Virus record (IMG/VR): IMGVR_UViG_3300028115_000004
Span: 51,860 to 115,859 of that record
Strand: one strand, 5' to 3'
DNA from: a virus
Length of the DNA stretch: 64,000 bases
Below are positions 1 to 64,000 of this stretch, one piece after another. Position 1 is the stretch's first letter. The number at the start of each line of letters is the position of its first letter. The translations under genes and the position numbers were made by a program. The notes under the pieces are model-generated. The model made no database searches, was not told where the DNA came from, and was given only the letters and a program-made list of their open reading frames with translations.

Positions 1-2
1 TT

Positions 3-1721
3 ACCTACAACACGTTGGGACAACAAGAGTCCTACCGTCTTGACCATATCGCACACGTGGTACTTGGTGAGGGTAAACTGTCCTATGAGGAACACGGTTC
101 CCTACACGCACTGTACAAGACTGACTTTCAGAAGTTCATCGACTATAATATCAAGGACGTTGAACTCGTGGAGAAACTGGATGAGAAACTTGATCTCATC
201 TCTCTGGTTCTCACTATGGCTTATCGTGGTGGGGTGAACTACAATGACACCCTTGGAACCACAAACATCTGGGACACAATCATCTATCGTATTCTAAACG
301 GTCGTAAGATTGCAGTTCCGCCCAAAGTTGAGAAACCCAAGACCCCCTACCCTGGCGGTTACGTGAAAGACCCACAGGTCGGCAGTCACGATTGGGTTAC
401 CTCGTTTGACCTTAACTCGCTGTACCCCAATATCATTGTCCAGTACAACATGTCACCTGAGACTGTCATGGACGGATTCTATAATGACGTATCGGTGGAT
501 GCATTCCTTGCCGGTGACATCGATGTGTCCGGTAATCCCTTCTCTATCGCACCGACAGGCATTAAGTTTACTCACGAACGTGAAGGTGTGATTCCTAGTA
601 TTATTAAACAGTACTATGATGAACGTCGAGTCATCAAGAAAGAGATGTTGAAGTTGCAACAAAAAAACCAAGACAATCCTAGTCGAGAGTTGGAATACAA
701 GATCACCTCCCTGAACAACCAACAGATGGCCATCAAGATTCTAATGAACTCTCTCTACGGTGCACTTGGTAACCGATGGTTCCGTTACTTTGATCAACGG
801 GTTGCGGAGTCCATCACACTTGCGGGTCAGTTGTCAATCAAGTGGGCAGAACGTGCCGTCAATGAGGAGATGAACAAGTTGCTCCAGACTGACGAAGATT
901 ACGTTGTTGCGATTGACACTGACTCCTTATACATTCGGATGAGTTCTCTGGTCGAGAAGTTCAATCCGAAAGACCCCGTGAAGTTTCTGGACAAGATTTG
1001 TTCCGAACACTTCGAAAAGGTTCTGGAGAAATCCTATGCGGAGATGGCGAGAGTCACCAGTGCAATGGTCAACCGTATGGAGATGGGACGTGAGGTAATC
1101 GCAGACCGTGGTATCTGGATGGCCAAGAAACGTTACATCCTCAATGTCCACAACAACGAGGGTGTGCAGTACGTGACCCCTAAACTCAAGTTGATGGGTA
1201 TTGAAGCGGTCAAATCTTCAACTCCGCAGGTCGTTCGTGATAAGTTCAAGGAAGTCTTTCGTGTCATCGTAGAAGGTTCCGAATCAGACACTCAGGCCTT
1301 TATTAGGGACTTTAAGTCCCAATTCAGGAACCGTCCACCCGAAGACATTTCGTTCCCTCGTGGGGTTTCGGAGATCACCAAGTGGCAGGATCGACAGACC
1401 GTCTACAAGAAGGGTTGTCCTATCCACGTGCGTGGTGCGATCCTGTACAACAATGCGATCAAGGAACACTCCCTAACCAAACGGTACGAGCTGGTCAAAA
1501 ATGGTGAGAAGATAAAGTTCGTCTATTTGAGAATGCCTAACCGTCTAAATGAGAATGTGATTGCGTATCCTCTGAACCTCCCACCGGAGTTGGGGTTGCA
1601 CGATTACGTGAACTATGATATGATGTTCGACAAGACATTCCTAGACCCACTCATACCTATTCTGGATGCAGTCGGATGGACTGCAGAACCACAGGCTACC
1701 CTTGATGATTTTTTCTCTTGA
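3..1721 (+). CDS. 43: DNA polymerase, family B (T4 gp43-like), 3' part
   Basis: Replicative DNA polymerase with proofreading exonuclease; the 5' end lies before the window and the reading frame is open from base 3. The fragment begins at the end of the exonuclease domain, with an Exo III-type motif ([13 protein letters not shown], about nt 162-200). Polymerase motif A (DLNSLYPNI, near nt 407), motif B (KILMNSLYG, near nt 733) and motif C (DTDS, nt 915-926) follow in the usual order, so the palm catalytic aspartates are intact. The C-terminus ends in LDDFFS, which resembles the sliding-clamp binding tail of gp43 proteins. It lies just upstream of a primase-like gene, as expected for a replication module. 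The first in-window start-like codon (TTG at 15) is not a real start. Confidence 0.95.
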
Positions 1722-1747
1722 CAAATACACTTGATGTATGATATGAT
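1718..1747 (+). promoter_or_regulatory. Sigma70-like promoter at the end of gene 43
   Basis: TTGACA (1718-1723) and TATGAT (1742-1747) are separated by 18 bases. The -35 box overlaps the last codons of gene 43. Predicted initiation near 1754 would make a start codon upstream of 1755 unusable on this transcript. Confidence 0.5.
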
Positions 1748-1754
1748 ACACCCC

Positions 1755-2690
1755 ATGTATGAATTAACTATGTTCAAAAACCAGTTTGACAACAAGACTC
1801 ACCGGCGTCTGTCGTTTGAGTCGTGGGATTCCTTTGTCAAATGGTTATATAAGATATCTGAAATTAAAGGAGAGAAAGGTGGAAATAATTCTAGTCCTCT
1901 TATTACTCCTGCTGTGTTTGAGGACGGTACTACTCGTTCAAACAAAACAACTAACTATTGGGCAGGCTGGTGTTGCGTGGATGTTGATGATCATGACTTT
2001 CCTGCTGATACCCTGAAGGAGGTTTTGATTGATCGTTTTGGTGAGTATGACTTTGTTTGTTACAGTACTGCTTCTAATAGTAGCACTCTACCTAAATTTC
2101 GCCTCGTATTCCGAACTGACGAACAGGTGGATAGAGACCGAATTAAACAATTCTGGTTTGCACTCAACACATCCCTTGGTGAACTTGGTGACCCACAGAC
2201 AAAAGACCTTGCAAGAATGTATTACGTTCCAGCGCAGTATCCTTGTGATTCTAATTTTATTTTTGACCATCGAGGCGGGAGTTCTATTAATGTATCCGAG
2301 TTGATGGCGAAACACCCATACATTCAAAAGACAGGTAATTCCTTCCTAGATAGATTACCACCAGAATTGCAGAAGGCGGTAATTGAACACCGTAAGAGTC
2401 AACTAGATAATACCAACTATACGTGGACATCCTACCATGACTGTCCTTTCTGGCCCAAGAGTCTTGCAGTAGAGTATATGCATATCTCTAATACAGGTTG
2501 GTATCACAAGATGTATCAGATCATGGTAGCGGTTGCGGGACGTGCGTATGAGAGTGGTTATCCGATCACTGCAAATCAGATTGCGGAGATGTGTAAACAG
2601 TTTGATAGCGAGACGGGTAATTGGTATGAGAACAGACCATTGACAGTAGAGGCAGACAGAGCTTTGGAGTACATTTATAAAAATGGATAA
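1755..2690 (+). CDS. Archaeo-eukaryotic primase (AEP)-like protein
   Basis: About 311 aa. It resembles the catalytic core of AEP-type primases and replication proteins: an acidic VDVDDHD strand (metal-binding DxD type), then a STASNSSTLPKFRLVF segment like the S/T..kxR motif, then DLARMYYVP. I infer RNA or DNA primer synthesis at the fork, next to polymerase gene 43. No TOPRIM primase (gp61) is seen in the window. The start is uncertain: ATGs at 1734, 1743, 1755 and 1770 are in frame, none has a good Shine-Dalgarno, and a sigma70-like promoter overlaps the first two, so 1755 (nearly leaderless) or 1770 is favoured. The 3' end overlaps the next gene by 8 bases. The family call rests on motifs only. 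Confidence 0.6.
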   Translation: MYELTMFKNQFDNKTHRRLSFESWDSFVKWLYKISEIKGEKGGNNSSPLITPAVFEDGTTRSNKTTNYWAGWCCVDVDDHDFPADTLKEVLIDRFGEYDFVCYSTASNSSTLPKFRLVFRTDEQVDRDRIKQFWFALNTSLGELGDPQTKDLARMYYVPAQYPCDSNFIFDHRGGSSINVSELMAKHPYIQKTGNSFLDRLPPELQKAVIEHRKSQLDNTNYTWTSYHDCPFWPKSLAVEYMHISNTGWYHKMYQIMVAVAGRAYESGYPITANQIAEMCKQFDSETGNWYENRPLTVEADRALEYIYKNG

Positions 2691-3687
2691 GTTAAAAATA
2701 TTAATCACAGGTGGGGCTGGTTTTATCGGTTCTCAATTGTATGCGAGACTCGCAGATAAACATGATGTTGTATCGATGGATAACTACAACGATCATCTCT
2801 ATCATCCCAAACTAAAGACTCAAAGAACCAAACAGTTCGAACTTACGTTCTGGGATAGAGATATTCGAAGTGACATCTTGACGAATTCATCTCTAATTAA
2901 TCACGGAGGCGCTGGGCCTTTTGATTATATTATTCACCTCGCAGCACACGCAGGTGTGAGAGATTCCTTTGGTAATGAAGCTGAGTATCATTCTAACAAT
3001 ATTGACGGTACTCAAAAGTTGATTGATATTATCAACGATATGCCTGAAGGTATGAAGAGACCTCGTGTGATCTATGCATCTACTAGTTCTGTTTATGGTG
3101 GTACTCCCATTACAGAAAACGGTTGGGTTGAAGATAACGTTAAGGCGCACCAACTGAACGCTTATGCATACACTAAGTACGTCAACGAATGTCAGTTCAA
3201 GTCCTCTGGTATTGATAATGTTGGACTGAGATTCTTTACTGTTTATGGCCCTTGGGGTCGTCCTGATATGGCACTCTTTCAGTTTACGAAAAAAATACTT
3301 GACGGAGAGACCATTGACGTGTATAATTATGGGGACATGAAACGAGACTTTACCTACATCGACGATATTCTTGACGGTATTGAGATTGTCCTTGAGAAGT
3401 TTGATAGTCGTGAAATTGAGTCAAATGAAATATTTAATATCGGTAGGGGTGAACAGGTTCAACTGATGGACTTCATCAAGGCGATTGAACGGGAGACCGG
3501 AAAGGGTGCCAAGATGAATCTCTGTGAGAAACACCCCGCAGATACTAAAGAGACTTGGAGTAACACAGAGAAACTTCAGGCACTTGGATATAGTCCCAAG
3601 GTGTCTATTGATGAAGGTGTTAAGAAATTTTTTGAATGGTACAAAGAGTGGATACCTAAACTAGGAGATGTAACAAATGGCAGATGA
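2683..3687 (+). CDS. NAD-dependent nucleotide-sugar epimerase (UDP-glucuronate 4-epimerase-like)
   Basis: 334 aa extended short-chain dehydrogenase. The N-terminal Rossmann motif GGAGFIGS (residues 10-17), the STSSVYG serine region (around 130) and YxxxK (AYTKY, around residue 160) form the complete catalytic set. The overall pattern (FFTVYGPWGRPDMA, RDFTYIDD) is that of UDP-glucuronate/UDP-glucose 4-epimerases. With the adjacent nucleotide-sugar dehydrogenase it would supply an oxidised, epimerised UDP-sugar for surface glycan work by the phage glycosyltransferases further on. It overlaps both neighbours by a few bases, so it is translationally coupled. Confidence 0.88.
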   Translation: MDKLKILITGGAGFIGSQLYARLADKHDVVSMDNYNDHLYHPKLKTQRTKQFELTFWDRDIRSDILTNSSLINHGGAGPFDYIIHLAAHAGVRDSFGNEAEYHSNNIDGTQKLIDIINDMPEGMKRPRVIYASTSSVYGGTPITENGWVEDNVKAHQLNAYAYTKYVNECQFKSSGIDNVGLRFFTVYGPWGRPDMALFQFTKKILDGETIDVYNYGDMKRDFTYIDDILDGIEIVLEKFDSREIESNEIFNIGRGEQVQLMDFIKAIERETGKGAKMNLCEKHPADTKETWSNTEKLQALGYSPKVSIDEGVKKFFEWYKEWIPKLGDVTNGR

Positions 3688-4705
3688 TTTTGACAAATAT
3701 AATCCAGCAATGAATGAGGCAGCTGGGCCTACTCAAGCGGACAAACAGAAACCGATCAGTTACAACAACCCCTTTCGACTAGGGATTGTTGGACACGGCT
3801 TTGTTGGTCGTGCGGTCGAGTATGCATTCACACATCCCCTAGTGGATTTGCATATCGCTGATCCGAAGTATGATACTTCTGTTGACGATATGTTGGAGTT
3901 TGATCCTATGTGTGTGTTCGTGTGTGCGCCTACGCCCATGAATGCAGAAACGGGTTTCGTGGATGCGTCTATTGTTGAGGATGCAGTACTCAAGTTGATT
4001 GAACATACCGAAGCATTGGTTGTTGTTAAATCGACAATTACACCTGACATTATTGACCGTCTGTACAACTCTATGTTCGAAGATGGGGTTGACCGTTTCG
4101 TGTATAACCCTGAGTTCCTCACGGAGAAGTCTGCAGAAGAACAGTTCGTGAATGCTGACTTCCATGTTCTTGGTGGTACTGAACGTGGTACTGCAGAACT
4201 GACTCAGATTTATGATATCTTCAGTCTGTGCAAATCTGACACGTACTATCGCATGTCAGCTGCAGAGGCATCGTTTGTTAAGTATGGTATTAACGCATTC
4301 CTTGCAACCAAGGTCACGTTCTTTAATCAGTTCTTTGATCTTGTCAACATGTTCGGATGTAGTTATAATATCGTTACTCGTGCAATGGGTTCTGACCCTC
4401 GTGTGGGTATCGGTCACACTCGTGTGCCGGGCTATGATCGCAAACGTGGATTCGGTGGTGCATGTCTTCCCAAGGATACGACTGCACTGTTGAAGTTCTC
4501 AGAGATCAAGGACGAAGAAGGTAACGTGGTCAGTTTTGATCTGTTGAAGAATGTGTTGGATATCAACAATCGTTATCGACAGAACTACGAACTTGACGAA
4601 CGAGAGAAAGCAAACAATATTACATTTGGAGATGAAAATGAGCGTGATGGACAAACTGAAGAAGAACAGCAAGATCAAGACAACGGAGGTGTTGTCGGAG
4701 AGTAA
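3677..4705 (+). CDS. UDP-glucose/GDP-mannose 6-dehydrogenase family protein
   Basis: 342 aa. The NAD-binding motif GIVGHGFVG lies near residue 36, PEFLTE near 140, and the catalytic cysteine motif GGACLPKD near 260. It should oxidise a nucleotide sugar to the uronic acid in two steps. It is shorter than typical bacterial Ugd (about 390-430 aa), and the C-terminal UDP-binding domain is curtailed. The last 22 residues are a Gln/Glu/Asp-rich tail encoded out of frame with the start of uvsX (68-base overlap), so the tail may be shaped by the overlap rather than by function. It pairs with the upstream epimerase. Confidence 0.85.
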   Translation: MADDFDKYNPAMNEAAGPTQADKQKPISYNNPFRLGIVGHGFVGRAVEYAFTHPLVDLHIADPKYDTSVDDMLEFDPMCVFVCAPTPMNAETGFVDASIVEDAVLKLIEHTEALVVVKSTITPDIIDRLYNSMFEDGVDRFVYNPEFLTEKSAEEQFVNADFHVLGGTERGTAELTQIYDIFSLCKSDTYYRMSAAEASFVKYGINAFLATKVTFFNQFFDLVNMFGCSYNIVTRAMGSDPRVGIGHTRVPGYDRKRGFGGACLPKDTTALLKFSEIKDEEGNVVSFDLLKNVLDINNRYRQNYELDEREKANNITFGDENERDGQTEEEQQDQDNGGVVGE

Positions 4706-5690
4706 GTTCTTCACTGAAAAGGACATGGTTCCTACCGATGTGCCAATGGTTAACGTGGCACTATCGGGTTCAATCAACGGTGGTGTGACGCCAGGACTTA
4801 CGGTTCTGGCAGGCCCATCGAAACACTTCAAGACTTCATTCGCCCTGTTGATGGCGGGTGCGTATCTGAAGGAGAAAGAAGATGCGGTATTACTATTCTA
4901 TGATAGTGAGTTTGGTTCCCCCCAATCTTATTTCCAACAGTTTGGAATTGACACTAGTCGTGTCCTTCACACTCCTATCACAAATGTAGAAGAACTCAAG
5001 TTCGATCTAATCAATCAACTTGAAGAAATAGATCGTGATGATAATGTCATTGTCGTTATCGATTCGATTGGTAACCTTGCGTCCAAGAAAGAACTTGAAG
5101 ATGCATTGAATGAGAAAGGTGTTGCTGACATGTCTCGTGCGAAAGCACTGAAAGGTCTGTTCCGTATGGCAACCCCATACCTTGCGATGAAGAACATTCC
5201 TATGTTGGCTGTCAACCATACCTACAAAGAGATCGGTTTGTTCCCGAAAGATATTGTGGGTGGTGGTACGGGTATCTACTACTCTGCCGATAACATCTGG
5301 ATTCTGGGTCGTCAACAAGACAAACAGGGTACTGAGATCAAGGGTTATCACTTTGTAATCAATGTGGAGAAGTCCCGTTATGTTAAAGAAAAGTCTAAAA
5401 TCCCTATCTCAGTTTCTTGGGAAGGCGGTGTTCAACGTTGGAGCGGCCTTTTGGATGTTGCTCTTGTTGGTGGGTATGTTGCTAAGCCTAGTAACGGTTG
5501 GTACTGTCGTGTTGACACTAACACTGGGGAACTGGTTGACCCTAAAGTTCGATTGGCTCAGACACTAGAAGAAGAGTTCTGGGCTCCGATCTTTGAGTTT
5601 AGTGACTTCGCAGATTTTCTGGAGAAACAATACAAGATCGGTCTACCTCAACAGGTTGGGATGGATGAGATTGTCGATGCCGAAGATTAA
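4638..5690 (+). CDS. uvsX: UvsX RecA-like recombinase
   Basis: 350 aa strand-exchange ATPase for recombination-dependent replication and repair. Walker A is AGPSKHFKTS (about residues 57-66), matching the GPSKSFKS form of T4 UvsX; Walker B is NVIVVIDSIGN. The ATG at 4638 is chosen because GGAG (4628-4631) sits 6 bases upstream and the protein then begins like other UvsX proteins (MSVMDKLKK). The gene starts inside the 3' end of the dehydrogenase gene. The C-terminus is acidic (DEIVDAED), as is usual for UvsX. Confidence 0.92.
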   Translation: MSVMDKLKKNSKIKTTEVLSESKFFTEKDMVPTDVPMVNVALSGSINGGVTPGLTVLAGPSKHFKTSFALLMAGAYLKEKEDAVLLFYDSEFGSPQSYFQQFGIDTSRVLHTPITNVEELKFDLINQLEEIDRDDNVIVVIDSIGNLASKKELEDALNEKGVADMSRAKALKGLFRMATPYLAMKNIPMLAVNHTYKEIGLFPKDIVGGGTGIYYSADNIWILGRQQDKQGTEIKGYHFVINVEKSRYVKEKSKIPISVSWEGGVQRWSGLLDVALVGGYVAKPSNGWYCRVDTNTGELVDPKVRLAQTLEEEFWAPIFEFSDFADFLEKQYKIGLPQQVGMDEIVDAED

Positions 5691-5994
5691 TGTCGATAAG
5701 GTCTCGGAGGGAATTGACTACAAGTTGATTCCCGTCGAGGACTCACCAAATGATCAAGCGTGGGATGTTCGCATCCTACGTGGTGATCTTACAGAAACAG
5801 TTATTCGTTATGGAAATGTCGCTTTTGATGGCAGTAGGGATTGCCTTACCTTCAACTTTGTGATAGTATACACCCCTGACCCTGAAGTGACAACTGAAGA
5901 CGTAAACCTTCAAGAACATGCCGCTGATATCCTAGAAGACATTCTGGAGAAGGCACATGCGGAGGGGTGGCTCGTCGCACAAGAGAGGAAATAG
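5677..5994 (+). CDS. Conserved hypothetical protein between uvsX and gene 41
   Basis: 105 aa, not recognised as a known enzyme. The sequence alternates beta-like stretches (DYKLIPVED, LTFNFVIVYTPDPE) with a C-terminal helix (LQEHAADILEDILEKAHAEG). It has no membrane segment and no cysteines. The ATG at 5677 overlaps the uvsX stop by 14 bases; longer in-frame starts lie deep inside uvsX. The position between recombinase and helicase suggests a replication or recombination accessory role, but nothing in the sequence proves it. Confidence 0.7.
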   Translation: MPKINVDKVSEGIDYKLIPVEDSPNDQAWDVRILRGDLTETVIRYGNVAFDGSRDCLTFNFVIVYTPDPEVTTEDVNLQEHAADILEDILEKAHAEGWLVAQERK

Positions 5995-7382
5995 TGGATA
6001 TTAATCTAGAACAAACGATTCTAAAGAACCTAGTAACAAACGATCCATTTGCACGTAAAGTTGCAGCATTTATCCTACCGGACTACTTCGAAGGAGTGTA
6101 CAAGTCACTCTTTCGGGAGTTCACCAAATTTATTGCCAAGTACAACAAACTTCCTACCTTGGAAGCTTTCAAGATTGAGATTGATGAGGGAGATCGTCTA
6201 TCGGATGAACAGTATCGTCATGCGGTGGAAATCTTACCTAACTTGTTTGTAAAGGAAGAATCTAATCTTGACTGGTTGGTTGATCGTACTGAGAAGTGGT
6301 GTCAAGACCGAGCCGTTTTCAATGCGGTCATGGAGTCTATCCAGATCATTGAAGGTAAACACAAGTCTCTTGCGAAGGGTTCTATTCCAGAAGTCTTGAG
6401 TAAGGCACTGTCGGTGACCTTTGACACTAATATCGGTCACGATTATCTGGAGAATGTAGATGCCCGATTCAACTTCTACCACGAAAAAGAAGAACGTATT
6501 CCGTTCGATCTGGAATACTTCAATGATATCACTAAGGGTGGATTACCTAACAAAACCCTCAACATCGCTCTTGCTGGTACGGGTGTGGGTAAATCTCTTT
6601 TCATGTGCCATTGTGCTGGAGCTTCCCTGTCACAGGGGAAAAATGTCCTTTACGTCACTATGGAAATGGCTGAAGAGCGTATCGCAGAACGGATCGATGC
6701 AAATCTTCTCAACGTCCCGATAGATCAACTTGAGAACCTATCGAAGGATATGTTCCGTGATCGTGTGGGTGAAATCTCACGTAAGACTCAGGGCAAGTTG
6801 ATCATCAAAGAATACCCGACAGGACAGGCGAATGCCTCGCACTTCCGTGCCCTGTTGAACGAACTGAAACTGAAGAAGAACTTTGTTCCTGACCTAATCT
6901 TTATTGATTACCTGAACATCTGTGCCTCTTCTCGTATGAAAGGAATGGGCGGTGCTATTAACTCGTATACGTATATCAAGTCTATTGCTGAGGAGTTACG
7001 TGGGTTGGCGGTGGAATTCGACGTGCCGATTATGTCTGCAACACAGACGACACGTTCTGGTTACTCTAATGACGATGTGGGGCTTGAAGACACGTCCGAA
7101 TCTTTTGGACTACCCGCAACCGCTGACTTTATGTTCGCACTCATCTCCAATAATGAACTTAATGCTCAGGGAAAAATACTTGTCAAACAGTTAAAAAACA
7201 GGTATAATGATCCCACACATAACCAAAGATTTGTGGTTGGTGTGGATCGTTCCAAGATGCGTCTGTTCGATTGTGATCAGTCATCTATGAATGATGATGA
7301 AGATAATGGGCCTGCATTCGATAATTCAGAAGCGGGTCAACGTGTAAACATGGAACAGAAATTTAGGAACTTTAAGATATGA
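5994..7382 (+). CDS. 41: Replicative DNA helicase (T4 gp41/DnaB-like)
   Basis: 462 aa hexameric helicase of the RecA/DnaB class. It has a helical N-terminal domain (residues 1-150), Walker A GTGVGKS (near residue 195), and Walker B LIFIDYLN followed by the DnaB-type segment ending SATQTTRSG (sensor Gln/Arg region). The GTG at 5994 is preferred because AGAGAGGAA lies about 4 bases upstream and the start then overlaps the stop of the previous gene; an alternative GTG at 5967 would add 9 residues. It works with a primase, here possibly the AEP-like protein near gene 43. Confidence 0.9.
   Translation: MDINLEQTILKNLVTNDPFARKVAAFILPDYFEGVYKSLFREFTKFIAKYNKLPTLEAFKIEIDEGDRLSDEQYRHAVEILPNLFVKEESNLDWLVDRTEKWCQDRAVFNAVMESIQIIEGKHKSLAKGSIPEVLSKALSVTFDTNIGHDYLENVDARFNFYHEKEERIPFDLEYFNDITKGGLPNKTLNIALAGTGVGKSLFMCHCAGASLSQGKNVLYVTMEMAEERIAERIDANLLNVPIDQLENLSKDMFRDRVGEISRKTQGKLIIKEYPTGQANASHFRALLNELKLKKNFVPDLIFIDYLNICASSRMKGMGGAINSYTYIKSIAEELRGLAVEFDVPIMSATQTTRSGYSNDDVGLEDTSESFGLPATADFMFALISNNELNAQGKILVKQLKNRYNDPTHNQRFVVGVDRSKMRLFDCDQSSMNDDEDNGPAFDNSEAGQRVNMEQKFRNFKI
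7180..7208 (+). promoter_or_regulatory. Sigma70-like promoter inside gene 41
   Basis: TTGTCA (7180-7185), 17-base spacer, TATAAT (7203-7208). It lies near the 3' end of gene 41 and could drive the small membrane protein, thyX and downstream genes. The surrounding bases also encode conserved helicase residues, so this may be coincidence. Confidence 0.35.
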
Positions 7383-7582
7383 CAGGGACAGAACATACAT
7401 TATGGACATTGTGTTTAGTGATACCTATATACTACCTTGGTAATTATCTTGGTTACCAGAGAGGAAAAGAAGAGGGTGTTGCTGACGCAATAGAATTTTT
7501 TATTAAGAAGAAGTGGTTTAAGGATCACATCGAAAAGGAGATAGCCGAAAATGAGTTCAGTGAAACTGATAGCTCTGAGTAG
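7379..7582 (+). CDS. Small membrane protein
   Basis: 67 aa. One hydrophobic segment (residues 8-26, LWTLCLVIPIYYLGNYLGY) is followed by a charged cytoplasmic-like tail rich in Lys and Glu. It starts at the ATGA that also ends gene 41, so it is translationally coupled. I do not recognise the family. Its 3' end overlaps thyX by 32 bases. Confidence 0.65.
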   Translation: MTGTEHTLWTLCLVIPIYYLGNYLGYQRGKEEGVADAIEFFIKKKWFKDHIEKEIAENEFSETDSSE

Positions 7583-8243
7583 TCCTAGTGCAGAGACAGG
7601 ATGTCACACAGCAGAAGACTTAGTTGCGTATGCAGCTCGGGTAAGTAACCCTGCAAACCAGAACAATACGGAGACTGCGCCACGTCTCCTGAAGTACTTG
7701 ATTCGGGAACAACATTGGTCACCGCTTGAGATGGTGCATATCACTATGGAGATTCAAACGACTCGTGATATTAGTCGTCAGATCATTCGTCACCGATCAT
7801 TCTCGTTTCAAGAGTTCTCACAACGATATGCGGTAAGTGACAGTTTCACGAATCGTCAGGCTCGTCTTCAAGACCCCAAGAACCGTCAGAACTCAATCCC
7901 CATTGAAGTTCCGGAAGCCACGGGTGGCGAGGGTTCGGTACGTTCCAGTACGGAACGTCTGTACGAAGACTGGAACATGAAACAACGTGAAGTGATTAAC
8001 AAGGCGAACGATGTCTATAAGTGGGCGCTAAATAATGGTATCGCAAAGGAACAGGCACGTGCAGTACTGCCCGAAGGTAATACTCAGACAACTTTGTATA
8101 TGAGTGGTTCACTGCGGTCTTGGATTCATTACTGTGAACTTCGTCGAGGTCATGGTACACAACTAGAACATATGCGGGTAGCGGATCAATGTTGGGAAAT
8201 CATTGGTGGCCACTTCCCGTCCGTAGTGGAGGCTTTATCATGA
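7551..8243 (+). CDS. thyX: FAD-dependent thymidylate synthase ThyX
   Basis: 230 aa flavoprotein that methylates dUMP to dTMP with methylene-tetrahydrofolate and NADPH. The signature RHRxxSxxExSxRY is present as RHRSFSFQEFSQRY (residues 80-93), and the substrate-binding ELRRGHGTQLEHMRVA segment lies near the C-terminus. It provides dTTP for phage replication together with NrdA/NrdB at 30-33 kb. ThyX in place of the T4 ThyA-type synthase is common in marine T4-like phages. It ends in an ATGA overlap with the next gene. Confidence 0.95.
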   Translation: MSSVKLIALSSPSAETGCHTAEDLVAYAARVSNPANQNNTETAPRLLKYLIREQHWSPLEMVHITMEIQTTRDISRQIIRHRSFSFQEFSQRYAVSDSFTNRQARLQDPKNRQNSIPIEVPEATGGEGSVRSSTERLYEDWNMKQREVINKANDVYKWALNNGIAKEQARAVLPEGNTQTTLYMSGSLRSWIHYCELRRGHGTQLEHMRVADQCWEIIGGHFPSVVEALS

Positions 8244-8416
8244 TGTATAGGTGCAATGTAGTTGAGGATAGTGATGGTCATCAATGTCTGGAATTTACAG
8301 ACGAATTGATGGACGCACTTGATTTGAAAGTGGGTGATGAAATTATCTGGGAAGAGAATCACATCACAGGTGAATGGTCGTTTAGAAAAAAGGTAGTTGC
8401 AGATAGTCTGAGATAG
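8240..8416 (+). CDS. Small AbrB/MazE-like protein
   Basis: 58 aa. The pattern EFTDELMDALDLKVGDEIIWEEN...WSFRKK follows the swapped-hairpin AbrB fold (strand, LGLKxGDxI turn, strand), which is used for DNA binding by transition-state regulators and antitoxins. No toxin partner lies next to it, so a small phage DNA-binding regulator is more likely than an antitoxin. The ATG at 8240 overlaps the thyX stop, with GGAGG about 8 bases upstream. Confidence 0.6.
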   Translation: MMYRCNVVEDSDGHQCLEFTDELMDALDLKVGDEIIWEENHITGEWSFRKKVVADSLR

Positions 8417-8437
8417 CGAGACTGCGGGAGGAAATGA

Positions 8438-9106
8438 ATGGAAGTAACGATTCGAAATAAAGACTTCCTTGCGACACTTGATGCTTTCAAGGATCAGATG
8501 TTTGCGGTAGAAGGTTACAACGATCCTAAGTATCATGTATACAGTGAACCCGATGATAAACATCGTGGTAGGTACTACACCAGTGAACACTACCTTCGCA
8601 ATATCTCTCTGAACGCAAAGGAACCTGTTGGCCCTCCGGATCGACACTTCGCACAACCCATTGCAAAGATGGTACGTGAAGACCCTGAGAAGTGGAGTGC
8701 ATACATGCAGTTGGTGAAGTATGACTTTGCCTCTGAGATTGGTGCACACACGTCTGCATTGTTGTCCTACTATCCGCCTGGCGGGTTTGTGGGATGGCAT
8801 ACCAACTGGGATGCGTCTGCGTATCAGGTGTTATTCACTTGGTCTACGGGTGATGGTTACTTCTCTTATTATGATAAAGAGAAAGACGAAGTGATCACAA
8901 TTCAGGACGTGCCAGGATGGCAGTGTAGACACTACTACTTTGGGCCGAAGGAAGAACCTGAGAACCTGTGTTGGCACGGTGCGTATGCGGGAGGGGAACG
9001 TATTACCCTTGCATATAAATTCTGTGGTTATGGTAGGAACGATCCTCGTGATGAGAAAGCGAGGCAGTTACGTGATTTATTAATTGAGGAGATTGAAAAT
9101 GATTGA
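8438..9106 (+). CDS. 2-oxoglutarate/Fe(II) oxygenase-like protein
   Basis: 222 aa. The middle has a jelly-roll oxygenase pattern: YYPPGGFVGWHTNWDAS supplies the first metal histidine (the usual HxD is HTN here, with a nearby Asp), and WHGAYAGGERITLAYKF gives a distal His and the 2OG-binding Arg. The substrate is unknown; DNA, protein or sugar hydroxylation are all possible. The altered HxD leaves activity in doubt. The start has GGGAGG upstream. The end overlaps the dsbA-like gene. Confidence 0.55.
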   Translation: MEVTIRNKDFLATLDAFKDQMFAVEGYNDPKYHVYSEPDDKHRGRYYTSEHYLRNISLNAKEPVGPPDRHFAQPIAKMVREDPEKWSAYMQLVKYDFASEIGAHTSALLSYYPPGGFVGWHTNWDASAYQVLFTWSTGDGYFSYYDKEKDEVITIQDVPGWQCRHYYFGPKEEPENLCWHGAYAGGERITLAYKFCGYGRNDPRDEKARQLRDLLIEEIEND

Positions 9107-9338
9107 TGACGAAAAGAAGAAACTTCAGAGTGCAATTAAAGAGATGTCTATGTCCATGACTCGTGTGGACGCAGAGAAAGACCTTCAGAAGGATATCATC
9201 CAGAGTGCGTTTGATGATACTGGGGTAGACAAGAAGTACATTCGCAAGTTGGCGATGATCTACCATAAACAGAGTCTCACCGACTTTCAGACTGAGACCG
9301 AAGAAGTACAGAACCTATACGAGGACTTGTTTCTGTAA
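9099..9338 (+). CDS. dsbA: DsbA-like double-stranded DNA-binding protein (late transcription)
   Basis: 79 aa, all-helical. The C-terminal half (GVDKKYIRKLAMIYHKQ...ETEEVQNLYEDLF) closely follows the pattern of T4 DsbA, a small DNA-binding protein that binds near T4 late promoters and enhances late transcription. The ATG at 9099 is chosen because GAGGAG ends 8 bases upstream. The window has several TATAAATA late promoters, so the required partner sites are present. T4 gp55, gp33 and gp45 are not in the window. Confidence 0.7.
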   Translation: MIDDEKKKLQSAIKEMSMSMTRVDAEKDLQKDIIQSAFDDTGVDKKYIRKLAMIYHKQSLTDFQTETEEVQNLYEDLFL

Positions 9339-10789
9339 TGATTATTGATAGATACATGATCCAAAATAGGGAAGACTTGTTCCTTAAGAACTTGATGAAC
9401 CCTATGTTTGGTGATCCCAAACCCTACAACAAACAAGACTTCTGGAAGCTCATTGATCACTGGAAGGCCTATCTTTCGAATGAGTATGGTCTTCGTAAGG
9501 GAAACGTGGTGGGATGGGGTGTCGCAAAGAACAACGTCAACTGTCATGCAATCCTGTTTGCAATTGCAGAACTTGGTGCACAGATTTTTCCTGCACACCT
9601 TGCATGGCATCCAGAGGCGGAAACCGACACTGTATCTACAACCCTACGTCCTGAGTTTGGATTCTGGGATAACGTCACCCTGAATATGTTAGAGGGTGCA
9701 CAGGGCAAGTTCTACGGAAAGTACCTTGATTATGAGATGATCAACATCGATGAGGTTGACATTGTAAACTATAATGAAGAGATGGCCAATGTGACTCCCG
9801 ATGTGTTTCCAGAAGACCCATTCTTCATTACCTACTCAGATGGTTTATGCGAAGATGGATTTGAATTCCAGTATTACACACACCAAGAGACATGGGGTTT
9901 AGCGCACCGCCACTATAAACTGTTCAATATGAAGGACACGATTGGTGTACATACGTTTAACTTCATGCACTGCATGTCCTTCATTACATACTCTCTTGCT
10001 GCTTACATGGGTTGTAAGGAACACTATGTCCTGAACTGGTGGGACAGGGTTGACCAGTGGAAGCCTGCCATGTTGAAGATGCTTCAAGAGGTATACAACA
10101 GACCAGAACGTAAAGTTATCTTCTTCAAGAATGAAGAGACTCTACGTCACAGTTTGTCAGTGATCGACGATACGGGTAAAGAGACGACTCGTTTCATTTG
10201 TCCTTACGGAGAATCTACGCAGTCTTTACATGATATTTGTCATGACTTTAATATTCGTGCTACCGTCCTATACGGAGAAACCCGTGCGAAGGCACTGACT
10301 CTTTTTGTTAAACCAATTAATCCTGACTCAAAGTTCATTGAGGATTCGATTGGATTTGTGCCAGACAACTACTACGAGTGCGTGTATAGTCCGCAGAAGG
10401 GCGTTATGTTTGTGCGTGGGTATCATGACTCAGTATACCGATCTTTCTCGTTTAGTGTAGAGAAGATGGAGACGGGTGAGTACATACATAAAGGCCTGCT
10501 CGAGAAACACCCCCATCAAAAACGTGTGGAGGAAATTCTAGGACACAGTGACTTCTTCTTACTGCGTAAGTATGGTGAGAGTTACCTTGCGGTCTATGAA
10601 GAACCTAAACCCGAACAGTATGAACTACTTGATATTTTGGGCTTGACACACATTGCAGTAATTGATAGAATGGCATACTGTTTGGAGAACAAACGTTATA
10701 GGGACTGGTTCGCATTGAAGAACCAGTTTTGGTATGGATTTGATTCTTATGAAGAAGGTAGAGTGAGGTATTATAATGGCGAAGGATAA
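9338..10789 (+). CDS. ANL-superfamily-like (acyl/aminoacyl-adenylating) protein, degenerate P-loop
   Basis: 483 aa. The N-terminal part (WKAYLSNEYGLRKGNVVGWGVAKNN...ILFAIAELGAQIFPA) matches the opening of AMP-binding acyl-CoA synthetase and adenylation domains. Where those have FxxxTSGTTGxPK, this protein has PFFITYSDGLCEDGFEFQYYTHQE, so the phosphate-binding loop is altered and catalysis is doubtful or different. It resembles the gene at 33996, which keeps a better P-loop; the two look like diverged paralogues. Downstream come a DUF3310 gene and two SGNH hydrolases. Substrate unknown; possibilities are activation of an acyl or amino acid group for surface glycan modification. Confidence 0.5.
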   Translation: MIIDRYMIQNREDLFLKNLMNPMFGDPKPYNKQDFWKLIDHWKAYLSNEYGLRKGNVVGWGVAKNNVNCHAILFAIAELGAQIFPAHLAWHPEAETDTVSTTLRPEFGFWDNVTLNMLEGAQGKFYGKYLDYEMINIDEVDIVNYNEEMANVTPDVFPEDPFFITYSDGLCEDGFEFQYYTHQETWGLAHRHYKLFNMKDTIGVHTFNFMHCMSFITYSLAAYMGCKEHYVLNWWDRVDQWKPAMLKMLQEVYNRPERKVIFFKNEETLRHSLSVIDDTGKETTRFICPYGESTQSLHDICHDFNIRATVLYGETRAKALTLFVKPINPDSKFIEDSIGFVPDNYYECVYSPQKGVMFVRGYHDSVYRSFSFSVEKMETGEYIHKGLLEKHPHQKRVEEILGHSDFFLLRKYGESYLAVYEEPKPEQYELLDILGLTHIAVIDRMAYCLENKRYRDWFALKNQFWYGFDSYEEGRVRYYNGEG

Positions 10790-11321
10790 GAAAAAGACTG
10801 GCAGTATTGATGACATTACGCCAGAACAATGGAATGAAATGAATCGTCTTCATCTTGAAGAGGTGCGAGACTCAAAAGAAAACGACAAAGTTGTGAATAT
10901 TGAGTATGACACGTGTAACGATATTGGGTTTCCGGAAGACACCTTTACTTTAAGTGTGGGTGACATTACGGCTGATTCCATTCCGTTCACACTACACACC
11001 GACGATACTGTGAGTTATACAATCAAAGAACCCATCAACTACAAGTTCAATGAAGGTGTGTTGATGGCAGAGTTCAAAGATTACATCGATTCGACTTACA
11101 GTGGTCACTATGGACAGGGTGGTTTACAGTCCTCTGAGATCATCGTAGATCGTGGTCATGGTATGGGTTTCTTCTCTGGCAATGTTGATAAATACAACGG
11201 ACGTTACGGTAAAAAAGGAGAAACGCCTGCAGACTATAGGAAGGACATTTTGAAGATCATTCATTATGGTTTCCTGATGCTGTACGAGCACGATAGAATT
11301 CATGGGAATACTACTGACTAA
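10776..11321 (+). CDS. DUF3310-like protein (phage 'nucleotide kinase' annotation)
   Basis: 181 aa. The C-terminal part has the DUF3310 pattern: DYIDSTYSGHYG, then GFFSGNVDKYNGRYGKKG, then DILKIIHYGFLMLYEHD. The family is widespread in phages and often annotated as nucleotide kinase, but a biochemical role is not settled. The N-terminal 70 residues are variable and acidic. It overlaps both neighbours (14 and 20 bases). Confidence 0.7.
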   Translation: MAKDKKKTGSIDDITPEQWNEMNRLHLEEVRDSKENDKVVNIEYDTCNDIGFPEDTFTLSVGDITADSIPFTLHTDDTVSYTIKEPINYKFNEGVLMAEFKDYIDSTYSGHYGQGGLQSSEIIVDRGHGMGFFSGNVDKYNGRYGKKGETPADYRKDILKIIHYGFLMLYEHDRIHGNTTD

Positions 11322-12132
11322 TGGTGACAGTTTTACGTATGGGGATGAACTGCCGGGTTCTCGGACTTATGGAGAGGACGGTGAAACGGCTCTCTTCGAC
11401 TTAAATACACATCACCCCAAAACTTACACGTATAAACTAGCCAATCATCTTGGTGTTAACCACGTAAATTTGGCACATAACGGTTCTTCTAATCAAAAAA
11501 TTTTTAGAAGAACCACCGCTTTCCTGCAGAGAACTACCAAGAAAGTAGACTACATGGTAATCATGTGGTCTTCTTGGGGTAGGTTGGAAGTTTTCTCGCC
11601 CATTACCTATAAGAAAGATAATGAAATGTTCATTCAGGAAGAGTGTAATATGAATCAACTTATTCCGGATCACCATGATCGTGAACTCGGGTTTAATCTA
11701 AAAAACTGGCCTGAAGGTGGTGAGGTTGGTCAAGCGGTAGTAGATTGGTACACCAAAGTTTATACCATGTCGACTCCGATTCTACATCATCTCAACTACA
11801 TGTGTACTCTTCAACAGATCGCAGATTTAAAGGGTATCAAAATCATACAAACCGGAATTCATCATGGAAACTGGCAGAATGTGTTGAGTTGTATGAATAG
11901 AGCTAAGAATGATGATCGTTTCAAACCTTGGTTGGCAGAGATAGAATCTTGTTTTAGATACCTAAGACCGGAATGTAAGATAGGTTTTGGTGATAGACTA
12001 GATATGACATCTATTGCAGAGAGTCCAGATCACGAGGAATTTTTCATCTATCCCATGGGACATCCCTGCGAAGGAACACACACTTGGTATGCAGAGATGC
12101 TTTACAACGTATTTAAAGAGATGGAAGAATAA
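11302..12132 (+). CDS. SGNH/GDSL-type hydrolase-like protein (first of a tandem pair)
   Basis: 276 aa. Block I is LTNGDSFTYGDEL with the nucleophile Ser (GDS), block III is NLAHNGSSNQKIF (Gly/Asn), and the end carries HPCEGTHTWYAEML, a candidate catalytic His region. These fit SGNH esterases and O-acetyl hydrolases. It has no signal peptide, so it would act inside the cell on nucleotide-bound or lipid-bound substrates or on virion glycan. The next gene is a clear paralogue with the same blocks. Confidence 0.7.
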   Translation: MGILLTNGDSFTYGDELPGSRTYGEDGETALFDLNTHHPKTYTYKLANHLGVNHVNLAHNGSSNQKIFRRTTAFLQRTTKKVDYMVIMWSSWGRLEVFSPITYKKDNEMFIQEECNMNQLIPDHHDRELGFNLKNWPEGGEVGQAVVDWYTKVYTMSTPILHHLNYMCTLQQIADLKGIKIIQTGIHHGNWQNVLSCMNRAKNDDRFKPWLAEIESCFRYLRPECKIGFGDRLDMTSIAESPDHEEFFIYPMGHPCEGTHTWYAEMLYNVFKEMEE

Positions 12133-12923
12133 TGTTATTGACCTGTGGTTGCAGTTTTGTTTGGGGAGATGAACTGGAAGGTTGTTACGATGACCCGCCA
12201 AATCATTGGAGACATACCTTTACCAGTCTCCTAGCTAAACGCTTGAGGGTGGATTATATCAATCTGGCCGCCTGTGGAAACGGAAACGATAAAATCTTTC
12301 GGGACGTTATGACCTATCTCACCGATCCGAATAGACGACAACCAACACACATGGTGATTCTCTGGTCTAGTTGGCAAAGAACTGAAATGGCCGAACCCGA
12401 CAATTCTCATCATGCGGGGAGAAATATCCAAAGGTTCGACTCAACATCACAGTTCTCACCTGAGAGAATCCACAACATACTTCCAAAGAAATGGGGTGCA
12501 GCTCACGCATGGTTTGATAGGGCATATGATGTCAGAACCGATATCTTGAGACAACTTCCTCTCATGATTGCCATGCAAGAAATCTGTGACCTACGAGGAA
12601 TCAAATTGATTCAAGGGGCATTCCACGATAGAATGATGGATAACATTATGTGGTCACTTAAGGGTGGTGATAGTGGTGATTTTGCGGCGTGGAATAAAAA
12701 GTTCGGTGATCTGTTTGGTAAGTTGCGAAGTGAGAGTAGAGTTGGTCTTGGTAAATATGAGACACTGAGATCAGTGAGCGAGAGGTTGAAAGACATCAAA
12801 CCTAACGCCCACCCTGGCGAAGCCTCCCACAGTGAATATGCGGGAATGCTTTATGGCATCTTTAACTCTTTTGAGATAATTCGACGATTCGACAAATCTG
12901 TTGTTTCTGATCATCAACCTTAA
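12132..12923 (+). CDS. SGNH/GDSL-type hydrolase-like protein (second of a tandem pair)
   Basis: 263 aa, paralogous to the upstream gene: TCGCSFVWGDEL replaces the GDS block (Ser kept, Asp to Cys), NLAACGNGNDKIF is the Gly/Asn block, and HPGEASHSEYAGML is the C-terminal His block. A shared VILWSSWQRTE segment corresponds to VIMWSSWGRLE in the first copy, which supports duplication. It starts within the last base of the upstream stop codon. Substrate unknown. Confidence 0.68.
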   Translation: MLLTCGCSFVWGDELEGCYDDPPNHWRHTFTSLLAKRLRVDYINLAACGNGNDKIFRDVMTYLTDPNRRQPTHMVILWSSWQRTEMAEPDNSHHAGRNIQRFDSTSQFSPERIHNILPKKWGAAHAWFDRAYDVRTDILRQLPLMIAMQEICDLRGIKLIQGAFHDRMMDNIMWSLKGGDSGDFAAWNKKFGDLFGKLRSESRVGLGKYETLRSVSERLKDIKPNAHPGEASHSEYAGMLYGIFNSFEIIRRFDKSVVSDHQP

Positions 12924-12988
12924 CTGAGAGACGACCATCAACCCTCATGCTAGTCGTGAGATTCGTAAATTTATAGAGAGGTATATCA

Positions 12989-13288
12989 ATGAGCACGAAT
13001 AACCCAAACGCAATCTTTGATCTAGAACAACAGATTATGGAATGTTGGAATATTATTGAAGATATTGATTTGATAACAACACACTTTGTCGATTCGACTG
13101 AATGGGCGGGAGATCATTTTAGTCCTAAGGCCTGTGATGCGATGATGAACAAGTACTTTGGTCTTAAAGAACTTTATGCTCTCAAATTCGAAAGGGTGTG
13201 GGATACCTTCGAAGACGTATGTAAAGAATACCACAGACGGGGAATGGAATTGAAGGACTTAGACGCTACTTGTCCCGAACGGATATAG
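12989..13288 (+). CDS. Conserved hypothetical protein
   Basis: 99 aa, mostly helical and acidic (FDLEQQIMECWNIIEDIDLIT...). I recall similar small proteins in marine T4-like phages but know no function. It has a good AGAGAGG ribosome-binding site and is the last gene before the terminator and late promoter at 13.3 kb. The 65-base gap upstream holds only a weak imperfect inverted repeat (ACGAC/GTCGT). Confidence 0.7.
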   Translation: MSTNNPNAIFDLEQQIMECWNIIEDIDLITTHFVDSTEWAGDHFSPKACDAMMNKYFGLKELYALKFERVWDTFEDVCKEYHRRGMELKDLDATCPERI

Positions 13289-13322
13289 TTTAAAAAACAC
13301 ACACTGTCAAGACAATGACATA

Positions 13323-13330
13323 TATAAATA
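13323..13330 (+). promoter_or_regulatory. T4-type late promoter
   Basis: The octamer TATAAATA matches the T4 late promoter consensus. It precedes the exported-protein block (13.4-17.0 kb) and overlaps the left arm of the terminator that closes the upstream operon. Confidence 0.65.
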
Positions 13331-13365
13331 CCCATGAGGTCAAACAACTTTATGGGTATTTTTTT
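13326..13365 (+). terminator. Rho-independent terminator overlapping a late promoter
   Basis: AAATACCCAT (13326-13335) pairs with ATGGGTATTT (13352-13361) across a 16-base loop and runs into seven T (13359-13365). It would stop early or middle transcripts from 9-13 kb. A late transcript starting a few bases after the TATAAATA box would lack most of the left arm and so escape termination. Confidence 0.6.
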
Positions 13366-13920
13366 ATGCGTTACATAATTAGTTTTTGGATGCTTGCGGT
13401 GATATTAGCATCTACGGGGGTTCATGCACAGGAAGAAAATCCTGTTGAACCAATTGTTACTGAGAGTACGGTAATCACATCGGGGAAGTCTGAGACAACA
13501 CTAAAGTCGCCCCCTGCGTCTGCCATCTCTCCTACGATCAACACGTCTAACTCTGACCTATGTACTTTCGGAGTTGCGGGTGCGGTTCAGACTCAGATAC
13601 TTGGTATCTCTATGGGATCACAAGTAACCGATGAGAACTGTGAGAGATTGAAACTGGCCAAGACTACCTTCGATATGGGTATGAAAGTGGCTGCGGTTTC
13701 CATCATGTGCCAAGACCCTCGTGTCTTTGACGCAATGATGAATGCGGGAACACCGTGTCCCTATGACGGTATGATCGGAATGGAAGCGAAGGCTGCATGG
13801 GAGACTAATCCCGAACTGATGCCTGGCGCACCAGAGAAAAAGGAAGAACTGAGTAATGAGAACAAGACATTACTGGGCGGGGCTGGCGTTGCTACTCTGC
13901 TCTTCTTACTCTTACTCTGA
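13366..13920 (+). CDS. Exported protein with C-terminal hydrophobic anchor
   Basis: 184 aa. An N-terminal signal peptide (RYIISFWMLAVILASTGVHA, cleavage likely after AHA|Q) is followed by a Ser/Thr-rich linker, a Gly/Ala region with four Cys, and a hydrophobic C-terminus (TLLGGAGVATLLFLLLL). The ATG at 13366 follows the terminator T-run and has no clear Shine-Dalgarno, so late translation may use a structured or weak site. Function unknown; it heads a late-promoter block of secreted proteins. The 3' end overlaps the next gene by 65 bases. Confidence 0.65.
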   Translation: MRYIISFWMLAVILASTGVHAQEENPVEPIVTESTVITSGKSETTLKSPPASAISPTINTSNSDLCTFGVAGAVQTQILGISMGSQVTDENCERLKLAKTTFDMGMKVAAVSIMCQDPRVFDAMMNAGTPCPYDGMIGMEAKAAWETNPELMPGAPEKKEELSNENKTLLGGAGVATLLFLLLL

Positions 13921-14722
13921 GGAAGTCTACCAGTCTTCGCCTAACGCAGCCAATGCGGGGTTGAATTGGGTGATGACCAATATCCTGCCTCAACAGGCGG
14001 GACTGACAGTGAATGGTGTAGTATATCGATACACTGCTGTCAAGGATGCGGATGCGGACATGTTAGTCCATGTCCAGAACGAAGATGCAATCAATGGGGG
14101 TTACATCTTTCGTGAGACAGATGATTGGTCTGGACTGCCTGGCAATACAATTAATAAACAGGTTCCAGTTGCCAACATACCCATACAGTTTTGGGGTGAC
14201 GGGTCGATTGAAGTAGAAGGGGAAGGAAGTGTTGAAAACCCTCTCGTAATCTACAATTATCGATACGACACTTGTTTTGGCGTTACGGATAATCCGGAAT
14301 GTCCTGGCTACATGCCACCCGTTGCGATGCCTGATTTGACAGTGACCGATCCTATGGATGAACAATACGTCAAGGATGAGTTGGAGAAGAAGGCAGAGTT
14401 AGACGAACAAGACGAAGAAGATCGTCAACGTCGAAGAATGATGTCGTCGTCGGAGGAGAAGGAGGACAAGAGACTGGCTGCAATATTGGGGATCGTCGAT
14501 AACTCATTGTTGGCTGCAGAGAGCATGCAGAAACATGAAGAATTGATGGCAATGCAGTACATACCCTCTAGTTACTATGTCGAACTCCCTGACACAAAGT
14601 ATGAAGAAACGGTTGTTCTGAAGGACGCTGATCTGCCTGACAATAGAAAGGCACGTAGACAGAGTGTTTCTCAACAACTCTTACATCAAGAGTTAGTAAA
14701 TCTACAGTATGAAAAGAAATAA
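13856..14722 (+). CDS. Exported hypothetical protein
   Basis: 288 aa. A short signal peptide (RTRHYWAGLALLLCSSYSYS|EE) leads into a beta-rich region (NGVVYRYTAVKDAD..., two Cys near CFGVTDNPEC) and then a long charged helix (residues 170-240, KKAELDEQDEEDRQRRRMM), likely coiled coil. I do not recognise the family. It may be a periplasmic or virion-attached protein. It shares 65 bases with the previous gene in a different frame. Confidence 0.65.
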   Translation: MRTRHYWAGLALLLCSSYSYSEEVYQSSPNAANAGLNWVMTNILPQQAGLTVNGVVYRYTAVKDADADMLVHVQNEDAINGGYIFRETDDWSGLPGNTINKQVPVANIPIQFWGDGSIEVEGEGSVENPLVIYNYRYDTCFGVTDNPECPGYMPPVAMPDLTVTDPMDEQYVKDELEKKAELDEQDEEDRQRRRMMSSSEEKEDKRLAAILGIVDNSLLAAESMQKHEELMAMQYIPSSYYVELPDTKYEETVVLKDADLPDNRKARRQSVSQQLLHQELVNLQYEKK

Positions 14723-14747
14723 CAATTATAAAAACTAGGAGCAAGAA

Positions 14748-15245
14748 ATGAATAAAGCACTTATCCCTGCGATCATGGGATTAACATTTGCTGCCGCTGT
14801 GGCTGCTGAGATTCCGATTACCGGAAACGTAGAGTCTAAGTGTATCGTTACTACTGACGCCAACGGTGTTTATGGTAACCCTACGCCTAGTCTTCTGAGT
14901 ACAACACAGGCAAACGGTGGTGTAGAACCTGTGGTTCGTTACGATGTAATTCAGGCGGACTACTACAAGGCGTTGATCAGTGTACCAGACGTTTTCACAG
15001 AAAGCCCTGCACTGAATGATGTTGTCAACTGGTCTGGTGACGTTACGGTTGGAGAAGTATCTGACCCTCTTATGTCTGCATACGACAATGACAAACGTCT
15101 ATATAACAATATTACGGAGATTGATTTGACCGTTGCGGGAAGCACATGGTTTAAGATTTCTTCTGAAGCAGATTACGGATACGACAAAGCGTTCCCTGCT
15201 GGACAATACCGTTCGGTTGTGACTGCGGAGTGTATCGCAAACTAA
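14748..15245 (+). CDS. Exported beta-rich protein, spore-coat-U/fimbria-like
   Basis: 165 aa. The signal peptide is NKALIPAIMGLTFAAAVAA (cleaved before EIPITG). The mature part has a paired-cysteine beta pattern (SKCIVTTD near the start, TAECIAN at the very end), reminiscent of secreted fimbrial or spore-coat-U domains; this fold call is weak. It has a strong AGGAG site. It lies directly before a chaperone-like gene. Confidence 0.6.
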   Translation: MNKALIPAIMGLTFAAAVAAEIPITGNVESKCIVTTDANGVYGNPTPSLLSTTQANGGVEPVVRYDVIQADYYKALISVPDVFTESPALNDVVNWSGDVTVGEVSDPLMSAYDNDKRLYNNITEIDLTVAGSTWFKISSEADYGYDKAFPAGQYRSVVTAECIAN

Positions 15246-15254
15246 GGTGACTCT

Positions 15255-15629
15255 ATGCGTTATATCATGACATTGTTATTTCTTTCCCTGTGTGGGTCAG
15301 CAATGGCCCACCAGTGGACACCCACCTATCCGAAGTTAGAACCTTCGTATGTGAATGGTGCATTGAAAGCAACAATGACGTTATTCAATAGTAGACAGGA
15401 TGTTTCCTATTACGAGATCGGTGTATTTGACGCCGATATGAAACCCGTGAAGTTTGCGACTGCGGAACGAATCGTTCAAGTCGGGTATCTACGAAGAATG
15501 AAGATTGATGTCTTCATTCGTGAACAGGACAGAAACGTAGCTGTATACATCTGTTCGAAATCCAAATTATTGAAGGGTGAGGGTACAGCAACTCTTATCG
15601 CTTCTAGAATATGTTCGAAGATAAAATGA
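15255..15629 (+). CDS. Exported protein resembling the N-terminal domain of a fimbrial chaperone
   Basis: 124 aa with signal peptide RYIMTLLFLSLCGSAMA|HQW. The mature part (YPKLEPSYVNGALKATMTLFNSRQDVSYYEIGVFD...) has the Ig-like strand order of PapD-type N-terminal domains: a conserved Asn in xxLFNxR, then YYEIGVFD, then a basic strand before VAVYICSKSK. It is too short for a full two-domain chaperone. I recall similar proteins in T4-like marine phages without known function. Confidence 0.6.
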   Translation: MRYIMTLLFLSLCGSAMAHQWTPTYPKLEPSYVNGALKATMTLFNSRQDVSYYEIGVFDADMKPVKFATAERIVQVGYLRRMKIDVFIREQDRNVAVYICSKSKLLKGEGTATLIASRICSKIK

Positions 15630-16102
15630 AACCAAGTAGATTTCTGTTATTCATCATTCTGTACTTTTGTGTAGGTTTCTACTGTGGTGCAGTGTATGGA
15701 CAATCAAGTTCACTGAACCTCGCACTACCGCAATCGCCACAGAGTTTTCAATCCGACAGGGTAAGAGCAGGAGACCTAGAATGTTCTGCGGCCATTGGAT
15801 CGTCTACCAACGTGGAGTTTGGTGTGGTGGGTATTCTGAACCAGAATGATCCTTGGGATCAATACCGCAACACGATGAACGTCCAACCCATCGACGGTGG
15901 GTTTAATGGTCTGACATACAACGACAACTTCATGAGAGACGTTGGCGTGTATGCGAAGATCACCGTTCCTATTGGTGCACCGAAAGAACGTCTGAACTGT
16001 AACGCCCTGTACAAACTAGAATTAGAAAAGAAGAGACTAGAAGTCATGAAGTTAAAACAAGAATTAAATGCGCTTCGTAACTTACAGTTCGAGGAGAACT
16101 AA
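15626..16102 (+). CDS. Exported protein with C-terminal coiled coil
   Basis: 158 aa from the ATG at 15626, which overlaps the previous stop as ATGA. The signal peptide is PSRFLLFIILYFCVGFYCGAVYG|Q. The mature protein has two Cys (LECSAA, LNCNAL) and a C-terminal charged helix (LYKLELEKKRLEVMKLKQELNALR) typical of a coiled coil. Family unknown. It is part of the late secreted block. Confidence 0.65.
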   Translation: MKPSRFLLFIILYFCVGFYCGAVYGQSSSLNLALPQSPQSFQSDRVRAGDLECSAAIGSSTNVEFGVVGILNQNDPWDQYRNTMNVQPIDGGFNGLTYNDNFMRDVGVYAKITVPIGAPKERLNCNALYKLELEKKRLEVMKLKQELNALRNLQFEEN

Positions 16103-16599
16103 TGTCAGACGAAGATAAGACTACAATCGAATTTGGGGGAATGTCATTTACTGGTGGTAAGGCGTTTGCTCTGGTAACCGCACTCTCTACACTCGGTGGT
16201 GCCGCTTGGGGTGGTTTTGAAATCTACAAAGACTATATGGATATGAAAGAGATTATCCAGAACATAGATACCACAGAGATTGAGAACAGAAACCAACAGA
16301 TCGAAATCAAGATGGATGAGATGTTGGCGCAAGTGAATCAGGCCATCGACTACTCACGTAGTATCAAGAATGACCTGAGAGACGACTTCAACCGTATGGA
16401 AGCGAATGTAGACCGAATCGAAGATCAGTCCCGTGACCTAGAAACTGAGGTTGAGGATATGATTGATCGTGCAGATGAACGTTTTGATATGAAGCGTGAA
16501 TCATTACAGATGGACACTGATAAGAAGATTGAAGCACTGGAGAAGAGACTGAACGATAAGATTCAGACGTTCCTAGATAATCCTCTTGCCGATGGTTAA
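16102..16599 (+). CDS. Membrane-anchored coiled-coil protein
   Basis: 165 aa. One hydrophobic segment (about residues 19-40, GKAFALVTALSTLGGAAWGGF) is followed by a long heptad-rich acidic helix (residues 50-155). The topology suggests an inner-membrane anchor with a rod projecting to one side. It could act in lysis timing or envelope binding, but no family is recognised. It starts at the stop of the upstream gene. Confidence 0.65.
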   Translation: MSDEDKTTIEFGGMSFTGGKAFALVTALSTLGGAAWGGFEIYKDYMDMKEIIQNIDTTEIENRNQQIEIKMDEMLAQVNQAIDYSRSIKNDLRDDFNRMEANVDRIEDQSRDLETEVEDMIDRADERFDMKRESLQMDTDKKIEALEKRLNDKIQTFLDNPLADG

Positions 16600-16607
16600 A
16601 TTAAGGC

Positions 16608-16636
16608 TTGACAGATATGAATTTTCGTGTTATACT
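16608..16636 (+). promoter_or_regulatory. Sigma70-like promoter over a lipoprotein start
   Basis: TTGACA (16608-16613), 17-base spacer, TATACT (16631-16636). Initiation would fall inside the lipoprotein gene, so it could only serve downstream genes. It shares the flanks TTGACAGAT and CGTGTTATA with the promoter-like sequence at 43963. Confidence 0.35.
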
Positions 16637-17000
16637 AACAGCTATCTCTGTGGGGATGCTGATTACTGGATGTTCGCTAATCCCATCTCGGTGGGATGAC
16701 AACGAAGCAGCCGGAGTCACCGATCTCTACAACTCTATTGTCACTATGGATTGCACTCTTCAACCTGTACTTATAAAACGTATGGTAGAGGATATTGACA
16801 AGAAGCACACGTGGGTGTTACACTACACCCAACTCAAAGGTACAAAGGACATCGAAAGTCTTCTATTGAAGATGGATGATACTATTGATGGAATGGTCAA
16901 GCAGGAAAAGATCAACCCTGCTTATTGTAAAATCAAACAAAGACTACTCACTGAACAGTCAGAGGCAGTCGCTGCAACTATTATGGGAAGATTCAAATGA
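16617..17000 (+). CDS. Lipoprotein
   Basis: 127 aa. A lipoprotein signal (NFRVILTAISVGMLITG|C, lipobox ITGC with Cys19) predicts attachment to the envelope after acylation. The mature domain is helical and has two further Cys. The ATG at 16617 gives a complete signal peptide; the upstream TTG at 16608 is part of a promoter-like box. A role in lysis or superinfection exclusion is possible but unproven. It overlaps the next gene at ATGA. Confidence 0.65.
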   Translation: MNFRVILTAISVGMLITGCSLIPSRWDDNEAAGVTDLYNSIVTMDCTLQPVLIKRMVEDIDKKHTWVLHYTQLKGTKDIESLLLKMDDTIDGMVKQEKINPAYCKIKQRLLTEQSEAVAATIMGRFK

Positions 17001-17242
17001 ACGAACTTGAAGAACTAGAGTCAATTGTCGCTCTTGAAGATGAGGATTGGGAAGCATCCCGTCTTGCAGAAGTATTCATCGATATGGTCAAGTCCCGTGA
17101 AGCCGGTGAATTGACCGAAGCGGAGTTCACGGAACTCGTGGGTGACATGCGTCAGACTGAACTCATGTATGATGAGTCTGAGATGACCATTGCCAGACAA
17201 CGGTTAGTAAAAGTTGCCGAAACCCTCGCAAAATTTAGCTAA
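16997..17242 (+). CDS. Small acidic helical protein
   Basis: 81 aa, very rich in Glu (NELEELESIVALEDEDWEASR...), predicted all-helical. It has no Cys and no membrane segment. It starts at the ATGA ending the lipoprotein gene and is the last gene before an A-rich early-type promoter. Not recognised. Confidence 0.6.
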   Translation: MNELEELESIVALEDEDWEASRLAEVFIDMVKSREAGELTEAEFTELVGDMRQTELMYDESEMTIARQRLVKVAETLAKFS

Positions 17243-17270
17243 AAAAACTTAAAATAATTTCAAAAAACGC

Positions 17271-17300
17271 TTGACAAACTTGTTTCGACTATGAGATAAT
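17271..17300 (+). promoter_or_regulatory. Early-type sigma70 promoter with A-tract
   Basis: TTGACA (17271-17276) and GATAAT (17295-17300), 18-base spacer, preceded by A-runs (17243-17268) that could act as an UP element. The leader holds a perfect hairpin TGGGGA-GAGGT-TCCCCA (17313-17329) ahead of the DUF932 gene. Confidence 0.65.
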
Positions 17301-17356
17301 ACGTATGTTGTCTGGGGAGAGGTTCCCCAAACGCCTTAACTACGGAGAAATATATT

Positions 17357-18334
17357 ATGTCACATGAAGTTGAAACTATGGCCTACGCTGGTGCACTCCC
17401 TTGGCACGGTCTAGGTGTTGCGGTATCTAACGATCTGACTCCCCGTCAGATGATGCAGAAAGCTGGTCTTGATTGGACAGTCGAGAAGGTTCCTACCTAC
17501 GCACGTATCTATTCTGAGTTCGAAGGTGGAAGTCCTCTTGAAATCCCAACGGGTGTTGAAGCCCTTGTCCGTTCTTCGGACAACAAGGTTCTGACTCAGG
17601 TCGGTTCTGGTTGGAACCCTGTACAGAACGAGGAAGCGTTTGACTTCTTCGCAGAGTACTGTGCTGCGGGTGACATGGAAATGCACACCGCTGGTTCTCT
17701 GAAAGGTGGTCAGATGGTCTGGGCACTCGCCAAGATCAAGGAGTCTTTCGATATCCTTGGTGGTGACCAAGTTGACTCTTACCTTCTGTTCTCTAACCCT
17801 CACCAGTACGGTAAGTCGATTGACGTTCGGTTCACTCCGATCCGTGTTGTGTGTAACAATACTCTGACACTCTCTTTGGGTCAACAGGTTGCCAACTCTT
17901 GCAAACTGAACCACCGTTCAGAGTTCAACCCTGAGAAGGTGAAGGAAGCCCTTGGTATCGCACACGAGAAGTTTGCGAAGTACAAGGAGATGGCAGAGTT
18001 CCTGTCAACCAAGCGGTTCGACATGGAGTCTCTCATTCAGTACTACAACGAGGTGTTCCCACGTACCTATCAAGGTAAGAACCCTCCCGTAGTCAAGGAG
18101 TTCAAGGACTTGACCACCAATGGTCAGAAAGCGTTCGAACTTCTTGAGACGCAACCTGGCGCTGAGTTTGGGGAAGGTTCATGGTGGCAGGCACTCAACT
18201 CAGTGACCTACCTGACCGATCACAAGATGGGTCGAAGTGCGGATACCCGCCTCGCCTCTGCGTGGTTCGGATCGAACCAAACCCGCAAAGAACGTGCGGT
18301 TAACAAGGCAGTCGAGTTCGCAACGGCTGCCTAA
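17357..18334 (+). CDS. DUF932 family phage/plasmid protein
   Basis: 325 aa. It follows the DUF932 pattern: a PWHGLG motif near the start (residues 15-20), VEALVRSSDNKVLTQVGSGWNPVQNEEAF, then VRFTPIRVVCNNTLTLSL. These proteins are common on phages and plasmids; their biochemical role is unknown to me. It has its own strong early-type promoter, a leader hairpin and a good rho-independent terminator, so it is a monocistronic and probably highly expressed gene. Confidence 0.85.
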   Translation: MSHEVETMAYAGALPWHGLGVAVSNDLTPRQMMQKAGLDWTVEKVPTYARIYSEFEGGSPLEIPTGVEALVRSSDNKVLTQVGSGWNPVQNEEAFDFFAEYCAAGDMEMHTAGSLKGGQMVWALAKIKESFDILGGDQVDSYLLFSNPHQYGKSIDVRFTPIRVVCNNTLTLSLGQQVANSCKLNHRSEFNPEKVKEALGIAHEKFAKYKEMAEFLSTKRFDMESLIQYYNEVFPRTYQGKNPPVVKEFKDLTTNGQKAFELLETQPGAEFGEGSWWQALNSVTYLTDHKMGRSADTRLASAWFGSNQTRKERAVNKAVEFATAA

Positions 18335-18342
18335 CATAGAAC

Positions 18343-18368
18343 GGGGGGTTATAAGACCCCCCCTTTTT
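18343..18368 (+). terminator. Rho-independent terminator after the DUF932 gene
   Basis: GGGGGG (18343-18348) pairs with CCCCCC (18357-18362) over an 8-base loop, followed by C and TTTTT (18364-18368). Confidence 0.85.
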
Positions 18369-18413
18369 ATGAAAAAATATTCTAAGAAATTTCACTTTTT
18401 TTCGCTTTTCCGC

Positions 18414-18442
18414 TTGCAATCAAAGCAAGAATATGGGATAAT
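18414..18442 (+). promoter_or_regulatory. Early-type sigma70 promoter
   Basis: TTGCAA (18414-18419) and GATAAT (18437-18442), 17-base spacer, with A/T tracts upstream. The leader after the -10 box (taccctgtaattgagagag) is nearly repeated after the promoters at 35226, 35902, 59579 and 61240. Confidence 0.6.
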
Positions 18443-18472
18443 TACCCTGTAATTGAGAGAGAGGTGTTTATT

Positions 18473-18730
18473 ATGATTACTAACTTTATTGCTCTGCGTT
18501 CTAACCCCGTCCTCGTTGAGTTCCGTGACTATGTTCACTCTTTCTACGGTAAGGGTGGAATCTATGACCTCGGTTGCAGTATCCCCGAAATCGAAGTTGC
18601 GATCATGGACTACATCAAGATCGTGAGTGACCCCGATAGGTTCGAAGAGTGGGGTGACGGTGACTCTCTTGACCGTGAACGTGTTCGGGAGATTCTTGAG
18701 AATGATTACGGCTTTGAGGAGATTGCATGA
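18473..18730 (+). CDS. Small hypothetical early protein
   Basis: 85 aa, acidic at the C-terminus (EEWGDGDSLDRERVREILENDYGFEE). No motif is recognised. GAGAGAGAGG lies about 10 bases upstream of the ATG at 18473, and the gene has its own promoter. It ends in an ATGA overlap with a metalloprotease-like gene. Confidence 0.65.
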   Translation: MITNFIALRSNPVLVEFRDYVHSFYGKGGIYDLGCSIPEIEVAIMDYIKIVSDPDRFEEWGDGDSLDRERVREILENDYGFEEIA

Positions 18731-19320
18731 GAAAATACCACTACGAATACCAAACCTATCTGTTGAAACACACTCGTAAACAGAACAAGGGTGCGGGTTA
18801 TACTCAAGACTCTGAACGTCTCAAGACCTACCGTGCTGAGTGGGCGTTCCAGAGTCGTGTGAAACTTCCGCAGTTCAAGGACATCAAGGAAGCGCAGAAG
18901 TTCGCCAAGAAGGTTTACAAGTCCAAGACTTGGCAGAAACTCTGGAAACAGAGTATTGAAGGTGACGTGACTCGACTCTTCGCCTCTAACCCGAAGGTGG
19001 TTCAGAAGGAACGGTCTTCTGGTCGGGGTACTTCTGGTTTTACTAACGGTTATACCGTGACCCTAGATAGTATCGCTGGTTTCGATGCGTACACGTTGAT
19101 CCACGAACTGACTCACTGTTTGGGTCACATGCATCATGGTCGATCTTTCCGAAAGACTCTGTTGTCAATGGTTGGAGTCTTCCTTGGTGCGGAACACAAG
19201 AAGATTCTGAAAGAAGAATTAAAGAATCGTAAGTTAGCGTTCGGTGAGGCACGTAAACCTATGAGTTACGAACAGTGGGTGGCTGCGAGAGAACGTATGG
19301 AGAAAATGCGTAATGGTTGA
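18727..19320 (+). CDS. SprT-like zinc metallopeptidase
   Basis: 197 aa. The zinc-binding motif HELTH (residues 126-130) is followed by CLGHMHHGRSF with a candidate third ligand (His134 or His137). This resembles SprT/WLM-type minigluzincins, a family that includes eukaryotic DNA-protein crosslink proteases. The first 100 residues are basic and may bind nucleic acid. A second HExxH protein is encoded at 61300. The target is unknown. Confidence 0.7.
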   Translation: MRKYHYEYQTYLLKHTRKQNKGAGYTQDSERLKTYRAEWAFQSRVKLPQFKDIKEAQKFAKKVYKSKTWQKLWKQSIEGDVTRLFASNPKVVQKERSSGRGTSGFTNGYTVTLDSIAGFDAYTLIHELTHCLGHMHHGRSFRKTLLSMVGVFLGAEHKKILKEELKNRKLAFGEARKPMSYEQWVAARERMEKMRNG

Positions 19321-19612
19321 TGGAAAAGGTGATCCGATGGTTCGTGCAGAAGGCCGAACCAAACCAGATCGAAAGTGGTATCCTGAAGATTTCGATTGGT
19401 ATCTGAAGTGGATGGCGACTGTCGCTATCCTTACTTCGGTACTGTTCCGTAATGCTGGGCCTAATTATCGTGAATATGATCTTGCCATAGGTACTGTAGG
19501 TACGATACTATGGTTGTGGGTGTCGATCATCTGGCGTGATCGTGCTCTTATTTTGTTGAATGGTGCAATGACAATCCTGTTGGGCACTGCATTCATTCGG
19601 GAGTTTTTATGA
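19313..19612 (+). CDS. Small membrane protein with about three segments
   Basis: 99 aa. A charged N-terminus (about 30 residues) is followed by hydrophobic stretches near residues 33-47, 58-74 and 79-95. Family not recognised. It overlaps both neighbours by 8 and 4 bases, so it is coupled to the protease and exonuclease genes. Confidence 0.65.
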   Translation: MVDGKGDPMVRAEGRTKPDRKWYPEDFDWYLKWMATVAILTSVLFRNAGPNYREYDLAIGTVGTILWLWVSIIWRDRALILLNGAMTILLGTAFIREFL

Positions 19613-20289
19613 AAGTTTTTGAACATGTAGACGTTGAACTAAAAGAGATGGTTGCAGAGACAACCGAATCTGGTCGGATCTACAAAACACCGGAGGGTAT
19701 CGGTTTACCCTCCATCACAACCGTACTCAGTATACTATCACGTGACAGTATTGCGAAGTGGCGATCACGTGTGGGAGAAGCTGAAGCGAATAAAATCTCT
19801 CATCGTGCATCTACTCGTGGTACACGTGTTCACGAAATCTGTGAAAAGTATGTGGACAATGACCCCGATTATAAAGAAGGTTACACACCCGATATCATTG
19901 AGTCATTCATGCAGTTACAACCTATCTTGGATGAACGTCTGACTAAGGTCTATGCACAAGAAGCGCCTCTCTACTCCACCCATCTTGGGGTGGCAGGTCG
20001 TGTTGACTGTGTTGGTATCTTTGATGGTAAACTATCCATCATCGACTACAAGACCTCTATGAAACCCAAACGACTTGATTGGATTAAGAACTACTTCATG
20101 CAAGAGTCTGCCTACGCAATCATGTGGGAAGAACGTACAGGTATGCCTATCACACAGTTGGTGACTATCATCTCTGTGGATAATGCAGAACCCCAAGTGT
20201 TTATCGAACACCGTGACAATTGGGTGCGTCCTTTGCGTGATACAATTGCACAGTATAATGAGGAAAATTCGACTATCCAATTCTTATAA
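19609..20289 (+). CDS. PD-(D/E)XK superfamily exonuclease (RecB/MGME1-like)
   Basis: 226 aa. The nuclease core shows HEICEKYVDND upstream, then GVAGRVDCVGIFDGKLSIIDYKTS (about residues 124-147), which gives the Asp and the E/DxK motif (DYK) of RecB-family exonucleases. The layout is like the mitochondrial MGME1-type proteins that occur in marine T4-like phages. A role in processing DNA ends during recombination is likely. Its stop codon lies inside the late promoter TATAAATA. Confidence 0.8.
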   Translation: MKVFEHVDVELKEMVAETTESGRIYKTPEGIGLPSITTVLSILSRDSIAKWRSRVGEAEANKISHRASTRGTRVHEICEKYVDNDPDYKEGYTPDIIESFMQLQPILDERLTKVYAQEAPLYSTHLGVAGRVDCVGIFDGKLSIIDYKTSMKPKRLDWIKNYFMQESAYAIMWEERTGMPITQLVTIISVDNAEPQVFIEHRDNWVRPLRDTIAQYNEENSTIQFL

Positions 20290-20292
20290 ATA
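20285..20292 (+). promoter_or_regulatory. T4-type late promoter
   Basis: TATAAATA immediately before the virion/prohead block. Bases 3-5 of the octamer (TAA, 20287-20289) are the stop codon of the upstream exonuclease gene. Confidence 0.8.
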
Positions 20293-20330
20293 GTGTTATA
20301 ATTTAATTTTCAACACTAATGGGTAATCGA

Positions 20331-21632
20331 ATGTTAAAGTTTTCAACCTTCCTGTCAGAGTCATCTCTCACTTTCGGTGAGATCACTCGTGATGACAGGG
20401 CGTTTCGTTTGGACTTGTTCCTGCGTAAGTACAAGGGCAATGAACCGTTTGATCTGACAGACGGTAGTCAGGTTGTCCTGAAGTACAACGCAGAGATTGA
20501 GAAGTCACTCAAGGCCAAAGACGCCAAGACTGCGAACTCTATTGGTTTGGAAACAAATGCGGGTGAGAAGATCGCCTTCGGTAAACTGGCCAAGTCTGCA
20601 GAGTTTGGTGGTGGACGTGGTTCGGGTGGCGGATCAGACAATACCCGTGCAACCGAATCCGCTCAGTGTGTCTACCTACAGTGTATCTGGGATGACCCCC
20701 AAACCAAATTCACTCCCGATGATATTCGCAACGCATACAAAAAGACTCACGTTGATGCCTCTATGGATGAGGTTCTACTTGGGGATGAGACTTGGATTTC
20801 CACATCTATTGACGCTGCACGTCTTATCCACAAGGTACTGAAGAGAAAGAAATACAGTTTCCATCGTGGGTCGAGTTGGGTCGATGCACTTGAGTCCAAG
20901 TTCAAAGAGGTCAATAAGAATGATGGTCGTCCTTTCGCAAACGTCAACAAGTGGACTCCTGCAGACATCTGGATGGTTGCAGAAGGGGCGGAAGGTAGAT
21001 ATGATATTCAGGGTGCGGAGTCCATCCAGTACCTCAATAACGAATTGATGAAAGCCTATGCAGAGAGGGACATTATCGGTGTCTCTCTAAAACAAACTGG
21101 CAAGAAACCAAGACTGGTTCAGGTCAACTACAAGGCTCCTTTCAAAGCTCCCAAGTTCACAAGAGTAACCTACGGTAAACGTGACTTCTTTAAATCGAAG
21201 GACGGTTATCTCTTTGGTGCGGGTGGTGTTGAAATGCAATTCCGTACCTATCCCACATTCCAGACTGAGGTAATTGGTAAGAACGCAAAACACGGTAAGG
21301 TCTCGCATGGTGGTATCGACGCTGCACTCTATGCGACAACTCGTGATAAGACCGAGAACCGTAAACAACTAGAAGCCTATATCAAGAAAGACCGTGAGGG
21401 ATTCCTTGACAAGTTCTATGGATTCTATACCTCTGCGGTACAAAATCCGGTAGACCGCCAGAAGTTCGGTGAAGAACTGGCGAGTAAGAATGTAGAGTGG
21501 TTGGTATCGAAATATTATGTCACATCTATTTTTGTGATGATCAGGGGACGTGAACAGGACTTCATGAGTTATCTGTATCGTGTCGCAAAGTCAGAATCAC
21601 CGCTCTCTGCGGTTCACTTAAAGGTAATGTAA
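20331..21632 (+). CDS. Late protein with capsid-targeting-like N-terminus
   Basis: 433 aa. The N-terminus LKFSTFLSESS resembles the T4 internal-protein targeting peptide (KTYQEFITEA), including a Glu where the gp21 protease would cut. The body is not recognised; it has a glycine-rich loop (residues 90-105, GGGRGSGGGS), several Lys-rich segments and a C-terminal helical part. I recall large conserved proteins of this kind in marine T4-like phages without known function. The ATG at 20331 is preferred over 20319 because GGGTAA sits upstream. The late promoter is 40 bases upstream. Internal capsid protein is an inference. Confidence 0.6.
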   Translation: MLKFSTFLSESSLTFGEITRDDRAFRLDLFLRKYKGNEPFDLTDGSQVVLKYNAEIEKSLKAKDAKTANSIGLETNAGEKIAFGKLAKSAEFGGGRGSGGGSDNTRATESAQCVYLQCIWDDPQTKFTPDDIRNAYKKTHVDASMDEVLLGDETWISTSIDAARLIHKVLKRKKYSFHRGSSWVDALESKFKEVNKNDGRPFANVNKWTPADIWMVAEGAEGRYDIQGAESIQYLNNELMKAYAERDIIGVSLKQTGKKPRLVQVNYKAPFKAPKFTRVTYGKRDFFKSKDGYLFGAGGVEMQFRTYPTFQTEVIGKNAKHGKVSHGGIDAALYATTRDKTENRKQLEAYIKKDREGFLDKFYGFYTSAVQNPVDRQKFGEELASKNVEWLVSKYYVTSIFVMIRGREQDFMSYLYRVAKSESPLSAVHLKVM

Positions 21633-21633
21633 C

Positions 21634-22353
21634 ATGGCTATATCTCATTATATGGAGGGAGACCTCTCACTCAATATTGCACGTGGTATTGTTCTCAATG
21701 CAAGCGCAGAACATAAATTTGGGGCGGTTCCCGCAATGTCAACCGGAGAAACCGGAACGATATGGGATATCAATGACACCCCATATCCTTGGACTGCATT
21801 TGATACTGCCGGAGTGTTAACCATTCCTCCAGTAAATGTTGCTGATAATGGCGGAACCGTAACCGTATTTGGTTTAGACGCAAATTACGAACCACAGACC
21901 GAATCTTTTGTTGTGTCAAATACACTAACAACTACCGGAACCAAAACCTTTAAACGAGTACATCGTGCATACTATACTGATGGTATCACTAATGTCGGTG
22001 CTATTGACATTCAACGTGGCGGTACAACTGTTGCAAGAATTTCAGTTGGTAAAGCTCAAACTCTTATGGCAGTCTATACAGTACCCTATGGATATACAGC
22101 ATACTTGTCTACAGGTACCATGTCTATCGAGAAAGGTGGTGATGCGAGTGGTAACTTTTTTGTTCGGTATTTCGGTCAATCATCCTTTCGAATAGCACAT
22201 TCATTCGAAGTTGGAGATGGTTCACAATACAAGTATAATTTCGCAGTACCTTTGGCACTTCCTGCGAAAACTGACATCGATGTAAGGTGTACTATGAAGA
22301 CTAACAATTCTCGTGCTTCTGCTGCGTTCGACATGATTCTAATTAAGGATTAA
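21634..22353 (+). CDS. Phage structural protein (decoration/fibre-like)
   Basis: 239 aa, beta-rich with many Gly, Thr and Asn. The segments GTIWDINDTPYPWTAFDTAG, VFGLDANYEPQTESFVVS and QTLMAVYTVPYGYTAYL resemble virion proteins found across marine phages (capsid decoration or tail-associated). It has no signal peptide and no Cys except one near the end. It lies between capsid-cargo-like genes in the late block. Confidence 0.6.
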   Translation: MAISHYMEGDLSLNIARGIVLNASAEHKFGAVPAMSTGETGTIWDINDTPYPWTAFDTAGVLTIPPVNVADNGGTVTVFGLDANYEPQTESFVVSNTLTTTGTKTFKRVHRAYYTDGITNVGAIDIQRGGTTVARISVGKAQTLMAVYTVPYGYTAYLSTGTMSIEKGGDASGNFFVRYFGQSSFRIAHSFEVGDGSQYKYNFAVPLALPAKTDIDVRCTMKTNNSRASAAFDMILIKD

Positions 22354-22360
22354 TTCTATT

Positions 22361-23581
22361 ATGAATTTTTTAGAGTTTATCACAGAACAGAAAAATACTC
22401 ACATGACCCATATTGAGGACAAGGTTCTCTATGGGGGTGTCAAGGGTACACGAGAAGCAATCTTTGCCTTGCGTGAGTTACGTGACATGTTGTCAGGTAA
22501 ACACGAGGGGAAAGTTTCTGTTAAGTGGGACGGTGCGCCTGCAATCTTCTGTGGTCAAGACCCCCGAGACGGTAAGTTCTTTGTCGCCAAGAAAGGTATC
22601 TTTGCGAAGAGTCCCAAGGTCTACAAGACAGATGCAGAGATCGATGCGGACATGTCAGGTGACCTCGCAGACAAGATGAAGGCTGCATTGCAATACTTAC
22701 CCGCATTGGGAATCAAGGGTGTCATTCAGGGAGACTTCCTGTTTGGGCCTGGCGATCTACAGAGAAAGAAAATAGACGGAGAGTCCTATGTTACGTTTCA
22801 TCCTAATACTATTGTATATGCTGTTCCCGTTAAAATGGCTTCTGATATTCTGAAAGCGAAGATCGGTATTGTATGGCACACCACCTACACGGGTAATGAC
22901 TTCGAATCCATGAAGGCATCCTATGGTGTGAACGTGTCCAAGTTCAAGAAGTCTACTGCAGTCTGGTCTCAGGATGCGATGTTACGAGACGTTACCAAGG
23001 CAACCATGTCTGCGAGTGACACCGAAGAAGTTAATGGATACCTAAGTACTGCAGGCAAATTGTTCAATAAGATTGCCGGATCGACCCTTCGTGAGTTAGA
23101 ATCAAAACAACACATTGCACAACTGATCGAACAGTACAACAACACTTTTGTGCGGCAAAATCAAGTGATTGGCGACACTAATCTGCACGTAAGAGGGTTG
23201 ATCAAGTGGATCAACGATAAGTTCCAGAAAGAGGCTGACAAACGTTCTACTGAAAAGGGTAAGGCAACACAGTATACAAAACGAGACGAAATCCTAGAAT
23301 TCTTCTCACCCAAGAACCGTAAGTCTCTGGTTAATATGTTTGATTTGCAAAAAAGTATCGTACTTGCGAAGTTAAAACTTATAAATAAACTTGATAGTTT
23401 AAAGAAGATTGATACTTTTGTTAAGACCAAACAGGGGTATAAAGTAACCGGAGAAGAAGGTTACGTTGCAATCGATAAACTTGGTGGTGATGCGGTGAAA
23501 CTTGTTGATCGTATGGAATTCTCATACAACAACTTTTCACCAGATATACTTAAGGGATGGGATAAACCAACGAGAAACTAG
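22361..23581 (+). CDS. Nucleotidyltransferase/ligase-like protein with capsid-targeting-like N-terminus
   Basis: 406 aa. The first residues, NFLEFITEQ, match the T4 capsid-targeting peptide (KTYQEFITEA). The next domain has a KxDG motif, VKWDGAPAIF (Lys55-Gly58), followed by FFVAKKGIF and IQGDFLFGPGDL, which fit motifs I, III and IV of covalent nucleotidyltransferases (RNA/DNA ligases). The C-terminal half is Lys-rich and helical. I recall related conserved proteins in marine T4-like phages. Inferred role: a packaged enzyme that seals or modifies nucleic acid on injection. Motif V is not clear to me, so activity is uncertain. Confidence 0.6.
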   Translation: MNFLEFITEQKNTHMTHIEDKVLYGGVKGTREAIFALRELRDMLSGKHEGKVSVKWDGAPAIFCGQDPRDGKFFVAKKGIFAKSPKVYKTDAEIDADMSGDLADKMKAALQYLPALGIKGVIQGDFLFGPGDLQRKKIDGESYVTFHPNTIVYAVPVKMASDILKAKIGIVWHTTYTGNDFESMKASYGVNVSKFKKSTAVWSQDAMLRDVTKATMSASDTEEVNGYLSTAGKLFNKIAGSTLRELESKQHIAQLIEQYNNTFVRQNQVIGDTNLHVRGLIKWINDKFQKEADKRSTEKGKATQYTKRDEILEFFSPKNRKSLVNMFDLQKSIVLAKLKLINKLDSLKKIDTFVKTKQGYKVTGEEGYVAIDKLGGDAVKLVDRMEFSYNNFSPDILKGWDKPTRN

Positions 23582-23582
23582 A

Positions 23583-24032
23583 ATGTCTAAACCGTTACGA
23601 TTTAAAGATTTTGTAAGCGTAGATTACACTCAGTCGGGTGATGATCAACTTGCAAATCAATCAAAGAAAAGAAAAGAACACATCCCCACAGGTAACACTG
23701 GCGAGGCGTTAGACTTTACTGCTCGTCGGAAACTTGCTCGTTCCATGAAAAAGAATAAAGCAAAGATTGCGATTGGTCGTAAGAGGGCCGCACGTAAGTT
23801 TGCAGACATGGACAAACTCAAGAAACGTGCACAGAAACAGGCACGTATGACATTCTTTAAGAAAATCACCAAAGGCATGTCCAAGGACGAACTCTCCTTC
23901 GCACGTAGACAGGATATTGAGAAACGTCTAGATAAGATGAAACCTAAGATTGATAAACTAGCTCGCAAACTTCTTCCTAAAGTTCGCCAGCAAGAAAAAG
24001 ACCGTAAGCGTGGCGGAAACGATGATGATTAA
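23583..24032 (+). CDS. Small highly basic late protein (core/internal protein-like)
   Basis: 149 aa, extremely Lys/Arg-rich (RRKLARSMKKNKAKIAIGRKRAARKFADMDKLKKRAQKQ), predicted long helix. The N-terminus (SKPLRFKDFVSVD) only weakly resembles the capsid-targeting peptide. High charge and position in the late block fit a DNA-associated internal head protein. I recall homologous IGRKRAxRK proteins in marine T4-like phages. The ATG at 23583 follows the previous stop directly. Confidence 0.65.
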   Translation: MSKPLRFKDFVSVDYTQSGDDQLANQSKKRKEHIPTGNTGEALDFTARRKLARSMKKNKAKIAIGRKRAARKFADMDKLKKRAQKQARMTFFKKITKGMSKDELSFARRQDIEKRLDKMKPKIDKLARKLLPKVRQQEKDRKRGGNDDD

Positions 24033-25488
24033 GAATTTTTCACAATACCTGATCGAAGAAGAAAGAGAAGTTTATTTTACCTTTGGTAGAATGAACCCAC
24101 CTACTATTGGTCACGGTAAAGTGATGGACACCCTTTCAACCAAGTCTGGAAAAGCAGACTATAAGGTGTATGTGTCCCAACAGAGTAATCCGAAGAAAGA
24201 CCCTCTCTCGTATTCAGACAAAGTAAAACACATTCGTAAGATGTTTCCAAAACATGCACGTAATGTGATGATCGACAAGAACATCAAGAACGTCTTCGAT
24301 GTCGCTTCCCGTCTGTACGATCAGGGTTACAAGAGAATCACGATGGTGGTTGGAGAAGACCGCATTCGTGAGTTTGACGTGTTGTTGAACAAGTACAACG
24401 GTGTCAAGGCTCGTCACGGATTCTACAACTTTGAGAACATTAATGTAGTCTCTGCTGGTAAACGTGATCCCGATGCAGAGGGTGTTGAAGGTATGTCCGC
24501 ATCGAAGCAACGTGAGAATGCGAAGAACAATGACTTCGTTACGTTCGCTCAGGGTGTACCCAAAACAATGTCTGACAAGGATGCACGTAAACTCTTTAAC
24601 GATGTGCGTAAGGGAATGGGTCTCAAAGAAGAGCGTTCTTTCAAGAACCACATCGAACTTATGCCTGTTTCTGAAACAAGAGAACAGTACGTACAAGGGG
24701 AACTGTATGGGCTCGGTGATACAGTCGTTATCAAAGAGACTGAAGAAGTGGGTACAGTCTCGTTGCTCGGGGCAAATTACGTTATCGTCGAACGCTCAGA
24801 TGGCACTCGACTACGCAAATGGCTCGATGCAATCGAACTCGTTGAAAGACAAGACCCCGACATCAAAGACAGAGAGGGAACCCAACCCGCACGATACCAC
24901 TCTGGACTGAAGAAGTCCACCAAGGTTTCACGAGACGCTCACTTCAAGAAGCACGGTAAGAAGGCAGACGATGATGACTCTGCATACAAACCTGCGCCTG
25001 GCGATAAGACTGCAAAGACTAAACCTTCCAAGTACACCAAACAGTTCAAGGACATGTTTGATGAAAACGTAACCAAACAGGTAAAGGAAGAAATGGAGAT
25101 TACCTTTGAAGGTATCTTTGCTCGTTCGGATGGTAGTCCGGAAACCACCGCTCAAATGATTTCACGTTGGGCATCCAGAACCACCAAGAAAAAACAGTAC
25201 GATCAGGTTGCAAAATACATCCGTAAAGAGATGGAGAAGGATAAGGGTAAAAAGCATAGTGCAGAATATCATGCAGCTGAGGCTATTCGCAAATTTAACC
25301 TCAAGGGGTTTGATGACAGGGCACTTGCTCAGATCGTGAGAAACGAACAGACCGAAGAGACTGATCCTGTCAAGTCTGCACAGGATTCTATCGCTCGTGA
25401 GAAAGAACAAGACAAAAAGAAACATGACAAGATTCTTGACCGTGCAAGACTTGCACGTGCAAAACAAAAGAATAGGGAAACGAAATGA
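24025..25488 (+). CDS. Cytidylyltransferase-like protein with capsid-targeting-like N-terminus
   Basis: 487 aa. The peptide IKNFSQYLIEEE is followed at once by FTFGRMNPPTIGH (residues 19-30), the HxGH-type nucleotide-binding motif of NMN/FAD/glycerol-3-phosphate nucleotidyltransferases; MSASKQREN (near 155) fits the ISSTxIR motif. The last 250 residues are Lys/Glu-rich and may bind nucleic acid. Related proteins in marine T4-like phages carry nucleotidyltransferase annotations. Inferred: packaged enzyme acting early in infection, perhaps on NAD or nucleotides. ATGs at 24022 and 24025 are both possible. Confidence 0.65.
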   Translation: MIKNFSQYLIEEEREVYFTFGRMNPPTIGHGKVMDTLSTKSGKADYKVYVSQQSNPKKDPLSYSDKVKHIRKMFPKHARNVMIDKNIKNVFDVASRLYDQGYKRITMVVGEDRIREFDVLLNKYNGVKARHGFYNFENINVVSAGKRDPDAEGVEGMSASKQRENAKNNDFVTFAQGVPKTMSDKDARKLFNDVRKGMGLKEERSFKNHIELMPVSETREQYVQGELYGLGDTVVIKETEEVGTVSLLGANYVIVERSDGTRLRKWLDAIELVERQDPDIKDREGTQPARYHSGLKKSTKVSRDAHFKKHGKKADDDDSAYKPAPGDKTAKTKPSKYTKQFKDMFDENVTKQVKEEMEITFEGIFARSDGSPETTAQMISRWASRTTKKKQYDQVAKYIRKEMEKDKGKKHSAEYHAAEAIRKFNLKGFDDRALAQIVRNEQTEETDPVKSAQDSIAREKEQDKKKHDKILDRARLARAKQKNRETK

Positions 25489-25733
25489 AGCGTTATGCAC
25501 TCTGGGATAATCTGGGAAACCTAGAAGAGGGGCCTGATGGACTCGCTGCAAAAGCGAAGAAGTCGGGTATCTCCGTTGATACCTTGAAGAAGGTATACAA
25601 CCGTGGGGTTGCCGCATGGAAGACCGGACATAGACCAGGCACTACTCCCCAACAGTGGGGTATGGCAAGAGTGAATGCGTTCATCGTTAAAAAGAAGAAA
25701 GGCAACCTTAACCACGACAAGGATCTTGCATAA
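25485..25733 (+). CDS. Small conserved phage protein (DUF5824-like)
   Basis: 82 aa. The core SGISVDTLKKVYNRGVAAWKTGHRPGTTPQQWGMARVNAFI is a conserved module in T4-like marine phages (DUF5824 as I remember it). In other phages it may occur as a domain of longer proteins; here it stands alone. It is basic at the C-terminus. It overlaps the previous gene at ATGA. Confidence 0.7.
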   Translation: MKRYALWDNLGNLEEGPDGLAAKAKKSGISVDTLKKVYNRGVAAWKTGHRPGTTPQQWGMARVNAFIVKKKKGNLNHDKDLA

Positions 25734-26675
25734 ATGAAAACGTTAAAAGAATTACGTGAGAAGTCAGTCTCACAAGCCCAACAAAAGATGATGGGTATGG
25801 CACTCGCATACAAGCGTGGTGAGATGGACGATGCGTCACCCGAAGTCAAGAAGATGGCAAACTCTATGTCTACGAAAGACCTAGAAGACTTCGCAAAGAC
25901 CAAACACAAAGGTCTACCTGCGAAGAGAGTTGCAGAGGGTTTCACTCCTAAAGAAATCAAGATGGCAATCGGTGTTGCATCTGATAAACGATATGCGGAT
26001 GGTAACTACACTGGTGCGGTCAAGGCTATCGAAAAGATCAAGAAGGGTCTATCTAAACATAGTCAAGTAGCGGCAGTTCTCAAGAGACAGAACGAGTCAA
26101 CAGAACTTGTTTCTGAAGCAATTGATTTCTTCAAGGTCGCAAAAGCATTCGATGACTATGCGAAGAAGCATGGTGGTATCGATAAGTCATCCTTCATGAA
26201 GGTCGGTCAGTTTGTTCGTCAACTTGGTAAAGAGTCAGACGTAAACAAGCAGGACAAGACTTTCATGGCGATGAAGAAGTTTATTGGTGCAATGGACACT
26301 GACCCCCGTGATGGTGTGATCCAAATCCTCCAGAAGCATGGTATGTGGAAGAATGGTCGAATCATGCGTGAGTATCACGCTCAGAAGGAAGGAGTTGATT
26401 TCTTCGCACTGAGAGAAAAGAAAGACTCGTACCCTCTCTACCACAAGACTTATTCAGGTGCAATGGCTGCCGCATATGAGTATGCGAAGAAGAAGGGTTA
26501 CGAAGTAGACCCCGACGATATTGATCGTAAGGTTGCAACTGGCCCTCGCAAACCGTCCAACGGTAAGACCAACAGTTTCACTCTCAAGTTAAAGGATGAG
26601 AATCGTAAGATGCTAGCAGTACAGGTGACCAATCTGGACAACAAGCGTTACGAACTCAATACCTATATCACATGA
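25734..26675 (+). CDS. Late protein with DUF3008-like N-terminus
   Basis: 313 aa. The N-terminal SQAQQKMMGMALAYKRGEMDDASPEVKKMANSMS region resembles DUF3008, a short helical module in phages. The middle (residues 120-215) is helical, and the C-terminus (YPLYHKTYSGAMAAAYEYAKKKGYEV...RKVATGPRKPSNGKTNSFTL) is a beta-rich domain that I recall at the end of several marine T4-like phage proteins. Several Lys-rich linkers suggest DNA or core contact. Function unknown. Confidence 0.65.
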   Translation: MKTLKELREKSVSQAQQKMMGMALAYKRGEMDDASPEVKKMANSMSTKDLEDFAKTKHKGLPAKRVAEGFTPKEIKMAIGVASDKRYADGNYTGAVKAIEKIKKGLSKHSQVAAVLKRQNESTELVSEAIDFFKVAKAFDDYAKKHGGIDKSSFMKVGQFVRQLGKESDVNKQDKTFMAMKKFIGAMDTDPRDGVIQILQKHGMWKNGRIMREYHAQKEGVDFFALREKKDSYPLYHKTYSGAMAAAYEYAKKKGYEVDPDDIDRKVATGPRKPSNGKTNSFTLKLKDENRKMLAVQVTNLDNKRYELNTYIT

Positions 26676-27184
26676 AATCATTTCAAGAACATTGCGACTG
26701 CGGAACAGAATCCAGACTCGTAGAGAACAATCCCTACCGTGTTGGTAGTGAGAAGTACTATGAGTACTGGAAAGATGTGCGTGAGCAGTATTACAACGGT
26801 GAACTGGAGATTGACACCCATGAGTTAGATATCATGGAGTCTGATCTGGGAACCTTTGCTCACGTCGATGGTCAAAATGTTGCCTTGGATTGCATTTTCG
26901 AAGAAGAGAAACAACCGGAACTGAACAAACCCAAAGCGGGTGGCCCGAAGAAGTACTACGTGTACGTCAAAGACCCCTCGACTGGTAACATCAAGAAAGT
27001 CTCGTGGGGAGATACCACAGGACTAAAGGTTAAGTTGAACGACCCTGCAGCTCGTAAGAGTTTTGCGGCAAGACATAAGTGTGCACAACAAAACGATAAG
27101 ACAACTGCTGCATACTGGGCGTGTAGATTGCCTAGATACGCAAAACAATTAGGACTGAGTGGTGGCGGATCGTTCTTCTGGTAA
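26672..27184 (+). CDS. Conserved late protein, prohead-core-like
   Basis: 170 aa. The N-terminus KSFQEHCDCG is a degenerate form of the targeting-like peptide. The C-terminal domain (KKYYVYVKDPSTGNIKKVSWGD, then SFAARHKCAQQNDKTTAAYWACRLPRYAKQLGL) is a recurring module in marine T4-like phages and often carries two conserved Cys, as here. It overlaps the next frame by 26 bases. Function unknown; structural or core role inferred from context. Confidence 0.65.
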   Translation: MKSFQEHCDCGTESRLVENNPYRVGSEKYYEYWKDVREQYYNGELEIDTHELDIMESDLGTFAHVDGQNVALDCIFEEEKQPELNKPKAGGPKKYYVYVKDPSTGNIKKVSWGDTTGLKVKLNDPAARKSFAARHKCAQQNDKTTAAYWACRLPRYAKQLGLSGGGSFFW

Positions 27185-27449
27185 ACCTTATCACGATTTC
27201 CGGATGATGACGGATAATGTTATTATCCGTCTGTTTCGAAAAGAAACGCATGAGGAAGAGTTAATCTGGCATCGTGATCTGAATGATCGTGATGTTCTGG
27301 TAGAAGACGGTATCGGTTGGAAGTTCCAACTAGATAACGAGTTACCTGTCGAATTAAAGATTGGAGACAGGTTTAAAATTCCAAAGATGACATACCATCG
27401 TATTATAAAAGGTGATGGTGATCTTCTTTTGAGAATAAAAGAGATATAA
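27159..27449 (+). CDS. Cupin-like small protein
   Basis: 96 aa from GTG at 27159, or 81 aa from ATG at 27204. The pattern EELIWHRDLNDRDV...KIGDRFKIPKMTYHRIIKGDGDLLLRI is that of a single-domain cupin with two candidate metal histidines. I recall related proteins in marine T4-like phages. The GTG overlaps the previous gene by 26 bases and no Shine-Dalgarno is obvious for either start. Its stop codon lies inside a TATAAATA late promoter. Confidence 0.6.
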   Translation: MVADRSSGKPYHDFRMMTDNVIIRLFRKETHEEELIWHRDLNDRDVLVEDGIGWKFQLDNELPVELKIGDRFKIPKMTYHRIIKGDGDLLLRIKEI

Positions 27450-27452
27450 ATA
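27445..27452 (+). promoter_or_regulatory. T4-type late promoter
   Basis: TATAAATA; the TAA at 27447-27449 is the stop codon of the cupin-like gene. It should drive the coiled-coil membrane protein and the core-like genes after it. Confidence 0.75.
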
Positions 27453-27482
27453 GTAGAAGTACTTTATTCCAATGGGACTATT

Positions 27483-27764
27483 ATGGCAGATACACAGGTA
27501 AAACGGTTAGACCGGATCGAAGAGAAAATCGACAAGCTCGCTGATGCTATGGTCACTCTTGCTCGGACAGAAGAAAAGATTCTGTCTATTGAGAAGGAGA
27601 ATCATAATCATTTTGAGAGGATGAATCGATTCTCCGAGAAGTTAGATACTCTTCAGCGGACTGTGGACGATAATGCCAGAACGGTTTTGTTGATTAATAG
27701 AATTACTGTAATCGTGGGTACTGGTGTAATCGGTGCCTTAATTAAATTTTTCTGGTTCATGTAA
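27483..27764 (+). CDS. Coiled-coil protein with C-terminal membrane anchor
   Basis: 93 aa. A heptad-rich helix (LDRIEEKIDKLADAMVTLARTEEKILSIEK) runs to about residue 65, then a hydrophobic tail (VIVGTGVIGALIKFFWFM) ends the protein. Similar tail-anchored coiled-coil proteins are common in phages, and some are proposed holin-like or tape-associated; I cannot decide here. It lies 31 bases after a late promoter. Confidence 0.65.
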   Translation: MADTQVKRLDRIEEKIDKLADAMVTLARTEEKILSIEKENHNHFERMNRFSEKLDTLQRTVDDNARTVLLINRITVIVGTGVIGALIKFFWFM

Positions 27765-27776
27765 CGGAGACCTAAG

Positions 27777-28469
27777 ATGAATACAAAAGACATCAAAAAA
27801 ATGATGGAGGCATATCTTGAGGTTGTCTCCGAGAAGAAACACGCTAAGGAGTCTAAAGAAGAATGTCCTAAGTGTGAAGGCGAAGGGTGCGATCACTGCG
27901 ATGGTAAAGGTTACCATGAAGTAGAAGAAGCCACCAAAAAAGAAAAGAAAGAACTTGATCCTGTAAACGACAAAGAGAACGACAAGCCGTTCGCAAAGCG
28001 TAAGGACAAGGACATCGACAATGACGGTGACGTAGACGGTTCTGACGAATACCTCCACAAGAAGCGTGCTGCAACCGACGATGCAATTGACGGTGGCGAC
28101 AAGCCTGCCGACGATGGCGGTGATGACGAAAAAGACGACAAGAAGAAAAAGACTTCTGCAAACGTCAAAGGTAAGACCGCTGAAATTTCTAAGATTGGTG
28201 AGAAGACAACGACTAAAGAAGACGTTGATGCACTTATCTCTGCAATGGAAGAAGCTGCAAACCCCAAGAAGGGTGCAACTCCTCCCGAAGGTTTGACCGA
28301 CAAAGAGTCTCCTAAGTCTAAGGAGTTCATGGCGAAACACACCGTGGACAAGAAAGACCATGACGAAATGGAGAAGATCGAAGAACCTAAAGAACGTAAA
28401 GTGAAGAAAGAGATGAAGGAATTCGAAGTTATTCGTGCACTTCTCTCTGGTAATCCCACAGGAGAATAA
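27777..28469 (+). CDS. Acidic disordered prohead-core-like protein with DnaJ-type zinc motif and EF-hand-like loop
   Basis: 230 aa, mostly Lys/Asp/Glu and probably disordered. Near residues 30-46 it has CPKCEGEGCDHCDGKGYH, the CxxCxGxG repeat of DnaJ zinc fingers. Near 78-92 it has KDIDNDGDVDGSDEYL, which resembles a calcium-binding EF-hand/dockerin loop (DxDxDGxVxxxD). The first 19 residues (NTKDIKKMMEAYLEVVSEK) form a helix ending in Ser-Glu, a possible targeting or cleavage site. Such charged proteins act as prohead scaffold or core in T4-like phages; that role is inferred. GGAG precedes the start. Confidence 0.6.
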   Translation: MNTKDIKKMMEAYLEVVSEKKHAKESKEECPKCEGEGCDHCDGKGYHEVEEATKKEKKELDPVNDKENDKPFAKRKDKDIDNDGDVDGSDEYLHKKRAATDDAIDGGDKPADDGGDDEKDDKKKKTSANVKGKTAEISKIGEKTTTKEDVDALISAMEEAANPKKGATPPEGLTDKESPKSKEFMAKHTVDKKDHDEMEKIEEPKERKVKKEMKEFEVIRALLSGNPTGE

Positions 28470-28470
28470 T

Positions 28471-28773
28471 ATGTCATTGACACCTCCCACATGGTGTTCG
28501 GATGCAGTACCCACTCGTAAAGGGTGGGTCGATCCTAGAACTGGTGAGCTATTAAAGGCACAACGCATTTCAGACGTTGATCTACAGGAGACACGTGATA
28601 TGGTTAACGAACAAGTGGTACACTCAGCACCTCAGATGTTGCATGAAGCGCCTGTAGGTAATAAGAGTTTAGAGGATATGACCAAGGCAGAATTGATTGC
28701 CTTGGCAGAACAGACTGGTGTTATGGTAAGTCGTTCGGATACGAAAGGTGTGTTGGTGGAGAAACTTTCGTAA
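28471..28773 (+). CDS. Small protein with C-terminal SAP/HeH-like motif
   Basis: 100 aa. The end (LEDMTKAELIALAEQTGVMVSRSDTKGVLVEKL) has the helix-extended-loop-helix pattern of SAP/LEM/HeH domains, which bind DNA or DNA-protein complexes. The N-terminal 60 residues are unrecognised (WCSDAVPTRKGWVDPRTGELL). The ATG at 28471 lies 1 base after the previous stop. Possibly a head-completion or DNA-associated virion protein. Confidence 0.6.
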   Translation: MSLTPPTWCSDAVPTRKGWVDPRTGELLKAQRISDVDLQETRDMVNEQVVHSAPQMLHEAPVGNKSLEDMTKAELIALAEQTGVMVSRSDTKGVLVEKLS

Positions 28774-28781
28774 TTATCCTA

Positions 28782-28789
28782 TATAAAGG
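28782..28789 (+). promoter_or_regulatory. Possible weak late promoter
   Basis: TATAAAGG differs from the T4 late consensus TATAAATA in the last two positions. It sits in the 50-base gap before the gene at 28824. Confidence 0.3.
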
Positions 28790-28823
28790 GGTAAACTAGG
28801 TATTTTATCCCTTAAGGTATATA

Positions 28824-29192
28824 ATGGAAATCACACAAAAGAATTTAATGATCTTCGCTGCGAAGCATTACTACACACCCAAGTGTATCGACAGTGAACA
28901 GTTTTTTGAAGACCTGAAACGATTCAAGTATGTCAAACGACTTTTGAACCGTTACAGAGAAAGTGGAGAACTCAGTGAGAGGTTGATTCTGAACCATCTC
29001 ATAGTTATCTTCAACGTGTTCGGTTATCCCGCTGGACTGAAGATACTTGAGTTCAAAGTACAAGAAGAAGAACACTGGGGAGTACTGAAACCGTTTCTGA
29101 TATTTCTAAAAGCCATCGACGAATATGGTTATCCTGAAGTAGAAATGGACGGACTCGCAGTCGAACGGTTAAGAGAGATCAAAGGACAATAA
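28824..29192 (+). CDS. Conserved hypothetical protein
   Basis: 122 aa, helical. The segment QFFEDLKRFKYVKRLLNRYRESGELSERLILNHLIVIFNVFG is conserved in marine T4-like phages as far as I remember, but I know no function. It has no membrane or metal motif. It is coupled to the next gene by a one-base gap, and the pair forms the end of the late block. Confidence 0.7.
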   Translation: MEITQKNLMIFAAKHYYTPKCIDSEQFFEDLKRFKYVKRLLNRYRESGELSERLILNHLIVIFNVFGYPAGLKILEFKVQEEEHWGVLKPFLIFLKAIDEYGYPEVEMDGLAVERLREIKGQ

Positions 29193-29193
29193 T

Positions 29194-29787
29194 ATGGGAT
29201 TGCTTAAAAGTGCTGCGGATGTTGTCTACACGATCCGATTTCTAAAACTTCTTGTAACACCAATAGAAGACACCGAAGCATACAAGTTAGGTATCATCGA
29301 TGAGAAGGGTAAAAGACGCAAGGACTTCGACGACAACACAATGGAAAATCGTGAGGCCTTGCGAGACAACTACACTGCATTCCACAGACTTGTCTACAAC
29401 ATCAAGAAACTCATGGCAAAGGCGCCTGGCGGAAGTTCTCGCCTCGCATCCTATGCAGCTGCGTTATACCTTATCAAGGAACACGGAAACCTAGACGACA
29501 AGGGTCTAGAGAAAATCCATAAACAAACAGGCATCGATAGTCTTGACATGCTCGCTGAGGAAACGAAGTGGTACATGTTGAGAAACGATGAACTGTCGCC
29601 TGGCGTCTACAGGATGAAGAATCCTACGATGACCGCAAACTATGCCGATGTGGTCGAGTCAGGTGATCAAGTGAGAATCGTTGACGGTAATCCGATCAAC
29701 GAAGTTTTTGGAATAAAAATCTATCAGGCATCCCATCTGAAGTCTCAACAAAGTCTATATATTACTACCGGAGAAATAACGAAGTGA
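29194..29787 (+). CDS. Conserved late protein
   Basis: 197 aa. The start GLLKSAADVVYTIRFLKLLVTPIEDTEAYKLGIID is typical of a conserved protein of marine T4-like phages located in head-gene regions. The middle is helical and contains GSSRLASYAAALYLIKE; the last 60 residues are beta-rich. Function unknown; head assembly or core role inferred from context only. It overlaps the next gene at ATGA. Confidence 0.65.
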   Translation: MGLLKSAADVVYTIRFLKLLVTPIEDTEAYKLGIIDEKGKRRKDFDDNTMENREALRDNYTAFHRLVYNIKKLMAKAPGGSSRLASYAAALYLIKEHGNLDDKGLEKIHKQTGIDSLDMLAEETKWYMLRNDELSPGVYRMKNPTMTANYADVVESGDQVRIVDGNPINEVFGIKIYQASHLKSQQSLYITTGEITK

Positions 29788-29990
29788 AGTCTTTCAGTAA
29801 GTTCTACGAAGAAATGACTGGAACCAGTGCCGTACCTGGCGCTGGAGATGACTCTTCTACCGTTGTTGTTCGGAAGAAGCCTGCTGTCCGCAAGAGAAAA
29901 GAGTGGTCAGACAAGTATAAGAAATCTATAGACTGTGACAGCCCTAAAGGGTTTAGTCAGAAAGCACACTGTGCTGGGAGAGACAAATGA
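29784..29990 (+). CDS. Small basic late protein with capsid-targeting-like N-terminus
   Basis: 68 aa. KSFSKFYEEM resembles the T4 targeting peptide, and the rest is a Lys/Arg-rich tail ending in DCDSPKGFSQKAHCAGRDK, a C-terminal motif with two Cys that recurs in marine T4-like phage proteins. A packaged DNA-associated peptide is plausible. It closes the late block before a sigma70 promoter. Confidence 0.6.
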   Translation: MKSFSKFYEEMTGTSAVPGAGDDSSTVVVRKKPAVRKRKEWSDKYKKSIDCDSPKGFSQKAHCAGRDK

Positions 29991-30023
29991 CAACACTCAT
30001 TCATCAAAACGACAATTCCCTTC

Positions 30024-30053
30024 TTGACATACCCGCTTTAACACTGTTATAAT
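30024..30053 (+). promoter_or_regulatory. Consensus sigma70 promoter before the nrd operon
   Basis: TTGACA (30024-30029) and TATAAT (30048-30053), 18-base spacer. It reads into the small gene at 30076, then nrdA and nrdB. Confidence 0.75.
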
Positions 30054-30075
30054 TACTCCCACTTAAGGAGTAGTT

Positions 30076-30420
30076 ATGTCAACCCAAAACTTAGAATACG
30101 GTTATATCCTCGTTGTCTTCGACGGAGATGAGGACGTGTCTTGTATACATGAAATTCAAGACAAACATGAAAAAGATAAGTTAATTTACGTGGCCCGAAA
30201 GGGCACAACAGATAAATACCTCCACCCCGATAGATTCGTGGTGGAGAATTATGAGACCCCGATGACTTCTCACTTTCTATGGAATGGGAAAATCCTACCA
30301 GAAGAAGAGGATGAGTACATACTTGAGTTAGCTCTCAAGTTTCGTGACACCGGAAAACAAATCTACATAGAAGAGTATGAGTTCAATTCTTCAGAACCCT
30401 TCTATGACTACAGCAAATAA
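30076..30420 (+). CDS. Hypothetical protein preceding nrdA
   Basis: 114 aa, acidic, with aromatic-rich beta-like segments (LEYGYILVVFDGDEDVS, KLIYVARKGTTDKYLHPDRFVVENYE). No motif recognised. It has a good AAGGAG site and its own promoter, and shares a transcript with nrdA. A regulatory or nucleotide-metabolism role is possible only by position. Confidence 0.65.
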   Translation: MSTQNLEYGYILVVFDGDEDVSCIHEIQDKHEKDKLIYVARKGTTDKYLHPDRFVVENYETPMTSHFLWNGKILPEEEDEYILELALKFRDTGKQIYIEEYEFNSSEPFYDYSK

Positions 30421-30432
30421 TATGGGACAACA

Positions 30433-32418
30433 ATGATTAAGATTGATAAGAGCAAGGATGCCCTACTCGCAGACTATGCGGTGGGCATGTTAAAGGATTT
30501 TTACCTCAACGAACATGAGAATAGTCCCCAAGAGGGATACAGACGTGCGGCAACCGCATGGTCGAGATATAAGGATGAACTTGATGAAGACCTCGCACAG
30601 CGTCTTTATGACTATGTTAGTAATAAGTGGTTTATGTTTGCTTCTCCAGTATTATCTAACGCACCGAATGGACACGGCAAAGGAAAGGGAATGCCCATTT
30701 CTTGTTTCCTTACATACGTCCCTGATACTTTGGAAGGTCTCATTGACCATAGTTCTGAGTTACGTTGGCTTAGTGTTTATGGCGGGGGTGTCGGGGGTCA
30801 TTGGTCTGACGTGCGAACCGTGTCTGACATTGCTCCAGGCCCAATTCCGTTTCTACACACCGTAGACGCAGACATGATTGCGTACCGACAGGGTAAGACT
30901 CGTAAGGGTTCTTACGCTGCGTACATGGACGTGTCTCATCCAGATATTGTAGAGTTTCTTAACATCCGTATTCCTACGGGGGACGTGCAACGTAAGGCAT
31001 TGAACCTCCACAACGCAATCAACATCACCGATGAGTTCATGACTGCGGTGACAGAGAATAAAGATTTTGATCTGCGTGACCCCAAGGGCGGTAAGGTTAA
31101 GGAAAGTATTAACGCACGTAAACTCTGGGAACGTATTATTGAAGTTCGATTCCGTACAGGTGAACCATACCTGAACTTTATCGATACTGCCAACCATGCG
31201 TTACCTCAAAAATTGAAAGACTTGGGTCTAAAGATTCATGGGTCTAATCTGTGTAATGAAATTCATTTACCGACAGGCCCTGATCGTACCGCCGTTTGTT
31301 GTCTGTCCTCATTAAATCTAGAGTACTACGATGAATGGAAAGATACGACTATTGTCCGTGATCTTGTGCGTATGCTCGATAACGTCTTGCAGTACTTTAT
31401 CGACGAAGCACCGGACACGATCACCCGTGCTAAGTATAGCGCAATGCGAGAACGTTCCATTGGTTTGGGCGCAATGGGATTCCACTCTCTCCTCCAAAAA
31501 CATGGGGTGGCTTGGGAATCTTCTACAGCAGTTGAAATCAACACCGTGGTGTTTAACCATATCAAACAAGAAGCAGTACGAGAAACCGAAGCCCTTGCAA
31601 TTGAAAGGGGAGAGTATCCCGATGGAGAAGGAACGGGTAGACGCAACTCACACTTGCTTGCTATCGCCCCCAATGCGTCCAGTGGTGTTATCCTGTCCAC
31701 CTCGCCCTCTATCGAACCCATGAAGGCAAATGCGTATACGCATCGAACCCGATCAGGAAGTTTCTTGGTAAAAAACAAACATTTGAAACAATTACTTACC
31801 GAACGGGAAATGGACAATGACTCTACTTGGACATCAATTATCACCAACAAGGGGTCGGTACAACATCTACCTTTCCTCACTGAAGGTGAGAAGGCGGTGT
31901 TCAAGACTGCACAGGAACTAGATCAGAATTGGGTGGTTACTCACGCTGCGGATAGACAACCTTACATTTGTCAGGGACAATCGGTAAATCTATTCTTCCC
32001 CTCTGGTGCATCCAAGTCTTATGTCAACAAGGTACACTTGAGGGCATGGAGAGATGGATTGAAGGGACTGTACTATCTACGTACCGAAGCGAAGTCTCGT
32101 GCAGAGAACGTATCGGAGAAGGTGGAACGAGTCGCACTTCAGGATGACAACCGTAGTATTGTCTATGGTAAAAAGAACTGTCCCTATTGCCAACTGGCGA
32201 AGGATGAGTTAACATTGCGAGGCATTCCGTTCGATTACATCGATCTGGAAGAACTTGGTAAGACGGCTGCAGAAGTGACTGGTCGTAAGGTCAAGTCTGT
32301 ACCGCAAATTTACATCGAAGGTAATTACATTGGTGGGTATGATGAACTCATTGCGTTCATGAACAAAACCATTTTAGACACTTCAGAAGATAATGAATGT
32401 AGAGCCTGCGAGGGTTAA
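30433..32418 (+). CDS. nrdA: Class I ribonucleotide reductase large subunit with embedded glutaredoxin domain
   Basis: 661 aa. The catalytic barrel is recognisable: MPISCFLTYVPD (first redox Cys), SNLCNEIHLPT (active-site Cys/Glu) and VCCLSSLNL (second redox Cys). There is no N-terminal ATP-cone, so dATP overall-activity control is probably lost. After the core (to about residue 570) comes a complete glutaredoxin domain with CPYC (Cys583-Cys586), SVPQIYIEG and IGGYDEL, and only then the redox tail CRAC (Cys656, Cys659). The reductant of the tail is thus fused in place. It lies upstream of nrdB with a 26-base overlap and supplies dNTPs for phage replication. Confidence 0.93.
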   Translation: MIKIDKSKDALLADYAVGMLKDFYLNEHENSPQEGYRRAATAWSRYKDELDEDLAQRLYDYVSNKWFMFASPVLSNAPNGHGKGKGMPISCFLTYVPDTLEGLIDHSSELRWLSVYGGGVGGHWSDVRTVSDIAPGPIPFLHTVDADMIAYRQGKTRKGSYAAYMDVSHPDIVEFLNIRIPTGDVQRKALNLHNAINITDEFMTAVTENKDFDLRDPKGGKVKESINARKLWERIIEVRFRTGEPYLNFIDTANHALPQKLKDLGLKIHGSNLCNEIHLPTGPDRTAVCCLSSLNLEYYDEWKDTTIVRDLVRMLDNVLQYFIDEAPDTITRAKYSAMRERSIGLGAMGFHSLLQKHGVAWESSTAVEINTVVFNHIKQEAVRETEALAIERGEYPDGEGTGRRNSHLLAIAPNASSGVILSTSPSIEPMKANAYTHRTRSGSFLVKNKHLKQLLTEREMDNDSTWTSIITNKGSVQHLPFLTEGEKAVFKTAQELDQNWVVTHAADRQPYICQGQSVNLFFPSGASKSYVNKVHLRAWRDGLKGLYYLRTEAKSRAENVSEKVERVALQDDNRSIVYGKKNCPYCQLAKDELTLRGIPFDYIDLEELGKTAAEVTGRKVKSVPQIYIEGNYIGGYDELIAFMNKTILDTSEDNECRACEG

Positions 32419-33424
32419 GGAGAATAAATTGTCGTTGTTAGATTTTAGCACAACATACAAACCGTTCAAGTACCCTTGGGCGGTAGAACTATCGAAGAAA
32501 CACGAAGAGATTCATTGGATCGAAGATGAGGCAGAACTGTCCGAAGACGTACAGGACTGGCGAACCAAACTGACCGCTGATGAGAAAGAGTTCATCACTC
32601 AGGTACTCCGTCTGTTTACTCAGTCGGACGTACAGGTGGGTGAGAACTATCATGAGTTGTTGATTCCTAAGTTTAAGAATAACGAGGTACGCAACATGTT
32701 GTCCTCGTTTGCCGGTCGAGAGGCCGTGCACCAACGTGCGTATGCACTGTTGAATGATACCCTTGGTCTACCCGATGAAGAGTATCACAAATTCCTTGAG
32801 TACAAGGAGATGGCTGACAAGGTTGAATTCATGAAAGAGGGTGACACATCCTCACATACGGGTCTTGCCCTTGCACTTGCACAGTCTGTGTTTAACGAGG
32901 GTATGAGTCTGTTCTCTTCCTTTGTGATGCTTCTCAACTTCCAACGTTTCGGTAAGATGAAGGGTATGGGTACAATCGTTGAGTGGTCTATCCGAGATGA
33001 GTCAATGCACGTTCAAGGCAATGCTAAACTGTTTCGAGCATTTTGCGAAGAACATCCTCGTATCGTCAATGACGAACTCAAGTCTAAGATTTACGAGATG
33101 GCCAAGACTGCAGTTGAATTGGAAGACAAGTTTATCAATCTTGCGTTCAAGGGTAATGAAGTACAGGGTCTCACTAAAGAAGAAGTACGCAAGTACATTC
33201 GACACATTGCTGACAGACGTTTGCTTCAACTTGGTATGAAAACAAAATTCCGTCAGAAGGACAATCCACTACCATGGCTGGATTGGGTACTGAACGGTGC
33301 ATCACATGACAACTTCTTCGAAAAACGAGTCACTGAATATTCCGTAGTGGGTATGGAAGGAGACTGGGGTTGGGAAGAAGAACCTGAAGTCTGTGGACTA
33401 GACGGAAGAGGTTGCGCTGCATGA
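32393..33424 (+). CDS. nrdB: Class I ribonucleotide reductase small subunit
   Basis: 343 aa ferritin-like radical subunit. Metal ligands appear in LFTQSDVQVGENYHE (Asp), REAVHQRAY (Glu, His), FNEGMSL (Glu) and RDESMHVQG (Glu, His). The tyrosine seven residues after the Glu of REAVHQRAY corresponds to the radical Tyr122 of E. coli NrdB, so a class Ia-type mechanism is likely. The C-terminus (CGLDGRGCAA) has two Cys, unlike E. coli. The start overlaps the nrdA end. Confidence 0.95.
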   Translation: MNVEPARVKENKLSLLDFSTTYKPFKYPWAVELSKKHEEIHWIEDEAELSEDVQDWRTKLTADEKEFITQVLRLFTQSDVQVGENYHELLIPKFKNNEVRNMLSSFAGREAVHQRAYALLNDTLGLPDEEYHKFLEYKEMADKVEFMKEGDTSSHTGLALALAQSVFNEGMSLFSSFVMLLNFQRFGKMKGMGTIVEWSIRDESMHVQGNAKLFRAFCEEHPRIVNDELKSKIYEMAKTAVELEDKFINLAFKGNEVQGLTKEEVRKYIRHIADRRLLQLGMKTKFRQKDNPLPWLDWVLNGASHDNFFEKRVTEYSVVGMEGDWGWEEEPEVCGLDGRGCAA

Positions 33425-33576
33425 CAGAACAGTTTTACTACGAAATGGAATGTGTTGTTTGCGACACGGTGGTGAAGCTGATTTGTAACTACGAAGATGA
33501 TGATCCAATCCATTGCCCTATGTGTGGTACAGAGGCAGAGGTTACCTACTTAGGAGATAGTGACGCATATACATAA
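33421..33576 (+). CDS. Small zinc-ribbon protein
   Basis: 51 aa, starting at the ATGA that ends nrdB. Two CxxC pairs (MECVVCDT and HCPMCGTE), about 18 residues apart, form a zinc-ribbon pattern; a further Cys lies between them. Zinc ribbons of this size bind nucleic acid or act as partner proteins. Not recognised further. Confidence 0.6.
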   Translation: MTEQFYYEMECVVCDTVVKLICNYEDDDPIHCPMCGTEAEVTYLGDSDAYT

Positions 33577-33580
33577 GTGT

Positions 33581-34009
33581 ATGTGGAACTATAGAAACCT
33601 ACCATTCGAACCAAGCGAAGACGAACTCAGCGAATACGTTGGGTTCGTCTATTGCATTACAGAACTAGACACCGGCAAGAAATACATCGGTAAGAAGTTC
33701 TTCTGGTCTACTCGCAAACTCCCTCCCCTTAAGGGCCAGAAACGCAAGCGCACAGTCAAGAAACAGTCTGACTGGAAAGACTACTACGGTTCTTCAGAAC
33801 AATTAAAACTTCTTGTGGAAACAAAGGGCGGTGACGCATATCACCGTGAGATACTTCGTCTCTGCAAAACCAAAGGTGAGTGTTCGTACTACGAAGCGAA
33901 AGAACAATTTGATCGTGATGTCTTGTTATCAGATCGATACTACAATGAGTTTATAGGATGTAAGATTCATGCGAAACATATTAAGGAGAAGTTAATTGAT
34001 AACACGTAA
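33581..34009 (+). CDS. GIY-YIG-like nuclease-type protein
   Basis: 142 aa. The N-terminal GFVYCITELDTGKKYIGKK carries GxxY...KxYIGKK, the core of GIY-YIG nucleases, followed by SDWKDYYGSSEQL and a helix with FKREI-like residues (YHREILRLCKTKGECSYYEAKEQF). Marine T4-like phages carry related proteins annotated as putative endonucleases. The catalytic Glu and Arg positions are not certain to me. The ATG at 33581 is used; a GTG at 33560 would add 7 residues. Confidence 0.6.
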   Translation: MWNYRNLPFEPSEDELSEYVGFVYCITELDTGKKYIGKKFFWSTRKLPPLKGQKRKRTVKKQSDWKDYYGSSEQLKLLVETKGGDAYHREILRLCKTKGECSYYEAKEQFDRDVLLSDRYYNEFIGCKIHAKHIKEKLIDNT

Positions 34010-35216
34010 AATTATTAATCCTAATATCCTGTATGATACAAAGTATACAGCGGATCACATCTATTCTTTGATCAACCGTTGGAAACAACTGTTGTATCGT
34101 AACAAGGCACAGAAGGGTGACCTTGTTGCTATCGGTATTCTTAACGTCAACGTGTGGCACGTCTCCGCACTTATCGCCTGTGCAGAGTTGGGTCTGCGAG
34201 TTATACTATTGGACGCCCCTGCGAAAAAGGAGACATTACCCTTCACCAAACTCGCCAGGCACGGGCCTGCGAGGTTTTACATTGACGATGGTAGTGGACG
34301 TACCCTCTACGATGGACTACACCAACTCATGCTCAGTCGATATGGTGGTATGCAACTCACCTGTCAGATGGCCGCAAACTGGGATGATACAGATATCCAA
34401 CCTTGGGAAATAGAACCATATACACCTTTCCTTGTTTCTAGTACAAGTGGTTCAACTTCATTCTCCCAACCGATTCAGTTCACCCATAAAGAGGTTGCGG
34501 AAATTTCGGAACGTAACATCGGAATATTCGGATTCGAACCTGAGAGTGTGGTTCTGCACACCAAGAACATGCACCATGCGAGTGCCATGTTGACTGACCT
34601 GTTGCCCTCTCTCATGGTGTCGGAGAAACATTACTCCTATACCCTTGCGGATCGCAACGACTGGCATCCCATCACGGCTGTGGCATTCCACAAGATGATT
34701 GATGCTCATGGTGTCGATAGGATGATTGTACCTAATGTAGATGTCCTGAACTGGTTATTGGAAGACGCCCCTCCGTTTAGAAAGACTGTACGGATGAACA
34801 TGTCTGGATTCTGTCTGGGGCCTATGTTCAACGATCTCTGTCGGAAACACAACATAGAGTTCCTGCAACACTATGGGTCTATCGATACTGCGATTCCCCT
34901 CATGACTAGACTGGTCACTGCGGACTCAGAACCCGAAGATGATTGTCTGGGAACCTTGCCAGATGACCAGTGGGATGTTACAATGAGTGAAACCTCTAGG
35001 TACTTAATGGTACGAGTTCGGGGTAGAGAACAGTGGAAGAACATAGGAGATATTGTGAAGTTCCGAAATGAGAAGTATTACCATTTAGGAAGGACTAGCG
35101 AGAGTCCCTTGGATATTCCGGAAGACCTTGATTTGACTCCATTTTTTCAGGATACCAAGTTGAACATGGATCAACTGCGGGCCTACATCCACCTAAAAAA
35201 AGTTGAAAAAAGTTAA
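33996..35216 (+). CDS. ANL-superfamily adenylate-forming protein lacking the C-terminal lid
   Basis: 406 aa, TTG start chosen because AGGAG lies 8 bases upstream. It has the adenylation core: KGDLVAIGILNVNVWHVSALIACAELGLRVILLDAP at the N-terminus, the P-loop SSTSGSTSFSQPIQFTHKE (residues 149-168), HYGSID near 290 and the A8-like KNIGDIVKFRNEKYYHLGR near 350. It stops just after A8, so the C-terminal lid domain with the A10 Lys is missing; many ANL enzymes need it for the adenylation step. It may therefore bind an acyl-AMP or work with a partner. It is similar to the protein at 9338. Confidence 0.65.
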   Translation: MITRKIINPNILYDTKYTADHIYSLINRWKQLLYRNKAQKGDLVAIGILNVNVWHVSALIACAELGLRVILLDAPAKKETLPFTKLARHGPARFYIDDGSGRTLYDGLHQLMLSRYGGMQLTCQMAANWDDTDIQPWEIEPYTPFLVSSTSGSTSFSQPIQFTHKEVAEISERNIGIFGFEPESVVLHTKNMHHASAMLTDLLPSLMVSEKHYSYTLADRNDWHPITAVAFHKMIDAHGVDRMIVPNVDVLNWLLEDAPPFRKTVRMNMSGFCLGPMFNDLCRKHNIEFLQHYGSIDTAIPLMTRLVTADSEPEDDCLGTLPDDQWDVTMSETSRYLMVRVRGREQWKNIGDIVKFRNEKYYHLGRTSESPLDIPEDLDLTPFFQDTKLNMDQLRAYIHLKKVEKS

Positions 35217-35225
35217 AAAAAACGC

Positions 35226-35254
35226 TTGACATTAGCCCCAACCTATGCGATAAT
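35226..35254 (+). promoter_or_regulatory. Early-type sigma70 promoter with A-tract
   Basis: TTGACA (35226-35231) and GATAAT (35249-35254), 17-base spacer. A-runs precede it, and the leader taccctgtaatg matches the one at 18443. Confidence 0.7.
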
Positions 35255-35294
35255 TACCCTGTAATGTTGTTTTGAGATAGAGGATTAGGAGGTC

Positions 35295-35435
35295 ATGAAA
35301 GATTTAGTTTACTACTTGAAGGTCGAAAATGAGATACTCTACGAGTTAGTCTTCGAAAGTGAAGAGGCTGCAATAGAGTTCGCTGAAAAGAGTGCCTACA
35401 AGGATTACGAAGTTGTGGAGTGGGATTGTGCCTAG
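35295..35435 (+). CDS. Small acidic early protein
   Basis: 46 aa (KDLVYYLKVENEILYELVFESEEAAIEFAEKS...). AGGAGG sits 4 bases upstream of the ATG. The pattern strand-strand-helix with VFESEEAAIEFAEK resembles small single-domain phage proteins but is not assigned. The end overlaps the next gene by 8 bases. Confidence 0.6.
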   Translation: MKDLVYYLKVENEILYELVFESEEAAIEFAEKSAYKDYEVVEWDCA

Positions 35436-35613
35436 AGAGAAGAAAGAGTACTATATCGCATTGGTTAGTATCTCACCGTACTATGAGAAGATTCTGACTG
35501 ATAAGAAATACACGTTCAGTGAGTTTGTTGACGTTGGTCGGGACTTATTGAAACAAGAAGAGTACGAAGGTTTTGATACCTTCAGAGTCTACCATAAGGA
35601 TGAGTTACCGTAA
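35428..35613 (+). CDS. Small early hypothetical protein (GTG start)
   Basis: 61 aa from GTG at 35428, with GGAG (35417-35420) 7 bases upstream; a start further upstream would lie within the previous gene and lack a site. Aromatic and charged (PREKKEYYIALVSISPYYEKI...). Not recognised. Confidence 0.55.
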   Translation: MPREKKEYYIALVSISPYYEKILTDKKYTFSEFVDVGRDLLKQEEYEGFDTFRVYHKDELP

Positions 35614-35882
35614 TGATTAGGATTGCATTGGGTTTTTTGATTACGTTGGGTGCGGTAGGTCGAGAGGACTTCTATTCTGAGTGTCTCATGGCCACAGACT
35701 GTGTGGCTGGTGACCCTCCCCATTTGGTCGTGACTGCACTGATTGCCCTGTTTGGATTGGGTCTCACGTTCTGGGGTGTCTGGGACAACCGTGACAAATT
35801 TGACGAAATGGCTGATATGGAGATGCCCCTACACCTACGAAAAGGTTATAAGAAAGGCGCCACTAAGAACAAAAAAATCTAA
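35613..35882 (+). CDS. Small membrane protein
   Basis: 89 aa. There are two hydrophobic segments, residues 2-16 (IRIALGFLITLGAVG) and 37-55 (HLVVTALIALFGLGLTFWGVW), separated by a loop with two Cys, then a basic cytoplasmic tail. The Cys pair could form a disulfide if the loop is periplasmic. The start overlaps the previous stop by one base. Function unknown. Confidence 0.65.
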   Translation: MIRIALGFLITLGAVGREDFYSECLMATDCVAGDPPHLVVTALIALFGLGLTFWGVWDNRDKFDEMADMEMPLHLRKGYKKGATKNKKI

Positions 35883-35901
35883 AAAAAAGTGAAAAAAAGT
35901 G

Positions 35902-35929
35902 TTGCCTTCCTCGCCCCATATGATATAAT
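35902..35929 (+). promoter_or_regulatory. Early-type promoter
   Basis: TTGCCT (35902-35907) and TATAAT (35924-35929), 16-base spacer, A-rich upstream. The leader contains gtaaattgatgagagga, the same 17 bases found after the promoter at 59579. Confidence 0.6.
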
Positions 35930-35959
35930 TACTACGTAAATTGATGAGAGGACTTGATT

Positions 35960-36508
35960 ATGAATGATTTGATTGCAAAGTTTGAAGAACGTGGTTACAA
36001 GTTGATCGTTGACGCAGAGCGTCCGGTTGCTAGGTGCGAACGTCCTGCCCCCCGTGCTCGTCTTGGTTACAAGATTGAGTTCAACTACCGCTTCGCTAAC
36101 GAGGCACGAAGGATCCAGTACTGTGAGGAGTTCCTCGCTAACCTTGACCTTGCTGCTGCCTACAAGGAAGAACGCAAGGCGAAACGTGCCGCTGAACGGA
36201 AAGATGCGGTTGCCAATGTCAAAGAGGGTGACCTCTATGTCGCTAGTTGGGGTTATGAACAGACTAACGTTGATGCCTATCAGGTAGTTGCGAAGAAGGG
36301 TGCTACTGTTACTCTGCGAGAGATTGCGCTTTTCACTGTCGAAGGTAGTGAAGGTTTCATGAGTGACCGTGTTGTCCCCGTCAAGGATCGATTCATCGGT
36401 GGTGAGTTCAAGAAGCGAGTCACTGGTAAGTACATCAATGTTGATGACGTTCGTATGGCTTGTCCTGCGGAAGAAGGTAATGAGTTTTACAGAAGCTGGT
36501 ACGCTTAA
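35960..36508 (+). CDS. Hypothetical early protein
   Basis: 182 aa. A basic N-terminal half (KLIVDAERPVARCERPAPRARLGYKIEF, then KEERKAKRAAERKDAVANV) is followed by a beta-rich SH3-like segment (GDLYVASWGYEQTNVDAYQVVAKKGATVTLREI) of the type seen in small phage proteins. No catalytic motif. GAGAGGA upstream of the ATG at 35960 supports the start. Confidence 0.6.
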   Translation: MNDLIAKFEERGYKLIVDAERPVARCERPAPRARLGYKIEFNYRFANEARRIQYCEEFLANLDLAAAYKEERKAKRAAERKDAVANVKEGDLYVASWGYEQTNVDAYQVVAKKGATVTLREIALFTVEGSEGFMSDRVVPVKDRFIGGEFKKRVTGKYINVDDVRMACPAEEGNEFYRSWYA

Positions 36509-36519
36509 GGAGATATATT

Positions 36520-36759
36520 ATGATGTTTGTTGCGAAACCCAAAGTGTCTAACATGTTTGACGCAAAAGAATTTGACAATGTGCTCGATGCGGTTAACTAC
36601 CTCAACGAGTACAACGAACTCGGTAAGGAGTTCGCTGGTGATGACGGTAACTATGCCTCTAAGTTGAAGGCAGAGGATTGGGAGATGATCGGTAAGTTGA
36701 TCGCTCCCAAGGGAATCTACTTCCGTGATAACAAGGTGATGGGGAGGGTAGCGGCGTGA
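36520..36759 (+). CDS. Small hypothetical protein
   Basis: 79 aa. AAGGAGATATA upstream gives a strong ribosome-binding site; two adjacent ATGs (36520, 36523) are possible. It has acidic and helical parts (FDAKEFDNVLDAVNYLNEYNELG). Not recognised. It overlaps the next gene by 4 bases. Confidence 0.6.
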   Translation: MMFVAKPKVSNMFDAKEFDNVLDAVNYLNEYNELGKEFAGDDGNYASKLKAEDWEMIGKLIAPKGIYFRDNKVMGRVAA

Positions 36760-37238
36760 ACGGTTTTCGAAAGTTGCAAGAACGTTTAACTGAGGAGGGC
36801 TGGTTCGTTGGTTGGAACCTGCCCTGTTGTCAAAGTTGTGCTTGGGGCGATGTTCCGTTTGAGTTCGAAGACGGAACCGAAGTAGACGTAAACAAAGTTC
36901 TCTTCAACCATTCTCAGGATTGTGAAGTCTATTTTGATGGCGAAGAATGTCCTGAGTGCGGCTCCGATAGTCGTGATGAAGAAGGTGAAGACTGTCTGAC
37001 GTGTTATGGTAAAGGTGTAATCGCAGAAGGATTCGATCCGTCAGAGTACGACACTTCAGTGGGCGGTTTCATCTGTATGTCACCCGAACAACAAACTACA
37101 TCGACGTTCTGCTTTGCAGGTGATAAAGAAGGTGTTAAGAATCTAAAAGCCATCCTGCCTATCATCGAGGAGTGTGGTTGTAAAATACACTGGAACGGCA
37201 AAGGCGATACTCGCCCTGAGATTAGTTGGGAGTTGTAG
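36756..37238 (+). CDS. Cys-rich protein with zinc-ribbon motif (GTG start)
   Basis: 160 aa. Residues 14-32 hold EEGWFVGWNLPCCQSCAWG. Further on, ECPECGSDS...DCLTCYGKG gives two CxxC pairs near 68-90, a zinc-ribbon pattern. The C-terminal part (FCFAGDKEGVKNLKAILPIIEECGCKIHWNG) looks like a ligand-sensing alpha/beta domain. The GTG at 36756 follows the stop of the previous gene. I recall a DUF with a similar LPCCQSCA motif but cannot assign function. Confidence 0.6.
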   Translation: MNGFRKLQERLTEEGWFVGWNLPCCQSCAWGDVPFEFEDGTEVDVNKVLFNHSQDCEVYFDGEECPECGSDSRDEEGEDCLTCYGKGVIAEGFDPSEYDTSVGGFICMSPEQQTTSTFCFAGDKEGVKNLKAILPIIEECGCKIHWNGKGDTRPEISWEL

Positions 37239-37240
37239 TG

Positions 37241-37384
37241 ATGTGGATTCTTATTTTGTACTTGGGATTTTCTTTCGGGTCAGTTGAGTTTAACACTGCG
37301 CTTGACTGTGAGACTGCACTAGATCAAGCCACCTCAGTGTTTGAAGATTCAGTTGGTCTTTGTGTCTATAAAGGAGAAGAGTAA
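37241..37384 (+). CDS. Small exported-like protein
   Basis: 47 aa. The first 15 residues are hydrophobic (WILILYLGFSFGSV) like a signal or anchor; two Cys (23 and 41) could form a disulfide in the periplasm. The start codon follows the upstream stop after 2 bases, and the gene overlaps the next start by one base. Real expression is uncertain at this size, but spacing fits the operon. Confidence 0.45.
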   Translation: MWILILYLGFSFGSVEFNTALDCETALDQATSVFEDSVGLCVYKGEE

Positions 37385-37596
37385 TGTTAGTTTATTGTGA
37401 TTTGATTGCGTTTTCAATTTCGAATCTTCTGCCTGAAATCAAACTAAATGATGATTTTCTGCTTGACAAAGCGACAGCACCTAAGTTACACTTAGATAAA
37501 GATGGTGTCTTCGTGAGTACCAAGAAAGAAATCTTTGCACGTGACATCAATGGTATGAAGTATAAAATTACAGTTGAGGAGATTGGCGATGAGTAG
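37384..37596 (+). CDS. Small hypothetical protein
   Basis: 70 aa, acidic, with beta-like strands (KLHLDKDGVFVSTKKEIFARDINGMKYKITVEEI). GGAG (about 10 bases upstream) supports the ATG at 37384. Not recognised. Confidence 0.55.
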   Translation: MLVYCDLIAFSISNLLPEIKLNDDFLLDKATAPKLHLDKDGVFVSTKKEIFARDINGMKYKITVEEIGDE

Positions 37597-37825
37597 GATG
37601 GGTGCATTTATTTTGGATGTTCAGACTGCGGTCTGTGACAACTTTAATCAACCCCTAGATAAGTGCAAGGAAGCTGTCTATGAACAGTTTATTGCAATGG
37701 GTGAACCTGAGTGGAAAGCGAATTACGCTCGTGAAACCGCTGAGGATTATTATAACGAGATCGTTCATGATGTGGACGAATTTTCATATTTGGTTGCGTC
37801 TGAGAGACGTAGTAAGCATATATAG
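37589..37825 (+). CDS. Small hypothetical protein
   Basis: 78 aa. ATG at 37589 with GAGGAG ending 8 bases upstream. Helical and acidic, with one Cys pair (AVCDNFNQPLDKCKEAV). Not recognised. It overlaps the previous gene by 8 bases. Confidence 0.55.
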   Translation: MSRMGAFILDVQTAVCDNFNQPLDKCKEAVYEQFIAMGEPEWKANYARETAEDYYNEIVHDVDEFSYLVASERRSKHI

Positions 37826-37841
37826 TAATATGAGGTGAAAA

Positions 37842-38279
37842 ATGGCAATCACACCACCCCGAAAACAGGTGTATGAGATTTTCTTAGAATTAGAACAGGC
37901 AACCAATAAGGCGAAACGTCTTGAAGTGTTTGAAAAGTATTCCGATGTTCCTGCTTTTAAGGACATCCTACGAGGTCTTTTCGATGATTCCTTGGAGTTC
38001 CTACTCCCCAAAGGCAAGCCGCCTTACACCCCAAACAGACCAGAGTCTACCCCGTCTTCCTTGCTGCGGGAACACCGCCAATTCGGTTACTTCGTAAATG
38101 GCGGGCCAGGCACTCAAATGCAATCGTATAAACGTGAACAGAAATTCATCAACTTGTTGGAAGGTATCCATCCAGATGATGCTCTGTTGGTTTTGGCGAT
38201 GGTGGACAAAAAGTCCCCCATTAAAGGTCTAACTAAGAAACTGGTACAGGAGGCATACCCTAACTTAATCTCAAAATAA
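37842..38279 (+). CDS. Conserved marine T4-like phage protein
   Basis: 145 aa. The pattern ITPPRKQVYEIFLELEQATNKAKRLEVFEKY...PAFKDILRGLFDDSLEFLLPKGKPPYTPN, ending LTKKLVQEAYPNLI, is a conserved hypothetical of marine T4-like phages as I remember (DUF6433-like). It is mostly helical. Function unknown. It lies between small early genes and phoH, as often in these genomes. Confidence 0.7.
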   Translation: MAITPPRKQVYEIFLELEQATNKAKRLEVFEKYSDVPAFKDILRGLFDDSLEFLLPKGKPPYTPNRPESTPSSLLREHRQFGYFVNGGPGTQMQSYKREQKFINLLEGIHPDDALLVLAMVDKKSPIKGLTKKLVQEAYPNLISK

Positions 38280-38303
38280 CTAAACCAATCCAAAGGAGAT
38301 TTA

Positions 38304-38477
38304 ATGACAGCAGCCCAAATAGAACGGTTAAGAAAAGATTCCCGTGATCTAGATCACTACATTGCGAGTCTTAAGAAAAAAGGTAAGGAACAGAAGGCAC
38401 ATAAATTGATAGCCAAACGTGCTTTCCTCGACCAGACTATTCATGAAACATATGCAAACCAATCTCTAAGGGGGTGA
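38304..38477 (+). CDS. Small basic helical protein
   Basis: 57 aa, nearly all helix and Lys/Arg-rich (TAAQIERLRKDSRDLDHYIASLKKKGKEQKAHKLIAKRA). AAGGAG lies 7 bases upstream of the ATG. Not recognised. The 59 bases after it, up to 38536, have an open frame but no usable start codon. Confidence 0.5.
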   Translation: MTAAQIERLRKDSRDLDHYIASLKKKGKEQKAHKLIAKRAFLDQTIHETYANQSLRG

Positions 38478-38536
38478 TCCTATCTCTTCACCGAAGGGTG
38501 TCGTAGTGGATTTTGATATCGAGTGTGAAGTAAATT

Positions 38537-38773
38537 ATGCCAATCTATAATTTCAGAAGTAAGGAGACCGGAGAGATCACGGAAGTGACTCTCCGGATTT
38601 CCCAATTAGATCAGTATAAAACTGATAATCCGCAACTGGAGCAAGTTCATCTGTCCGCTCCAGGCCTTACAAGTGGTCACAAGTCTTCACGTCAACTAGC
38701 CGGTAGCGACTGGAACGACCTCTTGAAGGGTATCAAAAAGAATTCCGGTAAAGGGAACACAATCAAAACATGA
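38537..38773 (+). CDS. Conserved small protein upstream of phoH
   Basis: 78 aa (PIYNFRSKETGEITEVTLRISQLDQYKTDNPQLEQVH...). The N-terminal part resembles FmdB-type putative regulatory proteins, but their zinc-binding Cys are absent. I recall similar small proteins beside phoH in marine T4-like phages. The end overlaps phoH by 4 bases. Confidence 0.6.
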   Translation: MPIYNFRSKETGEITEVTLRISQLDQYKTDNPQLEQVHLSAPGLTSGHKSSRQLAGSDWNDLLKGIKKNSGKGNTIKT

Positions 38774-39471
38774 GGAAAGAACGCACCCAACCTCAGAAGT
38801 TGCGTATCGATGACCTTTTGACTTACGAACCCATCACAGGTTTGCAAGAGGTTGTCTATAAGGCATGGGATGAGGGCAATCATATTGTCATGTCGGGTAC
38901 TGCAGGAACGGGTAAGACTTTCACTGCATTGTACCTTGGACTAGAACAAGTCCTTGATAAGGGCAACACCTTTGAGAAGGTTGTTGTTGTCAGATCAATA
39001 GTTCCCACTCGGGAGATTGGATTCTTGCCGGGCTCACTAGAGGAGAAGATGGATGCGTACACTGGCCCGTATCGGGCGATTTGTACTGAACTATTTAAAG
39101 ATGGTGGAGCATACGATAAACTCACCAGTGCGGGAGTTGTCGAGTTCATGTCCACATCTTTCATTCGTGGTGCCACAATCAATGATGCGATTGTAATCAT
39201 CGACGAAATGCAAAACCTATCGTTTCACGAGTTAGACTCAGTAATCACACGAATAGGTAGAAACTGTCGGATCATATTCTGCGGTGATTATCACCAGACA
39301 GATTTTACGAAAGAATCCGACAAAAGGGGTCTACTAAAGTTCCTAGATATTATTGAACATATGACTAGGTTCACGGTAGTAGAATTTAGTTGGGCAGATA
39401 TAGTTCGTTCGGACTTCGTGCGAGACTATATAATGACAAAGGAAATGTTAGGATACACAAAAAATGAATAA
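38770..39471 (+). CDS. phoH: PhoH-like P-loop ATPase
   Basis: 233 aa. Walker A is GTAGTGKT (residues 43-50); Walker B is AIVIIDEMQN (near 140), and RSIVPTREIGFLPG is the family signature. PhoH proteins are RNA-helicase/ATPase-like proteins common in marine phages; the role may be RNA turnover rather than phosphate response. It is followed immediately by a lysozyme gene. Confidence 0.92.
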   Translation: MRKERTQPQKLRIDDLLTYEPITGLQEVVYKAWDEGNHIVMSGTAGTGKTFTALYLGLEQVLDKGNTFEKVVVVRSIVPTREIGFLPGSLEEKMDAYTGPYRAICTELFKDGGAYDKLTSAGVVEFMSTSFIRGATINDAIVIIDEMQNLSFHELDSVITRIGRNCRIIFCGDYHQTDFTKESDKRGLLKFLDIIEHMTRFTVVEFSWADIVRSDFVRDYIMTKEMLGYTKNE

Positions 39472-39910
39472 AGAATCAGTTTACGAACAATTAAAAATCG
39501 ACGAAGGAGTCAAGTATGAAATCTACAATGACCACCTCGGCTATCCGACCTTCGGAGTCGGTCACCTTATCGTCGAAGGTGATCCGGAATTCGGAAGGGA
39601 AGTTGGAGCTCCAATTGATGAAGAAAGAGTGCGGGAAGTATTTGATAGAGACCTTGAAACTTCCATCGGAGAGTGTCACGCTCTATACGGAGAAGGGTGT
39701 TTTGGAGACTTCCCTGATGAAGTCCAGCAAATCTTGGTTAACATGATGTTCAATATGGGACGTACACGTCTCAGTAAGTTCAAGAAGTTTAACGCTGCAC
39801 TAGAAGCATGTGATTGGAAGACCGCTGCCGTAGAAGGGAGAGATTCACTGTGGTACAGGCAAGTGACAAATCGGGCCGAAAGACTCATGTCCCGAATGGA
39901 AGCAGTGTAA
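39464..39910 (+). CDS. T4-type lysozyme (glycoside hydrolase 24 endolysin)
   Basis: 148 aa. The catalytic triad is in place: Glu14 (IDEG), Asp23 (YND) and Thr29 (YPTFGVGH), each three residues later than T4 lysozyme Glu11/Asp20/Thr26. It cleaves the glycan of peptidoglycan between NAM and NAG to lyse the host. It has no signal peptide, so release needs a holin that I cannot identify in this window; a spanin pair at 55.3 kb completes lysis. It overlaps phoH by 8 bases. Confidence 0.95.
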   Translation: MNKESVYEQLKIDEGVKYEIYNDHLGYPTFGVGHLIVEGDPEFGREVGAPIDEERVREVFDRDLETSIGECHALYGEGCFGDFPDEVQQILVNMMFNMGRTRLSKFKKFNAALEACDWKTAAVEGRDSLWYRQVTNRAERLMSRMEAV

Positions 39911-39999
39911 AATATCCGTATCGGTTCTGGGACTCTGAGAAGAGAACCTTTGTCGATTGGAACACTTTGATTGGCAACAAGGAGACTCGTGAGAGTTGA
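39850..39999 (+). CDS. Possible small protein overlapping the lysozyme gene
   Basis: 49 aa if GTG at 39850 is used; the frame overlaps the lysozyme 3' end and then covers the 93-base gap. The part after the lysozyme stop (KYPYRFWDSEKRTFVDWNTLIG) looks protein-like, with aromatic and charged residues. No ribosome-binding site is clear. It may be real or just an open frame. Confidence 0.3.
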   Translation: MVQASDKSGRKTHVPNGSSVKYPYRFWDSEKRTFVDWNTLIGNKETRES

Positions 40000-40003
40000 A
40001 ATA

Positions 40004-40156
40004 ATGGCAAAGTACACTCGCCATGACGACCGCAATAAAAAGCGGAATAAGCACAAACAGTACTCTAAAGAAGGGTACACTAGGAAAATACATAATGTCG
40101 AAAGTAAAAGGAGATACTCGGAAAAACTTAATTTTCCAGTATATGATACTGAATGA
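40004..40156 (+). CDS. Small basic protein
   Basis: 50 aa, strongly basic (AKYTRHDDRNKKRNKHKQYSKEG...), similar in character to small nucleic-acid-binding proteins of marine T4-like phages. Its 3' half overlaps the next gene in another frame by 62 bases, which lowers confidence. Confidence 0.4.
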   Translation: MAKYTRHDDRNKKRNKHKQYSKEGYTRKIHNVESKRRYSEKLNFPVYDTE

Positions 40157-40943
40157 TGATCTAGATGAGAAGAGAGGGCCTATCCTTGGTAGGTCACGAT
40201 CCGAACTCTACGCAGAAGTCGCAGACGTATCCCGTAGGTCTTTCGAAATCTATGCCGAGAAACTCGGTGCAGATTACTTATATTCAGACGAAGCGGTATA
40301 CACTAAAGACGAATGGGAAAGGGATACTACGGTTTGCCTTTTCGAATGTCTGAGAGTAGTATACGATGAGTCTTTTGATGAGTATGAGAACTTGCTGTTC
40401 GTCGATACCGATATTGTTGCCAACACTGAAGAGAACATCTTTGACCTCATGGAAGGTGATGTCATGGGTGTTCTTGAGAGTGATATCAGAACATTCAACG
40501 GTGGTGGATACAACGCATGGGACAGGAAGCCTGATGTCTACAGAGATCAGGTAACCAAGTATGAGTACCACGGTGTTCCCATCGTTCCCGCCATGCCACC
40601 CAACCACCCATCAAAACTAACCATCATGAACACAGGTGTTGTCTGTTGGTCACGAGACGCTCGTCTGTATGCACGAGAACACTTCGACGATTGGAAGGAG
40701 TGGTTCTTCGAAGGCCCTCAGTTACACATGTCTCTCATGAACGATCAACCCTACCTGTCTGGTCAGTTCCAGAAGTGGAATATGGACGTTCAGACCATAG
40801 ACCAGACTTGGAATGACTCCCCCCATTATGAGACTGAAGAGTTGTTCTTTGAGAAGGCGAAGATGTGTCACTACACTGGTGGGGACTGGAAAGTCCTCAT
40901 GATGGAACACTACCGAGACAAAAAATTTAAGATTTTTTCATAA
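40095..40943 (+). CDS. GT-A-type glycosyltransferase (GT8-like)
   Basis: 282 aa. The sugar-nucleotide/metal motif is VDTDIV in ENLLFVDTDIVANTEENIFDL (near residue 113). LTIMNTGVVCWSRDAR (near 200) and the closing CHYTGGDWK fit GT8/GT32-like enzymes. It transfers a sugar to an unknown acceptor, probably a glycan. The ATG at 40095 is used; earlier starts lie in the small basic gene. It is the first member of the 40-57 kb glycan cluster. Confidence 0.7.
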   Translation: MSKVKGDTRKNLIFQYMILNDDLDEKRGPILGRSRSELYAEVADVSRRSFEIYAEKLGADYLYSDEAVYTKDEWERDTTVCLFECLRVVYDESFDEYENLLFVDTDIVANTEENIFDLMEGDVMGVLESDIRTFNGGGYNAWDRKPDVYRDQVTKYEYHGVPIVPAMPPNHPSKLTIMNTGVVCWSRDARLYAREHFDDWKEWFFEGPQLHMSLMNDQPYLSGQFQKWNMDVQTIDQTWNDSPHYETEELFFEKAKMCHYTGGDWKVLMMEHYRDKKFKIFS

Positions 40944-40949
40944 AAACGC

Positions 40950-40978
40950 TTGACAAACGTCTCGGTATGGTGTACTAT
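40950..40978 (+). promoter_or_regulatory. Sigma70 promoter with A/T tract
   Basis: TTGACA (40950-40955) and TACTAT (40973-40978), 17-base spacer, A/T-rich upstream, in the 60-base gap before the HAD gene. It probably drives the start of the glycan operon. Confidence 0.65.
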
Positions 40979-41003
40979 TATACTATATTGAGAAGGAGTA
41001 GTT

Positions 41004-41579
41004 ATGCGAGATTATGAGAAAGTGATTCTGACTGACGTGGATGGCGTCCTCTTGAATTGGGGATATGCGTTTCACGTCTGGATGGAAGAACATGGACACA
41101 AGAAAGTCAAGGACGTTTACGATATAAGTGAGACTTACGGAATCGATTATGTAACTGGTAAGAGACTGGTTCGACAGTTCAACGAGAGTGCTGCGATTGG
41201 ATTCCTCCCCCCTCTACGAGACGCAATCCACTACGTGCGAAAGTTGCACGAAGAACATGGATACGTCTTCCATGCGATTACTAGTTTGAGTCTTGACCAA
41301 CACGCAGGTGAGTTACGAACTCAGAACCTCAAGAAGTTGTTCGGTGAGACTGCATTTCAGAAGTTTGTCTACCTCGACACTGGTGCTGACAAGGACGAAG
41401 CCCTTGCAGAGTATGCCGGTAAGCCCTTCATTTGGGTTGAAGACAAAGTTGAGAACGCCCTCGTGGGAGATAAGTTAGGACTAGATAGTGTTGTAATGGA
41501 ACATGGTTACAACATGGAAGATTGTCCGCTCCCTCTAATGAAAAATTGGGAGGACATTTACAACTACCTAGAGGGTTAA
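41004..41579 (+). CDS. HAD-like phosphatase/nucleotidase
   Basis: 191 aa. The nucleophile motif DVDGVLLNW (residues 11-19, DxDGT type) opens the protein, followed by a helical cap; TSLS (near 97) is a motif II candidate, and WVEDKVENA (near 145) gives the acidic motif IV. It likely dephosphorylates a nucleotide or sugar phosphate. It directly precedes the carbamoyltransferase gene with no gap. Confidence 0.75.
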   Translation: MRDYEKVILTDVDGVLLNWGYAFHVWMEEHGHKKVKDVYDISETYGIDYVTGKRLVRQFNESAAIGFLPPLRDAIHYVRKLHEEHGYVFHAITSLSLDQHAGELRTQNLKKLFGETAFQKFVYLDTGADKDEALAEYAGKPFIWVEDKVENALVGDKLGLDSVVMEHGYNMEDCPLPLMKNWEDIYNYLEG

Positions 41580-43091
41580 ATGACAAGATATATTGGTTTC
41601 AGTGAGTTCTATCACGATGCTGGTATTGCAGTAATCGAACAAGATGGAACGGTGTCCTATGCGACACATGCAGAACGTTGGTCTAAGAACAAGAATGATG
41701 CCCACATCCCCGAAGCTTTGTGGGATCACATTGGTTATCAGGACGACGAAGTAGTTACCTTCTATGAAGATCATAATATCAAATATGGTCTTCGTGGAGG
41801 TATTGCTGTACAAGGCGACAAAGCGAAAGTCTACCCTAGACATGGGCACAATAAAAGACTCTGGGAAAAGGTTCCTGCCCACGAGATGTTGCACTATGAT
41901 AAGTTGCACGAACATCACGTGTCTCATTGTGCAGGCGCTTACTATACCCGTCCGTGGGAATCTAAAGAAGATACTGTCATGGTGTCTATCGACGGTGCAG
42001 GGGAAGTCCAATGTTCCGTTATCTATGATCACAACTTCAATCTAATCAAAGAGTGGCACTATCCTAAGTCAATCGGACTGATCTACAGTACGGTTACCTA
42101 TGCCTTGGGTCTCAGACCCCTTGAGGATGAATATGTGGTCATGGGTCTTTCGTCCTATGGTCAGGACGTATTCTCAGACTGGATTTGGGAACAGTACCAT
42201 TCCTTCGAAGACCTCGCAACCTATGAACTTGAGAATGACCTGAAACTTGGTGTGGACTCACCTAGAGAGGAACAGAGACTTAAGTTCCGTGATGAGTTGA
42301 TGGAGAAGGTTAAGTCAGTCACCCCCGAAGAAGCAGCCGCATCCGTACAGGAATTTGCAAGACGTGCGATTCTAGAGATCATGACAGAGGCACGTAAGTA
42401 TGGTTCCAAGTTGGTCTACTCTGGTGGTTGTGCACAGAATGTGGTGGTCAACTCTCTGATTCATGAGATGTTCGATGAGGTACATATTGCAATTGCACCA
42501 GCGGACTCTGGTAGTGCATTAGGGTGTGCCGCACGTACATGGGCGCAGGAGACAGGCGGAGACCGTCTTATCTGGACTCCCTACATGGGTACGAATATCG
42601 ACCGTGAGATCAACCCCTCTGACGTTGTAGACCACCTTCTGAAACATCAATACTGTGGTGTCGCAAATGGACGTGCAGAGTATGGGCCACGTGCACTTGG
42701 AAATCGATCCTTGATTGCAGACGTTAGGTTCGATGTCAAGGATACGGTCAACGAGATCAAACGCAGACAGAAGTATCGTCCCTTCGCCCCTGCCATTCTA
42801 GAAGAGTATGCGGATCAATACTTCGAAGGGCCTATGAACGAGTACATGCAGTTCACTTCCAAGGCACTTCATGACCATTCATCTGTTACCCATGTAGACG
42901 GCACTGCACGTGTACAGGTTGTACGCAAGGACTGTCAGTCAGTGTTCCGTAAGATCATCGAAGAGTACTATGAACGTACAGGGATTCCGATGTTACTAAA
43001 TACTAGCTTGAACATCCGTGGTCGTCCTATGGTTGATGATGAAAAAGATGCGAAGTTGTGGGAAAGTCAATATAATGTCAAGGTGTTCTAA
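41580..43091 (+). CDS. Carbamoyltransferase (NodU/CmcH/TobZ family)
   Basis: 503 aa. The N-terminal YrdC-like kinase fold includes HVSHCAGAYYTRPW (metal-binding His) and VSIDGAGE; the C-terminal part has GGCAQNVVVN and GRAEYGPRALGNRSLIADVR, and KYRPFAPAIL, all typical of O-carbamoyltransferases. It moves the carbamoyl group from carbamoyl phosphate to a hydroxyl, usually on a sugar or macrolide. With the surrounding glycosyltransferases and sulfotransferases it suggests decoration of a surface glycan. The enzyme is near full length (usual about 550-600). Confidence 0.88.
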   Translation: MTRYIGFSEFYHDAGIAVIEQDGTVSYATHAERWSKNKNDAHIPEALWDHIGYQDDEVVTFYEDHNIKYGLRGGIAVQGDKAKVYPRHGHNKRLWEKVPAHEMLHYDKLHEHHVSHCAGAYYTRPWESKEDTVMVSIDGAGEVQCSVIYDHNFNLIKEWHYPKSIGLIYSTVTYALGLRPLEDEYVVMGLSSYGQDVFSDWIWEQYHSFEDLATYELENDLKLGVDSPREEQRLKFRDELMEKVKSVTPEEAAASVQEFARRAILEIMTEARKYGSKLVYSGGCAQNVVVNSLIHEMFDEVHIAIAPADSGSALGCAARTWAQETGGDRLIWTPYMGTNIDREINPSDVVDHLLKHQYCGVANGRAEYGPRALGNRSLIADVRFDVKDTVNEIKRRQKYRPFAPAILEEYADQYFEGPMNEYMQFTSKALHDHSSVTHVDGTARVQVVRKDCQSVFRKIIEEYYERTGIPMLLNTSLNIRGRPMVDDEKDAKLWESQYNVKVF

Positions 43092-43117
43092 AATGACAAT
43101 AACAAAAGGAACCCGAT

Positions 43118-43441
43118 ATGGCAGACGAAAAAGAAACAATGTTTCATCCAGCTGATTCAAATGGTGATGGAGTTGTATCTCCCGAAGAACACCAGATGTA
43201 TCTTGAATTTAAACGAAAGGAATTAGAAGACGCTGACGCAATGCGTGATGCACAGAGAAGTATGACATGGTTTGCCCTGTTCGGTCTTCTGTTGTATCCC
43301 TTTGCAGTCGTACTTGCAGACTGGATTGGTCTGGACAGTGCATCCAAGATTCTAGGTGATATGGCCGCAACTTACTTTGTGTCTGTTGCTGCAATCGTCG
43401 CTGCATTCTTTGGTGGACAGGCGTATTCTGCTAAGAAGTAA
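43118..43441 (+). CDS. Small membrane protein with EF-hand-like loop
   Basis: 107 aa. Residues 12-24 (PADSNGDGVVSPEEH) form an EF-hand calcium loop (DxNxDGxxxxxE). Two hydrophobic segments follow (residues 50-68 and 84-103). Conserved in marine T4-like phages as I recall; a virion-associated or holin-like role is possible. It has its own AAGGAA site after the carbamoyltransferase gene. Confidence 0.65.
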   Translation: MADEKETMFHPADSNGDGVVSPEEHQMYLEFKRKELEDADAMRDAQRSMTWFALFGLLLYPFAVVLADWIGLDSASKILGDMAATYFVSVAAIVAAFFGGQAYSAKK

Positions 43442-43455
43442 ACATAAGGTAGATT

Positions 43456-44328
43456 ATGGAACGTGTAACGTGGAGAGGAACACCTGGCGTAGGTGATTTT
43501 ATGTGGGCACTTAATGTGTGTCACCTTTACGCTTATCGTAACAACACGAAAGTGAAACTGCAGATGCATTGGGATCACGGCCCCGATCATCTGCATCACT
43601 TCGAAGACCCCGAAACCATTACCGAAAGGATGGACTACATACATAACTTCTATCATCGCAAGGATGATGTGGTTGTCGATCACCTATTCTACGCAGAAGG
43701 TAGATACTCAGACTGGTCGTATAAAGACGATCTAGAGTATGAGGATGGTGTTGTGAAAGTCAAAGTACCAGAAGATACTAGTAATCATTCAAAGAATAGA
43801 TTCTGGTTTGAGTCTGGCTCTTGGACTGATGATCAGGGTGCAGACATTCCTGATAATGATTGGTTGTTTCGACAAGACGCTTTTCGAGAAACAGACAAAC
43901 GGAAAGTAGTCATTTGGACGCCAGTGGCCAACGCAGAAGTTCCTAGACCTTGGAAAAGAAAGTTGACAGATTACGATTGGCGTGTTATAATTAAGAAACT
44001 TCGCCAGGCGGGATTAAAGGTAGTTGAATTGAACTATCGAACTCCTGTAAGAGAAGCTATGTATCACATCTCTACGTGTAGACAGGTAATCTGTTACGAT
44101 GGTATGTGGCATTATGTAGCAAAGAATTTTGCAAAACCTATGATGGTTATAAGTAAAGAAGGTGTTACTAAATATCACACACCACATGCAGTAAGAGTAA
44201 ATCCAGATTTTGATGGAAGAAATAATATCTGGTGGTGGATGTCCAACATTAATTACGCATTAGGTCATCCCAAGAAGAAAGCTATAGCATACGAAAAACA
44301 ACTGAAAAATGAGTTAAACTATGGGTGA
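43456..44328 (+). CDS. GT9-like glycosyltransferase
   Basis: 290 aa. The start WRGTPGVGDFMWALN resembles GSIGDxLxxTP of ADP-heptose-type GT-B transferases. Rossmann-like halves follow (VVIWTPVANAEVPRPW near 155, then CRQVICYDGMWHYVAKNFAKPMMVISKEG near 205-235), the latter like the donor-binding region with GxxHxA. It likely transfers a heptose or other sugar. It overlaps the radical SAM gene by 8 bases. Confidence 0.6.
   Translation: MERVTWRGTPGVGDFMWALNVCHLYAYRNNTKVKLQMHWDHGPDHLHHFEDPETITERMDYIHNFYHRKDDVVVDHLFYAEGRYSDWSYKDDLEYEDGVVKVKVPEDTSNHSKNRFWFESGSWTDDQGADIPDNDWLFRQDAFRETDKRKVVIWTPVANAEVPRPWKRKLTDYDWRVIIKKLRQAGLKVVELNYRTPVREAMYHISTCRQVICYDGMWHYVAKNFAKPMMVISKEGVTKYHTPHAVRVNPDFDGRNNIWWWMSNINYALGHPKKKAIAYEKQLKNELNYG
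43963..43991 (+). promoter_or_regulatory. Perfect-consensus sigma70 promoter inside a glycosyltransferase gene
   Basis: TTGACA (43963-43968), 17-base spacer, TATAAT (43986-43991). It lies about 330 bases upstream of the radical SAM gene and could start a sub-operon. A similar sequence lies at 16608. Confidence 0.45.
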
Positions 44329-45292
44329 GATTAAGATTGACAGGGCGGTGATTGAGGTACAGGGAGGATGTAACTTCGACTGTACCATGTGTCCTCAAGA
44401 CAAAAGAACAGGCGGTAGGCATAAGGGATTTCTCACCAAGATGAGTCTTCTTGAGTTTGAGAACTATGTCTCTGACTGTGCAAAACATGGACTGCGAGTA
44501 GTCAACCTAGATGGTTCTGGTGAGGCGACGATCAACCGTCTTCTTCCTGAGTACATCAAGATTGTGAAGAGGTATGGTGCACAAGCTGTCATCTTCTCTA
44601 ATGGATTCAAGATGCAGGGTCAGTTCATGAAGGACTGTGTTGACGCTGGACTTGACTTCTTTCGATTCTCGTTCATTGGCCCCACACCCGAACTCTACGA
44701 CACGTGGATGAACAACACACGAGGCAGTAACTATCACCTGATCAAGAATAATATCAAGGAGATGGTTGCGTATGTAAAGGAGTCTGGTTCCGACTGTACA
44801 ATTGAGACCTATCACCTTATTACAGACAATGCAAAACTGGAAGAAGAACTCCAGAAATACATAGAATTGGTTGATGAACTTGGTGTTAAAACAGAAATCT
44901 GGAAGATGCACAATTGGAGTGGTGCATATGACATTGGTGAGAATGCACGTAAAGGAGAGGTAAAGACTTGTGGCAGACCTTTTAGTCCAGACGTTGTTAT
45001 CCGTGCTGGCGGTCTTGACGGTAAACGGGGTGCTGTTCATCCTTGCTGTCAGGTTCTTGGAAGAGACGAAGAAGCCGTCCTTGGACACGCTAGCGAAAAC
45101 ACAATCGAAGAGATTATTCGGGGAGAAGAGTACTCTGCTCTGAGACAGGCGCATAGGACTGGTGACTATCCGAACTATTGTAGAGACTGCGATTTTCTAC
45201 TTGACGATCCCGAGGTATTAGTGTATACTAACCATGATCGTGACCTACATAAGATGATAGGTACAGAATTCAATCTAAACGATTACAGGTAA
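44321..45292 (+). CDS. Radical SAM/SPASM-type enzyme
   Basis: 323 aa. The [4Fe-4S]-SAM motif CNFDCTMC (Cys17, 21, 24; CX3CX2C) sits at the N-terminus; LDGSGEATIN (GGE-like) is the SAM-binding strand. Further Cys (TCGRPFSPDV, HPCCQVLG, YCRDCDFLL) near the C-terminus look like SPASM auxiliary cluster ligands. SPASM proteins modify peptides or sugars. Here, inside a glycan cluster, sugar modification is the more likely role. Substrate unknown. Confidence 0.8.
   Translation: MGEIKIDRAVIEVQGGCNFDCTMCPQDKRTGGRHKGFLTKMSLLEFENYVSDCAKHGLRVVNLDGSGEATINRLLPEYIKIVKRYGAQAVIFSNGFKMQGQFMKDCVDAGLDFFRFSFIGPTPELYDTWMNNTRGSNYHLIKNNIKEMVAYVKESGSDCTIETYHLITDNAKLEEELQKYIELVDELGVKTEIWKMHNWSGAYDIGENARKGEVKTCGRPFSPDVVIRAGGLDGKRGAVHPCCQVLGRDEEAVLGHASENTIEEIIRGEEYSALRQAHRTGDYPNYCRDCDFLLDDPEVLVYTNHDRDLHKMIGTEFNLNDYR
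45201..45229 (+). promoter_or_regulatory. Sigma70-like promoter in the radical SAM gene
   Basis: TTGACG (45201-45206), 17-base spacer, TATACT (45224-45229), about 70 bases before the gene at 45297. Confidence 0.4.
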
Positions 45293-45296
45293 AGAT

Positions 45297-45512
45297 ATGA
45301 ACAAACTCAAAAAGTGGTGGTTAGACTTGACCAAGGAAGAGTACCATGTAACTATCTGGTACGATACTGATCCTAAGGCGAAGACAGTCTATAAACTTAA
45401 GTCTGTTGGAAAGTTAAACAACAAAAGGTTGGAAGGGGTGACTGTTGAAGGAAGTAAGATCACCCTCAGTGTTGAAGTCCCCTTTAATTATGAAGTAAGA
45501 AAAATTCACTAA
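45297..45512 (+). CDS. Conserved small protein
   Basis: 71 aa. The pattern KWWLDLTKEEYHVTIWYDTDPKAKTVYKLKSV...NYEVRKIH recurs in marine T4-like phages as I remember. It is beta-rich with no Cys, so it is unlikely to be a substrate of the neighbouring radical SAM enzyme. The start has AAAGAT upstream (weak). Confidence 0.65.
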   Translation: MNKLKKWWLDLTKEEYHVTIWYDTDPKAKTVYKLKSVGKLNNKRLEGVTVEGSKITLSVEVPFNYEVRKIH

Positions 45513-46297
45513 TGAAACGAATGATCTATCAGGTTGCCGTAGGTAAACCGTCTAAATTATACGAACACTGTATTGAAAGTGTTTCTTATTATTGCCAAAA
45601 GCATGATATTGTACATTATGTGCAACGTTCTCCGGTGTATCGTATTGCACCCGATCCATTTAACATGGGCCGGTCTCGTGAGTCATTTGAGAAGTATGGT
45701 GGTTACCTTCCTATCTTTGAGAAGGAAGTGGCCTTCGACTATATCGACAACTACGATCAAATTGCAATCATCGATGCGGACATCTACATCCGTGAGGACG
45801 CACCCAATATCTTCGAAGACTTTGGGACTGAACATGCCTTCGGTGCAGTGTGCGAACGTGAGATGGATATCCAACCTTGGTACGTACAGAAGATCGTCAA
45901 CTACTCTCGTATGCAGTATAGTCAACTGCAGAACAACAAACTTGATTTCAAACTGACAGAACGTGGGTTTGAGTTCTTTAATATGGGGATGATACTTCTA
46001 AATTGTGAAAGTTTCAAACCCCTTTTGAAAGGACAGACAGGTAAACAGTTCCTTCAACGTGCAGAGTTCAAAGACTTTGTGGACGGGGTGGGCGCATGGA
46101 AGTGGTCTACAGATCAAACTCTCTTGAATGTATTCCTCAAGAAATACAACGTTCCGGTCAAGCACATGGACAAAGTGTGGAACGGTCTATATACTGCAGC
46201 GAATAATATTAAAGAGTGTCACTTCATTCACTTCTTTCTAAAAGACAAACTTCCAAACCAAGGGGAAGATGTTGTCTCATTAATGAGTCAAATATAA
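45512..46297 (+). CDS. GT-A-type glycosyltransferase (GT8-like)
   Basis: 261 aa. IAIIDADIYI (near 85) is the DxD donor/metal motif; FEFFNMGMILLN (near 155) and HFIHFF near the end fit GT8-like enzymes. It lies between conserved phage proteins in the glycan cluster. Acceptor and donor unknown. The start overlaps the preceding stop by one base. Confidence 0.7.
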   Translation: MKRMIYQVAVGKPSKLYEHCIESVSYYCQKHDIVHYVQRSPVYRIAPDPFNMGRSRESFEKYGGYLPIFEKEVAFDYIDNYDQIAIIDADIYIREDAPNIFEDFGTEHAFGAVCEREMDIQPWYVQKIVNYSRMQYSQLQNNKLDFKLTERGFEFFNMGMILLNCESFKPLLKGQTGKQFLQRAEFKDFVDGVGAWKWSTDQTLLNVFLKKYNVPVKHMDKVWNGLYTAANNIKECHFIHFFLKDKLPNQGEDVVSLMSQI

Positions 46298-46313
46298 CCC
46301 TATTGCACAATAT

Positions 46314-47123
46314 ATGAAACAGAAAGTAAGATATGGACTATGTTACCCGTCTGGTTCAGGTGGCATGTTCCTCACAGAACTATTGGACAACACCACCGAA
46401 GAAGAGTCTGGTAATTGGGAAACCAATCCGGGCTGTCGCCGTAGTGTTCGGTTCAATGAGTATGGTGGTTCGGTTCACTGTGTCCAACTGGACAACTCGA
46501 CTGGGCCTCTAGAGACTACTGAACAATCAGTCTTGGTTGCAAAACAAGATATCCACAAATACCTTCAGTGGTACGACTGTCCTATTGTATATCAGATTGA
46601 TGCATCGGATGACGACTCGTTCGACTATACCGCACAACTCATGTTTCTGAAGAAGTGGTGTGGGCCTTGTGGACTGAGACCTGAATTTCAGGATGGTATT
46701 GATAGGAACTTTGATCAACTGCATTTGTATACAGTTCAGGAGGGTGGTATTGAAAGGAACTATCCCGACAAAGTTATATCGTGTAAAAGTATTGATAGAT
46801 ACTCTAAGATTGTGTTAAAATATGTCACTGAGAAACCCCCCGTTTCTTTTTATGGGTTTGTCAAAATATGTTATGACACATGGATTAAGGAGGCTAGGGA
46901 GAATAGACCCGAAGAGTACTGGGATAAATCTCACAAGAGAAATCTCGACTTCAACCCCGATGCAATTGAAGAACATTCGGAACTACTAGTAGTTAACTAT
47001 GCGGACTTGTTTCTGTATGGATTACCCACAGGTTCGCCTTGGGATAAATATCCTTCGGAAATACAAGAATATCGTGTACGCAATGACAAACTAATTTTAA
47101 AGTTTGAGTCCGAGTTCTTATAA
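46314..47123 (+). CDS. Possible P-loop sulfotransferase-like protein
   Basis: 269 aa. The N-terminal CYPSGSGGMFLTELL resembles a PAPS/P-loop binding start, and LLVVNYADLFLYGLPTGSPWD near 245 is like the conserved Tyr-acidic segment late in sulfotransferases. The Arg motif usual for PAPS binding is not obvious, so the assignment is tentative. Stop codon TAA lies within the TATAAATA at 47119. Confidence 0.4.
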   Translation: MKQKVRYGLCYPSGSGGMFLTELLDNTTEEESGNWETNPGCRRSVRFNEYGGSVHCVQLDNSTGPLETTEQSVLVAKQDIHKYLQWYDCPIVYQIDASDDDSFDYTAQLMFLKKWCGPCGLRPEFQDGIDRNFDQLHLYTVQEGGIERNYPDKVISCKSIDRYSKIVLKYVTEKPPVSFYGFVKICYDTWIKEARENRPEEYWDKSHKRNLDFNPDAIEEHSELLVVNYADLFLYGLPTGSPWDKYPSEIQEYRVRNDKLILKFESEFL

Positions 47124-47126
47124 ATA
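47119..47126 (+). promoter_or_regulatory. T4-type late promoter
   Basis: TATAAATA; the TAA at 47121-47123 is the stop codon of the upstream gene. It drives the ferritin-like gene 50 bases downstream. Confidence 0.75.
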
Positions 47127-47175
47127 AGATTGGTGAATATCTATATTAAGAGTGTGAAACTAAAGGAGAACCAAT

Positions 47176-47874
47176 ATGTTAAACCCTAACGAGTTCGTAA
47201 AGAACATTCGTAACGAAAACCAAGCTCTCTTCGAAGCGTCTAGAAAGAACGTCAAGGCATACTTCGAAGGTGAACTTCCCCAAGAAGAAATGGTCGATCA
47301 TTTCATTGGTCGTATGGTCAATGAGAGAATGAACATGACCGAAATCTCTGCACAAATTGCCAACGTGGCAGACGATGCAGACCCCAAAGAACTAGAACTG
47401 TTGTCGAAGCAGGCTGCAGACGAAGCGAAACACTATCGCATGGTCAAGGAAGTAATCGAACACATCACTGGTGGTGAAGTGGACGTTGCAGAAGCACTTC
47501 GCAAGGAACGTGAGATGAACACCGCAAAGGGTGCAACTCTCCTTGAGAAGTACGGTGCAGAGGACGACGAAGCAGTTCTTGCTGCGTATCAGTTGGTTGC
47601 GGAAGGACGTGCGGAAGCAGTCTGGAACCAGATGGCAGATACCATTCAGGACGAATTCATTTCTACTCGCTATCGTGAGATCGCAAGAGATGAAGGTTTC
47701 CACAGTGCAATTGGTGGTTGGAAACTGCGTCAACTTGCGAAGGACGAAGAGACACAATCTCGTGTCCAGCGTGTCGTCGAATCTATGCGTAAAGACCTCT
47801 TTGAAATCTCTTGTGCAAACACCGTGGAAGCGGAAGGATCACGAGACCTCGTAAACGAAGCATACGGCTGGTAA
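47176..47874 (+). CDS. Ferritin-like (diiron-type) protein
   Basis: 232 aa, all-helical. Two ExxH motifs (ADEAKHY near 78; ARDEGFHSAIG near 175) plus Glu in VNERMNMTE and EGRAEAVW fit the ligand pattern of a ferritin-like diiron four-helix bundle. Such proteins oxidise substrates or store iron. Late promoter, strong AAAGGAG site and abundance-type codons suggest high late expression. Function unknown; possibly a virion or oxygenase protein. Confidence 0.65.
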   Translation: MLNPNEFVKNIRNENQALFEASRKNVKAYFEGELPQEEMVDHFIGRMVNERMNMTEISAQIANVADDADPKELELLSKQAADEAKHYRMVKEVIEHITGGEVDVAEALRKEREMNTAKGATLLEKYGAEDDEAVLAAYQLVAEGRAEAVWNQMADTIQDEFISTRYREIARDEGFHSAIGGWKLRQLAKDEETQSRVQRVVESMRKDLFEISCANTVEAEGSRDLVNEAYGW

Positions 47875-47877
47875 ATT

Positions 47878-48453
47878 ATGAAAATAGGACTCACTCAACG
47901 AGTCCTTCTATATTCTGAGAGATCAGGAATCACGGGTGACTTCTTAGATCACGATTGGTATTCATCACCACTCACTAAGAACCACACGTTGATTCCTGTT
48001 CCGAATAGAAGTGACTTAGATTATGATGAATTGGCAGAAGAATTAGACCTTCTCATCATCACAGGTGGTAAGAACGAAGACATTCGTATCATCACCGAAA
48101 CTGAACTTGCAACATCAATGGTCTCTCTTGGCAAACCCGTATTGGGTATTTGTCATGGCGCCTTTTTGTTGACTTCTATTTTGCGTGGACAGGTTGTAGA
48201 GGCGAAAGAACAACACTGGTTCTCTGAACACAAAGTCTTTGACATGCACAATGAAGAACATATTGTCAACAGTTTCCACACCACCTATATAAAACATAAA
48301 CCTCGTGGTTCGGTAGTACTTGCCAGAGACCCCGAAGGTGATGTAGAATCGTGGATCAAGGATAATATTTGTGCCATGGTATGGCATCCGGAACGTATGA
48401 AGAAACCTTGGGTTCCACCCGAGATTTTGGAGGCAACAGGACTTACGCTATGA
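47878..48453 (+). CDS. Class I glutamine amidotransferase-like hydrolase
   Basis: 191 aa. The nucleophile elbow PVLGICHGAFLL (near residue 85, Cys) and the His/Glu pair WHPERM (near 160) match GATase1 enzymes, closest to the PuuD/gamma-glutamyl hydrolase group. It may release ammonia for a partner or hydrolyse gamma-glutamyl compounds. No synthase partner is adjacent. It overlaps the next gene by 4 bases. Confidence 0.8.
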   Translation: MKIGLTQRVLLYSERSGITGDFLDHDWYSSPLTKNHTLIPVPNRSDLDYDELAEELDLLIITGGKNEDIRIITETELATSMVSLGKPVLGICHGAFLLTSILRGQVVEAKEQHWFSEHKVFDMHNEEHIVNSFHTTYIKHKPRGSVVLARDPEGDVESWIKDNICAMVWHPERMKKPWVPPEILEATGLTL

Positions 48454-49109
48454 TGATTACTGTTAAGGAGGGGGAAACCCACTCCGTCAATGATATCTGG
48501 AACTTTGACATTCATGTATTTGGTAGGGGACTAAACCACCCCAGCTTCAAACCGAAAGGTACTGCATACTATATGCAGACTGATCAGGTTCAGGGTTCTC
48601 TAGCACACAATACATTTGCGGCCGCACAGACTACCGATGATGTTAACTTTAAGGTGATGCCCAACCATAAGGTTTGCGTCATTGATTTTCTTGGTTTGAA
48701 AATGAATGACGAACGCATCTTTAAGGTGAAGAGTGGTTCGCAGGGTAATCTGTCCTATATGGACGGTGGTACTAACACTACCGCAGTAAACCCTGGCCGT
48801 CTTGGTCTACCTGTAATCAACTATGTGCATTTCCCTGCTGGAATGCAACAGACTCTCCATACACACCCGAGTCACCGTGTTGGTCTCATCCTTACGGGTC
48901 ACGGTGAAGTAGAACTGGACAACCATAAAATCTTTCCTCTTGCGCCAGGCGATGTGTTCTTTATGGAGAGAAACACCCTTCACAATTTTATGTGTAATGA
49001 TGGTGAAGACGTTACCCTTTTCGTGTTTGCGCCTGACTCTGGTACAGGCCCAACAGATGAAGTTAACCCATTGAAGGTACGTACCTATGTCGGACAACAG
49101 CGAGTATAA
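48450..49109 (+). CDS. Cupin-domain protein
   Basis: 219 aa from ATG at 48450 (or 48453). The C-terminal cupin (residues 125-175) has the double HxHP motif LHTHPSHRVGLILTGHGEVELDNHKIF and a second His in ERNTLHNF. The N-terminal half is unrecognised. A metal-binding isomerase or dioxygenase-like role on sugars is possible. It overlaps the next gene by 23 bases. Confidence 0.7.
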   Translation: MMITVKEGETHSVNDIWNFDIHVFGRGLNHPSFKPKGTAYYMQTDQVQGSLAHNTFAAAQTTDDVNFKVMPNHKVCVIDFLGLKMNDERIFKVKSGSQGNLSYMDGGTNTTAVNPGRLGLPVINYVHFPAGMQQTLHTHPSHRVGLILTGHGEVELDNHKIFPLAPGDVFFMERNTLHNFMCNDGEDVTLFVFAPDSGTGPTDEVNPLKVRTYVGQQRV

Positions 49110-49761
49110 CAGAAACAGACCAATCGGAAAACGCATTCTATTGGTCACAGGCCCACAGGGTTCTGGTAATCACCTATTCAGTAAAATCCTTGGTCTCAGC
49201 GAACATGTCTATGGTTGGGACTTTGGAGAGAAGTATTGGATTCCGAGTGATGAGGAACCCTTCGCAGAATGTTGGGTCAACCCTGAACTGACCGTTCCTA
49301 CCCTAGAGAAGATCAAAGAGACCTACGTTGTCGCAAACGTCAGTGTCCCATTTGTCTTTGACGGAGAGAAAAGAATTCCTGCCATTCAGGAGTTCGTTGA
49401 TGAAGCGAAGAGTGCGGGTCATAGAGTAACTGTTTGTATCGTCTCTCGTGACCGTAACATCAACTGTCTTCAACAGGAAAGGGTAAGGGATGAAATAACC
49501 CTACCCACTGCGATGGCATACTATCGTTGTCTGGACAACTGTGATTTTGCGTTTCTATCCCACGAAACTCTATACCTACATAAATGTATGTACTTAAAGT
49601 CTTTGGGAAATATTCTAGGATTTCCTATTGACTACGACAACCCAAGAGTGTATGATATCCTAGTAGAAGATCAAAATAACAAATATGTAAAATATGTTGA
49701 GGAGCACTGGTTAGATAATGAAGTCTGGAAAGGTCTTAGACCCAAGTCTGAAAGAAAATAG
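49087..49761 (+). CDS. Sulfotransferase-like P-loop protein
   Basis: 224 aa. GPQGSGNHLFSKIL (residues 21-34) is the 5'-phosphosulfate-binding P-loop form seen in sulfotransferases. The later TVCIVSRDRNINCLQ could supply the Arg/Ser of the 3'-phosphate motif. It overlaps the next sulfotransferase-like gene by 44 bases. Acceptor unknown. Confidence 0.55.
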   Translation: MSDNSEYNRNRPIGKRILLVTGPQGSGNHLFSKILGLSEHVYGWDFGEKYWIPSDEEPFAECWVNPELTVPTLEKIKETYVVANVSVPFVFDGEKRIPAIQEFVDEAKSAGHRVTVCIVSRDRNINCLQQERVRDEITLPTAMAYYRCLDNCDFAFLSHETLYLHKCMYLKSLGNILGFPIDYDNPRVYDILVEDQNNKYVKYVEEHWLDNEVWKGLRPKSERK

Positions 49762-50335
49762 GTATATCCTATTCACAGGTGCGCCAGGCTCTCGTTGGTC
49801 TGGTGTCGCCAATATGATCTATCAAAGTTTAGACTTTGACATCTCAGATCAAACCGAAGAAAGAAGTTACCATCACAACTACAGTCAACTCCATTGTGGG
49901 GCTTACTTTGACCCTGGCATGGAGTATGATTTCAAACCAAGCGAATGGGACAAACCTTTCTCCGAAAAGGGAGAGGGGATTCGTCTCATTAAATCACACA
50001 CCCTTTCACGTCAAATCGACAACTTTAAAAAATACCCAATCATCATGGTCTATCGAAACGACTATGAGTGTATTGAGTGGTGGAAGGAAGCTGGTGGTTT
50101 CTCTATAGACTACCCCGACTATTGGTGGTATCAGAACATGGACAACATGTTCGATCATATACAGAAACAAAACTCTGGTATCATGAGGTTCATATATAAC
50201 AACAAGGATAAGGTAACTAAAGTCCGAGACTTATATGAGTTACTAGAACTATTTAATATATCAATTCTTGGAGTTAATAATGACACCTATGCGAAGAAGG
50301 ACGTTGTTGTCTATGTCTATAAACCCACACTATGA
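49718..50335 (+). CDS. Sulfotransferase-like protein
   Basis: 205 aa. FTGAPGSRWSGVANMIYQ (near residue 19) is a P-loop like the PSB loop, and IIMVYRNDYECIEWW (near 108) resembles the RxxxxxxxS 3'-phosphate segment, with the Arg present. It forms a pair with the previous gene. Tentative acceptor: a sugar hydroxyl. Confidence 0.55.
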   Translation: MKSGKVLDPSLKENRYILFTGAPGSRWSGVANMIYQSLDFDISDQTEERSYHHNYSQLHCGAYFDPGMEYDFKPSEWDKPFSEKGEGIRLIKSHTLSRQIDNFKKYPIIMVYRNDYECIEWWKEAGGFSIDYPDYWWYQNMDNMFDHIQKQNSGIMRFIYNNKDKVTKVRDLYELLELFNISILGVNNDTYAKKDVVVYVYKPTL

Positions 50336-50864
50336 TTTCTTGAAGGACTACTTCACTAATACGTGGCCCAGTTCAAGAACTGCGGGTTTGGATCAGTACT
50401 ATTGGACAGGATTTAGGTTAATCGATGAAATCAAAGAAAATGAGCGAGTCTTGGATGTGGGCTGCGGAGTTAATCCTTTTAAGCGGCATATTCACTGCCT
50501 TCACGGTATTGATATCACTGATATTGGAGCTGATGAAGTCTGTGCAATAGAGGACTATGAACTTGCAGAGATTTACGAAAAGAAGTATGATGTTGCGTTC
50601 TGTCTAGGTAGCATTAACTTTGGTGATATCGAACTTGTACGTACACAGGTGTATCGTGTGGCGGATTCACTGAAGGAAACAGGATCACGCATCTATTGGA
50701 GATGCAATCCAGGCCACAGAGATCATGGAAACAATAGGGTGGGTGAGATTCCGTTCTTCAATTGGAGAATACAGGATCACATCATGTTAGCAGAAGAAAC
50801 GGGATTTGAAGTGACTGAGTTTATGCCCGACAGAAATAGGATGTATGTAAAATGGGAACGTTAA
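50313..50864 (+). CDS. SAM-dependent methyltransferase
   Basis: 183 aa. Motif I is VLDVGCGVNPFK (near 48), with HGIDITD as motif II and FCLGSINFGD (near 93) as the post-motif strand. It is a class I methyltransferase, probably acting on a sugar or small molecule. ATG at 50313 is used, inside the previous gene. Confidence 0.8.
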   Translation: MSINPHYDFLKDYFTNTWPSSRTAGLDQYYWTGFRLIDEIKENERVLDVGCGVNPFKRHIHCLHGIDITDIGADEVCAIEDYELAEIYEKKYDVAFCLGSINFGDIELVRTQVYRVADSLKETGSRIYWRCNPGHRDHGNNRVGEIPFFNWRIQDHIMLAEETGFEVTEFMPDRNRMYVKWER

Positions 50865-51487
50865 GAGAATTATTCGACAAGTATGGGTGCGACAAAGGCA
50901 CCAAGAAACACAAGTACGACCGTTGCTACGAGGAATATATGGCAGACCGACGACACGATCAACTCAATATTCTTGAGATCGGTTGTTTTCGGGGTGAGAG
51001 TACTTGGGCGTGGCTCGAATATTTTCCTCATGCCACTATTTACACAATCGATATTTTTGAGAGACACACTCCGGATGATATCGATGTCCTCAAGGAAGAA
51101 CGTGTCAAGTGGTTGAAAGCGGACAGTATGAATGCCTCTCTTCCTATGAAAATGAGAAAGGAGTGGGGTGATGTTGAGTTCGATTTCATCATCGATGATG
51201 GTGCACACTGGCCTCAGGCAAACAGACTGACCTTCGAAAACTGTATGCAGTTTCTAAAGGAAGACGGTGCATACTTCATAGAAGACGTGTGGATGTTGGA
51301 TAGAATGAAGAGTCATCCGTGGGTGGATGCAAGACCTCAACTCTACAGTATGCCCGAACATGTTAGATTCATGAATACGGTTGAACAGTTTGACGTTAAA
51401 CACTATGACTACCGTACTACAACTGTTGCTGGTTCTGGTGCATATCCGGACGGTTACATTCTGAGAGTTAAGTATGGTGTCGAGTAA
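50852..51487 (+). CDS. Class I methyltransferase, sugar O-methyltransferase-like
   Basis: 211 aa. The pattern GCDKGTKKHKYDRCYEEYM...LNILEIGCFRGESTWAWLEYFPHATIYTIDIF with FIIDDGAHWPQAN matches O-methyltransferases of the TylF/rhamnosyl-methyltransferase group. It would methylate a hydroxyl of a sugar in the glycan. It overlaps both neighbours by about 13 bases. Confidence 0.82.
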   Translation: MGTLRELFDKYGCDKGTKKHKYDRCYEEYMADRRHDQLNILEIGCFRGESTWAWLEYFPHATIYTIDIFERHTPDDIDVLKEERVKWLKADSMNASLPMKMRKEWGDVEFDFIIDDGAHWPQANRLTFENCMQFLKEDGAYFIEDVWMLDRMKSHPWVDARPQLYSMPEHVRFMNTVEQFDVKHYDYRTTTVAGSGAYPDGYILRVKYGVE

Positions 51488-52166
51488 GTTGTTCATTCAT
51501 ATCCCTAAGAACGGGGGTATGACCATTCGTCGCAACGCAGAACTGCGTAAGATGATTATTCCTTGTACTCCCAATCACCACAAGAACAGGGAGTACACGA
51601 AAGGTCTGGAAGAAAAGATGAGACAGACTGGCGACGATATGGGTTACGAACACGCACGGTGGAGAGATGTCAAACCAGAGATTCGTGATAACTATCGTGC
51701 CTTTGCGATTGTTCGCAACCCTTGGTCTCGTGTGGTATCCCGATACTTCTTTGCAAAGAAAGTTATTGAGGTGGAGAAAGACTCCAACGTCTACGGTCAG
51801 AAGAACTATGCAGACGTGTCTTCGTTTGAGGCCTTTCTGGAAGAACGTCACAAGTGGGGTGGCGAAGAGTACATGTGGCATCGTGCAGTCCGTGGTTGGT
51901 ATCCGGCATACGATCATGTCTGTGATAAAGATGGTAAGGTAAGATGTGACATCCTTCGATTTGAAAACTACAATGAGGATGTCAAGGATTACTTTGGTGT
52001 ATTGTTCAATCCAGAACCTCGCAATGTGACAAACCTACATAAAGGTACGTATCAAGATATGTACACCGACAAGACGATTCAAATCATTGCTGATTGGTAT
52101 AAGAAGGACATTGATCACTGGGGATTTGATTTCGATACCGGAGCAACGAAGAATTACTGGATATGA
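51474..52166 (+). CDS. Sulfotransferase (family 2-type)
   Basis: 230 aa. The PAPS-binding P-loop FIHIPKNGGMTI (residues 7-18) and the 3'-phosphate motif AFAIVRNPWSRVVSRY (near 77) are complete and typical of carbohydrate sulfotransferases. It should transfer sulfate from PAPS to a hydroxyl on a glycan. This is the clearest member of the group of sulfotransferase-like genes here. No PAPS synthesis genes are in the window, so host PAPS would be used. Confidence 0.85.
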   Translation: MVSSKLFIHIPKNGGMTIRRNAELRKMIIPCTPNHHKNREYTKGLEEKMRQTGDDMGYEHARWRDVKPEIRDNYRAFAIVRNPWSRVVSRYFFAKKVIEVEKDSNVYGQKNYADVSSFEAFLEERHKWGGEEYMWHRAVRGWYPAYDHVCDKDGKVRCDILRFENYNEDVKDYFGVLFNPEPRNVTNLHKGTYQDMYTDKTIQIIADWYKKDIDHWGFDFDTGATKNYWI

Positions 52167-52167
52167 T

Positions 52168-53112
52168 ATGGACGTTGTTGAAGCGATAGAAATGGCAAAT
52201 AAAGTTGAGAGTCCCGAACCCACACAAGTAGATTTGGAAGGTAACCGTTATATCAAGGCGGTTATCATTTCACTTACTGGTGACGCAGCTGCGACACATG
52301 TTACTAGACGTTTGTTAAATTCAATTGAATATACTTGGTCTCGCATCAATCCTCTTATTCTTGATGCCTCTACACCTAATACTGCACAGAGAGGACTTGA
52401 GTCTATCACCTACTGTGACGTGACGAAAGCGCAATGGTCATGGCCTATCAATGAGTCTGACAATGGACTTGATTTGAGAACAGGACTCTACCGCAAAGCA
52501 TATCGTGCGAATGATATCAAGAAGGTTATTGCATGTATGGTCTCGCACATGCGGGCGTGGCAATATTGCATCGACATAAACGAACCCATGATGGTTTTAG
52601 AACAAGACGCTTTGTTCATTCGTCCTTTTAAGTGGGAAGATGTCTCTACACCCCGACCCCTAATGTTAACAGATCAGTGGTGGGAGAGATGGAAAGATAC
52701 TAAGGAGATGCAAGTACTCAATTGGGATGAAAAAACAAAGTGGGAGAATATGTCTAAGGTTGTTAAAGAACAACCAACAGGTTCTTTCACGGGCGGTATT
52801 CTAGGACTAAATTCTCCTATCGGTGCAACCCGTAAAGCATCGGTATATCACAATGCATTATTTGGTAAGTTTGGGTTCCATAAGGTTCCCTCTGTAGATC
52901 AGATCGGAGACGATCCTCTACCTCAAGGTATCGCAGGAAACTCTGCGTATATCATTAAACCGTGGGCTGCAAAGAAACTCTTGGACAAAGTTGCTGAGAT
53001 TGGTATGTGGCCTAATGACGCACTTATGTGCAAACAGTTCTTCCCTTGGATGCAGACATGCTGGCCATATTACAGTGTGGTTCAGGGAACAACCTCATCG
53101 ACGACAGGTTAA
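52168..53112 (+). CDS. GT25-type glycosyltransferase
   Basis: 314 aa from ATG at 52168. VIISLTGDAAATHVTRRLLNSI near 32 and CMVSHMRAWQYCIDINEPMMVLEQDALFI near 135 match the LPS glycosyltransferase family 25 (SH..W, then xxEDDAxF-type acidic motif, here LEQDAL). It transfers galactose or another sugar to LPS-type acceptors in known relatives. The start follows the sulfotransferase stop by one base. Confidence 0.78.
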   Translation: MDVVEAIEMANKVESPEPTQVDLEGNRYIKAVIISLTGDAAATHVTRRLLNSIEYTWSRINPLILDASTPNTAQRGLESITYCDVTKAQWSWPINESDNGLDLRTGLYRKAYRANDIKKVIACMVSHMRAWQYCIDINEPMMVLEQDALFIRPFKWEDVSTPRPLMLTDQWWERWKDTKEMQVLNWDEKTKWENMSKVVKEQPTGSFTGGILGLNSPIGATRKASVYHNALFGKFGFHKVPSVDQIGDDPLPQGIAGNSAYIIKPWAAKKLLDKVAEIGMWPNDALMCKQFFPWMQTCWPYYSVVQGTTSSTTG

Positions 53113-53113
53113 T

Positions 53114-53365
53114 ATGAAAGTATTGAATAACAGTGTTCTATTCACAGAACACAAAATGGATCAGACCACCGAGAGTGGTCTAGTTTTATCAACTAAACCT
53201 TCTGGTTCGAAACCCGCTGTGGTAATTGCGGTTGCAGAAGACGTTCCTTTGAAACCCGAACAGATCGTTTATCTGGACTGGTCAAAAGCACTACCCGTAG
53301 AACTTGACGGACTGCAGTGTGGTGTGGTAGAATATGAACACGTAAAACTCGTGGTAAGTGAATGA
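53114..53365 (+). CDS. 31: GroES/gp31-like co-chaperonin
   Basis: 83 aa. The pattern NNSVLFTEHKMDQTTESGLVLST (roof and mobile loop), VVIAVAEDVPLKPEQIVYLDW (barrel strands) and VEYEHVKLVV follow the GroES fold; T4 gp31 has the equivalent TESGL segment. It would cap the host GroEL to fold the major capsid protein. A small gene between two glycosyltransferase genes; it starts 1 base after the upstream stop and overlaps the next gene by 4 bases. Confidence 0.65.
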   Translation: MKVLNNSVLFTEHKMDQTTESGLVLSTKPSGSKPAVVIAVAEDVPLKPEQIVYLDWSKALPVELDGLQCGVVEYEHVKLVVSE

Positions 53366-54015
53366 AAAACTATGTAATCACTATCATGGACAATGAAAAG
53401 TCTGTAGAAGCTGCGGAACGTTGTATTCGTTCTGGAGTTAGGAACAACACCTTCATTGAAAAATTCCATGCGGTAACTCCAAATGACGATCCTGAAAAGA
53501 TTGCAGAACGAGAGGGTATCGATCCTCGTGGGTTCGAAGAGGTGTACTCACGTTACCTCAACTGTCTCTCTGCATTCCTATCTCACTATAGTTTGTGGAA
53601 GAAGTGTATCCGATTGAATACACCCATCACCATATTTGAACATGATGCCGTATTACTTGAACCCGTTCCTAACAAACCATTTGTGGGTTGTATGAATATC
53701 GGTGAACCTAGTTATGGTAAGTTCATTACACCCCAACACCTTGGAACAGGCCCACTGACTACTAAGAGGTACTTTCCAGGCGCTCATGCATATCAGGTAA
53801 ATCCACGTGGCGCAGAGTCACTGATTAGACAGGCAAAGGTGTTTGCGAAACCGACAGACGTGTTTTTGTCTATGGACACTTTCTCTTGGTTGCAAGAACA
53901 TTATCCATTCATTGCTAAGGCTGATGATAGTTTTACAACAATTCAGGTAGAACGTGGTTGCCTTGCGAAACACAATTATAATCAAGACTATGAGATTCTA
54001 AATGTTGGAAATTAA
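53362..54015 (+). CDS. GT25-type glycosyltransferase
   Basis: 217 aa. CLSAFLSHYSLWKKCIRLNTPITIFEHDAVLL (near residue 73-104) is the GT25 signature (SHxxxW and E-x-DA). It resembles the gene at 52168 and likely acts on the same glycan. It overlaps the next gene by 14 bases. Confidence 0.75.
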   Translation: MKNYVITIMDNEKSVEAAERCIRSGVRNNTFIEKFHAVTPNDDPEKIAEREGIDPRGFEEVYSRYLNCLSAFLSHYSLWKKCIRLNTPITIFEHDAVLLEPVPNKPFVGCMNIGEPSYGKFITPQHLGTGPLTTKRYFPGAHAYQVNPRGAESLIRQAKVFAKPTDVFLSMDTFSWLQEHYPFIAKADDSFTTIQVERGCLAKHNYNQDYEILNVGN

Positions 54016-54628
54016 CTCTCCTGAGAAGATTGCTGGTTCTCAAATCATTGATATGAAAGAACACGGTACACTTGGTTTTATTCATAATCCAAGGACGGGT
54101 GGGTCTTCCTTGAATGGTTGGCTTTATGATAACAAAAAACCAGAGTGGGATAGTTATAAGTTTAGACAACACCATGCCCGTGATAAGATGATGTCTTTAC
54201 ATATTAACGGTGAACCGTTTAAGATTGATAAGACGGTATGTATAGTTAGACACCCTTATATGAGATACCTAAGTTTTTGGCGGTACATAAATCGTGACAA
54301 AGCAAGGAAGGATCAAATATCTTTTAGGAAATTTTGGGAAGGGCCCGGCAACATTAATCAAATTCAAGCCTTCAGAAGACCCCAAACTATTTACTGGAAG
54401 GGGTGTGACATTATTCTTCGACATGAAGATTTGGTGAATGAAGTTGCGGTTAAGTTACAACCTATATTCCAGACTACCAATAGATTAGATACCTATAGAT
54501 ATAATTATCAGGGAGTGGACACAAGCTTGGTTGATGCACACGAGTCCATCCCGAAGGAGTTTCTTGCCGAAATACGTGAGATTGATTCTGAAACTTTTAA
54601 TGAATTTGGATACGGAGAATATGATTGA
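54002..54628 (+). CDS. Sulfotransferase-like protein
   Basis: 208 aa. GFIHNPRTGGSSLNGWL (near residue 25) is the PAPS P-loop and TVCIVRHPYMRYLSFW (near 79) the 3'-phosphate motif with Arg and Ser. Both are close to those of the enzyme at 51474, so these two are probable paralogues. Acceptor unknown. Confidence 0.72.
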   Translation: MLEINSPEKIAGSQIIDMKEHGTLGFIHNPRTGGSSLNGWLYDNKKPEWDSYKFRQHHARDKMMSLHINGEPFKIDKTVCIVRHPYMRYLSFWRYINRDKARKDQISFRKFWEGPGNINQIQAFRRPQTIYWKGCDIILRHEDLVNEVAVKLQPIFQTTNRLDTYRYNYQGVDTSLVDAHESIPKEFLAEIREIDSETFNEFGYGEYD

Positions 54629-55277
54629 TAAGTTATTCATCACTGGATGTGATGTAAACACAGAATGGCAACTCCCTTGGTTTTGGGACAACTTTCGTGA
54701 GACCAACAAGACCCCATTGAAGGTCATCGACTTTGGTATGTCCGATGAGATGCGTCAATGGGTTGACAAGGAGATTGGTGAGTCTATTCTACTACACACT
54801 CAGGCAGACGGATGGTTCAAGAAACCTTCTGCGATGTTACGTGCGTGTGAAGAAGCACACAAAGTCTGTTGGTTGGATACTGACTGTGAAGTTCTAGGAG
54901 ACATCTCCGACATCTTTGACCTGACCGTACCTTTCAAGATTGGTATGGTGGAAGATAGACCGTGGACTCGCAGACGTGGCGATTACGGTACATGGTACAA
55001 CTCTGGTGTTGTGGTTTGGGAAGGTAAACCCAATATCCTCCGTGCATGGGCAGAACAGTGTATTAGTGATCCTTGGCAGGGTGATCAGGAGACATTGTAT
55101 GCAATGATGGGTGGTGATGAGATTATGAAGATGTCAATCATAGAACCATTGCCGCATAAATACAATACACTACGACTAGATTATTTGGACAATACTGCGG
55201 TCAAAGACCCGTTAATTGTTCACCACACTGGTCAAAAAGGTAAAGACGTTATAAGGGAGCAAATGAGTAATGTTTAG
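54621..55277 (+). CDS. GT-A-type glycosyltransferase with DxD
   Basis: 218 aa from ATG at 54621 with GGAG just upstream. VCWLDTDCEVLGDISDIFD (near residue 80) carries DTD, and YNSGVVVWEGKPN (near 130) and HHTGQKG near the end fit GT8/GT32-like enzymes. Last glycosyltransferase of the cluster before the spanin genes. Confidence 0.7.
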   Translation: MIDKLFITGCDVNTEWQLPWFWDNFRETNKTPLKVIDFGMSDEMRQWVDKEIGESILLHTQADGWFKKPSAMLRACEEAHKVCWLDTDCEVLGDISDIFDLTVPFKIGMVEDRPWTRRRGDYGTWYNSGVVVWEGKPNILRAWAEQCISDPWQGDQETLYAMMGGDEIMKMSIIEPLPHKYNTLRLDYLDNTAVKDPLIVHHTGQKGKDVIREQMSNV

Positions 55278-55677
55278 TAAAGTACTATTCGGCATTATCG
55301 TTGCGATGGGTGGAGTTGGATACATTTACTTCCAAACGACACAAGGACAGATCGCAGACCTTAATGCCCAACTACAGACGCAGGCAGGTGTAATCACTGC
55401 GTTCGAAACTCGACAGGCGGAACAAGTCCGTACTATCGAAGCATTGCAGAACAATCTGCAGAAGACTACAGAGGCACTCAACACCATGAGTACTCGTAAT
55501 CAGGAGATTGAAGCAGAGGCACAACGTTACCTCGCAATCTTCGCTCGACACAATCTGTCGAAACTGGCGGCCGCAAAGCCTGGTCTAATCGAAACAAGAA
55601 TTAACAAGGGGACAAGTGATGTTTTCAGAACGATTGAGCAAGATACTACTGATATCGACGCTATTGACGATAACTAG
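55270..55677 (+). CDS. Inner-membrane spanin (Rz-like)
   Basis: 135 aa. One N-terminal membrane anchor (residues 3-20, SKVLFGIIVAMGGVGYIY) is followed by a long periplasmic coiled coil (QIADLNAQLQTQAGVITAFE...). The layout is that of an i-spanin, and an o-spanin-like lipoprotein gene overlaps its 3' end. Together they would fuse inner and outer membranes in the last step of lysis. The pairing supports a Gram-negative host. Confidence 0.7.
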   Translation: MFSKVLFGIIVAMGGVGYIYFQTTQGQIADLNAQLQTQAGVITAFETRQAEQVRTIEALQNNLQKTTEALNTMSTRNQEIEAEAQRYLAIFARHNLSKLAAAKPGLIETRINKGTSDVFRTIEQDTTDIDAIDDN

Positions 55678-56062
55678 TGGTTGTACTTCTCTAGGTTTCT
55701 CTTGGGGTAAGAAAGAACCGCCTGCTCCCATTCCGGTAGAGATTCGAACCGTCGAAATACAGATTCCGATCACACACCCCACCATGCCCCGTGCGATTCA
55801 GTTGAGAGACCCTCAGTGGTATGTGGTATCAGATCAGAACGTTGACACCTTCCTTGAGGATATCAAGAAGAGACACGAAGGACAGTTGGTCTTCGTTGCA
55901 ATGTCCGTTGGAGACTACGAGTTGATGGCATACAACATGCAGGAAATTCGTCGATACATAAACCAATTAAAAGAAGTTGTGGTGTACTACCGTACTATCA
56001 ACACAAACGATGAGGAAGAAAAAGATGGACAGGAGACAGAGAGCGATCCAAGCGGTTCGTGA
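55619..56062 (+). CDS. Outer-membrane lipoprotein spanin (Rz1-like)
   Basis: 147 aa. The lipobox TSGC (Cys22) follows a hydrophobic signal, and a Pro-rich stretch (KKEPPAPIPVE) comes next, as in Rz1 proteins. It is longer than the usual o-spanin (about 60-100 aa) and has a C-terminal domain of unknown type. Its gene overlaps the i-spanin gene by 59 bases in a different frame. ATG at 55619 is used (GTG at 55616 possible). Confidence 0.65.
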   Translation: MFSERLSKILLISTLLTITSGCTSLGFSWGKKEPPAPIPVEIRTVEIQIPITHPTMPRAIQLRDPQWYVVSDQNVDTFLEDIKKRHEGQLVFVAMSVGDYELMAYNMQEIRRYINQLKEVVVYYRTINTNDEEEKDGQETESDPSGS

Positions 56063-56234
56063 TTTTGCCACTGGTAACATTGAGAAACATCGGTACAACG
56101 TAGATGTTTATCTCAACAACCCCGCAGGTATCGGAGAACATCCCGATGTGCTGGGTTCAATTCAAACTGAACTTCACAAGATGGCTGAGTATGACGACAT
56201 CTTAGAAGTTCTTGACAAGTACTTCAAGGAGTAG
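56025..56234 (+). CDS. Conserved small protein
   Basis: 69 aa. RRQRAIQAVRDFATGNIEKHRYNVDVYLNNPAGIGEHPDVLGSIQTELHKMAEYDDILEVLDKYF is a conserved small protein of marine T4-like phages as I recall. All-helical. The start overlaps the o-spanin 3' end by 38 bases. Function unknown. Confidence 0.65.
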   Translation: MDRRQRAIQAVRDFATGNIEKHRYNVDVYLNNPAGIGEHPDVLGSIQTELHKMAEYDDILEVLDKYFKE

Positions 56235-56238
56235 TATA

Positions 56239-56727
56239 ATGCCTAACCATAACAAGTATGATGTAGACATCATCAAAATAGTAGACGGAGATACCGTCGA
56301 TGTGGATATCGATATGGGATTTGGTATCTGTCTCAAGGACGAACGTGTTCGTATCATGGGCATTGATACACCTGAGTCACGTACCCGTGACAGAGTAGAA
56401 GACCTGTTTGGTGAGGCTGCAAAGGCACGTCTCAAGGAACTGTTGAAGGGCGGTGCAAAACTGATCACCACTGAAGATAAACACGGTGAGGACATGAAGG
56501 GTAAGTTTGGACGTATCCTTGGTGACTTCGAAGTGTATGACGGAGAACTAGATAGATGGACTCCCGTCACTGATATCATGATTCGTGAAGGTCATTGTGT
56601 ACCTTACTTTGGTGGATCGAAGGAAGAGATTCAGGCCAAACATATGGTCAACCGTGAGAAACTTCTCCGTGAAGGGATTGTGTCTCAAGAAGATTATGAC
56701 GCTGCTGTTGAGAAAATGAAAGGGTAG
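56239..56727 (+). CDS. Thermonuclease (SNase)-family nuclease
   Basis: 162 aa. The OB-fold core has KIVDGDTVDVDIDMGFG (near residue 11) and the metal/catalytic residues DERVRIMGIDTPESRTRD (Arg and Asp; catalytic Glu in ESR), then FGEAAKARLKELL and GKFGRILGDF with a second Arg. This fits staphylococcal nuclease, lacking a signal peptide. Likely host DNA or RNA degradation or a phage-DNA role. The ATG at 56239 is embedded in a promoter-like TATAAT. Confidence 0.85.
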   Translation: MPNHNKYDVDIIKIVDGDTVDVDIDMGFGICLKDERVRIMGIDTPESRTRDRVEDLFGEAAKARLKELLKGGAKLITTEDKHGEDMKGKFGRILGDFEVYDGELDRWTPVTDIMIREGHCVPYFGGSKEEIQAKHMVNREKLLREGIVSQEDYDAAVEKMKG

Positions 56728-56730
56728 ATA

Positions 56731-57378
56731 ATGAGAATTAATGTTTTGGGTAATGGTGACCATGCTTATATGTTTAAGCGTGGTATGCCAGGCAAGTTGT
56801 TGATCTGTAATATGCCTCCTTTTGAGATTCCTCGTAAGGAAGTATTTGCGCCTTGCATGGTCGATTTTAAGATGATGAAAGCCCTCGCTGAGGGTCATGT
56901 TAAACTTGACATGTATGATTGGGTGTTGGGTATGCGTCCCCGTCGATGGATGGAAATGCAACCCTCATTCTATCTAAAATATTCTCAAAACATTAAAGCA
57001 TTTCATCAACACGTTCCTAAATACGCACAGTTGCCGGGACAGTCAGAAGGACAGGCTGCAACCAATTATAGTTGTGGTCACATGGCAGTAGACTATGCGT
57101 GCCGTGCACTGAAAGCAGATGAGGTTCACATCTATGGGTTCGACTCTATGTTTGAGTTGAACCTGAGAAGTTCTACAGACTTGATCCTAGAAAGTGATAG
57201 GGGTCACGCCAACACTTTTCGACTTGCGAATAACTGGCGCCCAGTCTTCACTATGATATTTAAAGAGTTTAAGAACACCAAGTTCTACCTCTATCATAGT
57301 CATAATAAGATTAGGATTGAGATTCCAGATAACGTAACTATTGTAACAGAGGTAAAGAAAAATGTGGCAGGACATTAA
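56731..57378 (+). CDS. Conserved protein, possible sugar-transferase-like
   Basis: 215 aa. NVLGNGDHAYMFKRGMPGKLLICNMPP at the N-terminus and NYSCGHMAVDYACRALKADEVHIYGFDSMFE near 115 resemble a Rossmann-like fold found in DUF115 or sialyltransferase-type proteins; the second segment recalls the GT42 Cst-II motif region. Weak assignment. The end overlaps a small gene by 17 bases. Confidence 0.45.
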   Translation: MRINVLGNGDHAYMFKRGMPGKLLICNMPPFEIPRKEVFAPCMVDFKMMKALAEGHVKLDMYDWVLGMRPRRWMEMQPSFYLKYSQNIKAFHQHVPKYAQLPGQSEGQAATNYSCGHMAVDYACRALKADEVHIYGFDSMFELNLRSSTDLILESDRGHANTFRLANNWRPVFTMIFKEFKNTKFYLYHSHNKIRIEIPDNVTIVTEVKKNVAGH

Positions 57379-57496
57379 AGAAGAATGTGTGTGGTTTCTA
57401 AAAAAGACATGGGAAGATTTTAAACACGTTTGGAAGGCTCATCCCAACGTTCATATTTGGTGGACTATTGCGTTCTTGATTGCCCTATTTGTATAA
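57362..57496 (+). CDS. Small membrane protein
   Basis: 44 aa (WQDIKEECVWFLKKTWEDFKHVWKAHPNVHIWWTIAFLIALFV) with an amphipathic helix and a hydrophobic C-terminus. It overlaps the previous gene by 17 bases. Its stop codon TAA lies in the late promoter TATAAATA at 57492. Conserved in marine T4-like phages as I recall; possible holin or antiholin-like role is speculative. Confidence 0.5.
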   Translation: MWQDIKEECVWFLKKTWEDFKHVWKAHPNVHIWWTIAFLIALFV

Positions 57497-57499
57497 ATA
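57492..57499 (+). promoter_or_regulatory. T4-type late promoter
   Basis: TATAAATA; TAA (57494-57496) is the stop codon of the upstream small gene. It drives the P-loop kinase-like cargo gene 34 bases downstream. Confidence 0.75.
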
Positions 57500-57532
57500 A
57501 ACATATAAATTTACTTTCAGGGTTCGCAGTCA

Positions 57533-58405
57533 ATGCAAAAGTTTACATCGTTCCTTACCGAACAAAACTTCTTGTTAGAAGAAGCAGAAACACTTCTAGA
57601 AAAACTGATCACCTTTGGTGGCAAAGCATATCCCAAGTACGGTAACATCGTCCTTATGGCCGGTGGTGCAGGATCGGGTAAGGGTTTTGTTCTGGGGAAT
57701 CTGGTTGGTTTAGAAGGTAAGGTTTTTGATGTGGATGAACTCAAGACTCTTGCATCTAAGACTCCCGCAATCAAGAGACGTGTCGCCAAAGAACTTGGTG
57801 TTGATCTGGAAGACCTTGCCAACAATCTCAAGAACACTGAGAATGTAGGCAAGCTCCATGACATCATGGGCGAGTATCTCAAGATCGACAAGCGTAAGGA
57901 ACAGGCATTCTACCGTAGTGTCCTCACTGCACCCGAAGATCGTAAACCCAACATCATCTTTGACATGACTCTGAAGTCCCTAGACAAACTCGACAAGGTT
58001 GCACGTGATGCATCTATGTTGGGTTATGACAAGAAGAACATTCACATCGTCTGGGTGGTCAACGACATCGAAGTTGCACAGAAACAGAATGCTGCACGTT
58101 CACGTACCGTATCTTCAGATATTCTAATCAACACTCATCGTGGTGCCGCAAACACTATGGGCGACATCATCAACATGGGGTCACGTCTCAAGAAGTACAT
58201 TGATGGAGACATCGTGTTCGCATTCAACAAAGTTGGTGTTGATGCAAACCTAGTCAAGTCGGGTAAGGGTGGTTCTTATGTCAAGGACGCAAACTACTTC
58301 TACGTAAAACGTGCGGGTAAAGCACCTACGTCCGTTGACAAGTTAGATAAAGAGATTCGTGCGAAGATCAAAGCCTACGTCCCGAAGAACGTAGACTGGG
58401 ATTAA
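57533..58405 (+). CDS. P-loop kinase (zeta-toxin-like) with capsid-targeting-like N-terminus
   Basis: 290 aa. The N-terminus QKFTSFLTEQNFLLEEA matches the T4 capsid-targeting peptide with a Glu for gp21-type cleavage. Walker A is GGAGSGKG (residues 44-51), and a zeta-toxin/kinase-like fold follows (NIIFDMTLKSLDKLDKVA near 145, NIHIVWVVNDIEVAQKQN). Such kinases phosphorylate sugars, nucleotides or peptidoglycan precursors. A late-made, capsid-packaged kinase that would enter the new host with the DNA is the inference. The stop overlaps the opposite-strand gene. Confidence 0.65.
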   Translation: MQKFTSFLTEQNFLLEEAETLLEKLITFGGKAYPKYGNIVLMAGGAGSGKGFVLGNLVGLEGKVFDVDELKTLASKTPAIKRRVAKELGVDLEDLANNLKNTENVGKLHDIMGEYLKIDKRKEQAFYRSVLTAPEDRKPNIIFDMTLKSLDKLDKVARDASMLGYDKKNIHIVWVVNDIEVAQKQNAARSRTVSSDILINTHRGAANTMGDIINMGSRLKKYIDGDIVFAFNKVGVDANLVKSGKGGSYVKDANYFYVKRAGKAPTSVDKLDKEIRAKIKAYVPKNVDWD

Positions 58406-59265
58406 ACTACAGTAACGCACCTTTCGATTGCTTGGAAGTGGGTAGGTCTACCTGTCACCACTTCCTGATCCCACTCTGCACGATTTGAGAATGCCTTCAC
58501 AATCTGAGGGTTGATGTCTTTGATACTCTCTCTATCAGAGAATTTCAACTTATCTGCTTCACCGTAATAGATATCGACCAACTCACCACCAGCCTTTAAT
58601 GCACCGCCCCATCTCGATTTGATTTGTTGAGATGTGAAAGTGGTATCGTCATATTTCTTAGGAACACCCAAGAATACAATCGCATCAAACGGTTCTTCTG
58701 GTTGAGTTAACGGGGCAGTAGACTCACTACCGTGCTTGTATTGTTTGTTGGTCTCAATGGTTGGGATATCCCATTTCTCATACAGATAGTGCATTGCACC
58801 ATTATGTTTCGACTCGGGTGGTTTAGTGATTGTCACATTGAACCCATATCCATAGACCTTTGCAAGGATAGGGAGGAACTGATAACTTACATTGAAATCC
58901 ATCACTGCAGATACGTTTCTAGACTCATAGGGGATAGCATCAAGGATTCTGTCGCTTGCGGTGTCTAACATCCAGTTCATAGTTTCGCCCTGATTGTAGT
59001 GACCCACAAACAGAACGTTCTTATATCCACGTCCAGCGAGAATGTTAAGTAGTACAGGGCCACGTGTCATTACCGCCAACATGCCGTTCTGTGTCTCTGT
59101 CTTGTAGGTTAACAGAGGTTGCACTGTAGTCTTATAGTTCTTCAATCTACCGTTAAGTTCACCGTAAAGATCAGTCTTCACGGATTTATGAACAATCTTG
59201 GATTGATAGAGACCATCTTCATCTCTAGTGTAAACAATAAACTCTGAGTCGCTTTTATATAACAT
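58402..59265 (-). CDS. Minus-strand late protein
   Basis: 287 aa. It has alpha/beta character with GPVLLNILAGRGYKNVLFVGHYNQGETMNW (near 85) and EPFDAIVFLGVPKKYDDTTFTSQQIKSRWGGALKAGGELVDIYYGEA near 190-235, a pattern reminiscent of a SAM- or nucleotide-binding Rossmann fold (GGELVDI-type strand). Function unknown. It is one of only two minus-strand genes and is read from a late promoter at 59568-59575. Its stop overlaps the plus-strand kinase gene by 4 bases at a TTAA. Confidence 0.65.
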   Translation of the reverse strand: MLYKSDSEFIVYTRDEDGLYQSKIVHKSVKTDLYGELNGRLKNYKTTVQPLLTYKTETQNGMLAVMTRGPVLLNILAGRGYKNVLFVGHYNQGETMNWMLDTASDRILDAIPYESRNVSAVMDFNVSYQFLPILAKVYGYGFNVTITKPPESKHNGAMHYLYEKWDIPTIETNKQYKHGSESTAPLTQPEEPFDAIVFLGVPKKYDDTTFTSQQIKSRWGGALKAGGELVDIYYGEADKLKFSDRESIKDINPQIVKAFSNRAEWDQEVVTGRPTHFQAIERCVTVV

Positions 59266-59267
59266 GG

Positions 59268-59531
59268 TTATCCCTTGTAGATGTTCTGAATGTGGTCTTC
59301 AAACTGTTCGATCTTCTCTAGTCTGTTAGGCCATAGTATATATTCCTTCTCTGGATTCTGTTTCAGGTTGTTCAGTAGGGGTTGAACCGCATTGAACAAC
59401 TTGTCGAGTTTCTCCTGAGTAGAAATGACCGCAGTGGTATTCTGAGATACAGTCTGCTGTGCCTGTTGTACGACTTCCAGTTCATTCTCGTTTGCGAAGG
59501 TGAACCCAAAGTCAAATAGTTCGTCACTCAT
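59268..59531 (-). CDS. Small late protein on the minus strand
   Basis: 87 aa, first gene after the minus-strand late promoter. Coiled-coil region (EVVQQAQQTVSQNTTAVISTQEKLDKLFNAVQPLLNNL) and an acidic N-terminus (SDELFDFGFTFANENELE). I recall an N-terminal LFDFGFT-type pattern in small marine T4-like phage proteins. Structural role is possible. CAGG precedes the ATG. Confidence 0.65.
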   Translation of the reverse strand: MSDELFDFGFTFANENELEVVQQAQQTVSQNTTAVISTQEKLDKLFNAVQPLLNNLKQNPEKEYILWPNRLEKIEQFEDHIQNIYKG

Positions 59532-59567
59532 ATTTATACCTGTTTTTAAAAAAATTTCACTTTTTTC

Positions 59568-59575
59568 TATTTATA
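59568..59575 (-). promoter_or_regulatory. T4-type late promoter, minus strand
   Basis: On the minus strand this reads TATAAATA (plus strand TATTTATA). It starts about 35 bases before the ATG of the 59531 gene. A second TATAAATA copy at 59531-59538 overlaps that ATG and is probably not used as a promoter. Confidence 0.7.
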
Positions 59576-59578
59576 CGC

Positions 59579-59607
59579 TTGACAACCCCCACAGAAGCTG
59601 ATACACT
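59579..59607 (+). promoter_or_regulatory. Early-type sigma70 promoter, divergent from the late promoter
   Basis: TTGACA (59579-59584), 17-base spacer, TACACT (59602-59607). The leader has gtaaattgatgagagga, the same 17 bases as after the promoter at 35902. Confidence 0.65.
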
Positions 59608-59639
59608 TACCTCTGTAAATTGATGAGAGGAAGTAAATT

Positions 59640-60035
59640 ATGAAGTTATCAGTTATCCACCGTGCGTTTGAAGAGTCTTCACGTCTAGTTGCGTTCGTTG
59701 ACGTTTCCGATGATATGCCTGTCATGGAGGCCCTTGAGTACGCCTACCATCGAACTCAGAACCTTGCGGGTTCTTGGTCTCGTGAATCAGAGTTTGAATT
59801 TGGTGGTGAGATTCACCAGAACCCCGACTTTTCTGAAGACGTGACTGTCATGGCTGATCTGCCCGTCAGTAAGCGTACTGGTCAAGTGATGGGTCTTCGT
59901 TCGACCTCTGTGGGTGACCACATTCTGTGCGGCCGCACCAAGTACGCCGTAGCAGATTTTGGATTCGATAAGATTAACCCGAATGAGTTCGACTCATTCA
60001 CAACACAGGAGAAATATGCCACAAGTAACGCCTAG
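59640..60035 (+). CDS. Hypothetical early protein
   Basis: 131 aa. Mixed alpha/beta with GGEIHQNPDFSEDVTVMADLPVSKRTGQVMGLRSTSVGDHI in the middle, reminiscent of small phage early proteins. No recognised motif. The start has GAGGAAG upstream (about 6 bases). It overlaps the ribosomal protein gene by 20 bases. Confidence 0.6.
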   Translation: MKLSVIHRAFEESSRLVAFVDVSDDMPVMEALEYAYHRTQNLAGSWSRESEFEFGGEIHQNPDFSEDVTVMADLPVSKRTGQVMGLRSTSVGDHILCGRTKYAVADFGFDKINPNEFDSFTTQEKYATSNA

Positions 60036-60255
60036 AACAACTGGATACAAAGGTCAGTACACCGAAGACTTCACCAAGATGTTGAATAGATTCAAGAGAG
60101 CCTGCAACAAAGCAGGTATCGTAGCGGAAGTTAAGAAGAGAAAGTACTACGTTAAACCTAACGAGACTAAGAATCAATTTAACAGTAAACTCAAGAGAAA
60201 AAAGAAACTTGCGAAATTCAAATCCCAGAACGAGGGTAGAAAAAAGGCAAGTTAG
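60016..60255 (+). CDS. Ribosomal protein bS21-like
   Basis: 79 aa. DFTKMLNRFKRACNKAGIVAEVKKRKYYVKPNETKNQ follows bacterial bS21 ([24 protein letters not shown]) closely, and the basic tail (KLKRKKKLAKFKSQ) matches. It would enter the host 30S subunit and could bias translation initiation toward phage mRNAs. Phage-encoded bS21 is known in some marine phages, including Pelagibacter phages. GGAG lies 4 bases upstream of the ATG at 60016. Confidence 0.85.
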   Translation: MPQVTPRTTGYKGQYTEDFTKMLNRFKRACNKAGIVAEVKKRKYYVKPNETKNQFNSKLKRKKKLAKFKSQNEGRKKAS

Positions 60256-60266
60256 GAGTTATATTA

Positions 60267-60551
60267 ATGTTTCATGGTTCTATGCGTCACTACGCCAGTG
60301 GTCGTAAGAAGAAGGTCAACTGTTGGACTAAAACCAAGTCTAGGGAGAGGGAGTTCGTACCCTATACCCCATCCGAACCCTTTCGGAGGGATACCCCCAA
60401 TTACCCCTCTGTAGGGGTCACAGAGTACCGCCCTGAGGCGGACAAATCCTACATGGTAGAGGAATCCAAGAAGTTTACCGTTGCGCCTGCGTACAATAAG
60501 GGTGCGTATCAGGTTATTCCAAAAAGTGATATCAAACACATCGGTAAGTAG
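60267..60551 (+). CDS. Small protein encoded by hairpin-rich DNA
   Basis: 94 aa, basic and Pro/Tyr-rich (FHGSMRHYASGRKKKVNCWTKTKSREREFVPYTPSEPF...). No motif recognised. The coding sequence holds three compact inverted repeats at 60372-60387, 60403-60418 and 60428-60441 (5-6 bp stems, 4-base loops), unusual for this phage. AGGAG precedes the start. Confidence 0.6.
   Translation: MFHGSMRHYASGRKKKVNCWTKTKSREREFVPYTPSEPFRRDTPNYPSVGVTEYRPEADKSYMVEESKKFTVAPAYNKGAYQVIPKSDIKHIGK
60372..60441 (+). repeat. Three compact hairpins in the 60267 gene
   Basis: TCCGAA-CCCT-TTCGGA (60372-60387), ACCCCT-CTGT-AGGGGT (60403-60418) and CCGCC-CTGA-GGCGG (60428-60441). All are perfect, with 4-base loops. Confidence 0.6.
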
Positions 60552-60581
60552 AAAATATTCTAAAAAAAGTCAAAAAAAGTG

Positions 60582-60610
60582 TTGCTTTCTTGTTTTAGTT
60601 ATGAGATAAT
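60582..60610 (+). promoter_or_regulatory. Early-type promoter with A-tract
   Basis: TTGCTT (60582-60587), 17-base spacer, GATAAT (60605-60610), with runs of A upstream. It precedes the gene at 60639. Confidence 0.6.
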
Positions 60611-60638
60611 GTCTTTGTTGATTGGGGGTGAATAGATT

Positions 60639-60908
60639 ATGAAATTTGAACGATTTGAACAGATCCACTACGGCTTTATGTTGAGAGACTTCTCTCTGAA
60701 AAGCATCGGTATTACCGAACAATACGCTCTTGAAGAGATTATCCGTTTGCGTGATTGCTGTTGTGAGACTGACTACTACCGTCTGAGCCGTGTGGGTTCT
60801 ACCTTTCAGTTGTCCCGCAAAGGACGTATGTTGATTTGGCGACTGCGTGAGAACGCAAAGAACCACGCCTCTATTGAAGATGAAATGCGAGAAGCAGGAG
60901 TACTGTAA
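60639..60908 (+). CDS. Small Cys-containing early protein
   Basis: 89 aa. Helical N-terminal half, then RLRDCCCETDYYRLSRVGSTFQLSRKGRMLIWRLREN: three consecutive Cys and a basic segment. No family recognised. GGGGGTG lies upstream. It overlaps the next start by one base. Confidence 0.6.
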   Translation: MKFERFEQIHYGFMLRDFSLKSIGITEQYALEEIIRLRDCCCETDYYRLSRVGSTFQLSRKGRMLIWRLRENAKNHASIEDEMREAGVL

Positions 60909-61081
60909 TGACTTTATCTTTTGATTGTGTTACCCAAAACTTTCCATCAACCATTGGTATGGCGGTAGGTTCTACCGTTATCGTGCGGGACGTTCCCGCT
61001 TCATCTAACCCCAACGGGGTGGCCACCCTAGAGGTCAAACGTCTGACCGAAGACTACTGCAATGTAGCGGAGGTGAAGTGA
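60908..61081 (+). CDS. Small protein over a run of regular hairpins
   Basis: 57 aa (TLSFDCVTQNFPSTIGMAVGSTVIVRDVPASSNPNGVATLEVK...). The DNA encoding residues 19-40 has three perfect inverted repeats of the same geometry at 60963-60977, 60985-60999 and 61008-61020. The gene may be real, or the region may work mainly as RNA structure. It overlaps both neighbours by one base. Confidence 0.5.
   Translation: MTLSFDCVTQNFPSTIGMAVGSTVIVRDVPASSNPNGVATLEVKRLTEDYCNVAEVK
60963..61028 (+). repeat. Three evenly spaced perfect hairpins
   Basis: CGGTAG-GTT-CTACCG, GCGGGA-CGT-TCCCGC and ACCCC-AAC-GGGGT, each with a 3-base loop, starting 22-23 bases apart; GGGTGG/CCACCC (61017-61028) can form an alternative stem with the third. 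Confidence 0.65.
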
Positions 61082-61191
61082 TGTCGAAATACAATAAAGA
61101 GGCTGTGGATAAGTCCATCAAAAAAGACCCCCGAATCAAGGGTAAGGAGGCGAAGTTGATCCATGCCCTCCTGAAGGGTCGTAATCGATAA
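61081..61191 (+). CDS. Very small basic protein
   Basis: 36 aa, Lys-rich helix (SKYNKEAVDKSIKKDPRIKGKEAKLIHALLKGRNR). Starts with the previous stop's last base. Such tiny basic proteins are common in T4-like phages; real expression is likely but unproven. Confidence 0.45.
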   Translation: MSKYNKEAVDKSIKKDPRIKGKEAKLIHALLKGRNR

Positions 61192-61239
61192 AACCTATCG
61201 ATCCGGAGATAATGATCGAAAAAATCCATGAAAAAGGTG

Positions 61240-61268
61240 TTGACTTTGACCCCATTTCTTGAGATAAT
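61240..61268 (+). promoter_or_regulatory. Early-type promoter
   Basis: TTGACT (61240-61245), 17-base spacer, GATAAT (61263-61268). The leader (taccctaagttgatgagagagg) repeats the shared leader motif. Confidence 0.65.
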
Positions 61269-61299
61269 AGTACCCTAAGTTGATGAGAGAGGTGTTACC

Positions 61300-61737
61300 A
61301 TGATGAATTTTGCGATTGAAGGTCAAGTCAAGAACAAAGCGGTTGTTTATTTCTTTGTCGAAAACCTTATCCGTGAGTTGGGTATGGCCCGTCTCCGTAA
61401 ACCCGCTATTGTTATCAAGTTTGTCAACAAGTGTGATGCGTTCGGTCTCTGCGATGGTCAGAAGGGTGAGTACGCTGAGATTCACATTGCCAAGAAGTGT
61501 CCCGCCACTGGTCGGAAACTCGGTTTCATTGAGATGATGCAGACTCTCGCTCACGAGATGGTTCACGCTCGCCAGTTCCTTCGTGGTCAGTTGAACAACG
61601 AAAGCGGTTGGGCTTGGAAGGGTCGCCGTGCGGACAACTTCGAATATGAAAACCAACCTTGGGAGAAGGAAGCGTATCGTCTTGAGAAGACTCTCTTCAT
61701 GGACTGCTTCCCCCACTTTGCTGAGTTCAATAACTAG
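61300..61737 (+). CDS. SprT-like zinc metallopeptidase
   Basis: 145 aa. HEMVH (residues 85-89) is the HExxH zinc motif, with IVIKFVNKCDAFGLCDG before it and YENQPWEKEAYRLEK after it, as in SprT-like proteins. It is distinct from the protein at 18727. It has GAGAGAGG upstream and its own early promoter. Target unknown; a phage or host regulator or DNA-protein crosslinks are possibilities. Confidence 0.75.
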   Translation: MMNFAIEGQVKNKAVVYFFVENLIRELGMARLRKPAIVIKFVNKCDAFGLCDGQKGEYAEIHIAKKCPATGRKLGFIEMMQTLAHEMVHARQFLRGQLNNESGWAWKGRRADNFEYENQPWEKEAYRLEKTLFMDCFPHFAEFNN

Positions 61738-61746
61738 GAGTGAATA

Positions 61747-61920
61747 ATGGAATTCAAAAGTTTTCTGCGAGAGAAGTATTATGAGTATCGTGAAGAGGTT
61801 GTCCTGTACAAGGAAACTGTCATGACGTTTGATGAGTATGTGGGGAAGTACTCCCACTGGTTGAAGGATATGTATTATGCCGAAGAAGACAAGAAACCAG
61901 AATCCGGTAGCGAAGTTTAG
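61747..61920 (+). CDS. Small acidic protein
   Basis: 57 aa (EFKSFLREKYYEYREEVVLYKETVMTFDEYVGKY...), helical, with an N-terminus (EFKSFLREK) that recalls the late-cargo peptide but with early context, so probably unrelated. GGAG lies upstream. The end overlaps the next gene by 44 bases. Confidence 0.5.
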   Translation: MEFKSFLREKYYEYREEVVLYKETVMTFDEYVGKYSHWLKDMYYAEEDKKPESGSEV

Positions 61921-62053
61921 TCGCAAGTTTAACAAGGCGGTCACGATGACTGACCGTAAAAAGGAGTCCAAGAAGACAGGAGTCTTGGGCCGTAACAAGT
62001 GCATAGACGAAAATTTCTATGACAGTGATGGAGGTTTTAAAAATGACTACTAA
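61877..62053 (+). CDS. Small basic protein
   Basis: 58 aa (PKKTRNQNPVAKFSRKFNKAVTMTDRKKESKKTG...). Similar short basic proteins (NPVAKxSR... DRKK) recur in marine T4-like phages as I remember. It starts inside the upstream gene and overlaps the next start by 11 bases. Confidence 0.55.
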   Translation: MPKKTRNQNPVAKFSRKFNKAVTMTDRKKESKKTGVLGRNKCIDENFYDSDGGFKNDY

Positions 62054-62321
62054 AACTTATATTGAGATTGATGCGGCTCCTTGGATCACCCAAGATGGTT
62101 TCGTTGAAGTTGGTGTATACCTTGGTGACGCTTGCGAACCTTCTTATATTGAAAAGAAGTCTATTAAAGAGTTGATCGATCAAGAACTCAATAGTTATAC
62201 TGTTCCTGGCTCAGACCAGATCGTTCCAATTCACTTCAAAGATGTTGAGGAACTTCTGAAGAATCTGAAGAGTGCATACAAGTATGCGAAGAAACTTGCG
62301 AAGGAAATGGGGGTTGAGTGA
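62043..62321 (+). CDS. Small conserved protein
   Basis: 92 aa. Beta-rich N-terminus (TKTYIEIDAAPWITQDGFVEVGVYLG) and a C-terminal helix of Lys/Glu. ATGGAGG 7-13 bases upstream supports the ATG at 62043. No motif recognised. It overlaps the next gene by 1 base. Confidence 0.6.
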   Translation: MTTKTYIEIDAAPWITQDGFVEVGVYLGDACEPSYIEKKSIKELIDQELNSYTVPGSDQIVPIHFKDVEELLKNLKSAYKYAKKLAKEMGVE

Positions 62322-62611
62322 TGAAGAATCGTTATGGTGATGAGTATCACTACGAGAAAATCGGTGACAACGAATACAAGTTCGTCATGGAAGGCGACTC
62401 CATGAAGTATTGTCGGGTTGGTGGCAAACACCTTCAGGAAGGCATTGACCATGATGATCTTGGTATGTTTGATGCGAGCGGTGGCCCGTATATTGCGGTT
62501 GGTTCCAAGGTTTACTACGATGAGATTCTTGGTGGTCAGAAGGGTGATGAACCTTTGATTGTGAAACGCATCCGTAGTACCGATGAAGGTATCATCGTAG
62601 AGGTTGAGTGA
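62321..62611 (+). CDS. Small hypothetical protein
   Basis: 96 aa with a beta-rich pattern and aromatic residues (YGDEYHYEKIGDNEYKFVMEGDSMKYCRVGG). Not recognised. A TGATGA junction joins it to both neighbours. Confidence 0.6.
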   Translation: MKNRYGDEYHYEKIGDNEYKFVMEGDSMKYCRVGGKHLQEGIDHDDLGMFDASGGPYIAVGSKVYYDEILGGQKGDEPLIVKRIRSTDEGIIVEVE

Positions 62612-63135
62612 TGAATATATTTGGTATTGAGTATGACGATAAACGGGGATTCAAGTTCCCGTGTGCAATTGACTCTGCACGTTCGCAATGCGATAAACAT
62701 GTGGTGAAGATGCCCCTTGAGTCAGCTCAGATGTTGTGTACTGTTCATCGTGTTCTTGATGGTGGTAACGAAGACCTCTACAAGATTGCACACCCCAAAC
62801 ACCCTTCGACTCTGTGGACTATGGAGTCAGATTCGAACTACCAATGGCACTACCGTCACTGGATGGAACTCTGTAAGGAGTACACCTATCGTTACGGTAA
62901 GGTACACAAGTCTTGGGAGAAGTTCGGTAATCGTCTCTCACGTTTGCCTGCGAACATCCCCAAAGGAGGGTTCACCCCATTCAAACTCGCATTCAAGACT
63001 CATCCTGAGTGTATAGTTGAAGGCGATCCGGTTGCGTCCTACCGGAACTTCTACCAGACTAAACAGTCTCGTTTTGATATGAAGTGGACGAAACGAAAAA
63101 TTCCAAATTGGTTCTTGACAGAAGAGGTAGTATAA
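62611..63135 (+). CDS. Pyrimidine-dimer glycosylase-like phage protein
   Basis: 174 aa. DSARSQCDKHVVKMPLESAQMLCTVHRV...PKHPSTLWTMESDSNYQWHYRHWMELCKEYTYRYGKVH follows a phage family that I remember as related to T4 endonuclease V (pyrimidine-dimer glycosylase). The T4 catalytic N-terminal Thr is not evident here. Repair of UV damage is plausible in a marine phage. The stop follows a promoter-like TTGACA. Confidence 0.6.
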   Translation: MNIFGIEYDDKRGFKFPCAIDSARSQCDKHVVKMPLESAQMLCTVHRVLDGGNEDLYKIAHPKHPSTLWTMESDSNYQWHYRHWMELCKEYTYRYGKVHKSWEKFGNRLSRLPANIPKGGFTPFKLAFKTHPECIVEGDPVASYRNFYQTKQSRFDMKWTKRKIPNWFLTEEVV

Positions 63136-63144
63136 GTATATAAT
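63115..63144 (+). promoter_or_regulatory. Consensus sigma70 promoter at the end of the repair gene
   Basis: TTGACA (63115-63120), 18-base spacer, TATAAT (63139-63144). The -10 box overlaps an ATG at 63143, so the next start (63176) probably begins the gene. Confidence 0.6.
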
Positions 63145-63175
63145 GGACGCACTTAAAAAAGCAGAGAGGTACGCA

Positions 63176-63370
63176 ATGATTCGACGAGCTGCATTGAAGA
63201 TTCAGCAACGTCAACAGAGCCAACGTCGAGCACATACTCTTGTGAAGAAGTATGAGAAGGCGCTGGATAAACTAGATGATCAATCTAGTATGCACTGGTC
63301 GGATACTGACCGTTATCTTGATTCACATTATGGTGATCGTGTAAAAGGAGAAAAAAATGATGGCTATTGA
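63176..63370 (+). CDS. Small basic helical protein
   Basis: 64 aa from ATG at 63176, with AGAGAGG 7 bases upstream; the ATG at 63143 is inside the promoter. Gln/Arg-rich helix (IRRAALKIQQRQQSQRRAHTLVKKYEKALDKLDDQS). Not recognised. It overlaps the next gene by 14 bases. Confidence 0.6.
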   Translation: MIRRAALKIQQRQQSQRRAHTLVKKYEKALDKLDDQSSMHWSDTDRYLDSHYGDRVKGEKNDGY

Positions 63371-63626
63371 TCTAAGTCGTGACGACATGTTAGGTATGCT
63401 CCGTGAAGGAGCTGTCAAACTGTCGTTTGAGAAAGTAAAGGATGGTGCGATTCGTGAGATGTCCGCTACCCTAGTTCAGGATTCTATTCCTGTTGATAAG
63501 ATGCCGAAAGGCGGTACGGTTGATCAGACTGTGGGTGGCGAGTCTACCCTGCGTGTCTTTGATACTGACATTCAGGAGTGGCGTTCGTTTCGCATAGATA
63601 AGGTTTTAACCTTTAACAAGGCGTAA
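63357..63626 (+). CDS. WYL_2/DUF2693-like small protein
   Basis: 89 aa. MLREGAVKLSFEKVKDGAIREMSATLVQDSIPVD...RVFDTDIQEWRSFRIDKVLTF matches the Sm-like SH3 fold of WYL_2 proteins found in many T4-like phages (DUF2693). Possible RNA or DNA binding. GGAG upstream supports the start. Confidence 0.65.
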   Translation: MMAIDLSRDDMLGMLREGAVKLSFEKVKDGAIREMSATLVQDSIPVDKMPKGGTVDQTVGGESTLRVFDTDIQEWRSFRIDKVLTFNKA

Positions 63627-63628
63627 CA

Positions 63629-64000
63629 ATGACTAAAGGACAGAAAGCTGCAGAGACCCGTAAACTCAAACAACAGAAGATGTTGGATAAGTTGGGTTTC
63701 GAACGCAAGAAGGTAAAACGAAAGCGTAAACCCATGACCGAAGAACAACGCAAGGCTGCTGCAGAGCGTCTTGCGAAGGCACGTGAAGCACGTGGTCATA
63801 CGGGTGCGCTTTCTGTCCATCATTCGATTCGTGATCTACCCGAAGACCATTACCTTAATTGGAAGAAGGTCAAGGAGTGGATCAAAGATAATGAGATGAA
63901 ACTTCGTGGTATGAAGACTATGAAGGACTCTTCTAATTGGAAGGAGAGGGCCGATTATCAGAGTCTTGAAGTTTACATCAAGAATATGAAGTCGTACTTA
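63629..64000 (+). CDS. Conserved basic protein, incomplete at the window end
   Basis: 124 codons are visible; the gene runs past the window. Strongly basic N-terminus (KGQKAAETRKLKQQKMLDKLGFERKKVKRKRKPM), then EEQRKAAAERLAKAREARGHTGALSVHHSIRDLPEDHYLNWKKVKEWIK, a conserved phage pattern that I recall in marine T4-like genomes. A nucleic acid-binding role is inferred. Confidence 0.6.
   Translation, partial: MTKGQKAAETRKLKQQKMLDKLGFERKKVKRKRKPMTEEQRKAAAERLAKAREARGHTGALSVHHSIRDLPEDHYLNWKKVKEWIKDNEMKLRGMKTMKDSSNWKERADYQSLEVYIKNMKSYL

Follow-up and report, generated by a model that had tools for sequence, protein, structure and literature searches.

The window, a stretch of 64,000 nucleotides, is a portion of a 115,859-bp viral record, and the source virus is a marine-type phage. 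Its nrdA-grx gene (Table 1) is one open frame that encodes an uninterrupted class I NrdA, consisting of a catalytic core, a flexible linker, a complete CPYC glutaredoxin (Grx) and a CRAC tail. The translation contains zero internal stops; a stop that separates Grx from NrdA, named in the original prediction as grounds for its refutation, is thus absent.

Table 1. Features of the nrdA-grx locus (positions in the window)
Feature	Position	Strand	Basis or remark
nrdA-grx, encoding the large subunit of a class I ribonucleotide reductase with a glutaredoxin insert	30433..32418	+	661 aa
NrdA catalytic core, residues 1-553, without ATP cone	30433..32091	+	Pfam PF00317/PF02867; AF2 pLDDT mostly >85
NrdA linker, residues 554-572	32092..32148	+	low confidence in model; conserved with unfused NrdAs
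Glutaredoxin domain, residues 573-645, canonical b-a-b-a-b-b-a	32149..32367	+	PF00462 E 4.7e-11; DSSP of model
Glutaredoxin dithiol CPYC, Cys583/Cys586	32179..32190	+	
Disordered redox tail, residues 646-661	32368..32415	+	pLDDT <50
Tail cysteine pair CRAC, Cys656/Cys659	32398..32409	+	terminal CxxC-type pair in 238/238 fused and 171/171 unfused NrdA ORFs
AAGGAG, likely ribosome-binding site of nrdB	32417..32422	+	read from sequence
nrdB, likely TTG start, no Grx domain	32429..33424	+	PF00268; start agrees with C48C1 NrdB
GIY-YIG homing endonuclease, SegE-like, next to nrdB	33560-34006	+	PF19835
AMP-binding (adenylate-forming) enzyme, just after nrdAB and the GIY-YIG gene	33996-35213	+	PF00501 E 6e-9

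Pfam matches in the protein comprise Ribonuc_red_lgN, Ribonuc_red_lgC and Glutaredoxin (residues 577-633), with the all-alpha domain of ribonucleotide reductase (RNR) at residues 14-80 and the barrel from residue 90 onward; the first 587 residues match PRK09102 (NCBIfam) at 770 bits versus a cut-off of 620. The features of a class I NrdA are all found: the all-alpha and barrel domains, an active-site Cys pair, a thiyl Cys, a C-terminal Cys pair, and an NrdB partner gene that adjoins directly downstream. Residues C91, N272, C274, E276, C289 and Y547/Y548, which we take to be the counterparts of E. coli C225, N437, C439, E441, C462 and Y730/Y731, are unchanged across 51 aligned homologues. The inserted domain, which shares a single chain with the RNR subunit, carries the thioredoxin-type fold, CPxC, TVPQ/SVPQ cis-Pro and GG motif of a dithiol glutaredoxin (PF00462). 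The cysteines of CPYC (translation, Pfam) and of CRAC (translation) bear the residue numbers originally given to them.

An AlphaFold2 model of the monomer, built on 51 aligned sequences, reached a mean pLDDT of 87.9. The ordered core extends to about residue 553, short of the end near residue 570 that had been predicted, as residues 554-571 fall below pLDDT 50. Its best PDB match is 6dqw, a class Id alpha subunit (TMt 0.95). A canonical Grx fold spans residues 576-643, followed by a disordered tail (646-661) that contains CRAC; the tail of class I NrdA is likewise disordered in solved structures. The structure prediction proposed as a check thus recovered the Grx fold and the disordered CRAC tail, within a monomer in which both tethers flanking Grx are below pLDDT 50.

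The start of nrdB is probably TTG 32429 rather than ATG 32393, since AAGGAG lies upstream and the resulting N-terminus is the same as that of C48C1 NrdB, MSLLKTSETYKPF. Pfam found no glutaredoxin domain on the window NrdB, and a profile search of the viral record, which may be incomplete, returned neither a second glutaredoxin nor any thioredoxin. A further 12 records with an RNR-fused Grx, from 11 distinct phages, were searched, and in each of them it is likewise the sole PF00462 match; S-TIM5 and one relative additionally carry thioredoxin. A Pfam search for the ATP cone (PF03477) detected none in NrdA, NrdB or elsewhere in the whole 116-kb record, in agreement with the original prediction for NrdA. 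Cone-based dATP shut-off is therefore absent, as had been proposed. PF03477 was also not found in the records of fused PhiW-14, SH-Ab, C48C1 and S-TIM5 or of the unfused phage Melnitz; since even unfused Melnitz does without the cone, its absence characterises these phage RNRs and is independent of the insertion.

The position of the insertion is revealed by alignment with the unfused NrdA of Methylophilales phage Melnitz, in which RAENVSQKVARDALKD..EECVACQG corresponds to RAENVSEKVERVALQD-[Grx]-NECRACEG in the window. The C-terminal end of the Melnitz protein reads YYLRTETSQRAENVSQKVARDALKDFESQAVEAQSQEECVACQG, and its window counterpart reads YYLRTEAKSRAENVSEKVERVALQDDNRS-[Grx]-..SEDNECRACEG. 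As both flanks match this unfused sister, they are the ancestral linker and tail, and Grx was inserted within the ancestral linker between core and tail, so that the conserved linker segment precedes it and the terminal CxxC follows. Its predicted placement between NrdA core and tail is thereby confirmed, and fusion of Grx at the C-terminal end followed by renewed evolution of a tail was rejected on the same grounds. The distance from the YY motif to the Grx CxxC is exactly 36 residues in 13/13 window-type representatives, and 36-40 residues separate YY from the tail CxxC in unfused Melnitz types. Grx CxxC hence occupies the position of the Melnitz tail pair, which accounts for the frequent stop of profile or BLAST matches to unfused NrdAs at residue 587.

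The original prediction had treated this layout as unusual and had asked for a survey of NrdA fusions in phage genomes. Many relatives were found, and its uniqueness was rejected. The nearest annotated one is phage C48C1, listed under Kyanoviridae (79.5% over the whole protein), and the arrangement is present in all close relatives with a complete gene. Within the phage collection, the order core-Grx-tail recurs in cyanophages S-TIM5/54/61/66, Delftia PhiW-14, C48C1, and Acinetobacter SH-Ab 15599 and nACB2; cyanophage S-CBWM1 has it as well. Among the fetched loci, 238 complete NrdA ORFs carry Grx ahead of the terminal Cys pair, after the core, and 171 lack it; these counts reflect redundant environmental contigs and query-driven sampling and are not frequencies. 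The fused ORFs form 42 clusters at 85% core identity, and the terminal Cys pair is kept in 409/409 ORFs, fused and unfused together. Placement of Grx within the operon also follows a pattern. Of the fused operons, 222 have nrdB in reach, and in none of these does NrdB carry Grx too; conversely, Grx sits at the NrdB N-terminus in all Melnitz-type operons with nrdB in reach (78/78), and Citromicrobium phage RXM carries it at the NrdB C-terminus. In another 11 viral operons NrdA is unfused and neither subunit within reach carries Grx. NrdA-Grx together with NrdB-Grx was never found among the collected operons.

Sequence divergence from 13 relatives gave median pN/pS values of 0.18 for the core, 0.09 for the linker, 0.24 for Grx and 0.41 for the tail, where the cysteines are fixed; the ratios are rough, as synonymous sites are near saturation. 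The Grx CxxC is retained in 43/43 representatives and CPxC in 42 of them, and the Grx segment is under purifying selection. Since the core-Grx-tail layout is kept in close relatives and Grx has a pN/pS of about 0.24, a chance origin is excluded. It should be noted that conservation of the linker exceeds that of the catalytic core (0.09 versus 0.18) despite its predicted flexibility, and that strong linker constraint is common to fused and unfused NrdAs.

In the core tree, fused NrdAs fall into three groups, namely window/C48C1, PhiW-14/SH-Ab/nACB2 and the S-TIM5 type, divided by supported branches with unfused sequences. All trees are quick searches, and the core tree uses a simple model, on which a single clade of all fused sequences was rejected (AU; delta lnL 340, p 6.6e-79), and with it one origin for all NrdA-Grx fusions. 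As the fused NrdAs are not one clade, the insertion arose at this same site, or was moved there, two times or more; this calls for at least two insertions, or for a single one combined with horizontal transfer of the cassette, alternatives between which the Grx tree is too weak to decide. A single insertion later lost in unfused relatives, which has no bearing on mechanism, fits the Grx tree, where one Grx clade is not rejected (p 0.67; 72 columns, weak), and one insertion may be common to the window and PhiW-14 groups (one clade not rejected on the core tree, p 0.25). Given the rejection of one fused clade on the core tree and the assignment of the S-TIM5 RNR to another subclass, Id/NrdAi (PMC6370689), a single insertion is unlikely. 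Descent of the NrdA Grx from that of Melnitz NrdB finds no support: the Grx sequences differ, and the Grx tree, itself weak, does not join them.

Lytic phage replication is limited by dNTP supply, and the thiol partner of RNR is usually borrowed from the host. We consider it very probable, judging from the sequence, that the window protein is a self-contained class I NrdA, in which a relay in cis from glutathione via CPYC and CRAC to the active-site disulfide replaces host Grx. In each turnover, the terminal CRAC would reduce the active-site disulfide C91/C289 of the same or the neighbouring subunit, and oxidised CRAC would then receive electrons from the CPYC of the Grx on its own polypeptide or on the dimer partner, present at high local concentration, with Grx recharged by glutathione. 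Grx hangs between two flexible tethers, of roughly 19 residues on its N-terminal and 16 on its C-terminal side, which would leave it free to swing as the tail reaches into the active site. The diffusing host Grx would be swapped for a 1:1 tethered one, with host GSH and NADPH still drawn on. Glutaredoxin in turn takes its electrons from glutathione and NADPH-dependent glutathione reductase, or from another host reductase, and the host thiol pool is for this reason still required. The proposal that the enzyme carries its own reductant thus stands insofar as the phage brings a Grx with it, the sole one detected in the record, whereas the proposed independence of host thiol partners is an overstatement: only host Grx is replaced, and by known Grx chemistry GSH and NADPH are still needed. 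The fused Grx might serve other clients as well. The proposed relay agrees with the general class I scheme, in which turnover oxidises the active-site Cys pair, the C-terminal pair re-reduces it, and Grx or thioredoxin (Trx) reduces that pair, as summarised in PMC6187632, which also reports biochemical proof that the NrdB-fused Grx of Facklamia ignava reduces its RNR via a dithiol mechanism. In the window protein, none of the three redox centres has lost its cysteines.

Other roles for the insert have to be weighed against this relay. With its dithiol 36 residues past YY in 13/13 window-type proteins, where unfused Melnitz types have their tail pair (36-40 residues), Grx could reduce the active site directly and leave the terminal CRAC as accessory or relic. 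This is highly unlikely, as the terminal Cys pair is kept in 238/238 fused ORFs though the remaining tail drifts (pN/pS 0.41), and a folded Grx would hardly get into the buried active site. The cysteine-rich domain of class II NrdJ, a C-terminal RNR addition that serves oligomerisation and electron transfer (PMC5704485), offers a precedent for a Grx that serves chiefly in docking or oligomerisation, or as a glutathionylation sensor, with the tail reduced by host Grx or Trx. Both catalytic Grx cysteines are kept, however, and exactly one Grx, always on RNR, occurs per searched phage record, which makes such a role very unlikely. Finally, a separate Grx could be made by internal initiation or processing, the fusion not being the working form. 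The sole in-frame GTG ahead of Grx is at 32122, but a purine-rich GGAG is merely 2 bases from it, a bad spacing, and zero in-frame ATG codons occur between core and CPYC; a separately translated Grx is unlikely on these grounds. Cleavage would moreover leave the tail cysteines on the Grx fragment, off the core, and altogether a separate Grx is extremely improbable.

A tethered Grx in the RNR holoenzyme is shared with F. ignava, where Grx is the shown reductant, with the Grx-NrdB of Francisella and with Melnitz-type phages. In these systems Grx is located at the NrdB N-terminus, whereas it lies in the NrdA tail in the window, and the F. ignava RNR has the ATP cone that the window RNR lacks. The NrdA of cyanophages S-TIM5 and S-CBWM1 has the same order of core, Grx and CxxC tail, but it differs in RNR subclass (S-TIM5 being class Id, NrdAi), forms a separate core-tree clade, has a shorter distance from YY to Grx (28-29 residues) and is encoded with nrdB upstream of nrdA. 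The C-terminal domain of class II NrdJ (PMC5704485) resembles the insert as an extra redox domain that passes electrons to the active site, but it is a zinc-binding domain with six cysteines in a class II enzyme, and the window domain is a Grx. Fusion of Grx to class I NrdA was reported in 2018 for two viruses, probably with the same architecture; the accessible part of that report names neither the viruses nor the Grx position relative to the tail, and contains no biochemical test of them (PMC6187632). One may guess that they are the PhiW-14 and S-TIM5 RefSeq records. No paper on Grx insertion between core and tail, on its recurrence or on the exclusion of NrdB-Grx was found in a search that covered mostly literature outside subscription. 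The fusion in viruses is thus known already, and the linker site, the recurrence and the NrdB-Grx exclusion are added here as a modest new evolutionary pattern.

That insertions recur at one site, and that NrdA-Grx and NrdB-Grx exclude each other, suggests real selection for a tethered Grx. Tentatively, phages of two RNR subclasses may have arrived independently at a self-reducing enzyme, with the core-tail linker as a recurrent acceptor site. In the window lineage the operon's single Grx would reside in the NrdA linker or at the NrdB N-terminus, not both, and tethered Grx could be a component of phage RNRs that is under selection and can swap position. With Grx between core and tail, the electron path would be intramolecular, which provides a natural test of tail shuttling between reductant and active site.

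Fused NrdA was also encountered in contigs of bacterial MAGs (L094, Sphingobacteriales, 142 kb; L103, Opitutales; L105, Microbacteriaceae). Cellular carriers were rejected, as contig size and identity indicate that these are probably misbinned phage. In Rhodobacter phage RcXuper, a glutaredoxin gene that stands on its own lies a short way downstream of nrdA (locus L416, 4393-4614), possibly an unfused precursor state. The fused NrdA of S-CBWM1 is annotated with an intein, and inteins are probably present in other fused NrdAs of 870-1020 aa too (L085, L091, L413, L182, L197, L206 and L234 fall in this size range).
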